A stretch of 64,000 bases of DNA from Gavia stellata (lineage: Eukaryota > Chordata > Aves > Gaviiformes > Gaviidae). The notes below the pieces were generated by a model, which did not search any database, was not told the DNA's origin, and saw nothing but the letters and a program-made list of their open reading frames with translations. Location of the stretch: positions 100,853,334 through 100,917,333 of the forward strand of contig NC_082595.1 in the NCBI RefSeq assembly GCF_030936135.1, in the 5' to 3' direction. This document shows, one piece after another, positions 1-64,000 of this stretch. A program made the translations under genes and the position numbers. How positions within the stretch are numbered: the first letter of the stretch is position 1; the number at the start of each line of letters is the position of its first letter.

Positions 1-463
1 AAATCAATACATACTAAAAGAAGTTTATATTATTTGAAAGGCTGACTATGTTGAATATGTTAAACTTCACCTACACTACCTGATCTTTCCTTAATCACTT
101 AAGCAGCAAAAACACACTCAAATTTCTGCAACAGCAAAAATTGAAATACTGAGCAGTAAAAAAAATGCTCCAGGTGGGAAAGAAACCTACATATGCTAAG
201 ACTTTCATTACCAGAATACATGACTCATGGCTCACAGATGACAGCAAATACTTATCTGTCTGGGACAGAATCTTATTCTGCATTGTATGAGGTATAAATT
301 TCAATTTTCTTTTGCCATTGTGTTCGATCTTGAAAGAACATAGAAGTTGTGAATCTCCCTCATCTAACAAAATGGAACATTGCTTTTTAATTAAAGAATT
401 GTAACATCACATGCTGATGTCTTAAATTGCACAGAATTTAAACACTATAACAATAATAATTAC
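1..463 (-). other. SMC6 intron 6, partial
   Basis: AT-rich intronic DNA downstream of the last visible SMC6 exon. I see no exon of the expected following SMC6 segment and no repeat I can name. Confidence 0.6.
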
Positions 464-525
464 CTGTATATTAAAGTGATCCAGTATTCCTACGAGTTCC
501 TCTTTCTTTGAAGAAATTAAGGTCC
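464..525 (-). CDS. SMC6: SMC6 exon 6, last one visible
   Basis: A 62-base exon encoding [21 protein letters not shown], with acceptor CCATTAG and donor CAG|GTAATT. It ends on a codon boundary, so the next exon (left of the window) starts in phase 0. Confidence 0.92.
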
Positions 526-3500
526 CTAATGGTAAAAAAAAAGAAAGGAAAAATACCAATAGGTCCCAAGTAAAGAGACATACAATTAATTCCCTAGCCT
601 TTTGTTCCATCTAGTGGTTCTCAGTAAATGTAAAAAAATGAGATTTGTATTTTTGTAACACAGATTTAGTCCTAAATGGAAACAGTTTGGTTGGGTTTTT
701 TAATCTTTCTGATAGATTTAATTAGAAGTCTTTCTGTACAAATGCCAAGTCCCTCTTTGCCTCATAAACCCTCTGTGACAGAATTTAGGTAAATCAGCAA
801 ATTCAACAAAAACTCAAAAAGACTAAAAACTATGTTCAGCCTCATCACACAAGCAGATTTTCATAAAGACAAATACTGTATGACCTCACATCATGCAGAA
901 CCTGATACAATCGCTTTTGACATGCTAAAATATTCTTAGTCTAAGGAAAACACAAAAAAAACGCACATCATCATCCTTGAATGATGAATGAAATGAGAAA
1001 GATCATCCTTTACTAACATCAAGGCATTTAAAGCAATGAAAATATTCAAAAAGCTTCTACGACTGAGAACAAAACAAACTATCACCAACCAGATTTGCTT
1101 TTCAGTCTATAACTTCTGTTTCCATCCAGATTAATGTGCTGATTCACAATAATAGAGCCACCATACACTTCTGGTTTAAAAGCATCTTTACCTTGGTTTC
1201 GCAATGTTATGGAAATATCTGCAGAACTAAAAAATAAAAATAATTTCAAAATACAACTGAAATTAGCTCAAAATATAAAAAAAAAAAAAAAGATCAGAAC
1301 ATTCTAATTTTCCACAAAAATTATCACATCTTGTACAGGTCACAACTGGAAGTCAGTCATAGTACCAATCGGAACAAGATATGTTGTTTGAGCCAAAACA
1401 GCTTCGGAGACACATAGCCAGAAAGGTGACCTCTTTGCACCTTGTATGTTTCAGATAAATCATGAGTCAAAAGGAAATAGTTGTGAGATCAGATTTCCCC
1501 CACTTTCCCTTCCCATCTGAGGTTCCCCCATCTTCAGGTTGCAGAATCAAGTTGCTTTTTGGTTGTTTTCCTGTTCCCAAACTGGCTTCTGTAGAAAACA
1601 GTTACTTCTACAGCCATCCCTAACCAAAGTAATCTATACCAGAATGCTTAAGGTGTTCTCCTAGAAGAGATGAGATGTGGTTTCAGTTCTGAATTCAGAT
1701 TTTCTGTTTCTCAAGTGAATGCTGAAACACTAAGTTACTATGCATAAGGCAGGTACTGCCAACGATTTTACTCCAAGCACCTATGAAAGGAAAAGCCTGG
1801 AGCTCTCAGTTACAGCTTTATGTAAATGTAAACTTTTAAACCTCCTCTCCTATCTTTTTATTGATTCCCCTAAACACGTTATCCCCACTCTTGCAGCAGA
1901 CATGAATCCACTTCCTGCATGTTTAATAATCCACCTGTATGTCAAGGTCTTTATATTGGATATTCATTCAGAAAGACAGAAAAAGAATTAGTCTCACTGC
2001 TTGCATAACAATGATAATTAGTTTCCTAAGAATCTTTTCTTATGAACTCAATTCTTCTGTAGGATATTCAAGTATATCGTGGAAGTAATACGCAAGAACT
2101 GAGCAATACGGAGGACATATCACTGTTAGCTAGTTCAGAGATAATGGTATAATACTGGTAAATTACTGGTAAAATTTCTAACGTGTTTTTTGTTTGTAGG
2201 TTTGGGGTTTTTTTTAAATATGGTCTCTTCAGTGTTATGCTTTTTATTCAAATCTGTTAGATCCAATAAGAGAGCAGAGAAAACAACAAAGGTGAACAGA
2301 AAACTAATCAGCTAACCTGAATCACAATCGCTAGACAACGTGTTCAACCTTAAAACTAAAGAAGTTTTACTTACGTCTCTCCATCTCGTACAAACATTTT
2401 TAATGAGGAACCTCTATTAGTTGCAGTGGCTTTTCCACCAAGTCCAACAATAAGAGCAGTTAATACAGAGCTTTTTCCACCTGTAATGGAAGCATTGAAC
2501 TTTTTCTAAAAAGAAGTTCTTGTAACTCTTTATCCAGTTCACCCATATTACAGATTTGTTTGACTGGTTATGTATTCACGCACTTCAAAGTCCAAATTCT
2601 GTCTTTATCAAAGAAACATATGAAATACCGATAACTCTAGAAGACACCTGCCACTTCCAAGTGTCTACCTAAAAAAACCAACATGCTGAGCCAAACTTCT
2701 GTTACTTCCATTTAGCAATCTGCATTCAGCAAGACGTCCTATCTTAGGAGGAAAGAATCTCCCTTCCTCACAGGCGTACAGAAAACATGTATGCAACAAA
2801 AGAAACATTACCATTACACATTACCATTTATGTAACTATCTGAAAGGTTTTAAGCTCTCTTTCAAAATTTATGTTTAATTTTTTAAAATGCTCTCTCCAA
2901 AAGAAGTGAACTTGCATAAATAAGCATAATTTCCTTCTCCTAGAATAGTTTCTACATGATATATACTTGGACAATTACCATGCATTTAATAATGAACGTA
3001 CATTTACTTTAAATATAAATTTATGTATGATTTAGCTAGGAAAAGATTTATATTCACATTATCTTTTGCAAATCTCCAAATTTAAGATCTAACTTTTTCA
3101 CCAGCCTTGAACTTCTGGGATAGACCTGTGTGGTTCCCAAGTCCAAAAGCGAATCCGTCCCCATTCCTAAAAGATGGCTAGCAATTCTTTTTCAAATAAA
3201 AATTACATCTTCTAAATCATTAACAACAGTGTTCTTTGACAAAGAAATGATGCAACTAATACCTACTTCCATTGTTACCAATAACAAAATTGAGATTTGA
3301 TCCAAACTGAAAAGGCCCCAACATCGAATGGCACATGAAGTTCTTCAGCTGAATACTTTCAATTATCCCAACTTCCCCTACAGTCTAAATAATGAAGAAT
3401 TAAAACTGGTGTTATGTATGCATTTTAATGAGATACAGTTTATCTACTTTGAATATAATGAGAATTCAAACGACAGTACAATATAAAACATCAATGGTTA

Positions 3501-4745
3501 CAAACTACAAGGAAATCAGAAGGACTTCATGACACGACGAAAAGTTGCTTGCTACAGAGCAGTTACATAATAAGAGGAAAACAGTTACCAAAACTGATCA
3601 CTCACCCATAGTAACTTTCAGTTCTCCCCATAACTAACTTATAATTAATACAATATAAAAGATTAAGAGCATCAATTCTATACAGTTGTCAGAGCAGTAA
3701 TAAAGAGCATCACAGAAAGACTTTTTTGTTAATTGAATAATACTGTTTGTGAGAATTCTTAGCACAGCTTAGAAGGAGGGAAATTAAATTAGATCAGGAA
3801 GGAGGAAGTGAAACTAGAAATGGGACAGCCCTCTGTTCAGCTGGTGAAGCACTGTTTTGACAGGAAACTTTAGTTTTACTGCCAGTGCTTCAGAAAAGCA
3901 ATGTTTTCTAAGAAAGCGAAGTCCTCAGGAAAAATAAACAAACCAATGACACAAAACAGCCGCTGTTCAAGAAAATGAAGTGAGGAATAATCTTTCTGCA
4001 TACCAAAAATCAACCACAGTGTCTTATAATACACAAGACAGCATCTGCAATCTCAGAAATTATTTTAAAAAAATCCTCCATCAAATTAGTATTCAACTAT
4101 TACAGAAAAGCAGAAAAAAATGGTATTCCTGTTTTCAAGTTTCAATTCCATTAAAATACGCATTTCAAACACTAGATTTTTTCAGTAATTTGAAAGTGTC
4201 AGCTGTGCAAAACAAACAAGTATTTGGTGCTTCTTTCAGGAAATAATTTGCTTTCTAAATATTTTCCTCTGCTTTTACTACCAACAGAAACCAAACATAC
4301 CATACTTCTATCAAATAAAATCTGTTTATTTGGTTATTTGACAACTTCAGTAGTATTCATTCTATAAAACCAGAATACTGTTATTTTATGATCAACTGTT
4401 ATAACTACATGACCCAAAAGACAAAAGGTACAAATGAACTCATGCAGAAATCCTCATCACGACATTATCTCTAGTTTCTCTTATATTGGTTCCACTGAAG
4501 CCTACATGCAAGACATTTATCTCAACATCTACCAAAAGCACAGAACTTTTTTATACCAACTTTTTCTTACATCTTCCCCCCCAACTTTTTAAACAACCTA
4601 CCGACAGTGAAGAGAAATTACTGTCAGCTGATGACTGTGAATTTTCTTCTTCAATAGACTCATCGCTATGTTCATCTGTGTATTCTTGTTTCTGTCTTTT
4701 GTGGGATCCAGGCTTTGAAATACTTTCTTCCTTTCTCTTACCCAT
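464..4745 (-). CDS. SMC6: SMC6, 5' portion (five coding exons; gene continues left of window)
   Basis: SMC6 is the ATPase subunit that pairs with SMC5 in the nuclear SMC5/6 complex, which handles recombination intermediates, replication-fork repair and SUMO ligation. Coding exons on the minus strand are 4602-4745, 3267-3384, 2375-2480, 1090-1226 and 464-525. Splice phases agree across all four introns and give residues 1-189. The acidic, lysine-rich N terminus begins MGKRKEES. The N-terminal ATPase head follows, with the motif [11 protein letters not shown] and the Walker A loop GNNGSGKS at about residues 84-91. The last visible exon carries [15 protein letters not shown], a strong match to vertebrate SMC6. 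The hinge, coiled coils and Walker B head lie outside the window. The start is the first ATG after an untranslated leader spliced at 4751. No stops or frameshifts are visible. The identification rests on remembered human SMC6. Confidence 0.95.
1090..1226 (-). CDS. SMC6: SMC6 exon 5
   Basis: The exon encodes [12 protein letters not shown] to [10 protein letters not shown], the beta-rich part of the ATPase head after the P-loop. The acceptor follows a T-rich run. The donor is GTTGGT, weaker than its neighbours but the one that keeps phase with exon 6. Confidence 0.88.
2375..2480 (-). CDS. SMC6: SMC6 exon 4 (second half of P-loop)
   Basis: The exon completes Walker A (S-GKS) and continues [20 protein letters not shown] to MFVRDGE. 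The acceptor is CCATTACAG and the donor GTAAGT. The intron therefore splits the Walker A serine codon. Confidence 0.93.
3267..3384 (-). CDS. SMC6: SMC6 exon 3 (head, first half of P-loop)
   Basis: The exon encodes [10 protein letters not shown] to VIGNNG, residues 49-87 plus one base. A second AG six bases further in (before GGGGAAG) would break the reading frame set by exon 2, so the acceptor at 3385-3386 was chosen. The donor is GTAGGT. Confidence 0.87.
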
Positions 4746-4750
4746 GAGTA
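4602..4750 (-). CDS. SMC6: SMC6 exon 2 with start codon
   Basis: The acceptor after a T-rich tract (AG at 4751-4752) leaves five untranslated bases, then ATG at 4745-4743. The exon encodes residues 1-48 and ends at the codon TCG before GTAGGT. It covers the charged N-terminal tail that precedes the ATPase head. Confidence 0.88.
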
Positions 4751-7700
4751 CTGAAAAATGAAAATAATGAAAAATTGTAGGTTTCAGTCTTCTAGATGAA
4801 AACATACCTATAACACAGACATACTAATTTATGTACTTTCATAAAAGAAATATTAAGATCAAACGTCTCAACAACCAAATACTTTTTCAGAACTGAAATC
4901 TCAGTGAATTTAAGCCTAAGCTTATTATGAAGAAGTTGTATTAGAACAAAAGAAACACAACTTCATTATTCTAATCAAGCTGAATTTGTTTGTTGATTAA
5001 CAACAAAATCAACCTGGATTCTGTTTTCCTTGGTACATTAGACTTGGGGATATTTGCTAAAATTGGTTTTGGCTAGTAATGGAGTTGAAGATGAAGTTGT
5101 AAAAAGTACACAACTATCAAAGTATAATCAAACCTGCATTGCTGCTGCTGATCAAAGTGAGCTGCGCAGCCAAAAAGAAAATGTATTAATTATATGTGGT
5201 TGACAAATGCCCAGAAAATCAACATGCAGAACACATAAAAGTAGAACAAAGGAAAATTTAGATTCACAGCACTGTTCCTATGCTGTTTGTAAACAAAATG
5301 CTGTTATTTTACTAATGAAGGATAACAATTCTCTAATATAGAGAACATACATATATATTTCCTCCAGAAATGAATAAGTAATGCACAGTCTTCCCGCACT
5401 AATGACTCATCAGAAATGAATCTTGCAAAAGTAACAAGGTCTACTAAAGTCACATAAAACTGAAACAACAGGCATCAAGATTAGTCAAAATCTCACATTT
5501 TCTGTAACTGTACCCTTAGGGCATGGTTTTTATTCCCCCAAAAGTACGTATTACATTCTTCATATCTAGAGTCCCAAAAGCACTACACATGGAAGTTCAC
5601 ATATTTTTGCCCAAAGTAGAAGCAAGGTCCTGTTTATACAAAGGCAATGCACAATATTTTTATTGGCCAGTAGTTAAGTCACCTACTGGTAAGTGTCCAA
5701 ACCAGGCTAAAACTGACATCAGCTGCATAGTTTTCTGACAACAAAAACTTTCTGAAATGGAGTATGTTCTCCTACTCAGGCAACTTTGATTACTAGAATT
5801 CGATCTAGAGATCCCTTCTAGGAAAGATGGCAACCAACTTAAACGCATCTCACCAGTTCGAGCAAAATTCAGAGGCATTAAATGTAATTAATATCCACTG
5901 CTATAGAAAGATTACTGCATGACTCATGGCCTAAGAGTAGGCTGAGTTTATTTATAAAAATAAATAATAATATATTTTTTAAAACAGGGTGGGGTGCAGG
6001 AAAGGAAAGAATGACCAGCATTAGAGACACTGCATGTCCAAAGTTGATACCATGTGTCATGGTCTGAGACCAAACTGACTGTGTGGAGACTAAACACACT
6101 GGGGGCTTGGATACCAGAACACTTCTAGCCACAGATACATTTAATGTTAACAACTGACCACTTCCTTGTCCCACAGGACTGATGAGACGATCCAGGAGAG
6201 AAGGCAGGCAGGTCAGCCTAACAGTTCCTAACATGATCTCCTGTGCCCTGCAGGAGAGATGCCATGGTCTGTGAGAAAGCTGGATGGACCAGCACAGCGG
6301 TTCCAGCTGTGCAATGCACAGCCTCAGGGCCCCATGGGGCTCCCTTGTTAAAGCCCTCAAGTCCTCCCAGAGCTTCTCTGTGGGTCTTGCTCCACTCTCT
6401 CTCTTTAAATGTTTTAAGATGAATAACTTGAAGAATCTACAGAGAACTCAATGAAATAAAGACTGTTAAATTACAATTTTAGTCGTAAGAACTAGTGCTG
6501 CAACAGAGACAACCAGTCTTTTCTCCCTCTGCATCTTCTGTTTCTGTCTCATCCCTCTGAGTTTAAGCAGTTTTTTTATACAGCAGAATAATAAACCATC
6601 TCAAGGCACTGATTCTACTGAAAATTAATGCAGGAAAAAACTTTTTTCTTTTCAAATAAGTTCCCCAACCATTTCACCATGCAGATCTGTACATTTGAGT
6701 CATTGTGGAGAAAGACAGCGCTTCTTTGAGCAGCTTCTTTTACTTGTGCCATCTTAATGTTCTGGTCAAACTATAGCCAGATTTCAACTGATGAAAGGTC
6801 AGATAGCTCATACTACCAAGCACCACAGACAATAGCATTTATCATATGAAACACTACAGACATTAAAGTTTGTTACATCATTACAAAGAGTATTTAATTT
6901 CTATTTCAGATATTCATTGTTTTATCAACTAGTCTAGTAAGTCCTTCATTAATTTTCTTTGACACGGCATCTAAATGATAAAGAAAAAATATGCAACTCT
7001 TTCCATTAAGTGCAATGAACACAATTCAAAGCAAACGCAGAAATGTAATAAACTTCCCATCTCACATTCTTGCAATAATTTTGTATGGCAGGGATTTCAG
7101 ATCAAATACTGGATTATTATTACATCCATGAAGCATTTACATGGAATCTGCAATTTCCATGTTATGTTATACCCATACCCATACAAACCAAGAAGCAAAT
7201 ACACTTCATGATTCAGTTACATACCTTTTGCTATGCTACTTTCAGTTTCCTATATAAGCGTGCCTTTATGCTTAAATTACTCAGACCAGGAAAGAGTCAC
7301 TTGTATGCTCTTGGAATTTATCCATCACCCAAATATACAGACAAACATTCATTCCATGTGATGTTCCACTGAAATATCTCTCTAGAAAGAAGGGAAAACA
7401 CAAGATTTAAATGTTGTAATTATTAATGTCCAAACTAAAGATCAGGGCTATGAGTTCCATCGCTATACCATTTGGACACTTAAGAAAAAGAGAGTATCAG
7501 AGTAGAAAACAGAACAAAATAACCTAGGCAAAAACTTACTCATGTAATCTAAGCATGACAAAGGCAAAGAACAGAACAGCCTGCACCCCAGAATTCCTGA
7601 AGAGCTAGTACTGCAAACTGCTAGTACTGCAAACAAAACTTAACTGAAACTGCAAGCAAACTTTATTGAAGTAGCCTCAGAAATTATTACAAGTACCAGC

Positions 7701-9577
7701 AGATGTAATACCTACATTGAGTACAAAAAAGCTGGAAGGAAAGAGAAACTGACTGCAGCAACAGGGAATCCACTAATAAGACTTCACAAGAAACAGAGCT
7801 TTAAAAGCTGAAGGAAGAAAAAAATCAACATTAAGAAAAAAAACCCACAGAAAATGACAAATACATTTGAATTTTATCTTTAGATCATCTTGACGTTTTT
7901 GACAGAAAAAGCTTTTTACATTAATTGCTCCCAAAACTCTTGCACCAAGATACCTCTAATTTTCTTCATTATTTTTTTAATTGAAAGAATAGTTGATTTT
8001 AGTCTCAGCACCACTTACCATTACTTCAACAAGAATTTGGTAATAACTATTCAAAGCAAAGGAAAAGCAGCCCAACTGAAGGTTATAAAAATGTGCAATA
8101 CTATATTGGAAACAATTAAACAGGCAAAAGCATACCTTAGTACAAGTATTCTAAGATATCTAATAGACTAACAGGAAGCCAACAACGGACACTATTGACA
8201 AATGTTAACAGAAGGGTTTTTTAATGCACCAGGCATGATACTTAAAAACTGAAGTCTAAATTTATGTTTATACTGCAATATAAAGTAGGATTATGTTAAT
8301 GGAAACTGTGATGACAGAGTCAGGAACATCAATAATTCAAACGAGAATCCGACTGTTATTCAGAAAGACAAAACAAAAGCACGGATTTAAGAGAGAAAAT
8401 GAACTTCACTATCATGGAATCTAAGACCATACAGTTAGAAATAAAAACTGGAGCTATAAACTGGGAACAAAGAAGGGCAAGACACATCCAATTATAAAAA
8501 CGTCATCGGATCACTACAAATTATTACAAGTAATTGTTAAGCTTGTAATGAGATCACGAAAGAAAAATGCAATCCCCAAACGTGCTGTATAAAACCATTA
8601 GGACTATTACATGTTACAGTAGAAAAGTATTTACCCTGTTAAGATCAAAGTGTAGGAAAACGGAGGCTGCATCCATTGGAAGCAACATGCACTGATGCCC
8701 ACCCCTGTTCCGACTTAACCAGTGGCATCTCTTTCCACAGTTTCCATTGCAATGCAGTTACTCAACTGTTTTCCCCTCTCCCCACCCGGCTGGTCACAGT
8801 CGGCCTCACCCAGAGCAGACGCAACCAACCTACTGCCACCAAACCCACTCCCCTGGCTGTCCAGCAGCCTTCTGTCGGCCTGGTGTCCCTCCGAGGCAGG
8901 GAGCAGCTGCCACTCCAAACATCCACTTTAACCACTCCGCACCCAGACCAGCTACAACCCGGACTGCTTTTGTCCGGGTCGCAAACCAGAGGTAGAGAAA
9001 AGACATCAGAGCAGACTGAGGGTGGGATGAATGCAAGATCTGGGAGGAAGAGAGGGCATAAGGTGGGAGAAGAGGAAGAAAGGAGTTGTGGTCTTCTGCT
9101 TATGTATAGCACACTACATTCATTTAAACAGACACAAAAATAGTGATAAACGAATTACAGACTAACTCTGGCAGTTTATAATAATGAAGGAGGGGAACAT
9201 ACGCTATCTGTTGTACTCGAAAGGCACATATTTCAGAGGGTCGAAGTCAGAAGCCTAGCTTCATACACAGCAGTGGAGTGCTGTATATTTTTCGGGGCTA
9301 TCCAAGCCAGATGTCCCGTGTCAGACTATGTGACTCTGACATTCACGACTCCCCTCCGAATATATTCACAGCCAATGCATAAGAAGTCGATACCATCCCA
9401 TCTAGACGCTGGAAAAGCAGTCTGACAAACAGCAGCACAGAAGGCAGCTCCACCTCCTCTGTGGGGAGGTACAAAGGAAAGAGGGGGCAGACATCGCCCC
9501 GCTCGCAGCTCCAGTCCCACAGTTACCCCTTGCTGGGCGCAACACTTTCTCCGGACGACCTGTAAGGGTCCACTCAC
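4751..9577 (-). other. SMC6 intron 1 (5' UTR intron)
   Basis: The 4.8 kb between the untranslated first exon and the start-codon exon is mostly AT-rich and unremarkable. Two GC-richer islands, 6040-6420 and 8650-9100, stand out in composition and are open in several frames, but neither matches a family I know. A 16-bp tandem pair (unit gctagtactgcaaact) sits at about 7605-7637. Confidence 0.55.
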
Positions 9578-9850
9578 CTCCCAGAGAGGCGACACCGGTC
9601 CCTCGGCGGCTGGAAAGCCCGGGCGGCAATCGCTCCACGGTCCTTACCCGCTTCCCCTCTGCCTTCGCAGCGCCGGCTGCCGTCGGGCAAAGCCGTCGGG
9701 CAAAGCCGTCGGGCAGACAACGCCGCTACCCTGCGACCTCCCTCCCTCCCAGCCGCCCCCCGCTCCCAGAGAGCAGAGGCGCGCCCGGCCACCACCACCC
9801 CCCTACCCCGCAGAGGTCGCCCGCCCCTCACCCTGCCTCTCCTCAACGCT
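9578..9850 (-). other. SMC6: Probable SMC6 untranslated exon 1 (5' end uncertain)
   Basis: Read on the minus strand, the CpG-rich DNA contains a good splice donor, CTGGGAG|GTGAGTGG, at 9577-9576. It would join directly to the acceptor before the SMC6 start codon. A second possible donor (GTGAGGGG, near 9831) could serve an alternative shorter first exon. The transcription start cannot be read from sequence. 9850 is only an outer guess. A 13-bp tandem repeat (gccgtcgggcaaa, about 2.9 copies) lies inside it near 9680-9718. Confidence 0.5.
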
Positions 9851-10041
9851 GCCGCCGGTGGGGCCGTTACAACCGCCGCAAGCTCAGACCCCAGGAAGGT
9901 CCCGAGCCCTGTGCGGCGGGACGGTCGCAGTCAGGGGGCGGCGCAGCCTCCCGGGTGCGACGGAAGAGCCGCCGCGGGCGCGGCGCTTGCGCACTCCCGC
10001 CCCCCGCCCCGAGGGGGCCTTTTCCGTGCGCCCGCCATTTT

Positions 10042-10111
10042 CGAGAGGGCGGAGCTGCCGCTGGGGCGGTGCCCGCCGGCGGCGACCGTTAGGGCTGTGG
10101 AGAGCGGCGCG
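10042..10111 (+). other. GEN1: Probable GEN1 untranslated exon 1 (5' end uncertain)
   Basis: A donor GCGCGG|GTGAGCGG at 10112 could splice to the acceptor at 13442-13443 just before the GEN1 start codon. A second good donor, GGGAT|GTAAGT at 10227, is an alternative end for this exon. The start given is a guess from the YY1 site position. Confidence 0.45.
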
Positions 10112-13100
10112 GGTGAGCGGCTGCGGAGGTTTCGTCCCCTCCCCTTCTCTCTGTTGTGGGGTCCTCGGGAGTTAGCAGTTGGGCCCGCTCGGCTCTCCCT
10201 GAGCCTCTCGGGGCTCAAACCGGGATGTAAGTTTATACTAATCCCTCCCTTGAAGGCTGAGCTGCCTTCGCTGAGGAGGCGTCGGCTCCGCAGGTGTCCG
10301 CTGGCGGGCGGGCAGCGGGGAGCGTTGCGGGAGAGGAGGCCTCCGGCCCCAAATCTGGAGTCAGGGTGTTAGGCCTGCAGTCCTCTCAGTGAGCAGGGAG
10401 AGCCCTCCCGGCGGCTCTTCGCCTCGCGGCGGGTCGGGGAAACGTCTGTTTTGTCTGTGCGGTGCATTATTATCTCTAGCTCGCATCAAGGCGGGAATTT
10501 TAGATGCTTGTACTCGAGATGCCTGTGTGTCTTGTTACTTTGCTTTCAGGTAGCTTCTCGCTTTTGTTTTCATCTCGCGGGAAGAAAAAACAACGTAGGA
10601 GGTTGAGGAGGAATCTGTAAATGCTGAAACATGCCACTGCTGTGCTTCGGGTGCTCAGGTTTATTGGCAAAGCGGTGCCAGGTGCTGGGGTATCGCAGTA
10701 GCGTAGAAAGGGAGTGGGAGAGTTGTTAAAAACGTGTTGTGGCCTTTCTTCTTCTTTCTTTTTTTTTTTTTTTTAAAGGCCTCTGGTTCAGACATAAACC
10801 ATATGCTTGGCAGTATTTGTAGGTTACCTTGGCAATGAGTGAAAACTTACCTGCATGAACTAAACTTAAGTGTTAAATGTCTTCTGTAGTTATTTTCAAG
10901 TAACTGGCTTACTTTTCTGGCTATGTAAAAAAAAAAAAAAAAAAACAAAAAACTTTGTAGAGTAGAATATATTTTTAAAACATGATTTATAAAAACATAA
11001 AAGCTATATAGCTGTAGCATATTCTGGCCCAATGAAAAATTGAGAAGGTTTTCTGTGGGTTTTTTAAATTATATTTCCTGTCAATGATCTTATAATAGCA
11101 TGGTATCTTCAGTGATTTGTGAGTATATGAAAAAAATCAGGTTCAGTCTACTCATCTTTGGAAGTTACTATCTCTCTAAGAAGATTGGAGGCTTGTGATG
11201 AACAAAGCTCCTCAATAAAATCTGAGTAGGCAGGTTATTCTTATTAAAAGTAGTAGATCAGTTTGTGTACAGGATCCAGATTTAAATATTTTACTGAATG
11301 TGCTCAAAAAAAGCAAAGACTGGTAGGTCTCACAGGCTTTCATAACTCAACCTTAGATATACATTGAACAGGGATAAGGAAAACTTCTGTCCTCAAATAA
11401 CAATACTTTATTATCTCATAATGAAGAAAGTGGGGTTTTTTATAGTTTTATATTTTTATACGTGTTTTTTTCTTTATTATTTGTAATCTTATGGAATGTA
11501 AGTGTTTGTAGTGTATTTGTCTCTCCTGTTAAGTACCATGTGACATTCCATAACAATATTTAGAAACCAACTAATACTTTTTTTTTTCTAAATGTGTATT
11601 GATGTAGACTGGCAGGAACCAAACGATAACTTCAAAAAAGATATCTCCCTTTTTTTGCTAAGTGTTCTCTTGTTAAACTCTCCTGAAGCTGAATATCACA
11701 CTTGTCTTTTGAGAAGGTTTGGATGCCTTTTGTTAGCCTTCCCTATGCATCAGAGAAATTGATCATCCTGGGCTTCAAGAAATTATGCCATGTATTTGCA
11801 CACTTTATTTATATTTTTAACGCATTGTATGTGCTTGAGGTATAACAACAATAAAAGCAGTACATTATGCTCTGTATGCATACAACTAAAATAGGTTGAG
11901 TGATTGAAGTAGTTAAAGAAATGGGCTAGAGAAACACGATCTCCATTGAATGTAAGTCTTAACATGAGAACTTCTTTTAAAAATAACCTGGAATTCCTGC
12001 AATGGCAGAAATAATGTATTATTGATTAGCTAACTTGCTTTAAAACAGTTGTAGAGTATAAAGCAACGCACCCTACAAAGGCAGTCTTGCTGTTACGACA
12101 GGCTGCGATGATGTTAAATGTGGAAGACTGCTGAATTGAGCATGGCCGTGTTCACTAGAGGCCGCAAGGTGGCATAGCTCCTCAGGTGTCTGAGGCAGGT
12201 CTCTGAGTACAGGTAACTAGTTTATCTAGTCGTTTATTCAAAGGAGGGTTTTATTTTATCTGTAGTAGTTTCAAAATCAGGATGAAAGAAATACAAAACA
12301 TTCCAGACTTCATTTTATTTTTATCTTCTACTATTGAGGAAGAAGAGAGAAAAGTAGAGACATAAGCATGAGGCAAACTTTGTACAGTAAGACAGTACAG
12401 GAATAGATTGGTATTGTGAGGGGGAAAAGCAGAGTATGTGTTAGAGGCCTTGTAAAGAAGTGGCAAGGTATGAGAATCAGAAGAATAATGAAAAAGGAAA
12501 GACGGAAAGGAAGAAAATTAAATCTGGTAATAGGGTAGCATGGAGAATAGAGCTATATAAGTAAAGTTAAATAAGAGGCAAAGAAATATACCACCTAATG
12601 GCTGCATGTTTTCAGCTGGTGTTCATTATAGGTAGTGCCAGTCACACAATACCAAAATTAAAATAGTAATATCATACAAACTGGCATGTTTCTGCAATCA
12701 CAGTGTTACAAATGTCGAAATATTTGTTGGAAGGGACCTCTGGATGTCATCAATGCTGATTCCCTGCTCAAAGGGGGACTTCCACCAGTATTGGATTAAA
12801 CCAGGAAGACAGTATGCTGGCTGGATGTTGAAAATCTCCAAAAATGGAGATTCTGCAAACTCTGGGCAACCAGTGCTGCAGTACCCTCTGTCATTTTTTT
12901 TCCTGAAGTCCAACATGAATTTCCCAAGCCAAAATCTGTGGCTCTTGGCCCTTCTTATATCATCTTGGAATACTAAGGAGAGTTTAAGTTCTGTCATCAT
13001 TGTAAATACTCCTTGAGTAGCTTTAAGCTACTTTTATTTGAACAGAAACATTTTAATGTGAATCCTACCACTTCAGATCAGGAAGTAATTCCCTCAAGAG

Positions 13101-13443
13101 GTCTGTTTTTTCTTTGTTTTTAAATAAAGCTTGGTTTGTGGATATGTAAGGGACACATGAGACTTGGAAATGAACGATTTTTTTCTTTCTCCCCAACTGA
13201 GTTTGTTTTTATTTATGTTCAGGCTATTAGCAATGAAAATGTACAGTCCAAAGAAGGTATTTAGTAATAAACCATCTGTGAACTGGAGTCACTACATATT
13301 TAAAAGGCTTGATTGCAAGCATTCTTGGCTCATAAAAGTAAAACTGATAATGACTATATATTTATTTTCTGAACCTCACTTTCATAATATGTTGTACTTC
13401 ATGTAATATTCTGAAAGTATATTATTTTGCTTGGTCTTCACAG
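10112..13443 (+). other. GEN1 intron 1
   Basis: Holds a poly(A) run (10927-10945), an old CR1 copy (12719-12975) and otherwise AT-rich unique DNA with no exon I can support. Confidence 0.55.
12719..12975 (-). mobile_element. CR1 LINE fragment, old
   Basis: The plus strand reads as the complement of a CR1 3' end: ttggaagggacctctgg, then ccctgctcaaag, then a block recalling the usual ctccaaggatggagactcc. It is diverged and 5'-truncated, and lies in GEN1 intron 1. Confidence 0.7.
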
Positions 13444-13641
13444 CTAAAACCTTCATGCTGACAACAAAGAAGCTATAACAATGGGAGTCACTAATCTGTG
13501 GCAAATCCTTGAGCCTGTGAGACAACCTGTCAACTTGAGCAGTCTCAAAGGAAAAACACTTGCTGTTGATTTAAGTCTGTGGGTTTGTGAAGCACAGACT
13601 GTTAAAAAGATGGTTGGAGTAGTTACCAAGCCACATCTGAG
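13444..13641 (+). CDS. GEN1: GEN1 exon 2, start codon and XPG-N
   Basis: The acceptor TTCACAG ends at 13443; 37 untranslated bases precede ATG at 13481. The exon encodes residues 1-53 plus two bases, including [10 protein letters not shown] and the catalytic D30 in LAVDLSLW. The donor is GAG|GTATGG. A seven-codon upstream frame lies in the leader. Confidence 0.95.
13455..13478 (+). CDS. Upstream micro-ORF in GEN1 leader
   Basis: ATG followed by six codons (MLTTKKL) and TAA lies wholly within exon 2 and ends two bases before the GEN1 start codon. Its start context is weak (T at -3), whereas the main ATG is strong. It may slightly tune GEN1 translation by leaky scanning or reinitiation. No product function is implied. 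Confidence 0.4.
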   Translation: MLTTKKL

Positions 13642-16600
13642 GTATGGTATCCATATAAATTATTGTAGCCAAAAGTCATGGAGCTGTATAATTTAGGTAT
13701 GACACTTACTCCAAATTTAAGACTACCTCTGAAATTCATGTGACTGTGTTTTGATTACGTTATTATCACTTATGCTACCTATGTGACGGGTTTGAAGTGA
13801 AGACTGAATCATACTGGCTGAATTCAACTTAATGCTCGGGTGCAAACAGAAGTTCTTGGGCCTAGCCTACTTTGTCTTGAGGCCTCAAATGGTGATAAGG
13901 ATGAGATGGATGTAAGCAGAATTGTGTTTGTCTTACTGTGATATAGCACTGTGATATACAGGTTATCAAGGAACACAAATCGATGTGCTAATTCCTATAT
14001 ATTTCTGAGGCTGATGGAAGGTAGTATGGCAGTTTCAACTGTTTATCACAGCAGTTTGGATGCTAGTCAATTCAGAGCATACTGAGAGTCCTGTGTGCTT
14101 TAGCCTGATCTGGCTTATAAATTAAAATTCTAGTTAGACCCAGTGTTGAATTAAATATGTTTAAATTGTTCTTCAGGCTTATGAACAACCTTGAAGAAAA
14201 TGTGTATTTTTAATTTAAATGAATCACATTCTTAAGGGATGAGCAAGTATAAGCAGCTGTAATTTCAAAGCACTGTTTTCTGCAAATGATGCTGACAAAA
14301 ATGAAAATATATACAAATTTTCATAAATGACATTGAATCACAGAATCACTATGGTTGGAAAAGACCTATAACATTATCAAGTCCAACCATTAACCCAACA
14401 CCGCCATGCCCACTAAACCATGTCCCGAAGTGCTACGTCTACATGTTTTTTTGAACACCTCCAGTGATGGTGACCCTACCGCCTCCCTGGGCAGCCTGTT
14501 CCAATGCTTCACCACTCTCTCAGTAAAGAAATTTTTCCTAATGTCCAATCCAAACCTCCCCTGGCACAACTTGAAGCCATTTCCTCCTGTCCTATCAGTT
14601 GTCACTTGGGAGAAGACACCAACACCCACCTCTCTGCAACCCCCTTTCAGGTTGTAGAGAGCAGTAAGGTCTCCCCTCAGCTTCCTCTTCTGCAGACTGA
14701 ACAACCCCAGTTCCCTCAGCCGCTCCTCATCAGACTTGTGCTCCAGACCCCTCACCAGCTTCGTCGCCCTTCTCTGGACACGCTCCAGCACCTCAATGTC
14801 CTTCTTGGAGTGAGGGGCCCAAAACTGAACACAGCATTCGAGGTGCGGCCTCACCAGGGCCGAGTACAGGGGCACAATCACCTCCCTATTCCTGCTGGCC
14901 ACGCTTTCTGATACAGGATACGTGTTATGGGTTAGCTCAAGAATACTGAATTACTAGCTGCTGTTAGATGTTCCTATGGCTTCTGTTGAATTCAGCTGAT
15001 ATGAAATACCAGCATCTTCTGAGAATAATTTCTTAAAATGTTGGGCTTATGACCCCGAATTATTAACTTTAACTTAAAGCATGACCAAAATCATTACTTC
15101 CCTCTGATAGGATGTCCTGTGTGCAGTGCAATGGAAGCATCAGTCCAGACCTCTTATGCAGTCTTTCCAAAGCAAGACAAAGGGATGAACAGATTTCTAC
15201 CAAAAAAAGAAATTAAATTGTTTTGCTATGTGTTTTAGAGAAACATAGTGCAAGCAATTGATTTTTATATCGTTTGTGAAACTAGAACTAGCCTCAAAAC
15301 ATCAGCTTATCGTTTTTTACCAACAGCAAATGTACAAAATTGAATCTAGAGTGATGGTCTTTCCATGTCAGTTGAAGAGATATAAATGTTTGGTCTAATC
15401 TTTTTGAAAGATTCATCCTGGAATTACTGGGAAAAGCATATGCTGTCTGATACTACTGCTCTCAATTTTATTGTTATAGACCAAATAGTTATTATTGCTC
15501 GCTTTGAAAATTCCACCCATCAGTGCTGTTGGTTTGCATATAAAATAAATTGACGTGGTAATGGTATCTATGAGTCTGTCTAATACCACAGCATTCAGTC
15601 ACTTCAGAATCTGATGTACTTGTATTGATAGATTAGGGATTAAAATTTGATATACAAGAATCAATGTGGATATGTGTTTGGAAGCAGACTTTGGATATTG
15701 AATGTTTTTTATTAAGAAATTTGCTTATGTCTTTACACCCAAAAAAGATCTTTCTTGTCCTTATGTGGTATTTTCTTGGGAATTTTGTAAAGCTGTTACA
15801 AGTTCATAGTAAAGCAACTTCAACCAAAGACAGTGATATAGATAAAAGGTTTGTTAGCATGGGGGTGAGGGAATCATAAAAGGTGGAGAGGAAGCTAAGA
15901 TTGTTCCTGAGGTAGGCTGAGGGATATAAGGAAAACATCTGAAGAAATCAGGCTTCACTAATTTTGCAGCTTATGGAAAACCTTGCTTTATTGCAGAAAC
16001 CTATTTTTCCGATTCTCTTTCTTAACATCAATGGGAATTAACCTAGTGTTTGTCATGGAAGGAGAAGCCCCCAAGTTGAAAGCAGATACCATGAGTAAGA
16101 GGAACGAGATGCGCTATGGACCTTCGAAGAAAGTTGGAGCTACAAGAACAGGGAGATCTTTATTTAAAGCCATTTTAAAAGAGGTGGGTAATTGAGGGCT
16201 GTGTTTTGGTATTTTTAATGTGATAGGAAGAAATCTTAACCAAATTAAATACAAGTACTTGAAAGAATTAATAGTTTTCTACACAACAAATTTCAACAGT
16301 ATTTTGAGTTTTGAGGGAACACATGCCTTTGAAATTGGGCCTTACAGCATCTCTTAACTGTTGTTGTAGAAGAGGGACAATGTCAGTTAGAATAAGTTAG
16401 AATAATTTTCTTGCTTGATATGTTCCTGTGCATGTTATGCTGTAGTGAGCCACAGCGATAATTGAGTGTTTATTACAGAAATTGAACTTTCTTGTTCTTT
16501 AATAGTGTTAGTATTGACGCTTTTTTTTTTCCCCCCCTAGATTGGGGTATACATGAAAACAGGAATGTGTTGTGTGTCTATGTAAACTAAGCTACGCTAC

Positions 16601-19600
16601 TGTGTTTTTTGAAGAGGTACACAAACTGTTTTGTAACCTAGATCTATGATTTGGTAAACTAGCTGAGTATCTAAGAGGATACACTTGTTGGAAACCCACT
16701 GGATTAGGATAAAAGGAAGATTGTATAGTCGTCTTGGTATAGGTGGTTGAGACCACTCTGGTTGCAAAGACCTTTTGTTCAGTGATTTTCTTCTTCATTG
16801 ATTGTTGCAGATATTTAACCATTTTTGTCTATTCAGAATTTTATGAAATAGAATTTATAGATGCTCGTGGCCTCAGTAGATTGAAAGTATCAATTCATGT
16901 TTTATTCTTACATTTTCTATTCTGAAACTTGTAAGTGGTATATATGAGTATATCAGTATGTCTTATACTGTGGTCCAGTCATACTAGGCCAACAGTACTG
17001 TACTTTCATGCTTGATAGCGTCAGGGAGTTTGGCCTGTGCTAGCCCAGTATTACTGCTTGACCTAACAGTATTGCTTTACAAAGATAAATATTTCTTTGT
17101 TACTCTTCTTTTGAAAACATCCTGAATGTCTATTTAAAGTGTAAAGATTTCTGTGAAGGGGTAACCATTAATCATGCTGTGTTCAAGTCCTGTAACTAAT
17201 ACTTTGCTCTTAGTTGGATATTTCTTTTGACTGTTACAGTAAAATGTATTTCTCCTAAAGTAGAACACTACATCAATACAAGCACTATGGGCAGTACAAC
17301 AGTAGCAGGTTTTGTATACACTTGAGTCTGAGAAACACATGCTAATAAGTGTATCTAATTCAGCATTCAATCTCTCTTTCCTTTTGGATTTCTTCTTTTA
17401 GTGTCTCCAGCTGCTGGAGTGTTTAGGTGTCCCTTGGGTTCAAGCAGCTGGGGAAGCAGAGGCAATGTGTGCCTACCTAAATGAAAAAGGACATGTTGAT
17501 GGGTGCATTACCAATGATGGAGATGTCTTCTTATATGGAGCTCAAACAGTTTATAGGAACTTTGCCGTGAATGCTAAGGTAATGTACCCCATCCATTCTC
17601 ACCCTTTCTTTAGACTTTTCCCAAAAATGTAAACAGAAAGAAGGGGCTTGAAGCAGTTACTTAAGTATTATCGCACTTACCCTCTAGTACTTGGGTTTGT
17701 TTAAAATAGTACGTTTAAGACAGGAATGTTTTGTTTGATTCACTGGCAATCCACGCATTTGATGTGAGAACAAAACTACTGAATTGAAGAACAGTTATGG
17801 TATTATTGAGTGTGATTGTAGTATCCTGTGATGTTGTGTAATATAAAGCTAGGTAGCAAACTCCCCCCCCCCCCCCCCCCCCCCCCTTTCTCCTCTACAG
17901 TGGAGAATTTGAGTGAAGTAATTGCTTCCTATAAATTTACCATTAGGGTATATGGGAGTGGTCAGCCTCCTGGCTCTAATAACAGTGTTCACACACTTGC
18001 ATCTTACAGGTTTGTTTTATTATGAATATACTTACAATTAATACTATTAGTCTCCAATTTAACATGAATAGGGTAGGGATTTTAAGTCTGTATCATAATC
18101 AATTGTTGCAATCATTCAAAAAACCAAATCAATTTATGACCTTGAGCTGAAGTGTTCACTTTTTAGGAATGCAATTTTTCAGAACTGGTGAAAGGCAACC
18201 CCAAATTTCCATAATTTATACTTTCTCTATAAATCAGAGAAAGAAATGCATGTGTTCTGTCTGGTGAATCTAACAGGAAAGTGGAGGAAAAATTATATTG
18301 GGGTTGGAATTTTAATAAAAATTCATCTGAAAGACTTGTTGAGAAAATAGTTCAGTAGTAGGAGAAAATCAATAGAACAGAAAAACAGCACTATGAACAA
18401 TTAGCATTTAAAAATATAATAATTAAAGTTGATGGAAGACAATTTGCTTTGATGGCACCATGTTTGGGTTCTGTGTTGACCTGGTTCTTTTCTTTCATAC
18501 AACTTCCTTGTCCTTTATCACCAAAAAGGAAGGTGGCTTCAGTCTTTCAGGTGTACTTTGTTACATATCTAAGTCAGCATAAAAAAAAAAATTCTGTGAG
18601 TGTGGGTCTGTCAGGGGTATCTGTTCCAGAAAACCGGATTATTTTGGGTTGTTGGCTTGTGTGGGGTTTTGTGGTGGGGTTTTGGGGGGTTTTTTGGGTT
18701 GTTTTTGTCTTGGGAGGTGGGGGGCAGTGTTCTATGTTTTGATTCATGTTACTCTTGATTTCATGTTGTGTTTGAGTCCCTCTACCCTTCAAAGCTTCAG
18801 GTGTTCCTTTAGCTCATGTCTAATATGCTAGGTAACATTTTAATTATTTTTTCTTCAAGTAACACATTAAAATGTTTACGTGGATTTTAAAAAGTGCAGT
18901 TCCTGAGATGATTTATGCAGCCACTAGTGCTGGATAGCTTTAGTTCTTCCACTTTTGCTACAGGTAGTGAAAAACCACCCCTTGGGTTATTTTAGTTTCT
19001 TTCAAAAGTTGATGCCCATACTTGAAATTCCAGAACTGTAGTTATTTGTGTGGCATCCATACATTACAATATAAATCTTAGTTGCTGCTTATTTTTTTTT
19101 GCTATCAGACCCCTCTTATGGGATAGACCCATTTCCTGCAGATGTGGGTGAATAGGGATGGGTAAGCAATCACAGCTGAATGTGACTCAGGGCAGTTCCT
19201 TCCCTGATGTTACAGAAATAACATGTGCAATAAATTTCTCTTGCAGGATCCGCACCTTGACTGTTACACAATGTCTTCTGTTAAGGAGAAGCTTGGTTGT
19301 GACAGAGAATCTTTGATAGGGCTAGCTGTTCTTCTGGGTTGTGATTATCTTCCAAAGGTAAGCAAAATAATTATTTTTTTATTAGGTACTTACACTGTCT
19401 TGAAAAACAAACTATATCAAGGGAGACATGTGCGTGCTGACAAAACTGTGTGCAATGCATGATTAGAGATCTGGTTGAAGATGCTTATAAGTCGCTGTAA
19501 ATTTTATTTGTGAAGGCTTGAAGATGATGAAAATGGTTCATGAACATTAATCTTTCTAATTATTCCAGACTTTTTCTATAATGAAGGTGAAGACAAAAAT

Positions 19601-22600
19601 TTAGGTGTCAATGACATTGAGCAAAGGTGTGAGAAGTCAGTTGTTTGTGAGGAATCTTTGTAACCATTCACATATAAGTACATCCTTGGCAGAGTAGCTG
19701 TGGAAATGAGAAAAACAGCTTTGTCTATACTATTTGGAGGACTTAGTAGTGATGGTTTTGAACTGTAGTTATTAGCAATTCTAGTTCTAATGCAGTTTGG
19801 ATGTATCCCCTTTTAGATCTATCGTTTGTAAATATATGATTTATGAAGAAGTCACCTATTTGAAAGTTTGCCTAATGAATGAAGTGAGAGGGATTTCACT
19901 CATTACTACTTCACTTTTTTCTTTGGGCTTTTTTTTTTCTGTAAGCTCTTGAATTTTTTTTGAGACTTTGAAAAGAAGCTGTGTAATGGCTATCTGAAAT
20001 GGAAAGGAAGTGGGGTAAAACTTGATATCCGTACAATTCATGATACAGTGACTTCAGGCAACGGTTGCTCCCATTCAGGCTTACAGTGGATATCTAGTTA
20101 TTCTTAAATCATTGTGTTCCAATTTGATAAAACTGTCCTTTTAAACAACTGATACTGCTGAAAGCAAATCACTTTAATTATTTTTTTCTGAAAGGCTTGC
20201 TTCTGTTATAGGAATCTTTAAATAGTTGTTTAATACTGATATTATTATTATTACAAAATAAATGTATAAAGAGAGAGGGAGTAAAAAAAAAAAATAGTGG
20301 CTAATCAGTGGTTATTGTAATGGAACTAGCAGCTCCTGGAATGCCATGTTCTTGCATAGTCCTAAAGTGACATGATTATGTAATGTCAGCAAGGTCTTTT
20401 GAGTTATTGCAGCCAGCAAAGTGGATAAAGATTGAAACTTCTAAGGAAAGCTGAATTACAGGAATGCATTGGGAATGGGGATTGGCAGAACAGATTAATG
20501 AGAATACCACTCTATAACTGCACTTACTTTGAATATGTATCAAAACAATGTCTTCCTTGCAGAAGCTGAATATCTGACTCTCTACCTGAGTGTCTGGCTG
20601 CAGTCCAATGAGAACTTCTAATTGGTTTTGAATGTACATGTATTTCATATGGTTGCATATATTCAGTTCAGCCATTGCAGCTGAATAAAAATAAGCTATA
20701 GATTTATTTGTAATAATGCTATAGAAAGCACACTCAATGCAATCTTTACATTAAACTGTACTGATTCTTGGCAAAATAGGGTAAGGTTTGAAAGAGAGAC
20801 TGGAAAAGCAATATGTGCATTTTAAATCATAGAATAGTTTGGGTTGGAAGGGACCTTCAAAAGGTCATCTAGTCCAACCCCCCTGCAATGAGCAGGGACA
20901 TCTTCAACTTGATCAGGTTGCTCAGAGGCCTGTCCAACCTGGCCTTGAATGTTTCCAGGGATGGGGCCATCTATCACCTCTCTGGGCAACCTGTTCCAGT
21001 GTTTCACCACCCTCATTGTAAAAAAAACAACTTCCTTATATCTAGTCTAAATCTACCCTCTTTTGGTTTAAAACAACTACCCCTTGTCCTGTTGCAACAG
21101 GCCCTGCTAAAAAGTTTGGGACAATCTTTCCTTTAAGCCCTCTTCAGGTACTGGAAGGCTGCAATAAGGTCTCCCTGGAGCCTTCTCTTTTTCAGGCTGA
21201 ACAACCCCAGTTCTCTCAGCCTTTCTTCATAGGAGAGGTGTTCCATCCCTCTGATCATTTTTGTGGCCCTCCTCTGGTTGTTTTGAATCAACTGACTTTC
21301 AGTCTTCAGCATGTCTAGGGGTTACTACAAAGTTCTGGATTTCATTTCCATGAGCTAGGTTCCAGAAAAGGAACTTCCAAGGTCAGGTTGAACAGAGCTC
21401 TAAGCAACCTGATCTACTTGAAGATGTCCCTGCTCATTGCGGGGGAGGTAGACTATAGATGATATTTAAAGGTCCTTTCCAACCCAAACCATTCTATGAT
21501 TCTATGAAAATACTTACTGTTCCTATCTATTATCCATAGTGGTAGTCCCTTTTCCTATAAAGGATGTGCATATTGCAGATGTAATAATGGAGTAAATATC
21601 AAAGTCAAGCAAGCAATTATTGAACGGGAGGGGAGGAATTCTTTGGGTTTGTGGTTTTACTGGGTTTTTAAATTATTTTTCAGAAAATGCTCTTGCACTT
21701 TTCTTTGTCACCTCTCAGAATTGATTTTGCATAAGTGCTTGAGGTCTTCAAATATTAAAAGTTGTCTGTGTTGCCATAAAGCATCTCTTTCCTGTGAGTA
21801 AAAGCTTTTTGCTGGATTTCTTCTATCTTTTAAGTTCCAGCCTTTTGACTCTAAAATCTAAAAGATCTGTGTTCGTCTTGTCTTTCCAAGACAATTCTGA
21901 ATTCAAAGTTTCAGCTCTCTGGCAGTTAGCTGGCAAGTTGTCCTGTTGCAGATAGCAAGAAAGAAAACAAAACAAACAAAACCTCTTTTCCTATTGTTTT
22001 CTACTACCTTCTTTCTCTACCTTGTTTTATCTGAGCCGCTATTGAGCGTAAGAACACTTTATGCAGCTTGTGTGTTGCACTGGTAGTACAGCTGTAATCT
22101 GTCACTTTCTCTGACTTTAGAACTTGGTCAAAAATTATTTTTCTCAATTTATTCTCAACATGTGGGATCATTTTTGTCATTTCTCTACATAACATTGTGA
22201 AGGCAGTTTTTATGAAAATCTGAATGCTTTCTGTTTGTCATTAAATAATGTTTCGTATTTCTGTCTCTATAGGGTGTTCCAGGAGTTGGGAAGGAACAAG
22301 CTTTAAAGTTAATTGAGACTTTGCGAGGTCAAAACTTATTGCAAAGGTAAGATGAAAATTTATGTTGTATGCTGAAGTATTTTGATTTTATTCAGAGACT
22401 TGCTAGTATGTACTTCAGATCCAAGACAATGTTTGTAATACTTTTAATTTGGAGGTGGGGGGGAGATTACCACATTCCTTACTTCATGTTTGGTAAATGA
22501 AGTAAGTGTTTTGCTAGGCAAGCTTCTTAATTGTTTTAAACATTAGCTGGCTCCTAGCTCTTGAGCTAGGAGATGTACGTTGATATATTGGAAAGAAAGT

Positions 22601-25600
22601 CATAGGGGCTGATGAGAGAGTTTTGCTGATTTTTTTTTTTTTTTTTTAATTGGGTTGTGGATCAAGACATGAGATACCATACGCTTTCTATGTTTGTTAT
22701 CATAATGTGTGTGTCAGTACTAGAAATCCAACAATCATAATGTACTGTAAAAAAATCTATTTCTTAAATTGGAAAACTTTTTCAGGTAGATGCCTGAGAA
22801 GTATAAAGGGGGTATTTTTCAGTGTTTTATTTTAAGTATGAAAGTTAATAATATTTTTTAATCCTTTTAATATCATCCTTTTAGGTTTGAGCAATGGAAA
22901 GAACAATTTCAGTATGATAATAATCCACCTTTGGTTGTTAAAAGGGTAATTCACTGTTCTGAGTGCCATCATCCAGGTCAGTGTGAAAAGCGTTGAATTT
23001 TATTTCTAGCTTAATTGTTTACTTTTTGTTCTGGGTGTGTGGGGTGGTGGGTTTTTTTGTTTCGTTGGGTTTTGGGGTGTTTTATGACTGGCGTTTAAAA
23101 ACTGCTTTTCTTGTCGTTCAGCTTCTGGGCTATCTTCACATTTTCAATATTGTTTATATCTGTATCTTTATATAAATATTTTTGAGGCTGGGGACTACCT
23201 TTCTTCAAATGTGAAACTAGTTCATAGCAGATGGAATGTTATCACAACGCTGTTGTGTGATCCCAGATATTTGCCTTTTCAACACTATCAGTAAAGAAAG
23301 GATGCTATACTAACAAGCAACTATTTCTTTAGTTGACTGAATGTGTCTTGCATCGAGAGGACTGAATCCATTAGCATTGCTGGGTTTTGCCGCAGTGTTT
23401 TCTTAAAAAGAAATTATTCTTAAGGAACCTCATTTTGGTAGCATCTTTGATCAGTGAACTCATTCAAACCCATCACCTGGAGAAGGAAAAGCTTGTTTCA
23501 AGTATGTTACTAATATACATTTGTCAGGATGTCATGGACTACTTATGTAGTTTTTAGGTAATAAAGTTTTCAGCGTAAGGTCTGAAACTATTGGGGGAAA
23601 AGTCTTCAAAATAAAAAAAAAAGAAAGCTTGCTTCTATTTGTCAGTTTTCACTGTAGCTATATAAATACAGCTAATGCACTCAGATCTGCTTATGGCTAC
23701 TATTCTTGTCAGATTCATATGTGTTCTGAGTTTTGTATTTGTACTGTTAGCTTTGTATATTTGGAGATTTTGGAGACCTCTTTTCTCCTCCTGCTTTGTG
23801 CATCTGCTTCTATAGGATCTTACAAGGAACATGAGCACAGTGGATGTAAACTCTGTGAAAGCACTAGATACTGCAAACCCAATGACTCCAAATACTGCTG
23901 CCCTTGTGAATGGCATCGGTTAGAGCGAGCGAAACAAGCAAGTGCAGTGGAGGACAACATCAGAAAGTAGGAATGTCTTGAAAATTAAACCGCTTTTCCC
24001 TGTGTTCATGTGCAGAGTGAACGTTTAAATTCTGCATTTTTCCATTTGTATTCAGTTCCTAACACATCTGTTTTACCTGCAGAAAAGCTAACAGTTGTGT
24101 GGGCTTTCCGTTCTCTGAGGTAACAAACAAGCATATTTAGAGATTAATTTTTTTTAATCAATTAATTGACATTTCAGTTTTCTGCCCTCTCTTAAACTCT
24201 TTTTTGTTTTATCTCAAGGTTATCCAAGAATTTCTTGTAAACAAGAATAAATTGATCAAGATAAAGGAATGCCAAAGGCCAAATTTATTGTCCTTTCAGG
24301 TATATAAGAAAATACTGGTTTTTCAGCTCTAGTGTTCTGTTTATTAGTAAGGAAGGCATCTGTGATTATTTTGATCTGTGTTGGTAATTTTACTGGAAAT
24401 AAGAATTAAAGAATCTTGCTGCAACTTCTTAATATACTTCATTTTTTGAAAGTCTAAAATTGAAGACTTTGAAGAAAATCAGTTGATGTAAATACATATG
24501 TAAAAAAGTGGAAGAAAGAGAACTCAGAAAAAAGGTCACCTGCCATTGTTTTGTTTTTCACTGTCCCATATGACTAGATTGGGTTGCTGAATGCTACATT
24601 ATTTATATAATATATAAAGTACTATATGGTTATATCATGGAATACATACTTCAGGGATGTTATCTTTTTGTTTTCATCCACCTTTCATAAAGGTATTCAC
24701 AAATACAACTCTTGTTTTTACTCGTACTTGTTTCATTATCATACTGACACAGTGCATATATGGTAACTTTGGGTATTATAGCAAGTTATGGTTGTGGACT
24801 TTTTTTTAACGTTAAACTTTTTTTTCAATATTTTTTCGGTATCATCGAGATCACCAGCTTCTGTATATAACAAGCAGAAGCAGCTTTTATTCTGAATGTT
24901 GCCTGTTTTCCCAAAAACAGGTAGCAGGCTTGTATTTAGCATAATACTACCAGCTTTCAAGTTCAGAGGCCGTTTCATTCAAAGTGCACAAAGCTCAAAA
25001 GTGGTCTCGCTTATTCCTCTGTCCATAGAAGGAAGGATAAATATCCTGTGAGGCTTCTTTTTTTTTTTTTTTTGGGGGGGGGGGGGCATGTGGGGTGTTA
25101 ATATATGCATGTGTGCTGGTTTTGGCTGGGATGGGGTTAACTTTCTTCATAGCAGCTAGTATGGGGCTGTGTTTTGGATTGTATGGGGCTGTGTTTTGGA
25201 TTTGGGCTGGAAACAATGTTGATAGCACAGGGATGTTTTAGTTACTGCTGAGCAGGGCTCACACAGCACCAAGGCCTTTTCTGCTCCTCACCCCACCCCA
25301 CCAGCGAGTGGGCTGGGGGTGCACGGGAAGTTGGGAGGGGACACAGCCGGGACAGCTGACCCCAACTGACCAAAGGGATATTCCATACCATATGACATCA
25401 TGCTCAGTATATAAAGCCGGGGGAGGAAGAAGGAAGGTGGGGACATTCGGAGTAATGGCGTTTGTCTTCCCGAGCAACCGCTACGTGTGATAGAGCCCTG
25501 CTTCCCTGCAGATAGCTGAACACCTGCCTGCCGACGGGAAGTGGTGAATGAATTCCTTCTTTCGCTTTGCTTCTCCGCGCGGTGTTCTTTGCTCTACCTA

Positions 25601-28600
25601 TTAAACTGTTTTTATCTCAGCCCACGAGTTTTCTCACTTTTACTCTTCTGGTTCTCTCCCCCACCCCACCTGGGGGGAGTGAGTGAGTGGCTGTGTGGTG
25701 ATTAGTTGCCAGCTGGGCTTAAACCACGACAGTCCTTTGTGGCGCCCAACGTGGGGCTCGAACCCACGACCCTGGGATTAAGAGTCCCATGCTCTACTGA
25801 CTGAGGGTAGGGTCCAGGGTTCAAGCCCCTGTTCAAGAGCCACAAAGGACTGTCGTGGTTTAAGCCCAGCTGGCAACTAAGCACCACACAGCCGCTCACT
25901 CACTCCCCCCAGGTGGGGTGGGGGAGAGAACCAGAAGAGTAAAGGTGAGAAAACTCGTGGGCTGAGATAAAAACAGTTTAATAGGTAGAGCAAAGAACAC
26001 CGCGCGGAGAAGCAAAGCGAAAGAAGGAATTCATTCACCACTTCCCGTCGGCAGGCAGGTGTTCAGCTATCTGCAGGGAAGCAGGGCTCTATCACGCGTA
26101 GCGGTTGCTCGGGAAGACAAACGCCATTACTCCGAATGTCCCCACCTTCCTTCTTCCTCCCCCGGCTTTATATACTGAGCATGATGTCATATGGTATGGA
26201 ATATCCCTTTGGTCAGTTGGGGTCAGCTGTCCCGGCTGTGTCCCCTCCCAACTTCCCGTGCACCCCCAGCCCACTCGCTGGTGGGGTGGGGTGAGGAGCA
26301 GAAAAGGCCTTGGTGCTGTGTGAGCCCTGCTCAGCAGTAACTAAAACATCCCTGTGCTATCAACATTGTTTCCAGCCCAAATCCAAAACACAGCCCCATA
26401 CAATCCAAAACACAGCCCCATACTAGCTGCTATGAAGAAAGTTAACCCCATCCCAGCCAAAACCAGCACAGCATGTTAGCATTGTTTTCTAAGAATGATT
26501 TTTATTTGCTTTTTATTGGTGAAAGCGGATCTTTTTACAATGTTTCCTTTTCAAGGATTGATGACAGTGTGAGAATTATGTATAGCATAATAGACCGCTG
26601 TTGAGCAATGTAGTTTTAATGAAAATCTGCATTCATGCTTCTCTCACGTGTAAAATCCGTAATTTTCACAGCTCCTTGCATAGCTGGTCTGAATCTGATA
26701 GTGTTTAGCAGCTCTCTTATCCCTGCTGCTGCCGGTACACAACTGTTGCCTTGTCTTGTTATTGACAGCTGATGAAACTGCCCTGTTGCGGATGGCTGTT
26801 CCCTCCCTTGGCAGTGAGATACCGTTACGCATTACACTAATGTATAAAAGCATTCTAGATATTTTAAGTATTTAGTCCTGTGACCCTACTACATAGCTGT
26901 CTAAGCATGGTATCTAACAGAATAAGAAAGTTTTAAAGTTTGGTTTGGTTTTTTTTATACTAACAGATATTTGCTTCTGAGAAGATGGAATGGACCAAAC
27001 ATTACGCTTGTAAGAAACTGTTAGCACTATTGACACATTATGATATGATCCAGAGAAAATCTGGATACATTGATTCAAAACAACTGCAGGCAATACGGTA
27101 ATGTAGCTTGATTTCTTGAACTTAATAAGTGTACTTCTGCTGCTGGAGGAAAATCACATGTTTTTTTCCTTTTTTTATGAAAGTATAATGGTTTTCTTGC
27201 ATCTCTCTTTCAAGCCTTGTGCTCATTTTGAATACAGGTAAAAAATTACATCAGTACACCAATTCTTATTCTACTACTGCACAAAGTAATACATATAGCA
27301 GTTCCCTTTCATTCTACCTGACAATGCCTGCTTTTTCCTATGCTTACTTTCTATTCTGTTTCCTTGGATCTGCGCATGAGATATAGCATTACAGGTTTGA
27401 TCCTCTGCTCAGGTTCTTAGCAGAAGTTTAATTGACTTCTGTGATTCAAAATATGAGCCTAGAGTTAGAAATAAGTTATCTTCAGATTCAGTCATGGTCT
27501 CTGATTTCTTATCAGACCTACTGACTGTCGTCATACTATGTGTCTGATGAAATCCTTGGCTTACGGTTCTATTTTGCTACCCCTTTTTCTCAAAACATTT
27601 TCATTCAGCACTGCTCATTTAGGAATATAAAAATGGCCAAGTATCCTGTTACTAAAATAGGATATGCAGGAAAAAACCCAATATAAGCATGTAAATACTT
27701 CCCACAGAATATTTTCCCACCATCCAGGTTTCTGTTACTCAGGGGTTTTCTGAGCCAGAAGTAGTACCTTCTTATTCTGTCAGCCCTCAATGTATTTTTT
27801 GTTGTTTTTTAAATGATCTATTGTTTTCTTAAACGTACGTAAAATTCTATAATCTATGGTGTCTGTTGCCAAGTCTGAACTTAACTTCACTGTGTGAAGG
27901 AAATTGTTACTTTAGTATCTGATGGTTTCATTTCCCAAATGAAACCCAAATCCCACCCTCCTCCCCCCAAATTCTTGTACTGCAAGAAGGTTACTAGTTT
28001 TTCCATGTTCCTTGATGCTGTTCAAAATTTTATAGACCTTCATTTTAGGGAACAGAAGAACAGTCAGTAGCAATGTGATAGTATTTCTTCTGGGTTCATG
28101 TGTCATAGTCTGTTAAATTATTACATGCAGGGAAGCTGTTCTATTCAGTGTTATCTTTCAGAAGAGTAGAGAGACTGGTTGGGGACTGCTTTTTAAACAG
28201 GTTGGTTAGATAAATTACCAGCACTTACCTTGATGAATGAATTAATTGATATCCTCTGTTTATAACACGTTCTAGTGTTTCAAGAGTTTAAAAGACAGAT
28301 CATGTATGCTCTAGAAGATTTCTTTTGTTAATAAGCATTTAAAAATGCCGTAATGATTACGCAGGAGCCTCTTCACGCATAGGAACCTATTAAACTGGAG
28401 TGTAGATAAAGTTTTTAGAAAAATCTCATAAAGACTGACTGTCCCTGCTCAGTTCATGTTTTATCTTTCTTCATGCTCTCATGCAAAAGGTATAAATGAC
28501 CCTGTCTGGTCATTGAGAAAATAACTGTCTATGGCAACAGCCTTCCCTGTGGCATTAGTTGAAGATATCAAACTGATGTTTGTAGGAGTCTGCGTTACGG

Positions 28601-31449
28601 TTGTCTGTTACAGAATAGCTTTTTGATTTTTTTGTTATGCTCCTCTGAGCTGTATCATTAAAAAAAATAAAAATGTTTCAGTACTCAAATCTAGACCCAA
28701 AATTTTACTGTATAACTTATACAGAGAAGTAGTGTGGTTTTTTTAAAGGTGTATTAATTTCACTATTACAAGAATATTTTTTCCTCTGAATCATTACAAA
28801 TTAGAGTATTGAAATATTTTTAGATAATTTAGATTTTTTTTTTTCCTGTTTAAACAAAATCATTTAATGGCCTTCTTTGTTCTTACAGGATAGTCAAGAC
28901 ACGTGTTAAAAACGGAATTCCTTGTTTTGAAATTGAGTGGCAAAAACCAGGTTGGTCTGGTTTCTATGTACATTATGGGACAAAACAGTTCATAGAAAAA
29001 GGGAAAGGTGTGCTTTAAAGAGGAAAAGAGTTTGACAACATTATGAGGCAATGAAATGTGGGTGCGATTGGAAACTGTTCCATGAAAACAATAGAAAATG
29101 TGCATCAAATTTCACATACCCTGAAAGTAACAGCAATGCTTTAAAAAAAAAAAATTACCTAGAAAGCAAGGGACTCGGTCTTCAGGTACTTTTTCTGGTA
29201 CATGTTCATAAGACCTGGACTCTGTATTTCATGTCTCGTTTCACTGTGTACCTGAAGCTGTGACTGTTCACTAGCTAGAAATTTTTCTATGCTGACAGAC
29301 TGCTACCTTTAGTGTGCCTGTTTGTACTAGGAGACTGGCAGAAAGAAAAAGACTTTACTTGTATCTAAATCTCAAACATTGTACTATTGACTTTTTTACA
29401 TACCTTCTTTGTACTCAAATAAATCTTTTGTTCTTTGTTTTTCTTATTCCCTAGTTTGATATGTGTGTATATACATGTCTAATACATTAATTTTTTTAGA
29501 ACATTATGTTGATGCAGAAGATGAGCCTGTGGAGTTGTTTGTAGTCACAGTAGAAGAGGAGTCTTTGTTTCAGGCTGCTTATCCTGATGTTGTTGCTCTT
29601 TATCACGTGGAAAAGTCAGAAGTTTTGAAGAAGAAACAGAAAAGTAAGTCCAAAAGCTTATTTCTTATGAACTTATGGGTCTTGTCAGAATACAAGAAGC
29701 AAAAGCAACAAACATTTCTCCCACTGTTGAGCAGTATCATGTTTTGTGAAGATCAGATCATGATACCTTGCAGGGACTGGAGGTGTTCAAGGAACGTGTG
29801 GACGCGGTTTAATAGGCATGGCGGTGTTAGTTGATGGTTGGACTTGATGATCATACAGGTCTTTTCCAACCTTAGTGATTCTGTGACTGTGCTTTTATTT
29901 TACCATTTTATACTTTAGCAAGAGGAAATCTGAACTGTGGTTAATATGCCATTTTGATATGCCCGTTTTATTTTTTTCAGACAGGAAAGACAGACCAAAA
30001 GGAAAGGAATTATCAAATATTTATGATGAAGTTAGCGACCTTCTGTCTCAAATGAATTTAAAATCTAAATGTGGAATTCTTCCTGTGCCAGACTCCATGT
30101 CAGATATAAAAACTTCCCCAGAAGATCAGATATGCCAGAGGAGTACTGAATCAAAAGATCTGCTGTTAGTTGCAGCTTCCTGCATAACAACTGTTCCAAT
30201 ACCAGCGTCAGCAGCTGCTCTTCCTCTGACTGCATCACCTTACTCGCTCTTAGAGAGCACGTTGGCTGACTCATCTGTATTGCCAGCACAATTTAGTAAA
30301 AATTCAGGGATATCGTCCTCTGTAACAGCTGGTCTTCAACTGAGCAGTATTGATTGCAAAGGAACCTTCTTCAGGGCTTCACCAGCCCATGGGGGTGATA
30401 CCCATGATCCAGCAGCTGACTTAACTATGTACATAAAACACTCACATCAACTAGGTCATGAAACAGTGAGAAATAGCTCAGAATATTCTGATGCTATGCA
30501 GTCTGATCAGCATCATTCTGATAGTGTGGATGATTTGGTTTCAGATGATGCTATAGAACAACTTCAGAACTGGTCTTTAAGTGAGCGAATACTTAAGAAG
30601 ACTTCCATTCCATCAAAGCCTTTGTTGTCTGAAGATGTAAAGCAACTGGAGTCTTTGAAGTGGTTTGAACAAACAAAAGAAACATTGAATCCTGATAAAG
30701 ATTATGTCTCTTCCTCATGTCAGTTAAATAAACTAGTGCAGTTAAATAAACTAGTGCAGAAAAGTAAAAATGTACTATCAGAAAACTATTCAAGGGAATC
30801 CAATGTACATGTTTATCAAGATCAGTACAAAAAAGCTGACAGCCTGGCTGAAATGATGCAAAAAGATCATAATATAAGCTGTTCGGCATCTCTAGCCTAC
30901 GGTGGGCAAACAACGGAGACACTACATCCTGGGTGTGAAATGCTTCCAGCGTCTAAAAAGCCAGCAGATGTTGTAACTGGCTGTCACATTAAAAAAGCTT
31001 GTACTCAAACTACTTGGAAAACTTCTTTTAAAAAGAGTGTGTGTCAGAACAGATGTTCTTCTAGTGAAGACAGTGATGATGGGAACATGAATAAAAATCT
31101 GATTTATGAGCAGCAGAAAAGACAACTGAACGCTGGTCAGTTTAAAAAATCTTTTACAAAGAAAAGGAGTAATGTTATTAGCAAAAGAACAAACAGTGAC
31201 TCAGCCCTTATAATTAAAGGGAAGAAGGAGGCCAGTTTAAAAAAAGCTGGTAATAGCTTCTCATTGCAAGTTTCTCCAAAACCATCCTCTGTAGGGGAAG
31301 TTAATTGTTCCCAAAGCCCAGAGCAACCGTTTGAGAGGTCAGGTTCTGGCCCCATGCAGCAAGCCAGAAGTGCTGTTCTGACTTATGCATGGGCAGACAG
31401 TCCCCTTCCCCTGTCTGAAAGACTAAAAGGAAGAATCAAAATCAATTAG
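13481..31449 (+). CDS. GEN1: GEN1, Holliday junction 5' flap resolvase, complete (13 coding exons)
   Basis: GEN1 is a XPG/FEN1-family nuclease that cuts Holliday junctions symmetrically as a dimer, resolving recombination intermediates late in the cell cycle. The 13 coding exons listed separately join in phase to 958 codons; human GEN1 is 908. Domains in order are XPG-N (about 1-95), XPG-I (about 118-205), helix-hairpin-helix (about 208-235, [10 protein letters not shown]), a cysteine-rich insert (about 256-300), a chromodomain (about 395-465) and a long, poorly conserved Ser/Lys-rich tail. The metal-binding acids fall at the human positions: D30, E75, E134, E136, D155 and D157. The start ATG at 13481 has A at -3 and G at +4. 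The gene appears intact, with no stop or frameshift. The C terminus keeps the human-like [11 protein letters not shown] ending. Intron 9 carries an inverted retroviral LTR pair. Confidence 0.97.
13642..15996 (+). other. GEN1 intron 2
   Basis: Apart from the CR1 copy at 14335-14915, AT-rich unique DNA with no further supported feature. Confidence 0.5.
14335..14915 (-). mobile_element. CR1 LINE, 5'-truncated, with ORF2 C-terminal remnant
   Basis: An open minus-strand frame of 170 codons (14390-14902) encodes the end of the CR1 reverse-transcriptase polyprotein: [46 protein letters not shown] and [18 protein letters not shown]. The 3' UTR follows toward 14335, ending in the usual TTCTGTGATTC-type tail. 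The copy is fairly young, since the frame is still open. It lies in GEN1 intron 2, antisense to the gene. Confidence 0.93.
15997..16183 (+). CDS. GEN1: GEN1 exon 3, end of XPG-N
   Basis: The acceptor is TTATTGCAG and the donor GAG|GTGGGT. The exon encodes [10 protein letters not shown] to KAILKE, residues 55-116, with metal ligand E75 in VFVMEGE. It ends in phase 0. Confidence 0.95.
17402..17578 (+). CDS. GEN1: GEN1 exon 4, XPG-I active site
   Basis: Encodes residues 117-175. It contains [11 protein letters not shown] (E134, E136) and [12 protein letters not shown] (D155, D157), the core of the nuclease active site. 59 codons, with both ends in phase 0. Confidence 0.97.
17579..19246 (+). repeat. 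GEN1 intron 4 with poly(C) run and G/T-rich tract
   Basis: A run of 24 C lies at 17863-17886. At 18645-18725 an irregular tract of GGGG and TTTT blocks could fold as a G-quadruplex on the coding strand. Nothing else stands out. Confidence 0.6.
19247..19357 (+). CDS. GEN1: GEN1 exon 5
   Basis: Encodes [15 protein letters not shown] to LLGCDYLPK, residues 176-212, the end of the XPG-I region leading into the helix-hairpin-helix. The acceptor is CTCTTGCAG and the donor GTAAGC. Confidence 0.96.
20827..21285 (-). mobile_element. CR1 LINE fragment
   Basis: The plus strand shows the complement of a CR1 3' end: tagaatagtttgggttggaa, then ccctgcaatgagcagggaca, gcctgtccaacctggccttg and a gcaggctgaacaaccccag-type block. 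5'-truncated. It lies in GEN1 intron 5, antisense to the gene. Confidence 0.9.
21352..21508 (+). mobile_element. CR1 LINE 3' end, inverted relative to the preceding copy
   Basis: The sense CR1 tail reads ggtcctttccaacccaaacc, followed by attctatgattctatga ending near 21508. About 70 bases of other DNA separate it from the opposite-facing CR1, so the two tails can pair as an inverted repeat in GEN1 intron 5. Confidence 0.88.
22273..22346 (+). CDS. GEN1: GEN1 exon 6, helix-hairpin-helix
   Basis: Encodes [15 protein letters not shown] and nine more residues, the DNA-backbone-binding HhH2 motif. The acceptor is CTCTATAG and the donor AAG|GTAAGA. It ends two bases into an arginine codon. Confidence 0.95.
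22885..22976 (+). CDS. GEN1: GEN1 exon 7
   Basis: Encodes [12 protein letters not shown] to CSECHHP, residues 238-267. The first Cys pair of the cysteine-rich insert is here. The acceptor is CCTTTTAG and the donor G|GTCAGT. Confidence 0.92.
23816..23966 (+). CDS. GEN1: GEN1 exon 8, cysteine-rich insert
   Basis: Encodes [13 protein letters not shown] to AVEDNIRK, with [11 protein letters not shown] and YCCPCEWHR. Together with exon 7 it forms a cluster of about nine cysteines plus histidines that is also present in human GEN1. The donor is AAA|GTAGGA. Confidence 0.94.
24083..24119 (+). CDS. GEN1: GEN1 exon 9, 37-base micro-exon
   Basis: Encodes [12 protein letters not shown]. It is very short, but the acceptor (TTACCTGCAG), the donor (GAG|GTAACA) and the phase all fit. 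Human GEN1 has the matching segment, ending in GFPFHE. Confidence 0.93.
24219..24299 (+). CDS. GEN1: GEN1 exon 10
   Basis: 27 codons, [14 protein letters not shown] to RPNLLSFQ, in phase 0 at both ends. The acceptor is TATCTCAAG and the donor CAG|GTATAT. Confidence 0.95.
25112..25731 (+). mobile_element. Retroviral LTR, left arm of inverted pair
   Basis: A 620-bp LTR running TGTGCTGG to CCACGACA, so with the expected TG...CA ends. It retains a TATA box (TATAAA, 25410-25415) and an ATTAAA poly(A) signal (25600-25605). U3 has a 22-bp tandem duplication at about 25160-25203. The following DNA starts with 8 bases and then the primer-binding site TGGCGCCCAACGTGGGGC, typical of betaretrovirus-like (class II, ERVK) elements primed by tRNA-Lys. 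It resembles an LTR family common in bird genomes; I do not assign a family name. No gag, pol or env sequence is present. Confidence 0.9.
25732..25850. other. Spacer of LTR palindrome: two primer-tRNA copies in opposite orientation
   Basis: In order: eight bases (gtcctttg), then 25740-25805 matching the complement of tRNA-Lys(CUU) including the CCA end, then five bases. Next, 25811-25842 resembles the sense 3' part of tRNA-Lys(UUU) ending in CCA. The mirror image of the eight bases (caaaggac) closes it. There is no viral leader, packaging region or coding sequence. The symmetry continues imperfectly through the primer-binding sites. Confidence 0.85.
25740..25805 (-). pseudogene. tRNA-Lys(CUU)-derived sequence with templated CCA
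   Basis: Read on the minus strand this is 66 bases of tRNA-Lys(CUU) from the D arm to the 3' CCA, with one mismatch to the vertebrate gene as I remember it. The anticodon loop ctcttaa is intact. The first ten or so bases, including the 5' acceptor strand, are missing, so it cannot fold into a functional tRNA. The encoded CCA, which eukaryotic tRNA genes lack, shows it was copied from a mature tRNA. Confidence 0.85.
25851..26470 (-). mobile_element. Retroviral LTR, right arm of inverted pair
   Basis: Also 620 bp, it is the reverse complement of the left arm with four substitutions that I could find and no indels. One of the four (acgcg here, acgtg in the left arm) looks like CpG decay in the left arm. 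The TATA box and poly(A) signal are intact and face left. The two LTR promoters therefore point at each other across the spacer. Confidence 0.9.
26967..27097 (+). CDS. GEN1: GEN1 exon 11
   Basis: Encodes [17 protein letters not shown] to QLQAI, residues 358-400, leading into the chromodomain. The acceptor is ATACTAACAG, just 497 bases after the end of the inverted LTR pair. The donor is CG|GTAATG. Confidence 0.95.
27098..28888 (+). other. GEN1 intron 11
   Basis: 1.8 kb of AT-rich DNA in which I see no repeat family, RNA gene or exon. Confidence 0.45.
28889..28950 (+). CDS. GEN1: GEN1 exon 12, chromodomain
   Basis: Encodes [20 protein letters not shown], the beta-strand core of the GEN1 chromodomain, which assists DNA substrate binding in the human enzyme. 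The donor is G|GTTGGT. Confidence 0.95.
29500..29643 (+). CDS. GEN1: GEN1 exon 13, chromodomain end
   Basis: Encodes [13 protein letters not shown] to SEVLKKKQK, residues 423-469. It closes the chromodomain and starts a basic stretch. The donor is AAA|GTAAGT. Confidence 0.94.
29768..29887 (+). mobile_element. CR1 LINE 3' end, short
   Basis: About 120 bases of CR1 tail (gaggtgttcaaggaacgtg through gtcttttccaaccttagtga to ttctgtgac) in GEN1 intron 13, only about 94 bases before the terminal exon acceptor. Severely 5'-truncated. Confidence 0.88.
29981..31449 (+). CDS. GEN1: GEN1 exon 14, C-terminal tail and stop
   Basis: A single 1469-base terminal coding exon after the acceptor TTTTTTTCAG gives residues 471-958 and a TAG stop. 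It is rich in Ser, Lys and Asn, probably largely disordered, and has basic clusters such as KGKELS and KKSFTKKRS that could act in nuclear import. Positions 30721-30756 hold an exact 18-bp tandem duplication, giving QLNKLV twice. Confidence 0.95.
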
Positions 31450-31640
31450 GTTCTCCATAAAATAGATTATGATAAGTTAACTCTGAACCTTCAACTCTTA
31501 CAGGGTTCTTTCTCAAAGTTTCTGCAGTATGCTCTATCAATTTTAAGTGGACACAGTTTTGATGAATAAGAAGTGCTGTGAAATACTGCATACTGGAGCT
31601 AAAGTTTGAAAATAAAATGTTAGCAAAAGTACCAAAGAGC
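31450..31640 (+). terminator. GEN1: GEN1 3' UTR with poly(A) signal
   Basis: A canonical AATAAA lies at 31611-31616, about 165 bases after the stop codon. It is the first such signal and the likely 3' end of the GEN1 transcript. Confidence 0.6.
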
Positions 31641-34600
31641 TGATGATAGGCAAGTGCCAGTTATTCTGGACTTGATTGCATTCTGAACTTGATACATAAG
31701 CATTGGGATATAGTATACAAGGAAGCAGTGAGGTTTATTTAAAAAATAAGGTTTTTTCCCAGCCAATTGTGAAGATTTTGTGTGCAGCTGTTAAGTCTGC
31801 TTATAAAAAAACAGACTTACTAGAATAGTGCCTGCACTGCTGTTGGATATTCTTAATAAGACAAAGTGATACAGCTCTTCCCAACAGAAATTTTCCATTC
31901 TGCCCCACTAACTTAATTTTGCTAGTTTTCAAATCCTAGGATGCTGGTTGTTGTGATTATCTCTGAAGGACCAGATAGAGGCGCACAGCAGATGTACCTT
32001 GCAGAGTAGCTAAATTTATATCTGCCATGCCCTATAATAAACTGTTCTTTGAGAGTGTGCATTTTCCCAAGAATGGAATAAGCCATGTAATGATATTCTG
32101 GTTTTGTAGCTATCATGTCTAATATTTAAGGAAATTTGATGGCTCTTTTAATCAAATATTTATAGTTTGGGGCATTTTTTTCTTAAAGAAGATATAAGTG
32201 AGTGTTAGATGGGATTTCATAATAGAATGAAGGTTAACTTACAGAAAATTAGAATCTAATTATTATCTTGCAGATTCTTTGAATAATATCATGTAAATGT
32301 TTGTTTTTAAAGGGGGAACTTGAATGCAATTACATTTTTCAGTTCTCCTACCACTTTGATATAGAAGCAATCTCTGTTCATACGTAAAAAAAGCTGTCTT
32401 CAACAGCTTATTGGAAAATGCCTCCTTGCCTGCATTTAGGTGTTCATAACTTTTTCTATGGACCAACCAGAAGGAAGGCCAGTCTTACCAAGATGTAATG
32501 TTAACAATGGAAAATTAGAGTATCAATGCCTTAATGAAAATGTCAATTCTTTCTTCATGAAGGCCAAGGCTTTAAAAGTTAGGAAGCTAAATTCTAGATG
32601 TGTTTAAGGAAGAAATAGGTAGTCTATAGATAATACAATCTGTAGTTAGCCGAAATGGTAGTTTCTTATTTTCTTCTGTAGGCAGATGGACAAAGTTTGT
32701 TTACAGTTGATTTTCCAAATGAGAAATGTATTATGGAAATGAGCAAAAAATCCAAAATGTTGGAAACTTATTTTCAGTTTTGAAGATGGTCTTCTGGAGA
32801 CTTTTAACCACCTAGCTGGAAGAATAGAATTGCTAAGGAGAATGAAAGTAGCAGTCATCTGGGAACTGTAAATGGAGAGATTCCTTATGCAGTGGTCAGT
32901 AATGGAGAGATCAGACCATTTTTTGTGGAAAAATATTATTATTGGTTACGTATGATGCTTTTCCTTGCTGCTGATTTTGAATATTGGAAGTTGGAATCAA
33001 TAGTTTGAATTTTCATTAATAAAAATGCCAACATCATGTGAATGACCTCGCTTTTGTTCGCTCCCAGGGTATGGGAATGTGCTCTTTTGTTGGAGGGATC
33101 ATACAATTTCACCCACAGCATGAGGGTTTCTGTGTTTTAGGGTTTTGTTTAGAATTGGGGGGCAAGAGTGGTTTTTGAAGGGTTTTTTGTTTGTGTTCCA
33201 AATCTGGCTGGGATGACTGCTTTAATGGATGATTCACTGAAAATACTGTGCCAGAATTATGTTAAGTTTGTGTTTTGCAGGTGATGGAAACCAGAAATAA
33301 GATATAACAGTAAGATATTAAGAACTGCAGAGGAAAAAAAAGAGACTGTGTTGCTGATTACCTCTACAGATTAATCTAGCTTTGTAAATACGGTTCAAGC
33401 ATGAAAAGCGGAAAAATTTCAATTTTTTTAATTTGCAGTGCATCTCAATTTTGTGCAAGTTGTCTGCCACTACTTTAGAAGCAGCAATAGATGTGAAAAC
33501 AACTGTATAGGATGCCCTCTCATTTAGGCTATAGCTGTTCATTGCAGCAAATAAACACAAGAACATTTATCATTGGGGGTGACTGTTGCTTGAGTTAAAC
33601 TTGTGATACATTACAGAAGGGAGATAACAATTTTTAAAGTGTTTTGATTTCTCATCTTCCTGTAATTTACTTGATCTAAGGATTAGGGATGATTTTTCTT
33701 CTTTGGAACTGTTTTTACCGTGCCAAAGCTGACTGCTTTGCAACCTCTCACACTTGTGAAGAGGATGTTTAAATAAATTTGAGTGGGTGTAACAGGTAAC
33801 TTTCTTTGGCAGGAAATATTCCTACAAGATTATGTTAAACTGGTCATAAGTATACGTCGATGTGTTGTATCAGCCTGATGACCCTGGATATATTTTCATT
33901 TATCTTCTGTCTTGGTCAGCCCAAACAGGCTGTATCAGGGTGCTTCATCTGAAGTAATAAAAATATACCTGCTATGGAGGTGGGGCAAGTACAGGATGCA
34001 TCGTTCTTCAACTACTTTTCTGAAAGTTTTTCTGTAGAACTACTGTGCCAGCCCGAGTACTTTACCGTGTCTGTCACTCCTGATGTTGGCAACCCTCTAG
34101 CTTGAATGGTTCCTGCAGAGATATAGAGCAGAACCATAGGTTCTGTCTTAGCAGTATAAATACCATTATTTCCACTTACAAACAGTATTAAACATCTACT
34201 TAGATATAGCAAATTTATTTAGCATAGCTTAACAAAGGGAAACATTTGGCATTCCTTGTGATTGTAACTCACTATTTCAGGTCCATGCAGAATCAACCAG
34301 AAAGAAAAATAAATACTGTTTACATGGAATATATACATAGAGATATAAAAAAAAAATGTAATGTTAGAAATCGAGAGGGTGGGTTTTTTATCTGTCCCAT
34401 TATCAAGCTACACCTGCTCTTACTTTTTTCATTGGAAGATAGTACTGAAATACTTGTCAACATGTGTGAACATGCTTAACAAAAGGAAAAATTCATTTTC
34501 ATTGCATTTACCAATTTTTACTTTATTGACAGAATTGATGAACTCAGTAGATCTTTTGCTAGTTAACAGAAATTTCCTAATTTGCGAAGGGGATTACTTA

Positions 34601-37600
34601 ACCTTGAGGCTTTGCACAGGCTTGGCTCTGTGCTCTATGTCAAGAAAGATACTTGGAAATCTAGTGGTGAGAGACGAATGGCAGCTGTTACTTGAGACAA
34701 GATAAAGTCTTTTCATGTCTAAAAAGGTGTCAAACCTTGCCGTATTATATCAGCAGATAAAAGGAAACTGCGGTTAGAATATTATTGAGAGTTGTTATAA
34801 ACCGAAGTGCTACTGGCAAAACAGTAAACTCGGCGCTAGATTTAGCGCTTTTTCCTTCAGGAAACAAAACACTTTAACTGTTTCAAGAAAACAAAATTAC
34901 AATGGGTGACAGAACCACTCTTCGCACAGTTCTCTTGCTCACGTATCCTGCATCGTGGCCACTTATCAGTACCGAACTTAATTTAACTTAACAAGATTAA
35001 TCGCATATCAAACTCTAAAAGTTCTTTAAACCCAAGCCTCGTTTCCACCACCCACCCCTATTTCCCTTGATGGAGTTGGAGAGATTTTGTCACTTCAAAG
35101 ACTGAGCACAGCTGGAAAAAGGGACATACCTTTGAAAATTTGGTTCCATGAAAACAGCTACTTATGCTAAAATTCCATCTGATTGATATTTGAAGTGAAT
35201 TAGCTGCCTGACTAAAACACGATGAAGGAAAAGCAGCTAACCAGGGATATTTTTAATGCCAAGATAGTGTAGAAGTAGCTGTACGTTAGCATTTATGTTA
35301 TTTTAATATCTTATTTTAAAAGGCGATTTGCTCTGCTACAGCAGCTCCCCAGCCAAGCTCGAAGCCAAGTTAGTTGTCCTACCAAACATTCTTGACAAAG
35401 GTTGGATCTGTGGCAAGCTATGGGTATTCTTTAGGACATGGTGGGAGGAACTGTGAGCGTGGCCTGCTTTGAATAAATTTGTGGGCAAACTTACTAGAGG
35501 AACCCTTACGTGCTGCCTTCTTCCTCCATCCCAACATCCCAGTGCTACCCTGGCAGTGATACCACAAAACAAATAACAGGCAGACAAAATAGCCCAAACA
35601 CTAGAAACTGTCCAAGTTTTATCTGCTGCAAAAATATGAAATTTGTGGCCTCATTTCAGGTCGAATTCAGGCTGTCTTCCAGTCCAACATGAATGCCAGG
35701 TCTCAGAGCAGCTTTGGCCTTTAAGCATCTCTGTCACTCAGCCCACTGCGATATGTTCTAGACATTTCCTTTAAATCTTTGGTGCTGGTGAGCTAAATTT
35801 GCTGCTTGATCTGCAGCTGGGTGGAAAAGAGCCCTGTGTCCAGGCTCAGATTCCACAAAGCCTGGAGCTGAACGGAACAAAGGGCTCCAGGAGTTACAGC
35901 CATGTGCACACCATCTGTACAGGGGCTTTGTAAAACTTTTCATCCAGACTAGTTTCTGTAATTATTGAATGGCCTTTTTACCAAAAAAGACCTGCCAGTT
36001 AGAAATGTGGGAGTTATGGTCTATTTTCTTCTAATTAGTTTCAGGGCTGATGTCTCAGTACGACCTAAGAAGACACTGCTGAGGACAGCATCTTTCATAT
36101 GAGATGCTGCTGAAGGAATGGACAATTAGCAGTTCATAGATGACTATATGGCACTTGGGCCAGTTTTGTGAATTGCAGTTTTCTATACCTAAATTGCTTT
36201 TGTGGTTTAACTGTGGGTACTTCTCTCTGGAAAGCTTGCTTAGTGGTACAGGCTGTCAGTCTCTTACGTCCTTTTGAGTTTATGGAAATCTGAAAGTTTT
36301 CCAAGAGTGGGCAGCCAGAGCTATTGCTTAGTAGACTTCATCAGGCCTCTCTTATTCTGTTGGATAGACCAGAAAAACATGGGCTGTCTTTTTCACAGAA
36401 GTTCTTAATAACTTGAAAATTTCAGCTGGAAAAGAAAAAAAACTGGTTCAGTGCCTTGGATGTGTTCTTGGCCTGGACGGGTTCAGATCATCTGTCTTCT
36501 GGGAAAGTAGCTATACCACCCACCCAGTTATGGGCATGGACCCTTACGGAAAGATATCTGTGCCGTGTGACTTCTCTCCCTTTCTCCTTCACTGGTATTT
36601 TTTAACAACTGGCCAACTTCAATCAAATTTGATGGTTTCAGGGCTATAAATCTTTGATAATCAATTGCTCAGGGAAGGGAGAAAGACTTTTTATGCCTCT
36701 CCGAGGGAAAAAAATCAGCCGTGGCTCTGATGACAGCCAGCTGGCCAGTCAGCTCACACATACTTCCCTAAGCTGTGACATGGGCTATCTTTTGGCTATC
36801 AGGCAGATCAAAAAAGATGGAGGATGCATGGGGGTACATGAGTATGTAAAGATGGTTTTGCCATGACAGGTTATCAAAGACCTGAGGAAGGTGCTGCTGA
36901 TATTATAGAGGACCTTAGGAGATACAGCAGAGGAGCGGGAGATACTACAGTGGGGTCACACAGGGCATACATCAATCCTGAATTCCCAAGCACTTGCGTT
37001 GTAAGTTTTGGAATAACCTCCTGGGAGAGCTCAAGGCATGCTGTTCAGCAGCTCTGCCTTTGTAGAAACCTGTGCCAAACTGCTGTCCTCCCCATGTCTG
37101 ACTCCTACCATAGTTTTTCAGTAAGTGCAGCCCAACATCTCCTTCTGCTGCTCTATTACCTTTTTAAACTGAAAATACTAGCTTTTATAGCGTGCTTTCA
37201 GATAGTGGTTTGTGGTCTCTATGTATTTATTTTCAACATCATGAGATGTGTGGGATTTGTAGGTGTTCTTACCATGAAGTTCAAGTGAAGGTGATGGGAT
37301 TGCGCCCACGCATCTCCGAGCACAAATCCACCTTTGTTCTGGTGTCTGCTGATACGCCATCATCAAAGAAGATGTCACTCAGTTTCCTGGACTTTTCTTA
37401 GCTTAACTTTCTAAAAATCCCAAATCTTACTGCTCGCAGATTGCTTAGAATTTGCAAGATAGATATTTAGGAAAAATTGTAGCCTCATGATTTTTGTCTG
37501 TCATTTCTAAAGAAATACTGTTTTCAGTTGATGGTATATTGGTATTTCCCCCAAGTATTACTGTCAGTTGCTAACTGTTACGGTTGTTAGTACACTAATC

Positions 37601-38200
37601 ATAAAAACTCATAGAATATGTTATTCTGTTTTTCTGTTTTATAATTTTTTTTTTGCAAGACCATAAGAAAATGCTATGATAATCACATTGGAGATACAAC
37701 GTAGAAAGAAAGCAGGATTCACAATGACATTTTCCATTTTGTTTTGGTTTGGGTTTTTTTTCAGCTACAAAGGCCAAGTTTGATTCTAATTAAAAAAAAA
37801 ACAAAACACCCTTATCCAGCACCATCCATGTAGCAGTCTCTGGTGTTAGTGGTTTGGAAGGTGGGCTGAAAGGTATCCTATAATAGTTAATTGATTTTTG
37901 TAGAGCAACCTAGCAGACTTCGTAAATAATTTTTAAAAAGCCACTAGTCCTTTGCTTGTTCTGTTATCTATAGCCCACCGCTGTGGTCTTACAGAGAGGA
38001 CATTCCTCTCCCCACATTGATAATCTGAAGAATATAACTGCGTAAAATGGTCATGTGGCTCTGGCACTGGAAGTGTTTGAATTTGTACACAGAACTGAAA
38101 AACTCCTTCAAGAAAATTATATTCCTTCCAACTATAGTGGTGTGTATCTTGCAACAACTTCTTTGTCGTAGCATATTTATCTTGTAAGATACCAGCAGCT
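31641..38200. other. Intergenic, GEN1 to MSGN1, proximal part
   Basis: No gene supported. Open frames such as 36863-37288 lack recognisable domains or splice context. The DNA is of mixed composition, without any repeat I can name. Confidence 0.45.
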
Positions 38201-41200
38201 TAAGTTCTGGGTTTTTTCTTTTTTTTCTTTCTTATTAAAAAAACCAAACAAACATTTTGTGCTGGGAGGCCATGAATTAGAGCTACAGATAAAGTGACTA
38301 TCAACAATCAGAAATGTCTTCCAACTGCCGGGCCACTCTCACCACAGAAGCCCAAGACTTGGAACTGCTTTGACATGACAGTTAACAGGGAAAAGCTCAT
38401 GGTGTGACATCCATGTAGGTATCTATATAACCTTGTATAGCTGTCTTGTATGAACTCATATAACCTTGTTACTTGCTCCTGGGGGAAAGACCCTAGTTTG
38501 TATATTGTGTTTAACTGATCCTATAATTAAGAATATAACCCAAGTAGGTGACTGGGGAGGGATGAATGTTTCAGAGGGGGAATATATCAAAACTTTGATG
38601 AACAGAAGAGCCAGTGAGGTACGAAGTGTCCCTGGTGCAAATAAAAGTTACCAGCGCAGATGTTCTGGGGAGTCTTGCCAGACCCAGCCAAGGACACCTT
38701 CTGAAGATGCTTGCTGAGCTCAGGGTCCCCAGTCAGCTCCCCTCAGACAACCCCTTGTCCATCCTGCTGGAAAGCTTTCTGATCAAGTCGTATCCTCTTT
38801 CAAAGATCCCAGTAAAGTCCACTTAACAAAACCTCTCTGCAGTTGTTCATTTAACAAAACAGAGCACTAGGATTTCCCCTTACAAATAAGGATTAGGTAT
38901 AGTGCAGTATTTTTTTTTAACTCTTGCTCTTCTAGTCAATTAAATCAATTAAATATTCTATTACATCACTAAAGCTGTCTCTAAAAAGACCTAGACGTAG
39001 CACCTTTTAAGAAAGTAATTATGTTTTCAGAATAATGACAGCCTAAAATAAGGATGAGTATGGCATCAATCTGGAGAACATGCAGTTTAGGAAGTGCACA
39101 TTAAAAAATTCCCCTAAATGTAATTCAGGCTAAGAAGTCAGTTGATAATTGTTAGTACATGAATCACAGTAGCTCATAGTTTGGCAATTAAAAAGAGTGG
39201 CTTATTGTAAGGACTCTTTTAATAACCTATTGCCACAGATCTCAGTTTAACTTTAATAGCAGCATTATGTGATCACATATTTTATTTATGGACATTTGAA
39301 GAATTTGTTATGCAGATGTTCTGATTAGTGGGCTATTGGACCATTAGCCAAATAAATCTAAAGGTAATAAAACTCACAGGAAGATAAATGGCTTTCTTTT
39401 TCTTGTTCTTTTCAGCCAATTCAGGCTAATTTAAGCCTTTCACAGAATGGTGATAATGAAGGATTTGTTCTCAGCAGCGTTATGGCAGGTGATTTGCATT
39501 TGAAAGTTTGACACATTTATAGGCCTTTGATCTTTTCCCTCCAGTGCTTGTGCCCCTGGCCAGACACCTACATGCACGTTTTACCAGGTGGAAGATCTAG
39601 GAGCAAAAGTACCTCTGAGTCACTCTGAAGATGTACGCTAGAAAAAATAATTATACAATTTGTGTCCAGAAAATATTTTATTGCTGAATTTGAGTGGCCT
39701 TTATATAACACAAGACAAAATATATTTGAACTTCTTTTATTAGAGTTTCTCTTAGACTAGAGAGTGTCCTCATGGAAGATTTTAAAGGAATACGGAGTTT
39801 GATGTAAAGCCCACTGAGCCGTAAACATTGGCTTCTTCTGTGGGTTTGATTTTATTGTTGAAATAGAACTTTTCACTGTAGGACACTTCAAGAATTTTGG
39901 CACCAAGCAAATTCGAGAAAAGACTGTGTCAGCCATGGAGACATTTCTTAAATATTATTTAAATTTTTGCTTTGTTATTAAAAAAAAGAAAAAGAAATTA
40001 ACTCTCTGGGCAGGAGCGCTATCTCTGGGCTGGAAGAGAAAGCCTTGAAAAAAAATCAAGGCACTACTGGCACCATGAGCATATGTGAGCAAAATCAAGT
40101 GTGTAACCTAGGATATGTAAAGGATGTTCTTAGTGTTTACTATTTGACCCCAAAATAAGTAGGGGGTCACAAGATTTAGGAGGAACATACCTGAATATTA
40201 GAAACAGAACTAGTGTATCCCTCATGATTGTCTAAAATTTAACATAATCAGCTGATTTCTCTGATGGGTCATAACGGTTAATTCCAGGTCTGTGAGCTAG
40301 GAGCTCATTTCATTCTTATCTCAGACTTGATTCCTAAGGTAGGCTGGCTTCACTACTTAAAAATTGCCTGCATGAAATTCCTTCCTGTGCCATGAGCAAA
40401 CGATACTTCTCCAAATTGAGCTTTCCTCTGAAAGAAGATAAGGCTTGCTAGGTTCCTTGGAGGAGGACAGCCTGTCTCATCTCTGGAAAACTCCGAGGGT
40501 GGAGATCTCTGGCCTTCAGAGATCAGCTGGCTTCAGGCTGTATGTTGTATTTAGGAGGATGGGCTCACCACGCTGGAATACTCAGCCTTTTTAAAGCTGT
40601 GTAATGAGTATTGATTATCCATTGTCTGAAGTACACTGAAAGTAGCAGGGACTACATAAATGTTAGCTTACTTTATATGCACATTAGTAGGGAATCCCCA
40701 ATAGCCCTTCTGAGTCCTTTTTTTTTTTTTTCTTTTTTTTTTTTCGCCTTCTCTTGCCTTTAAAAGTTGCTCTTACAATCTAAGAGTTAACTTCACGTGG
40801 AATGTACTTGAAAATTCAGTTCCTGATACATTTTGTTCTTCAAAAGAGAGCACTATTCATCTGTGTTACTTTGCTTTCAACTCGTCACAGAATGTCAGAT
40901 ATCAGATAAGAGCAAGAGACTGATGAATGTGCATCCCAGCTTGACAGGGCAGGTCAATGTCAGGGAAATTGAAGTTTCCCTTTTTTTCCCTTTTTTTTTT
41001 TTTTTACTACAACACATTTGCCAGTATTTACTTTAGAAAATCGCTTCTCTGGGGGCACAACTGGTTTAAAGCAGTATTACCTGGAGAATTTAGATTTAAT
41101 TGCTTTCTCATACTGTCTCCATTTTATACAGTATTTTGTAATAGAATAGCGTCACAAGCTTTAAGTTTAGCACTGTGGTGGGCATCACATCATAGAAGAT

Positions 41201-42529
41201 CTCTGCAGAGAGATAATCCCTCCCCTGACACAGTTTGTATCTAAGGCAGGGAGAGACGTGGGGGAGCAGGAGCAGAAGATGGGTGTCTCTGTGATCATGC
41301 AGGTCAGTAGCAGGGCTGAGAACAGGACTTTTGTGACCTGATTTCCCATCCGTGTGATTGTGCTGCCTCTCCAGACAGTGCTTTACTGTTCTCCCTGGTT
41401 TGCAGCAAACCGGACCGTACGAGAGCAGAATTTTAGCCAGGACCAGCTGGCCTCAAGATTTGCATACCTGCTGTTGTAAGGTCTACCTGCTTATTCATGC
41501 GTGCACTGATTTTACACATCCCAGTTACCATTAACTAAGCAGGAACTTAGGCAGGGTGCAAACCAGATGTCTGTGTCTCATCAGTGACGGGTGGCCAGCA
41601 GCATACAGTTAAATGGGCTCTCAGAGTGAAGGCAAGCTGAGTTTGATTTCTCCCACTAGTTCTGCATTTTACTTTCTCATTATTTTACCTTCTCTTTGGT
41701 TGACCTGATAGATTTATAAGCTTGACTTACTGGCCCATATATAAGTGTTCATGGTAGGAGTTTAGGTTTTTTGTGTTTCAAAAATAGACATGAAAATAAT
41801 GTAAGAGTTTTCTAAACAACAGTGGACTGAAGTAAATGACTTCTTGCAACTTTACAACCTTAACTGATCCCCTATTTATAACTATATACTGTAACTATAA
41901 CTACTGTAACTATTTATTCAATAACTTGTGCTTTGGACTTCCTGAAAAGCCTGTTTCGAGTGGATAATTACATGTTTCTTGCTTCTAACATTAACTTTAT
42001 CCATGCAACTGAGCAACTAAACAGAGATGTATGATTTATATGGGCAGGGGATGTTAAAAAAGACATCATGTTCTACTGTCAGTATCAAGAAGCACCAAAA
42101 AGAATAAGACTGAAAATCGAATAGATTAAACCTTAAAAAAAAAAAAGAGAGAAAGGAAAAGACAGACAGAAGAGGACAAGAAACAATGTTTAGTCATAGA
42201 CAGGACAAGCTAGAGGTAGAAAAATGTAGAAGAGGTGGAAAATAAAAGCTGATCATGAAGCAAGGAAAGGGAGCAGGGTCTTCAGTGGTGGAGAAAACCA
42301 TCCTCTGCAACACGCCCTTGTCACCCAAACACAACTGTCCTAAAATCTAAACAGGCAGGAAAAATATCAGTGTCTTGTATCACCAGAGGTACAGCGGGAA
42401 ACCTACAATGAATCATTGGAAGGTCAAAGGCTTGTAAGACTCAGAACTCAATGTGCTCATTGTCTCTCTTTCTTTCACTGTGAACCTCTGCAAAGAGTTT
42501 GGTTGATCTCCTTTTTGTTCTCCCATCAG
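38201..42529. other. Intergenic, middle part, with possible conserved elements
   Basis: 39120-39540 is AT-rich, low in repeats and dense in homeobox-type TAAT cores, and has an octamer-like atttgcat at about 39495. It resembles conserved vertebrate regulatory DNA. A T-rich run lies at 40718-40744 and a MIR-type SINE at 41170-41390. No gene is supported. Confidence 0.4.
41170..41390 (-). mobile_element. MIR-type (CORE) SINE, old
   Basis: The plus strand resembles the complement of MIR: catgcaggtcagtagcaggg, followed by ctgagaacagg and a cccatccgtgtgattgtgct-type segment. Diverged, with boundaries approximate. Confidence 0.45.
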
Positions 42530-42895
42530 CTAGTTACAGGCAGCGGTAAGGTCTGCCCTGAGCCTTCTTGTCTCCAGGCTGGACATCATATCCTCCTCTC
42601 TGGACCTCTTTCCGCACGCAGTGTCCACCAACCCTCTGATCAGCTTGGTGACCCTTCTCTGGACTTGCTCCAGTCTGTCAATCCACCAGGTTCCCCAGGT
42701 CTTTTTCTGAGAAGCTGCCTCCTGGCCAGTCACCCTGAGCCTGTGCTGCGGCGCGGGGTTATCCCTCCCGGCACAGGGGTTTGCATTGGCTTTCCTTGCA
42801 CCCCCGAGGCTGCTCCCGGATCATTTCTCCAGCCTGTCGAGTTCCCTCTGAATGGCAGCTCTGCTCTCCAGTGTATTAACCACCTCCCCCCCCTT
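42530..42895 (-). mobile_element. CR1 LINE fragment, 3'-truncated or rearranged
   Basis: The plus strand carries complements of CR1 ORF2 blocks: ggtgacccttctctggactt-like and the tail-of-ORF segment around 42690-42890 (ttccctctgaatggcagctc). The minus frame includes WIDRLEQVQRRVTKLIRGL. No CR1 3' tail is seen. Confidence 0.75.
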
Positions 42896-44689
42896 CATAT
42901 AATCTGAAAACCTCTGTATGTGCAAAGGTTACCGACAAAAAAAATGGGAATTATTTTACTCAACTGTATTCATGGGACTGTTACAACTCTGAGTTTAATT
43001 TGTTAGGCAAAATTCATGGAAGCATTCAGAGCAAATGCAAAAAAACCCACCCCAAACTTAATATGCCATTTATGTTCATCAGTAGGCTGAAGGACAGACT
43101 TGTTTTTTGTGGGATTGAATGTGATTAAAATTAAGATTTAGCAACTTGCCAAGAAATTTATGATTGCAGTTTAAAATCAATGGTCCTCACCCGCGGGTTA
43201 AATACGTGCTTGCGAAAGGTGGCTTGAAGAGGCACACAGGGCTTTATTTCAGAATGTGAAATATGTAAGAGCTAAATAAAATTTGTAATCTAACACTTGT
43301 ATGTTGTCTCTTACCCAGACTATCGATCCATTTTATAATTATTAAACTGAACTGCAGGCTGTGCCCAGAGCATAACTTCATTTAGCACTGAGATGAAAGA
43401 TGGTTTCCATTAGCAGCACGCAGCAATTCTGCACATCAGTGCTAGGACACGGGGGAGGAAGAAATGAGCAGATACTGATGAGGAGGTTCACTGGGTGAAA
43501 AGGAACAGCCTGAGCTGAAATGTAATCACAGCAATTGAAAAATAGCTCCCTTCACAAACACCCAGCTTCAGCTGCGCAGCTTGACTAGAAATAGTCGCCA
43601 CTGAGCTTTTAATGCAATTTTCCTGGCTATTGGAATTTCTTGTAAGATTTACCTAGTGTTGGAAAATTCGTCATGCTGCAAAATGAACCATTTAGAACAC
43701 AGAGCATGAAAGCCCATTGCAATAGCAAGAAAGCAAGAGTACAACCCTTGAACTTCCTCTGGGACCCCTAGGTGCTATCCTGGTTTTTTTAAAAAGCCCC
43801 GTGAAACCACTGTCACACATGGCCAGGCAATCATCAAGCCGTTCATGGAGAGAGTAAAAGAAACACTTGGAGATAAACTATATTGTACTTTATAATTTCT
43901 TAAATTTGAATGTATGCTTTTGGGTAGAAAAAGAGGCATTGCTGATGATCTTGAAATGTTTGCAACAGGTAACACTCCACCTCTCCCATGAAAAACTGAA
44001 ATACATCAACTTCATTACAGCAGACAACATTTTTTGAAACCAGATGTGAAAGCTGATACAATGAAGCTGTAGTTAACGATAATGGAGTTCTCATACCGCA
44101 CCAGCTTTTATTATTTTGATAATATCTGTTACTTTTCATTTTCTGAGCAAAATAAACCTTGTTAGGCTCCCCTTCCTCCCCCAGCTTCGCCCTTTGCTTC
44201 TGGCTGAAGTAGCCAGTAGACATTAAAGACCAACCACACAGTCGAACCTCCTTTCAACTTCTGTTAACAGGGGTATTAAAAAGACATTCCTAAATATCAG
44301 CTGAAAACCACTAGGTAATAAACTCCCTACTTAAAAGGTGGGTAGGTGTAAATTCCACACGTAGGCCTTTTCATCTGGGAAGCCAGTTGCTTGGAGATCA
44401 GATGTTTTAAATGAATTGCGGAGCTGATGTCACTTGGCAGACGATGGAGACTGCCACTATTTGGAGGATCAAATACTTACATTTGAGGACGTAAAGCAAA
44501 TAGATAGGTCCTGATCCTGCCAGGGCCATGCCAGAGAGATGCTTGTCACTATGCAAAGCCCTGGTGAAATCAATGGTACTTGACTGTTTCTGCTCCATGA
44601 GCAGGCTCTTAGTTTGGCATTTTGGAGTTGCACCCTTGAGAAAATTAAAGGGTTTAAATGCTTAAGGCAGGATTTTTTAACAGGACTAG
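42896..44689. other. Intergenic with candidate conserved element and a duplicated segment
   Basis: 43320-43760 has the texture of a conserved non-coding element. 44210-44400 is one half of a diverged sequence pair, the other half being at 56710-56920. Confidence 0.4.
44210..44400 (+). repeat. Diverged non-coding repeat, copy 1
   Basis: Shares an ordered series of blocks with 56710-56920, for example ctcctttcaacttctgttaa here against ctcctttcaacttgtgttaa there, then similar acaggg, aaacattcc-type and ccacttaaaag-type segments. Overall likeness is roughly 70 percent by eye, same strand. Confidence 0.6.
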
Positions 44690-45090
44690 AACTGGCCTAT
44701 TTCAGTCTGGAGAAGAGGAGAAGAGGAGGCTGAGGGGAGACCTTATCGCTCTCTGCCATTACCTGAAAGGGGGTTGCGGAGAGGTGGGTGTTGGTCTCTT
44801 CTCCCAAGTGACTAGCAACAGGATGAGAGGAAATGGCCTCAAGTTGCACCAGGGGAGGTTCAGGCTGGATATTAGGAAAAAGTTCTTTACTGAGAGAGTG
44901 GTGAGACACCGGAATAAGCTGCCCAGGGAGGTGGTGGAGTCACCGTCACTGGAAGTGTTCAAGGAATGTGTGGATGTGGCATTGTGGGACATGGTTTAGT
45001 GGGCATGGTGGTGTTGGGTTGATGGTTGGACTTGATGATCTTACAGGTCTTTTCCAACCTTAGTGATTCTGTGATTCTGTGATTCTATTT
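44690..45090 (+). mobile_element. CR1 LINE 3' end with ORF2 remnant
   Basis: The plus frame reads [58 protein letters not shown] and [11 protein letters not shown] 3' UTR follows, ending in the repeated ttctgtgattctgtgattc near 45090. 5'-truncated. Confidence 0.93.
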
Positions 45091-48000
45091 CTGGTCTTAC
45101 TACAAACAAATAACAGCGTTTTCTCGTGCTAGCCACAGGGTTTTTTTTGGTCAAAGGTGGTAATAACAATGAGAAATCCAATTTACACATGGTTTTAATT
45201 AATTGTAGTAAGGGTTGTGGGCTCCCTTTCATAGGGCTGGTCTCAGGATCAGTTCTGGTTCTCTTACTGCCTTCTTTTCCTCTGGGAATTGTAGCTGGCT
45301 GTTCATCTATATTCTTTGGCATATTGACCTCAAAAAAAAAAAAAATTTCTGTATCCTTTGACCAGCTTGCTTACCTAGAAGTCTTATTTATTTCAGCTGA
45401 GGTTGGACCCAGATTAAACCATCTTCCACAAGTAGAAAAAAAGCAGCAAAGTCTACTCGTTTTAAAAAAGAGAGCATCTATCCAAATTGAGGGAAAGTCT
45501 TAAAAAGGAGAGAAGCATCATCTGGTGGCTAATGTGACTCTAGATAACAAATGTGGTAGATCCTTTCCTTCCTTTATTGCCAGCTTGGGCGTAAACCGAG
45601 GTGTTCAACACTATTTTTCAGAAGTGTTGAACACCTGCTGCGTCTGCTGAAGTTAGTGAGACCTGCAGCTGCTCGCTCCACTTTTTATATACGGGTGATT
45701 GACTCCTCGTCCACAGCTCTGTAAAGCAGGATGGTAACAGCCACCTCCGCAGCGAGTGGGCAGCACAGCAGCCTAATACTTGGGAAACCTCTTGTTAAAT
45801 AAGAGATGAAGTGACTTTTAAAAAGCTTTTGGGAGACAGATATTTTTCATGGTACAAACTGCAAGATGAGGCTTTATCGTCCAAGCGCTCTACAAGGATA
45901 TTATGATCTGCTTCTTGTCAATAAAATAAGACTGGACTTCTGTCCTAATTGTAAAGGAGGCTGACTGTTATGGGATTAGTGTTGTTGAAACACATTTATC
46001 CATGTTTACTCTGTTTCAGCTTGCATTCTTCCCATCCGATATGATTTTCTACTTATTGTTACAAGTCTGTTTCTCCTACCGAACTCACAGCTTGGTGAAA
46101 ATATACTCTAGAAAAAAAAAGTAGATCAGTCCTTAAATAACTGTATACAAAAAATGCATTTATCTACCATACTTGAGGATGACAGAAATTATCTGGACAA
46201 CTTATTTTAAATTTAAAACCTGAATCAGCTACATATGGAAGTTCTAAAAATTTTCTATTCCATCAGTGGTTTTCTTTTTAAATAGAAAAATTTTTGCTCC
46301 TTCCATCCATCCATGCTTCTTCTCCCTTCTGTAACGAATTCAGAAATATGAGCAGGGAACCTTTCATTTTAAAGGAGATGAAGATTGAGGTGTTAGCCTT
46401 CATACTGCAGAATAAATTACTGAAATGAAAATCAAAACTATCAGTCAAGCAGAAAAAGCCTTATAATTTTTTAAGTGTCAGTTCGTATTTCATTGACGTT
46501 AGTCTCATATCTCACTACCCTTCAATCTTTTGACATTACTGACAGACAAATAGGGAATTCCTAAAATTTGTGAGAGGTAGAATAAAGTAAAGATTTTTTT
46601 CATGGATTTACTTTCTAGGAAGGTGCCACCTGAAATACTAGACTTTCTTAGCTTTTCAGTGAGAGCATCCAACAATCATAGGGTATAGAAAAATAAACCA
46701 GCCTGTAGCCATGCCTTCCTCTGTATGGTACTTTTTAAGGCCCTGTTATAAAACAACACTGTGAACTGTTCTACCATTCCTAGTAATTTTTCCCCTTATA
46801 ATTGTCCCTACTTTGTGAGATAATTTCCTAACTGAGAATTCTCATAGTTCCAAGTGGAAACCTAGCACTATACAAAACTAACTAATCCAAGAACAGCTAC
46901 ATACCGTGAGACTCTGTTGACTTACACAGGCTATGGATCTTACAGGGATCATGGAGAGAGACCTTACATAATTTCCTGATTTGGCCAAAACTGAGGCACA
47001 CTTCACATGAGTACATTTTGGAAACCTGGAGGCTGTGGATAGAAATGGGTGGTTATTTCTCAAAATTGAACCTCTGGCTGCATCTTTTCCAGTAGAGCAA
47101 AAAGGGCCACAGCCCCTTCTCTGGCTCTGAAGACGTGTGTTATGGCAAAGCTTGCTTTCATATGGGTAAACCCTTTGCTCACCCCTATGCCCTCGGCAGC
47201 ATCCCCTGAACCACGGTCAGGCAATGTCTGGGACGTAACTAGCTGGGTCCAAGCTAAAATAGCACCAGGGAGCACGACGGTAATAAAACAGGATGCAGAG
47301 CTGCAAGGCAGTTTTCAAGTATGAGTGTTAGCCCTGTATTATTTATAGAAAAGCCTGTAATTTTTTCTTGCCTGTGTAACAGTTTATAAAAGCATAAGCT
47401 TATAAGATCCACTGATTTTTCATGCAACCAGAGCAGTTGTCCACATACTTTAATACCCTGTCTTGGTCACTCTAAACATTTACCTGTAAGATATAAGAAA
47501 AGCTATAGCTATTGCTATAATTTGCATTACTCTTCCCTGCCTAATCTCATCCCAATTCCTATATATAAGAATACAGAGATGAAATCGGACTGTGCACACT
47601 TGTCATTTACAGCAATGGCATCTTGGACATGCACAAAATCTTTTCCCCCTTGGTGACTGTGCAACATTTTCTATGATTTACCCATAGATTAGGGGTATAA
47701 ATTAACTGGCAACATGCATTGTTTATAGTCAACAAATAAGTGACTTGTTGAAATTTTTGCTTCTAAATTTGACTGCATTTATTTAACGTTTGATTCCAAA
47801 ATCAAAACTGCTGAGCAGAACAGTATATATATGTATGCTCAATATGTGTATTTTTAATATATTTATATATATATACACACAAATGCATATATTTGCAAGT
47901 TCCTTTTTCTTGGCACAGAAGTTCCTCCTCTTCCACCTCCCCCTCCTGATTTTTGTCCATTTGTAGACTTTTAATTGTGTTTACCAAAAAAGGGAAAGAC

Positions 48001-49980
48001 ATAAAATAAGACCAGGGGACATATCAAATGGAAAAGGCACTATAAACACAAATAGGCAGCAGAAAAGACAAAAGGAGTGGGGAAAGATTTTAACTGGGAC
48101 ACGAACAAGCCCCCTATTTACGCTAAATTAAACCTTATGTCTAACTTGTGGCCTTGTGATCATTGTCTTGGTGCTCAATTAAACTCATTCAGTTCACTGA
48201 AGTCACAGAAAATACCTGTCATTCATCTTGTCTTAATTTTAATTTGTAGCAGGCATTTGTGATTCTTAGGACTGTTTCAGCTCATTTTTCTTCAAGAAGG
48301 AGTAAAGCAGAGCTCAGAATACAATCAGGTAACCATAAACCCCAAAGCAATCCTGATTGTGGTGAGCTCTGCCCTGAGTTTCTGCATGGAGTAGATGTCA
48401 TCGTGTCAAACTGTCTCAGCCCGGGCTGAAATGCTAAAATCCTTCTCTTTTTTGTTTTTTCTTATTCATCTCAGCATAAAATCAGGAAGTCTCCCACAAG
48501 CTGCTTCCCAACCTCATAAAAATTCACAAAAGCCTTCCTAATGACTACAACGAGTATTGGATTGGGTTTTTTTCTGAGTGGTTGTAGTGAGGATTTCACA
48601 ACCAAAAAGAAATGGTGTATCCCAGAAAGCCTCAGCTTGCTTCGGCTCTGTGCTGTTCAGAGGCATTCCCCCCTTTTGTCAGAGTGGATTATGGTGCACA
48701 CAGAGATTGTTACAAAGAAGGAATCTCTAAAATAAAACCTACTTTTCTTTTTCCTCCAGGTTGGCAGTCTTTTTCCCCTTCTTTTCATTATATATTCTGT
48801 TTTGCTTCCATTATGTGCTGATACAAAGTCATGGCTGGCAGCTGAGCTGCTCAGTAGAGCTGCAGAGCTCAGTAGTTTTGGACAGTTTTCCTGGCTCTCC
48901 TAATGATTTGCTGTGTGATTTTGGGCAAGTTACTCCTTGCCTCTGCTTATCCATTTCCCCAGAGTAATAGAGATCATTGATCATCACTATAAGCTGTTCT
49001 GAAGCCTAGAGATGAAAAGTGCTCATTATTAATGCTATTAATTTATAGGATATACATTTTCACTTGAACTGCCTAACATATAACTTCACTTTTACATTGA
49101 CTCAGGGCTGGAAAAGAGGGTTTTTTGGTAGAAGAATGGATTCCTAGAGGTAGAAAATCTTACAGAAGTAGCTTCTAGTCTTCTCTTACACACTTCTAAT
49201 CCATATATTACTTTGAATTAAATTTCCATGTAAAACATTTGTTTGGATCCAAAGTTTATACACCCTTTTATCTCTTTTTAAATGACATTTTCCTATTTCT
49301 TTTTTTAAATAGGACTTTGACTGTGTTTACAATTACAGATTTCCTTTTTTTGATTTCCCACTCATGATTTAAAATAGCAAATGAATCTACAGACTGCAGG
49401 GAATGCATTGCTGTTCTTTCCTCTTTTCTCTTGTTGAAAACCAAAGTGATCCAGACAGAAGTTGCATTCGCATGAGAAGAGAGCCATAACACATAGAAAT
49501 CAAAACAAACCATCTTTGACTTTCACAATTAAGATGCAGATAATGAAAGACTACTTCAGCAGCAGTCAGCAGAGATCAAATCATCCCTGCTCTAGTTCCA
49601 TTGTCTTCAAACAGTTACACAGAAATCAAGGTTCGGTGGCTTAAATTCAGGGTTTGTGTTAGCGGTCGTTATCTTTAAATTCTGCGTCTGCAAATTGCTT
49701 TGTAAAATTGTTAATTTTCTTTTTCCTCTCTCACCACTTATCCCCCCAGTGCAACATTACACGTAGATGCACAGCCTTAATTGGTTTAGTTGCAAGAAGA
49801 TAATCTTTTTTTCCTCCTTTCTTGCTGTTGCCTGTTAGCTTAAAGGCTTTTTAGCTGAAGGTTGATAATTATCACCGAGAAGAAACTAGCACATCAGGAG
49901 TTCATTTTCCATCTTAGCACTTGTGGTGCTCCTTTGAACTCCTCTCGCCAAACCCGCGTTCCCACTCTGTCACTTTCCTC
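45091..49980. other. Intergenic, upstream of MSGN1
   Basis: AT/TA-rich simple sequence lies at 47817-47892 and a MIR-type SINE at 48850-48990. No gene is supported. The last kilobase is the likely home of MSGN1 regulatory sites. Confidence 0.45.
48850..48990 (+). mobile_element. MIR-type SINE, old
   Basis: The core MIR string gtgtgattttgggcaagtta is followed by ctgcttatccatttcccc, the expected order in the sense direction. Confidence 0.6.
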
Positions 49981-49984
49981 CCTC

Positions 49985-50068
49985 CATCATAAAAAGGTCT
50001 CCGCAGCCGTCGGCTCCAGCCTTTGCTGGGGGGCAGAGGGCATTGCTTCTCCCGAGCGCTCCTCCAGC
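49985..50068 (+). promoter_or_regulatory. MSGN1: Candidate MSGN1 core promoter
   Basis: CATAAAAAGG at 49988-49997 is a plausible TATA element about 75 bases upstream of the start codon. A LEF/TCF-like CTTTGAA lies at 49932-49938. Msgn1 is a known Wnt/TCF and Tbx6 target in mouse, so the site is of interest, but single short motifs prove little. Confidence 0.35.
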
Positions 50069-50584
50069 ATGGACAAATTGCACGAGACGTTGATAAACAT
50101 GGAAGATGCTTCGGAGCACTCCGTCTGCTTATCGCCCTGGGACTGGAAAAGCGCAGCCGGGTCTTTCGAGCTGCACCCCGTCTCGTCGCCACACAGCTTA
50201 TCCCCGACGCCCTCCTTCGAGTCCTACTCCTCGTCCCCTTGCCCGGTGGTGGCGGAGACCCCCTACGGCAGCGGCGGTGGTGGCGGCAGCCTGGTGGGCT
50301 ACAGCCTGGTGGACTTCCCCCCCGCCTACCTGCCCAGCCCCGGGCAGGCTCGGCTGCCCAAGGGCACCAAGGTGCGGATGTCCGCCCAGCGCAGGAGGAA
50401 GGCCAGCGAGAGGGAGAAGCTGCGGATGAGGACCCTGGCCGACGCGCTCCACACGCTGCGCAACTACCTGCCCCCCATCTACAGCCAGAGGGGACAGCCC
50501 CTCACCAAAATACAAACCCTGAAGTACACCATCAAGTACATCAGCGAACTGACGGAGCTCCTCAACAGCGTCAAGCGGGTGTAG
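50069..50584 (+). CDS. MSGN1: MSGN1, mesogenin 1, presomitic-mesoderm bHLH factor (single exon)
   Basis: MSGN1 drives presomitic mesoderm differentiation and segmentation-clock genes, binding E-boxes as a bHLH dimer. The uninterrupted 171-codon frame begins [13 protein letters not shown], the first ATG in this frame. The N-terminal half has conserved motifs CLSPWDWK and the Ser/Pro-rich [20 protein letters not shown] Gly run sits at about residues 69-73. The bHLH occupies about 105-167: basic region [16 protein letters not shown], helix 1 [13 protein letters not shown], a loop with [10 protein letters not shown], and helix 2 [18 protein letters not shown]. Human MSGN1 is about 193 residues and also single-exon. 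The 3' half is strongly CpG-rich. A longer upstream open frame exists but has no ATG. MESP1/2 are the nearest alternatives and have a different N terminus. Confidence 0.96.
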
Positions 50585-51175
50585 ACCCCACCTGCAGCAC
50601 CCGCCCCGGCATGCTCAGGGCCTTTACAAACAAAAAAACAGCAGAATTTCTTTCTCGCCAGAGTACAGTGGCGCAGGGTGCAAGAGGAGGACGGAGCAAG
50701 AGGGAGGGAGAGCGAGGGCCGCCGTTGTACATAGGACGTGATGCTGGAAGGTGATGTAGGATTGCCTAGAAACCTGAGCTGCAGGTTGCTAAGACAGAAG
50801 TCTTGCTCTTTGCTTTTTTGATGTCTCTTTTTAAATAATAAGCTTCTGAGAAATATTAAACCTAGTCTGATACAAAAGTAAAGAAAAAAAGCCAACTGAT
50901 CTTCCTAGGATTTACATATCACTGTTCTGACTGATCTTCTGTTTAATAAGGACAATAGTAAATCCATAGGTTTTAAATTGACTTTTAAAAAAGTAAATGA
51001 CAAAACCGCTATAGGAATACTAAGTGTATTGATTTGTAGGCACTTTAAATATTAGGATGAGGAAGAACATGTATAGTTAATTCGTGTTGTCTATTTATCC
51101 ACGTTTCCACTGTACCTAAAAATCAAGAAACCAAGTAATAGTGAGAACATCTTTGCTCGTAAACAAATAAATATC
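50585..51175 (+). terminator. MSGN1: MSGN1 3' UTR with poly(A) signal
   Basis: AATAAA at 51166-51171 is the first canonical signal after the stop codon, giving a 3' UTR of about 0.6 kb. An ATTAAA near 50855 is an alternative. Confidence 0.45.
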
Positions 51176-52794
51176 AGTGTCATGGTCTGTATCTTGTATT
51201 ATATATCTGATGGATAGATAAGTAAAATCTAACAAGGACTGCTAAATATTGGAAATTAAATGTAAGCAAACTGACATTTTATGTAGATAAATTGCTGTTA
51301 AATCCTATCTTCTTTATTAATATATACAGAAAGATATAAAGTTTCTGTATTTAATGTATAAAAACCCCTTGCTTCAATGCCTCATAAATTATGGAAAACA
51401 TTTTTACATCAAATTGCTAGAACAAATAAGATTTCCTTCCTTCTCTCTGACATGAAATAAATTGATTCAGGTATCAGAAAGATGCAAAGTTTTATCCTCA
51501 AGGTGTACTGAAACCTAGGAGGGCTCTAGTAACCATGTCTCCTTACTAAAAGCTGTCAGATCAGCTATTTTCTACAGCCAGTAACAGTCCTGTAAAACAC
51601 ACACATGAAACCCTCCAAAACCCAAACAAACGAGGATATAGTCTTAATCCCTAATTACTTTGACTTTCACCTGACAGGTATCACGCAGGTCTCGCCACAC
51701 CACCAAAAAATATGGGTTGCTTTGTAACTCTCATTGCAGACTGATTGATAAGACTTGGCTGTGCTGAGGCCAGCAGCGCACAGAGAGCAGCAAAACCCAG
51801 GGCTGACTTGTGTGGAGCTAATTAAGTGAGATTAACCTTTTCTCCACAGGGAGATGCAAGGCATGGAGAGAGCAGCAGCCAGGAGGTAACAAGCTTGTCT
51901 CAGCAGGATGGATAGATCAGCATATCTGTGTGGGGCAGATGGTTTAGGTTTGTGGATGCATCCTGTAGCAGAGCACCGCAAAGCTAAAACTTTATTGCAT
52001 CCCTCTCTTTTTTTTTCTTTCCCTCTTTCTGTTTGTTTGGATTGAGAGGCAACTGTCTGTCATTTTTTTCTCCAAGGCTCAGCCTAAGCTGACTCAGGGC
52101 TCTTCTCACATGGTACCTGCATATTGGAGCAGTCAGAGCGAAATCCATCAGTGTCTCAAAAATGCAGCTACATTCAAATTTATGCAGGTAGCACTGTCAC
52201 CCAAGATATAACCACATTTAAGCGTATACCATATGCTTCAGTTTTGTTTTAAGCCACATTAGATTTCTCACAAGCTTTAGGGTTTCAATGAGAGTAAAAG
52301 CAGAATAATTTTTAAAGCCCTGTAAAATTCTCAAACTAGAGAAAATTTTAGGCACATATGAGATGGCAGCAGTAATGTCAGCATAACATTCCTCAGTATA
52401 AGCCTGTGCAACTGGTCCAGGTTTGAGCAGATAAAGAGCCTTATAGACAAGGTCAGTCTGGATTATGTTTGGATTTGGTCCTCATGATGTTCAAGGGAGT
52501 TGAACTGTACAGTGATCGTGGGATCTTACAGAGAACAAGAACTGAGAGCTTGATCCCAAATCTTTTCTCAAAGACTCTTGTCTCTGACAGCTGTAAAGAG
52601 GTGCCTGCTCACTAGTGTTGGCAAGCCACTAGCCAGGAAGATAGTCCCAGCACTCTATAATGTTGATTAAATACCATCATCATTCACAATATACTGGTTT
52701 GGTAGATTGTCTATGCTTGGGAAGACTTTTAACCTTGTTCCTTAGATGTTCCATACCTGAAACTACAGGTAATAACTATGCTTTTCAGGTCTTT

Positions 52795-52935
52795 AGCTAA
52801 GAAAGCCTATAGGGTCATGGTTAAAGCAGAGGAACAAGGAGTTGGAAGGATCCACTTTTACTGCTAATTTATCTATTAACTTGGCTGGTCATCCAGCATT
52901 GCTTGCCTCAGTTTACCCATGTACAAATGAAGGCA
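52795..52935 (+). mobile_element. MIR-type SINE, old
   Basis: A ggtcatggttaaagcagagg box-A-like start and, 100 bases on, gcctcagtttacccatgtac match the expected MIR order. Diverged. Confidence 0.5.
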
Positions 52936-55202
52936 CTGCTAGCTAATGGCTTCAGAAGGGTGCTGCTCATAGACAAAGATAAGTAAAGCTGTACGCAGAA
53001 AGAGTAGGAAGCCCAGTAAGAAGTACCCTACAGATTTGAGAAGTGACTCAGGGTCAGCATTTCCCACCACCCCAAAGAAAGTGGAAGCTGAAGACCCTTG
53101 AAGTGCTGGGATATAGAGTTTGTCTCTGTGCAAGTCCAAGGTGGAGCAACAGCTCTAAGTAACCACAAAGGCAAGGCTTCAAGTTACTGTTTCTGTGCTG
53201 GTGAACTCAACCTTATTTGTGCCCATATTCTAGCCTCAGAAGACCGGTGGCCACTGCCATACCTTTAAATACTTTGAGCTGTAGCACGAGATGGCTGACC
53301 TTAAAGAACAGGCTTATGGTCTATCCTAAATCACTCTCTGTGCTGCAACAGGACCAAAGTCCACGTCCAGGGAGGGGTTACTTTGCTAGAATACATTGTA
53401 CTCTTGCACTGTTCAATTTGTCAATACTGACAGAGCCATGCCCCTGTCAAGGGATCTCTCCTTGCACCTGCATGTGAGGGGTGAAAAACTGACCAAGGCA
53501 TATGAGTAGTAGGTATAGGTGGGTTCATTACCTGCCTGTGATCCAGATCTCCTAGGATCTGCTAGGTTTGTTTCTCCCTCCCAGAAAGGAAAGAATTCTT
53601 GCTCTGCCTGACATAAAACATCTCTCTAAATCTTTCCCTTGGCATAGACATTTCACAGATCCAGAGGAAATAGTACCATCATGAATATAATAATTTGGAC
53701 AAGTTTTGTTAACAAATGGTGGATTTTATTTATTTTTAAATAAAATGGAATACAGTCAATGTTCCTCTTCTTTTCCCATTCCTTTACCCACAGGAATTTA
53801 GGATATTTAATTGTTGTGAAAGAGACCAAGTTAAGTCCCTCACTTGAGGGCATGAGATCCAGGCCCCAGGACTGTTCATATGGTCGATAAAGCTATATTG
53901 AATTCCAACAGCAACACCATAATAATCCATAGATCTGAGGCAAAAAAGTGGAACCTCAGTCTGAAAACATTGCACAAGTCACAGAACTATCTTAATGCAA
54001 TATTTTAAGAATCTATATGTAAATAAGCTAAAGTAGTAGCCCAACAATCACCAGATGTTTATGGCTGAGGAATTAAATTACCTTCTAGCTAAGAGATAGA
54101 GTTCTCTACCATGCTAAAGAGAAAGAGGTACAGGAGAAGGTACTGGGGTTAGTCCAAGACAATGAAATGAACTCTTCTGGCCTCAAGAGCTCTCCCTTTT
54201 CCAGGTTAGCATGTCGCTGAAATTCCTTACTAATGTGGAGAGCAGAACATGGGTACTAAAGAAGAAACCGCCACCACAACATAGTTTTCTACCGCATTCA
54301 CAGTTTCCTCATACAATGAATTGGTACATGAAATAATACTTCACGAGTGATACTAGTCATAAAGCTGGAAGGGCAGCAGATAAGTGCTCAAATAACAAAG
54401 AGAAAAAGGATGAAGAACATAAGATCTTCTATAGAAATTAATTAATTGAAACAGATTTTAGAATCTCAGGGAAAGCCTTAAGATACAGAAACCTGGCAAT
54501 TTGGTTGAATTACTGGTCCTTCACTCTCAGTATACTGACGAGATGATTACACCATCCCGCTGCTCCCAGAGTCAGTTGCTGCACACTACAAGTATATATT
54601 TTGCCTTTTAAACAAGCGCTCCCAGACAAAAAAACCACACCAACCAAACCACACTTTGCATGGAGCCAGAGGAAAGAGCCCATGCTGTGCATGTGCTCTC
54701 CCTGCCCAAAGACACCAGAGAGCAGGGCAGTGAAGCAGGCTGAAGGGGAGAGAAGAGATGAGGAAGGGGCACCAAATCACAGCTGAGATGGCTGGAGCCC
54801 ACCAGCTGTTTTGCTGAGCAGCTCTTCATGTTCAGAGCTGTGCCCTTGCCTCTGCTCTGGGTGAATTGCTGAGGGCAGACCAGGTGTGATCACAGAGACA
54901 GAGGGCTTAAAGTTTCAGGAGCCAGAGAAAAGTGGGATTTTTGCCCCACAGCCATCCTAACCCTTTTATTAGGGAAGGGTAAGGCAGGGCAGAGCAGGCG
55001 GTTACATATAATGGATTTTATACAAGTTAACTCCTCTGATGCCATCAGCCAGGTAGTTGGTGCTGCTGGAGAATTGTTGCTGCTGTCAACAGTACGAGAA
55101 TAGGCTCTGGGTTTCTCCTCATACCTCAGAGACCAGAGGCTGTTCTGGTGCAGCTGAAAGTATATGATGCTGCTTTATCTAGCAGAAGGCACACAGATGG
55201 AA

Positions 55203-55280
55203 AGGAGGAAGCCTAGTAGGTAAGGTATTAGCTCAGGATTCAGGAGACTCATACAGCTCCACTCTCCCAGGCAGTCTTTC
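55203..55280 (+). mobile_element. MIR/CORE-SINE 5' fragment
   Basis: gcctagtaggtaaggtatta, then ggattcaggagactc, recalls the tRNA-derived head of reptile and bird CORE-SINEs. The tail is absent. Confidence 0.45.
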
Positions 55281-55904
55281 CACCTGAATTCAGGAGAGTT
55301 ACAACTTCTCTGCCCACCCTATATAAAGGATGCAGCAATGTGTTGCCTGAGAGCAGTGGTAATACCTAGAGAAACACCCTGAAGATGGCAAGGAGGTCAA
55401 GTTCCCTCGTGGTGGGAAGAGCAAGTCCTCAGAGAGAATATTCCCCAGCGGTTGAAGGATCACACATGGAAGAAACTCCCCAGGCAGGCCCTGGCTCTGT
55501 GAGCAGCAGAGCTCACCCCCCCCAGCCTCAAAGCAGAGGGGAGCCCAGGGCCACCCTCCCACACACACAGTGCTTTGAAATTCTACTCTGAGGAGCACCA
55601 CGTAGGTGCCAAGAGGTTTTATGGTTACACATTTGGGCTGCACATAGGTGTGCTTGGGGGGGGGGGGGGGTGGGGAAGAAAGCCTCCTGCTAAAGGGCTT
55701 CAGCCAGTTCCTTGGGGTAGCTGCTTATCTGGCAGCTGCCACAGCTCCACAGTCCCTCTGCTAGGGATGCCAGGGGCCATCCCTCCAGCTCTGCATGGCA
55801 GTAGCTAAAAACACCAAAACCCAAACAATCCACAACAATATACATGCACCCCAGCTTCTAAGGAGCCAGTGTCTGACTTACTTTTATTCCCCAACTTAGT
55901 CGCC

Positions 55905-56045
55905 ATACAACCACAAATGCTATTATTGCATTTAACAGATGAGAAACTCAGTTGTGGAGAGAAGTCCCAGCTCCCAAGAAAGCAGATTGCTTTTAATGAA
56001 CTATAGGATTTGGGTCTATCTGAACCCCCTCCCTGATCAAGCCCC
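55905..56045 (-). mobile_element. MIR-type SINE, old
   Basis: The plus strand shows the complement of a MIR tail: tttaacagatgagaaactca, then tttgggtctatctgaac, in the order expected for an antisense copy. Confidence 0.55.
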
Positions 56046-56709
56046 TGACTTCACACTTCTTTACACAGCAAGAGCCTAGGTTTGCTCTTTTATCAGTATG
56101 CCAAGTACTGTAAAGTGACAGATTCAGCTTACTTCTGCTTTAAAGCATTTCTTTCAAGGCACATGCCTTTCTGGGATTTGGGGATTTAGCTAACACTGTG
56201 TTTAGATGTTTCTGGACTCCCATAGAAATGCTGTTTCCATTTGTGAACCAAAGCTTCCCAAATCATTAGATCATTGTCAGAACATAATTTCTTCTGAATA
56301 TAGGTGTATAGCACTTACACTTTTACTGAAGACATTGAGATTTAAAACAAAAAAGCAAAGCAATATACCAAAAGAGAAAATTAACTGGGCTAGACGGTGT
56401 AATTGTCAATTTTCTTAGTTTTTCAATATTAATAGGAAGTTGTTCCTGCTTTAAATCACCAAAGCAGCACATACTTTTGAATACCAGCCATGTCATTGAA
56501 TATAGACTACAGTAAAAATGTGAGCTCTGCATTGCTATCAGTGACCAGCTAGAATGAGGCTTCTTGTAGCACTGACTTACCATTTATTTGAAGTGGAAAT
56601 AACTGTCTGCAGTACACTTCTGTTATTGTTCCTATTTTCCTATAAAAACAAATCACACCAGACTTCTCTTTTCCCTTAAACTTTTATCATTGACCTCCTG
56701 AAATTGCAG

Positions 56710-56920
56710 AAGACATTAAGCATAAACAAAGAAGATTGATCTCCTTTCAACTTGTGTTAACAGGGATATAAAAATAACATCCCAAATACCGGGGGAAAAG
56801 CATGTGGTCATAAAATATCCACTTAAAAGCCAATGAGGTGTTGATTCAACACTTGAAGGGGACTTATATATACACACATATATATATAAAACCAGGAAGG
56901 CAGTTTCTGAATTTTAATAT
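56710..56920 (+). repeat. Diverged non-coding repeat, copy 2
   Basis: The partner of 44210-44400. A (TA)n expansion interrupts its right part at 56863-56889. The pair flanks MSGN1 on both sides. Confidence 0.6.
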
Positions 56921-59203
56921 AAACAGACACCTCTGAGGTAGAGAGAGTATTACTGTCATGTCTTTAAAATATTTTACTGATATTCAAATAGATTTTGTGT
57001 ATCGTGCATGCTGTTGGAAAAATCTGACAAGAAGGCTTATATAAATCCCAGTCCAGCCATGGAGGGGAATGTCCTTGCGTTTTCCAATATAAAGCTAAAG
57101 GACCACCTTATCTATTAAGACTTCCCATTTTGCAAAATAGCACTATGCAGAGCTTTTAGAAGAGCTACAGTTTACCTGGACATCATCTTGCTTTTCAAGA
57201 ACTCTTAAATCCCTGTCAACAGATAAAGAACCTCAAGATATTGACCAGTCTTACGAAAAGAAATGAAGGTACCTTAGAGAAGATAGGAATAGAAATCTCA
57301 TATTTCCAAAGTGATGTTGTCTTCGAGTCTTGGTTTGAAGAAAGGAATCAGAAACCCAGGAAGCCATAACCAAGGCTGAGTTAACGGTACTGAAATAGGC
57401 TGTCCAACCTCATGCTTGTTCTCACAGCAGTCCCTAGTTACTACATTTTTCCCCCCTGCACAGCTATAAGAGGGGAGAAAGTGGCTCAGGCTGCCCAAGG
57501 CAGCCCACGCTGTGCTGGTAGAGCGTTGTCATGGCAGAGGAAGATTGCCACTCACCTATCTGGAGAAAACATTGCATAACAGTGTCATTTCTTCAGAGAC
57601 AGTCAGCATGATGACACACAGGGAAGTCACCATACCACTTAAAGGCCCATACTTGTGTTCCGTTAGGTGCAAAACCCTGGCAGCATATTATAGGTGATTA
57701 TAGGTGTGTCCTTTGATTTCCCAATAGACTGTGCCCACAGACTGAGGACTAGCTAGTACTTAATCCACTGGGTTAACGTAGGGGAAAACACTAAACACAA
57801 AGTCACTGACCTGTCAAGTCTGCTGTCAGGCTTACATGTTCTGCATTTTCCTTTTATTCCCATGCTGACATATTTACATCTCATTCCTCAATATGACAGC
57901 TCCATGGCTTTAGTCTTCACCTACCGCAGTAGTAACAAAATAAGACTCCTTTAGCTCAGTAGCCTCCTCTATTGGAAAACAGACTTGATGCACAGATAGG
58001 GACCCTCATCATGAAGCCCACACAGATTTTTCCAGAAATGGCAGTAAAAGACATCTACTACAGATATGCTTAGCAGGCAGCTGGAAGACAGAAAAGACTT
58101 ACAAACATGAGCTTGTAATTATAGCACAAACTGTTTAGTGGGATCTCTGTACAGGTATTGTACTAACAGAGCTACAATCTTCTAGACACCGTGCTTTTTC
58201 ACAAAGTGCAAATAGATTCACAGAATAGTTTCTTGCTCAAGTTAGCCTTCACAGAAATTCCCTGTAGCATAATTCTATTTAATACAAAGTTAAAAAGCAG
58301 ACACCCATTATTGTATCTTTAGCCCTAAGGGATAATGATTCATGCTAAGCAATAGTTTTCCTTAGAACAGGAAAATATGATATTGAATCTGAACTGCTTT
58401 CACATCACTGTTCAGATGCAAAGAAGAAACCAAGAGATTTTCCTCCAGTTAAAAAAAAAGATAGGATAATCTGACAGAAGCTCCTAAGCATCATGTTCTC
58501 TAGTAAGGAAGAATCCTTAACACTTTGTGGATAGAGTCCATGTATTATCGTTATTACTACTACAAGTCTTCACTAAAAGCTTTTTTCCTTTAGGCTGACG
58601 TCTTACCCAGCTAAACAGTCACTGATGTTCCCTGTGAGCAATTTCGCCCCAACTAGGAAAGGCAACTTGACATTGCAGAGCCACAACACTCCTGCAAGAT
58701 CCACGGTTTACAGCTTTTCTGTTAATAGCCACTACAGGATAAGTATGTTTGTCCCCCATCATGCTTCAAAAAACACTTTCTTTTACTGACTTTAAGATTC
58801 CTGCAATCATTTGTTCATACCGAAGCTTTCAAAAAGCTCAAAGTGATTTACAATTGACTTCACACCTGTTGCCACCTTCCTCCCCCTACCCCAACCCAGA
58901 TGCTTCCAACTGCAGAGTGACTAGACACAAGTTTTGGGCATGTTAGCTGAGCAGACTAGGTCAGATGTAAGTCACACAAAAGACTAAATGTAGAGAAACA
59001 CAAGAAAGAAACATGCTGATTTAACTTAAAGACAAAGATACGCCCATACTGGTTAGCTGACCCTTCTCTCTGTAGACACCATCAACGTATTTTCCCAGAA
59101 GATACTTTCAAGACGTCTTTACTTGTAAGTCTGGGCAGGCTGTGCTTGCTTAGGCCACCTAATTGCAACTTCATAAAACTAAATAGTTCTTGTTTAGTCT
59201 CCG

Positions 59204-59223
59204 TCAAAAGTCAGTGTATTCAC
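59204..59223 (-). CDS. ZPAX: Probable ZPAX terminal coding exon
   Basis: A strong acceptor (TCTTCTCCCTGTAG) in the right phase leads to codons for G-E-Y-T-D-F and TGA. It is the nearest candidate end. If the true transcript skips it, a longer C terminus further left is possible, though I saw no better exon down to the MSGN1 side. Confidence 0.55.
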
Positions 59224-62200
59224 CTACAGGGAGAAGAGACACATACAGAAGTCTGTTATGTTACAACAGCAGTATGCTTGGTATTGCAGTAGTGTAACTT
59301 AAGATTGACACCAACCTCCGCTAGTCGTTTTCCTTCCTAACAAGCACTGCTCCAGATGATGCTTGCCCATGTGGATGTGGTTCTGCACCGCGGTCTAGAC
59401 AGTGAGACATTTCAGCAGTTAATTTTCTGTACAACACACACTCGGACTAGGAGTCTGTCATCTGACACAGCTCCTGACAGCATGTGCCATATTACTGAGC
59501 AAAGATTTAGGAGTGGTTTGAGAAGTGCCTGTTTTCTTACCAAAACTGTGTTTCCCAGGATTGCATCTCCTTGGACAAAGAAAGCCTGAAGGCTGTTGCA
59601 TAGTGCTGCAGATCACAACACTGCAGTGGAAATACAGCTACAAGACAAGAATATTTATATTATGTGTAGGGAAGTCTTATTTGGCAAACATCTGATATGT
59701 CTACTCACCCCAAAGGAAATGAACTGAACACTGGTAAGTGGCTTTTTTTATTTACTGCTCTTACAGTGCTATGCCTTCAAGGAGGTGGCTAATAGCTCCA
59801 GGCAGCACCTGGCTAGCTGAGATCTTACACAGCATTTGCTGCATGCACCACTCCAGGCTCACATATTGGGACTGCTGACAGCACACAACAGACCAGAGAC
59901 ATCTCACCTGCTCTTGTAACAGAGTTGTGCCTTGTACAAAGGTGAACATCCTCACTTCAAATCTCTTTAGGTGCTGAGGAAATTTTACTCTGAGACTATA
60001 GTTAACTTCATGGAAGACCGTTCTGTAGGAGTCTTCGCTGTTTTCACACCTTTTTGGGAAAGTGAAAGACACCGTATTTAATTTAAACCTTCATCACTTC
60101 AACCGGATCTTTAAACGAGTCAAGGAGATGGACTATGGAGGAACTTCCCTCTCCATTTTCCTCTGGCCATAGGGGTATGGATAGACCCTCCCCCATTCAC
60201 GGTCCCTGCCTTTGGCCGCTGTCAGGGTTGCTTCTTGTTCTTTCTTTCCAGCTGGAAGCTGTTAGCTAGAAGTACTTCTGGCCTCCCCCATGACCTGCTG
60301 CCAGCAGAAGGCATAGCCACTGTGCTGACACCGACATGCGCTCCACAGCCTAGCAGCAGTTGCACAGTCAGGACAAAACAATGCACCCAAGCTGACTTCT
60401 GTCCTCTTCCCCTTTCCTCCCAGCTGAGGTAAGGGGCCTTGTGCTGAACAGTTACCAAATACAGAGGGGAAGCCCTCTTTACCCATTTATAAGGATGGGC
60501 CACTGTGGAAGGCTGTCCTGGCTTTGGGAGTTTGTAGCCCAACAGTCATCCAGGTTTAGTTCCAGTCTTGCATCTTTAGGCTGGAGCAGTTCAACTTCAA
60601 AATACAGTGCCTCTCTCAGGTACTTTACCACTGGATATTCCGATTCCTGATAGGGTTCTGAATAGGATTTCTCTGGAAGAGAGTATGATGTTAGAGTTAC
60701 CTTTTTGCAGAGTAAGCATTCATAAACTCTCTGCTTCAGTCTTCTTTCCACCACCATTTACCCTGGCACAGTAATGATAAAATCAGGGAGAGCATATGGA
60801 TGTCAGCAAATGGGGACAGGATGGCAGAAAAGTAAGCGGTGGTAACAAAAGCAAAGATCTGAACTGTATTCCTTGGCTCTGAGGATCCAGAAGAGAGACA
60901 TTCCTCCTTCTGCAAAAGCCCATTGGAGTAAGATGCTCATGCAAAACTGTCTCTAGAAATGTACTAAAATAAAAATGCATCAGAGACACTCCAGCCAGGG
61001 TGAGGGTTTGGTTTAGGCTTCAGTTAGTCCTTTCTGCCAGTGTAGTTGCCATTTTACACTAGTATTACATGTAGCTTCCTTCTCTGACAGAGGTTACTGT
61101 TATTTCTGTCAGCACTAACTCTGCTTAGCAACACTTAGGGAGTTGATAGGGGAGAGAAGCTGACATCACATCCACTACACAAAACTTTTAGCATGCCCAG
61201 ACCAAGCAGGAAAGCCACATGTGTTTGTGATGCTAAGTCTGACCCACTATACATACTTGACCATTTGTATTGCATTCTGGAATGGAAAACCTCCGTTAGA
61301 GGCCTTAAAAAGGTTTCTACTTCATCCTTGGAAATACTCAAAAGCTGTCTGGACATGGTCCTGAGCAACGTGCTCTAGGTGGCCCTGCATGAGCAGGGGG
61401 GTTGGACAAGATGACCTTCAGAGGTCCCTTCTAACCTCAACCACTCTGATTCTGTGAAGTCTGATCTAAGTGTTACCTTTGAAAAGCTTCAATGAAAGAG
61501 CAAGAGAGCCAAACCCTGGCTTAATACTCGGTGGTGGGTTCTTCTTTGATTCATATCGGACATCAACAGTCTGCTTGATGGCATACGAACATACAAATTT
61601 CAATCTGAGGGAAGAGGTTTAGCATTAGATTTTAGAAACCAGAATACCTTGGACAACCTTCTTCTAGGGAATGACACTTACTGGTATACTGGCGTATCAT
61701 TGCCAGGTCTGAAATAGAGTACGTCGTTTTCATATGTCATAGTTGTGCTATTGAACTGAAAAATACACATCATTACAAACAGGACAGTTACATTAGAGCT
61801 TACTTTGGTTTTGACACAATATCCACATCCTTTTACTTGACTGGCAGATTGCACTGAGCACAGTACACTTAGGAATGGCCAGTAATTTCTGGCCAACAGC
61901 CCTACGCCTGCTGAACCAAAGCTGATAACAGCTGACAGCTATGCCATAGTCAAGAAGAAACAGTTTATTAGCTAACAATACCTTGAACATGACAAACACC
62001 ACAGAAAACACCTCTGAAAAAAGAGCTCAGTTGTTTCTGTCAACAGAATCAGTGTCTAGCATGAGATGCAACACCCTCAGAAGCAAGCTGCATTTGTGGT
62101 AACCTGAATTTGAGCATGAGCTGATCCTTTGTTATTTTGTATCTGTTTTCTATTTATGCAGCATGTAGGTGGCAGGAACAAGACCCATGCTAGTCTTGAG

Positions 62201-64000
62201 CCAGGTAGTCATTAGCAACACCTGACCAGCTTCTGCAAGACATATGAGTATATATCAACAGCATAAACTCACATTCAAGTCCATTAATATAAAACTCAGA
62301 GGTGTCAAACTGAAGGCTGGTTTCAGAAAACACCTCTGACCTTGAAACCTGTTTTTACCAAATAAGAACTTCTGCCCAACTGAATTTATTATCCTCAGAA
62401 AAGGACTGTAGTTATACTACTTATCAAAAAAGTCAGCTGTGACCTTCTTGCAGCTTCTGCTCAACTCTGAACTTGTGCCAGTTCTAGTAATAACCCTACC
62501 CCAACACAGAGTAAACTTTATGTGACTAAGCCCTTACCTTTCTACTTGTTCCACAAGTGTTCACATTGAACTTGAAGGTTGCAGTCTTGTCTGTCACTAG
62601 ACTGGGTTTGCACTCTCTGTCCCTCAAGACAAGCAGGCTGGTGTCCAGGTCTGCAACTCCTACCAATTTCACTGCAGTAACAACCACAGTGCCATTGGGC
62701 AGGCACTCTGAAAGAGAAGATACACTTTTCCATACAAATCAGGACTCAAACTCCTTTATTCTGTAGCCTAGCACAACAAAGAAATTCTGCATGGATTTGC
62801 TAGCAAATGCTTTGGCATCTCATAAGGATTAAGTTTTGAGCAAGCCTCTCTTCAGTACTAATACTTGATTTTTCTTCAAGCTAACTGTCAGTAGAGTGTG
62901 CACCACACGGGTGAAGTCTGATTTCACTCACCTTTTTCTTCCCAGGAGATCTCACCCCTCCCAAAGGGATTTTTGTAGCCAAAATATTCAATACATTCAA
63001 TCCAGATGAGGAGCTTTGGAATGACTGATTTATAAGATGACCCTCCCCCTCCTCCCCCAAAAAAAAAAAACAACAAAAACCCCAAAACCACTCTCAAAAA
63101 ACCAACCCACCCAAACCAAAAACCCCAAGCCAACCCCAAAAACATCTTTAAGAGCTTCCTGCTTTTGGAGGTGTGAGGGGAAGTAGAGTTCCCCATCTCC
63201 TTCCTCTGCTCTCGTACTAGACAGGATAGTTGCTCCGATGTGTTGACTTGCTTTGTAGCATATTACTTCGTAGGAAATTTGACAGGCAGATAGGGTATAT
63301 CACACAAATATAAACTCTAGAAACATATCCGACTGCATGGGCTTGTGTGCTTTAGTTACACATCTCAAAGAGTATTAACAGCTAATCCAACATGTCATTA
63401 CGTATTAGTTCTGAAGGTGAAAATCTGCAGGAAATCGAGAAGTCCCTCCTGTTAGCCAAGGTGATGCCATCCTTCAAGGTTAAGTGGAGTGAAGCCTTTA
63501 TTCCAGAGGTATGAAAGTCCTATAGATGACAATCACAGGTTGAAAAAAGAGAATAAAGACACCCTGTTCAACTGAAGTACACAAAGACTAAGAGGGCAGG
63601 TTATCACACGCCAAAGGTAATGGTGCTTGATAGAGGTCAAATCCACAGGAGATTTTTTTTAATCTAGAAGCTACACAAACTCCATTGCATGTACAACTGC
63701 CATTAAAGATAGCTGAGCCTTAAAGTACTTGCAGAATGTTTTTTTTCTTGACTACTGTCAATATTAACCAATGGAAATTAAAGGGTTCTTCTGAGGGCAG
63801 AAAATAGTTCTCCATTAATCCTTTGAAGTCCATCTCAAAGGGAAGTTTTATTTTATGACCTTCAACGGCATAGTGTATCATGTTCATATCTCACAGCTAG
63901 AGCATGCCTTTTAATTGCTACACACTGGCATCCTTACCTCATAGTTCACATGAGGTGAAAGAAAAGGGACACGGATTGCCAAATGAATGCCATTGTCCCT
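59204..64000 (-). CDS. ZPAX: ZP-domain egg-coat protein, probably ZPAX, 3' ten exons (5' end beyond window)
   Basis: ZP proteins polymerise into the egg coat (perivitelline layer in birds). Ten minus-strand exons, listed separately, join in phase to about 330 codons. They cover an upstream beta-rich segment and then a full ZP module. ZP-N has its four cysteines, in ECLPNGT, DRECKPS, NVNTCGTSRKF and LKFVCSYAI. The linker leads to ZP-C with EYPVVKYLREALYFEVEL, LNLDDCWATNS, PQWPILINGCENS and YFHCSVVICS. Sequons NGT, NST and NYS are present. The best fit is ZPAX, the paralogue kept in birds and frogs and lost or degenerate in mammals, which as I recall maps near this locus in chicken. ZPD or ZP2 are less likely. 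The predicted end is short (GEYTDF), with no transmembrane segment and no clear furin site. No internal stops are seen. Confidence 0.85.
59541..59637 (-). CDS. ZPAX: ZPAX exon, end of ZP-C
   Basis: The acceptor is TTGTCTTGTAG. The exon encodes LYFHCSVVICSTMQQ to CPRRCNPGKHSF, the last ZP-C cysteines. The donor is G|GTAAGA. Confidence 0.9.
59908..60049 (-). CDS. ZPAX: ZPAX exon, ZP-C
   Basis: Encodes CENSEDSYRTVFHEVNYSLR to FTFVQGTTLLQEQ. The acceptor is TTCCCAAAAAG and the donor CAG|GTGAGA. It starts one base into a glycine codon, as the previous exon requires. Confidence 0.92.
60483..60672 (-). CDS. ZPAX: ZPAX exon, ZP-C
   Basis: The acceptor, ctaac branch-like sequence then CTCTCTTCCAG, was chosen because it keeps phase. 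The exon encodes KSYSEPYQESEYPVVKYL to LPQWPILING, including LDDCWAT. The donor is GG|GTAAAG. Confidence 0.93.
61285..61458 (+). mobile_element. CR1 LINE 3' end inside ZPAX intron
   Basis: The CR1 tail contains gcatgagcaggggggttgga, gatgaccttcagaggtccct, then ctctgattctgtgaa. It is antisense to the ZP gene and ends only about 18 bases from the splice donor of the neighbouring exon (61477). Confidence 0.88.
61477..61604 (-). CDS. ZPAX: ZPAX exon, end of ZP-N and linker
   Basis: Encodes LKFVCSYAIKQTVDVRY to LALSLKLFK plus one base, with the fourth ZP-N cysteine. The acceptor is CTTCCCTCAG and the donor G|GTAACA. A CR1 tail begins about 18 bases beyond the donor. Confidence 0.92.
61682..61755 (-). 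CDS. ZPAX: ZPAX exon, ZP-N
   Basis: Encodes FNSTTMTYENDVLYF to TPVY plus two bases. It contains an NST glycosylation sequon. The acceptor is GTATTTTTCAG and the donor CA|GTAAGT. Confidence 0.92.
62538..62707 (-). CDS. ZPAX: ZPAX exon, ZP-N
   Basis: Encodes CLPNGTVVVTAVKL to FKFNVNTCGTSRK, the first three ZP-N cysteines. The acceptor is TTCTCTTTCAG and the donor AAG|GTAAGG. It is the strongest ZP signature in the window. Confidence 0.93.
62932..63024 (-). CDS. ZPAX: ZPAX exon before the ZP module
   Basis: Encodes IPKLLIWIECIEYFGYKNP to ISWEEK; donor G|GTGAGT. The acceptor (ATAAATCAG) is preceded by an unusually purine- and G-rich tract and then a T run at 63059-63070, so the splice signal is atypical, although the phase is right. 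Confidence 0.8.
63030..63145. repeat. A/C-rich low-complexity tract in ZPAX intron
   Basis: Irregular runs of A and CCCC blocks on the plus strand (T/G-rich on the gene strand) lie directly upstream of a ZPAX splice acceptor. The G/T tract at 18645-18725 in GEN1 has the same style. Confidence 0.7.
63402..63519 (-). CDS. ZPAX: ZPAX exon
   Basis: Acceptor TCATCTATAG; encodes DFHTSGIKASLHLTLKDG to FSISCRFSPSELI plus one base; donor GTAATG. Its phases fit both neighbours. It looks like part of a region preceding the ZP module. Confidence 0.72.
63938..64000 (-). CDS. ZPAX: ZPAX exon, cut by window edge
   Basis: Encodes RDNGIHLAIRVPFLSPHVNYE and ends GAG|GTAAGG in phase 0. The right part of the exon and all upstream exons lie outside the window. 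Confidence 0.8.

Follow-up and report, generated by a model that had tools for sequence, protein, structure and literature searches.

Inverted retroviral LTRs joined through two lysine tRNA copies in a bird chromosome: a probable integrated dead-end product of reverse transcription

The window considered here, i.e. the whole 64-kb stretch of bird chromosome that was analysed, carries on its plus strand a series of exons that, by their motifs, we take to belong to GEN1, with the N terminus at 13484, the XPG-I region at 17450 and the GCDY exon at 19337. A further exon at about 29460 matches human GEN1 (5t9j) with an E-value of 4.2e-8. Between the exons at 19337 and about 29460, which are collinear on one strand, resides a pair of retroviral long terminal repeats (LTRs), so that the insertion is situated in a GEN1 intron. 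The same 64-kb window holds, at 49859-50584, a bHLH gene with an HLH domain, which we take to resemble MSGN1.

The left LTR (25112..25731, plus strand) starts with TGTGCTGG and ends with ACGACA, the right LTR (25851..26470, minus strand) is its inverted counterpart, and in both the U3 region points outward. The sequence-only reading of this DNA, which described two near-identical 620-bp LTRs facing each other U5 to U5 at a distance of 119 bp, was confirmed in these respects: both LTRs measure 620 bp, they are identical at 616 of the 620 positions and the interval between them (25732-25850) is 119 bp long. Mechanical detection of inverted repeats placed the arms somewhat further inward, at 25112-25773 and 25809-26470. 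The usual hallmarks of an LTR are present, namely the termini TG and CA, a TATA box (TATATAAA at 25408) and a polyadenylation signal (ATTAAA at 25600). The four differences between the LTRs are found at 25486, 25638, 25688 and 25701, and two of them are of the CpG/TpG type. A 22-bp tandem duplication within U3 is common to both LTRs (25159-25202 in the left and 26380-26423 in the right one), which implies that the arms stem from the same or from very close parents. If all four differences post-date the insertion, and at a rate of 2e-9 per site and year, the insertion would be young, about 1.6 million years old, a figure that serves as a rough guide.

At the protein level the LTR behaves as a dispersed bird repeat. 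All 63 proteins matched in the LTR protein search align to the element by translation, and the three that carry an organism name all derive from birds (two from Grus japonensis and one from Mycteria americana). When the three proteins recovered with the frames across U5 and the spacer are included, all 66 LTR-related proteins align to the element. Four of these (P0006, P0007, P0036 and P0140) cross the U5 end with residues to spare; P0141, which starts at that end, and P0142, which is ambiguous, were left out of this count. Judged by eye, these four proteins depart from the sequence of both arms immediately upstream of the U5 end in the manner of host flanks, and the divergence of these relatives at that point supports the LTR end at 25731.

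Directly outside the two U3 ends lies the same pentamer, GCATG, at 25107..25111 adjoining the left LTR and at 26471..26475 adjoining the right LTR (both on the plus strand); in this window a random 5-mer match is expected with a probability of 0.0015. The outer limits in the sequence-only reading, 25107 and 26475, do include these two copies, the repeat itself having been left unnamed. The inner flanks of the LTRs read GTCCT and AGGAC, and since GCATG is absent there, the segment 25112-26470 most likely was inserted as one unit. Such a 5-bp duplication beyond the two U3 ends suggests insertion by integrase, and the arrangement as a whole, i.e. inverted LTRs with the U3 ends outward and a duplication directly at both, is that of a U3-U3 integrant. 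The duplication also argues against a later rearrangement or two nested solo LTRs; either solo arrangement was rejected, the separate duplication that each LTR should then possess being absent from the inner flanks. A normal provirus was rejected as well, as the LTRs are inverted rather than direct and there are no viral genes between them. Target-site duplications of 5 bp are recorded for avian LTR insertions, including TguLTR5d, in PMC4540587, and on those features alone (an avian LTR and a 5-bp duplication) the present element can be likened to them; the passages on those insertions mention neither an inverted pair nor tRNA sequence.

The 119-bp spacer consists mostly of tRNA sequence, which had not been recognized in the sequence-only reading. 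It breaks down without remainder into two 8-nt stretches, the two copies of tRNA and a 3-nt piece where these copies join. Each arm continues beyond the LTR end with the same 8 nt, GTCCTTTG (25732..25739 on the plus strand and 25843..25850 on the minus strand), and then enters TGG, the complement of the CCA end of a tRNA. In the left arm, 25740..25805 (minus strand) is a 66-nt complement of tRNA-Lys(CUU) that begins at CCA and reaches nucleotide 11 of the tRNA; it is identical to the human sequence, which may differ from that of the bird, at 65 of 66 positions. It thus runs 48 nt beyond the normal 18-nt stop, through the anticodon and D arms. Compared with two versions of tRNA-Lys(CUU), which are distinguished by one pair in the anticodon stem, it scores 65/66 and 63/66, and both bases of that pair are retained. 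In the right arm, 25809..25842 (plus strand) is a 34-nt stretch in sense orientation ending in CCA, which resembles tRNA-Lys(UUU) at 31 of 34 positions and another UUU version at 30 of 34, again relative to human sequences. Beyond the 18-nt primer-binding site (PBS) the match is 16/16, all three differences being confined to the first 17 nt. Measured against these human tRNAs, the complement extends past the 18-nt PBS in both arms, with a total length of 66 nt in one and 34 nt in the other; outside the spacer the best 34-mer in the whole window reaches 21/34.

The Rfam tRNA model agrees with the left assignment (25812-25744 on the minus strand, with 33.9 bits where the gathering score is 29). 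The right part gave no significant match of its own in the Rfam tRNA search, and its assignment is by comparison with the human tRNA. A tRNA gene in the spacer was rejected, since ARAGORN found none and the 5' acceptor strand pairs poorly in the Rfam match. A 65-aa frame that spans the whole spacer yielded 76 protein matches, 75 of which contain VEHGT, a peptide that appears when a tRNA-Lys gene is read as protein. The fact that the two arms carry different tRNAs implies that they derive from two primed molecules. A self-primed hairpin was ruled out on the same ground, and an autointegration product was rejected because the spacer has the structure 8 nt, tRNA, tRNA, 8 nt and includes no internal viral sequence.

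The junction between the two copies (25801..25813, plus strand) preserves the manner in which they may have been joined. The left copy ends after CTGAG (25801-25805), the complement of tRNA nucleotides 15 to 11, and the same pentamer occurs in the other tRNA copy. On the same strand the right part reads CTGAGGGT in the tRNA and CTGAGGGTAGGGT in the window, i.e. CTGAG is shared and AGGGT is doubled (25804-25808 and 25809-25813). Microhomology of 5 nt and a tandem duplication of equal length thus mark the join, and pairing of two 3' ends over CTGAG:CTCAG, followed by extension with one slip, would give exactly the junction that is observed. The left copy stops just before tRNA nucleotide 10, which in mammalian tRNA-Lys presumably is m2G and adjoins the end of the copy, and the right copy ends, by our reckoning, 2-5 nt short of the endpoint expected from a stop at A37.

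Taken together, we consider it probable (at roughly 0.72) that the locus records a dead end of retroviral reverse transcription that was nevertheless integrated, namely two over-extended plus-strand strong-stop DNAs that were joined via their tRNA copies and integrated through two U3 ends. Two copackaged RNAs, the one primed by tRNA-Lys(CUU) and the other by a tRNA-Lys(UUU)-like molecule, would both have reached the plus-strand strong-stop stage. Plus-strand synthesis would then have passed the stop at tRNA position 58 and copied onward, to the extents that are seen, i.e. nucleotide 11 in one tRNA and about nucleotide 40-43 in the other. Such strands would be unable to make the second strand transfer; freed from their templates, they could have annealed at their 3' ends by CTGAG:CTCAG, and mutual extension with one 5-nt slip would have produced, in an order proposed to fit the junction, a double-stranded LTR-tRNA-tRNA-LTR molecule. 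The polypurine-tract primer defines the U3 terminus with which each strand begins at its 5' end, so that a molecule made by mutual extension would be bounded by U3 on both sides and would contain no viral gene. Finally, integrase would have used both U3 ends, leaving the 5-bp duplication in the GEN1 intron.

The biochemistry described in PMC13191261 (section 10) is in line with several of these steps. Plus-strand strong-stop DNA normally ends at m1A58, an unmodified tRNA is copied in full, and ms2t6A37 of tRNA-Lys3 constitutes a minor stop; when the enzyme that methylates position 58 is mutated, synthesis proceeds beyond A58. Transfer is supported only by products that end at 58, 55 or 54, longer ones being inactive. 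In the over-extended products P1 and P5 (Fig. 3 of that paper) the LTR likewise runs on into a primer-tRNA copy that reaches past position 58; there they are transfer-inactive reaction products, whereas here two such molecules appear joined and integrated.

The sequence-only reading had already proposed that DNAs from an aberrant reverse transcription, for example two strong-stop or two half-genome DNAs, became joined at their primer ends and were integrated. The general proposal stands, given that the join falls inside two tRNA-Lys copies and GCATG lies outside both U3 ends, and of the two examples strong-stop DNAs survive if they are of the plus-strand kind; half-genome DNAs do not fit the content of the spacer.

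Some observations count against the explanation by over-extended strong-stop DNAs. The three differences of the right arm from tRNA-Lys(UUU) exceed what is expected from an LTR divergence of 0.65%, and C72A, which is among the three, would disrupt acceptor pairing in an ordinary tRNA. In addition, the U5 end is followed by 8 nt before the PBS, where 2 nt are usual, and the matches obtained include no regular provirus of this LTR family in which an internal region is present.

The two U5-spacer frames gave three protein matches, in none of which this PBS is visible. In the IMG/VR and GTDB contigs, the LTR-end patterns hit 9, 2 and 27 loci, but these 38 loci were rejected as relatives, BLAST with the element giving 78 alignments of 16-30 nt that we take as chance. 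The pattern combining LTR end and PBS hit one locus in these contigs, likewise rejected (best match to the element 21 nt, E 0.31), the extended PBS patterns and the LTR core hit none there, and a profile search of the same contigs returned 13 stretches, none of which was confirmed.

The rival that survives best, although we hold it to be unlikely, differs in the joining step: host microhomology-mediated end joining would have fused two LTR ends with tRNA overhangs, after which integrase inserted the dimer. The 5-nt microhomology and the small tandem duplication are typical of polymerase-theta joining too, yet long minus-strand tails beyond U3 would presumably need exact trimming at both ends, whereas mutual plus-strand extension should yield both termini without trimming.

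Less probable still is the reading in which this viral family normally carries the tRNA-like stretches as its leader, an extended sequence due to over-extension on the primer, and two 5' ends of proviruses, with real viral sequence, meet in the palindrome. The right arm departs from the human tRNA at 3 of 34 positions, and the matches obtained contain no ordinary copy with its internal start. There is also a precedent, as tRNA complement immediately beyond the PBS occurs in spumaviruses and many HIV strains according to PMC13191261. The left arm is difficult to accommodate in this manner, however, because it follows the human tRNA at 65 of 66 positions through the anticodon and D arms, and so is the presence of different tRNAs in two arms whose LTRs are identical at 616 of 620 positions.

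That the palindrome is a mobile foldback element, dependent for its movement on viral integrase acting in trans and present in many copies in bird genomes, we regard as very improbable. Two U3 ends would indeed make an integrase substrate, but a transcript from either LTR would lack a second direct R and should not be reverse-transcribable in the usual way. Moreover, no second palindrome was encountered among the 76 matches to the 65-aa frame across the spacer, a weak negative since protein predictions seldom include frames of this length: none of the 142 retrieved proteins contains any 5-residue word of the right half of that frame, although a few (P0064, P0066, P0070 and P0134) have gapped alignments into it. 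Inverted duplicates being a known artefact, an error of assembly or a fold-back read may come to mind, but this has next to no likelihood for a palindrome whose limits coincide exactly with the outer LTR termini, next to a target-site duplication, which has an asymmetric centre with two different tRNAs and arms that differ at four sites, and which is flanked by collinear GEN1 exons.

The closest known system for the integration step is a Moloney murine leukaemia virus provirus with inverted LTRs, which, by the title of the 1988 report of Colicelli and Goff (J Virol 62:633), reportedly integrated via two U3 sequences. As far as that title goes, the likeness lies in the inverted LTRs and the use of two U3 ends, and it indicates that integrase can use such a pair; the difference is that Moloney is a mouse virus, whereas the present case concerns a bird chromosome and has copies of two different tRNAs at the junction. 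Extra sequence at the ends of retroelement cDNA, as seen here, reportedly also occurs in yeast, where Mules and others (1998) are said to have described Ty1 replication intermediates with untidy ends.

Template switching and, by title, U3-U3 integration are therefore each known singly. So is tRNA read-through, from PMC13191261. Judged from the titles and abstract openings among the matches listed in the open-licence literature, where an endogenous palindromic LTR joined by tRNA is unreported, what appears to be new is their combination in a germline with two different primers still legible. In such a germline fossil of over-extended strong-stop DNA, both primers of a single particle and the extent of reverse transcription along each tRNA would be readable, and the locus would be a natural example of a retroviral integrase that accepts a pair of U3 ends. 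The signature, i.e. an LTR, a tRNA copy of more than 18 nt, an inverted LTR and a duplication, lends itself to searches of any genome; LTR finders based on direct repeats would presumably not pair such arms. As a speculation to which we attach little weight, plus-strand strong-stop DNAs with tRNA read-through might repeatedly have given rise to palindromic LTR insertions in the germlines of birds, rescued by U3-U3 integration because the 8 nt beyond CA make U5 a poor integrase end. If this were true, each such locus would record which tRNAs primed both genomes of one ancient particle, and where the modifications of these tRNAs stopped reverse transcriptase.

The near-perfect palindrome of 1.36 kb formed by the two inverted LTRs is held by an intron of GEN1 (window 13484-31449), the product of which is a Holliday-junction resolvase that has among its substrates four-way junctions, i.e. 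structures that palindromes could extrude. The location of the palindrome within this particular resolvase gene is probably a coincidence. In both arms, the CA end of the LTR is separated from the PBS by the 8 nt GTCCTTTG (window 25732-25739 and 25843-25850), whereas the usual gap is 2 nt. Some 20 bp to the left of the insertion, a T run is followed by a G run (25058-25086).

The window also contains three related repeat pieces (14335-14691, 29776-29900 and 44719-45090; pairwise identities 84.7%, 79.7% and 86.4%), whose translations resemble the end of ORF2 of the avian CR1 LINE; a Pfam scan of two frames of these pieces matched no family.

When translated, the antisense strand of LTRs of the palindrome's family forms stretches of three annotated database proteins (P0029, P0037 and P0043) from the birds Grus japonensis and Mycteria americana, and these stretches probably represent transposon sequence that has been annotated as coding.
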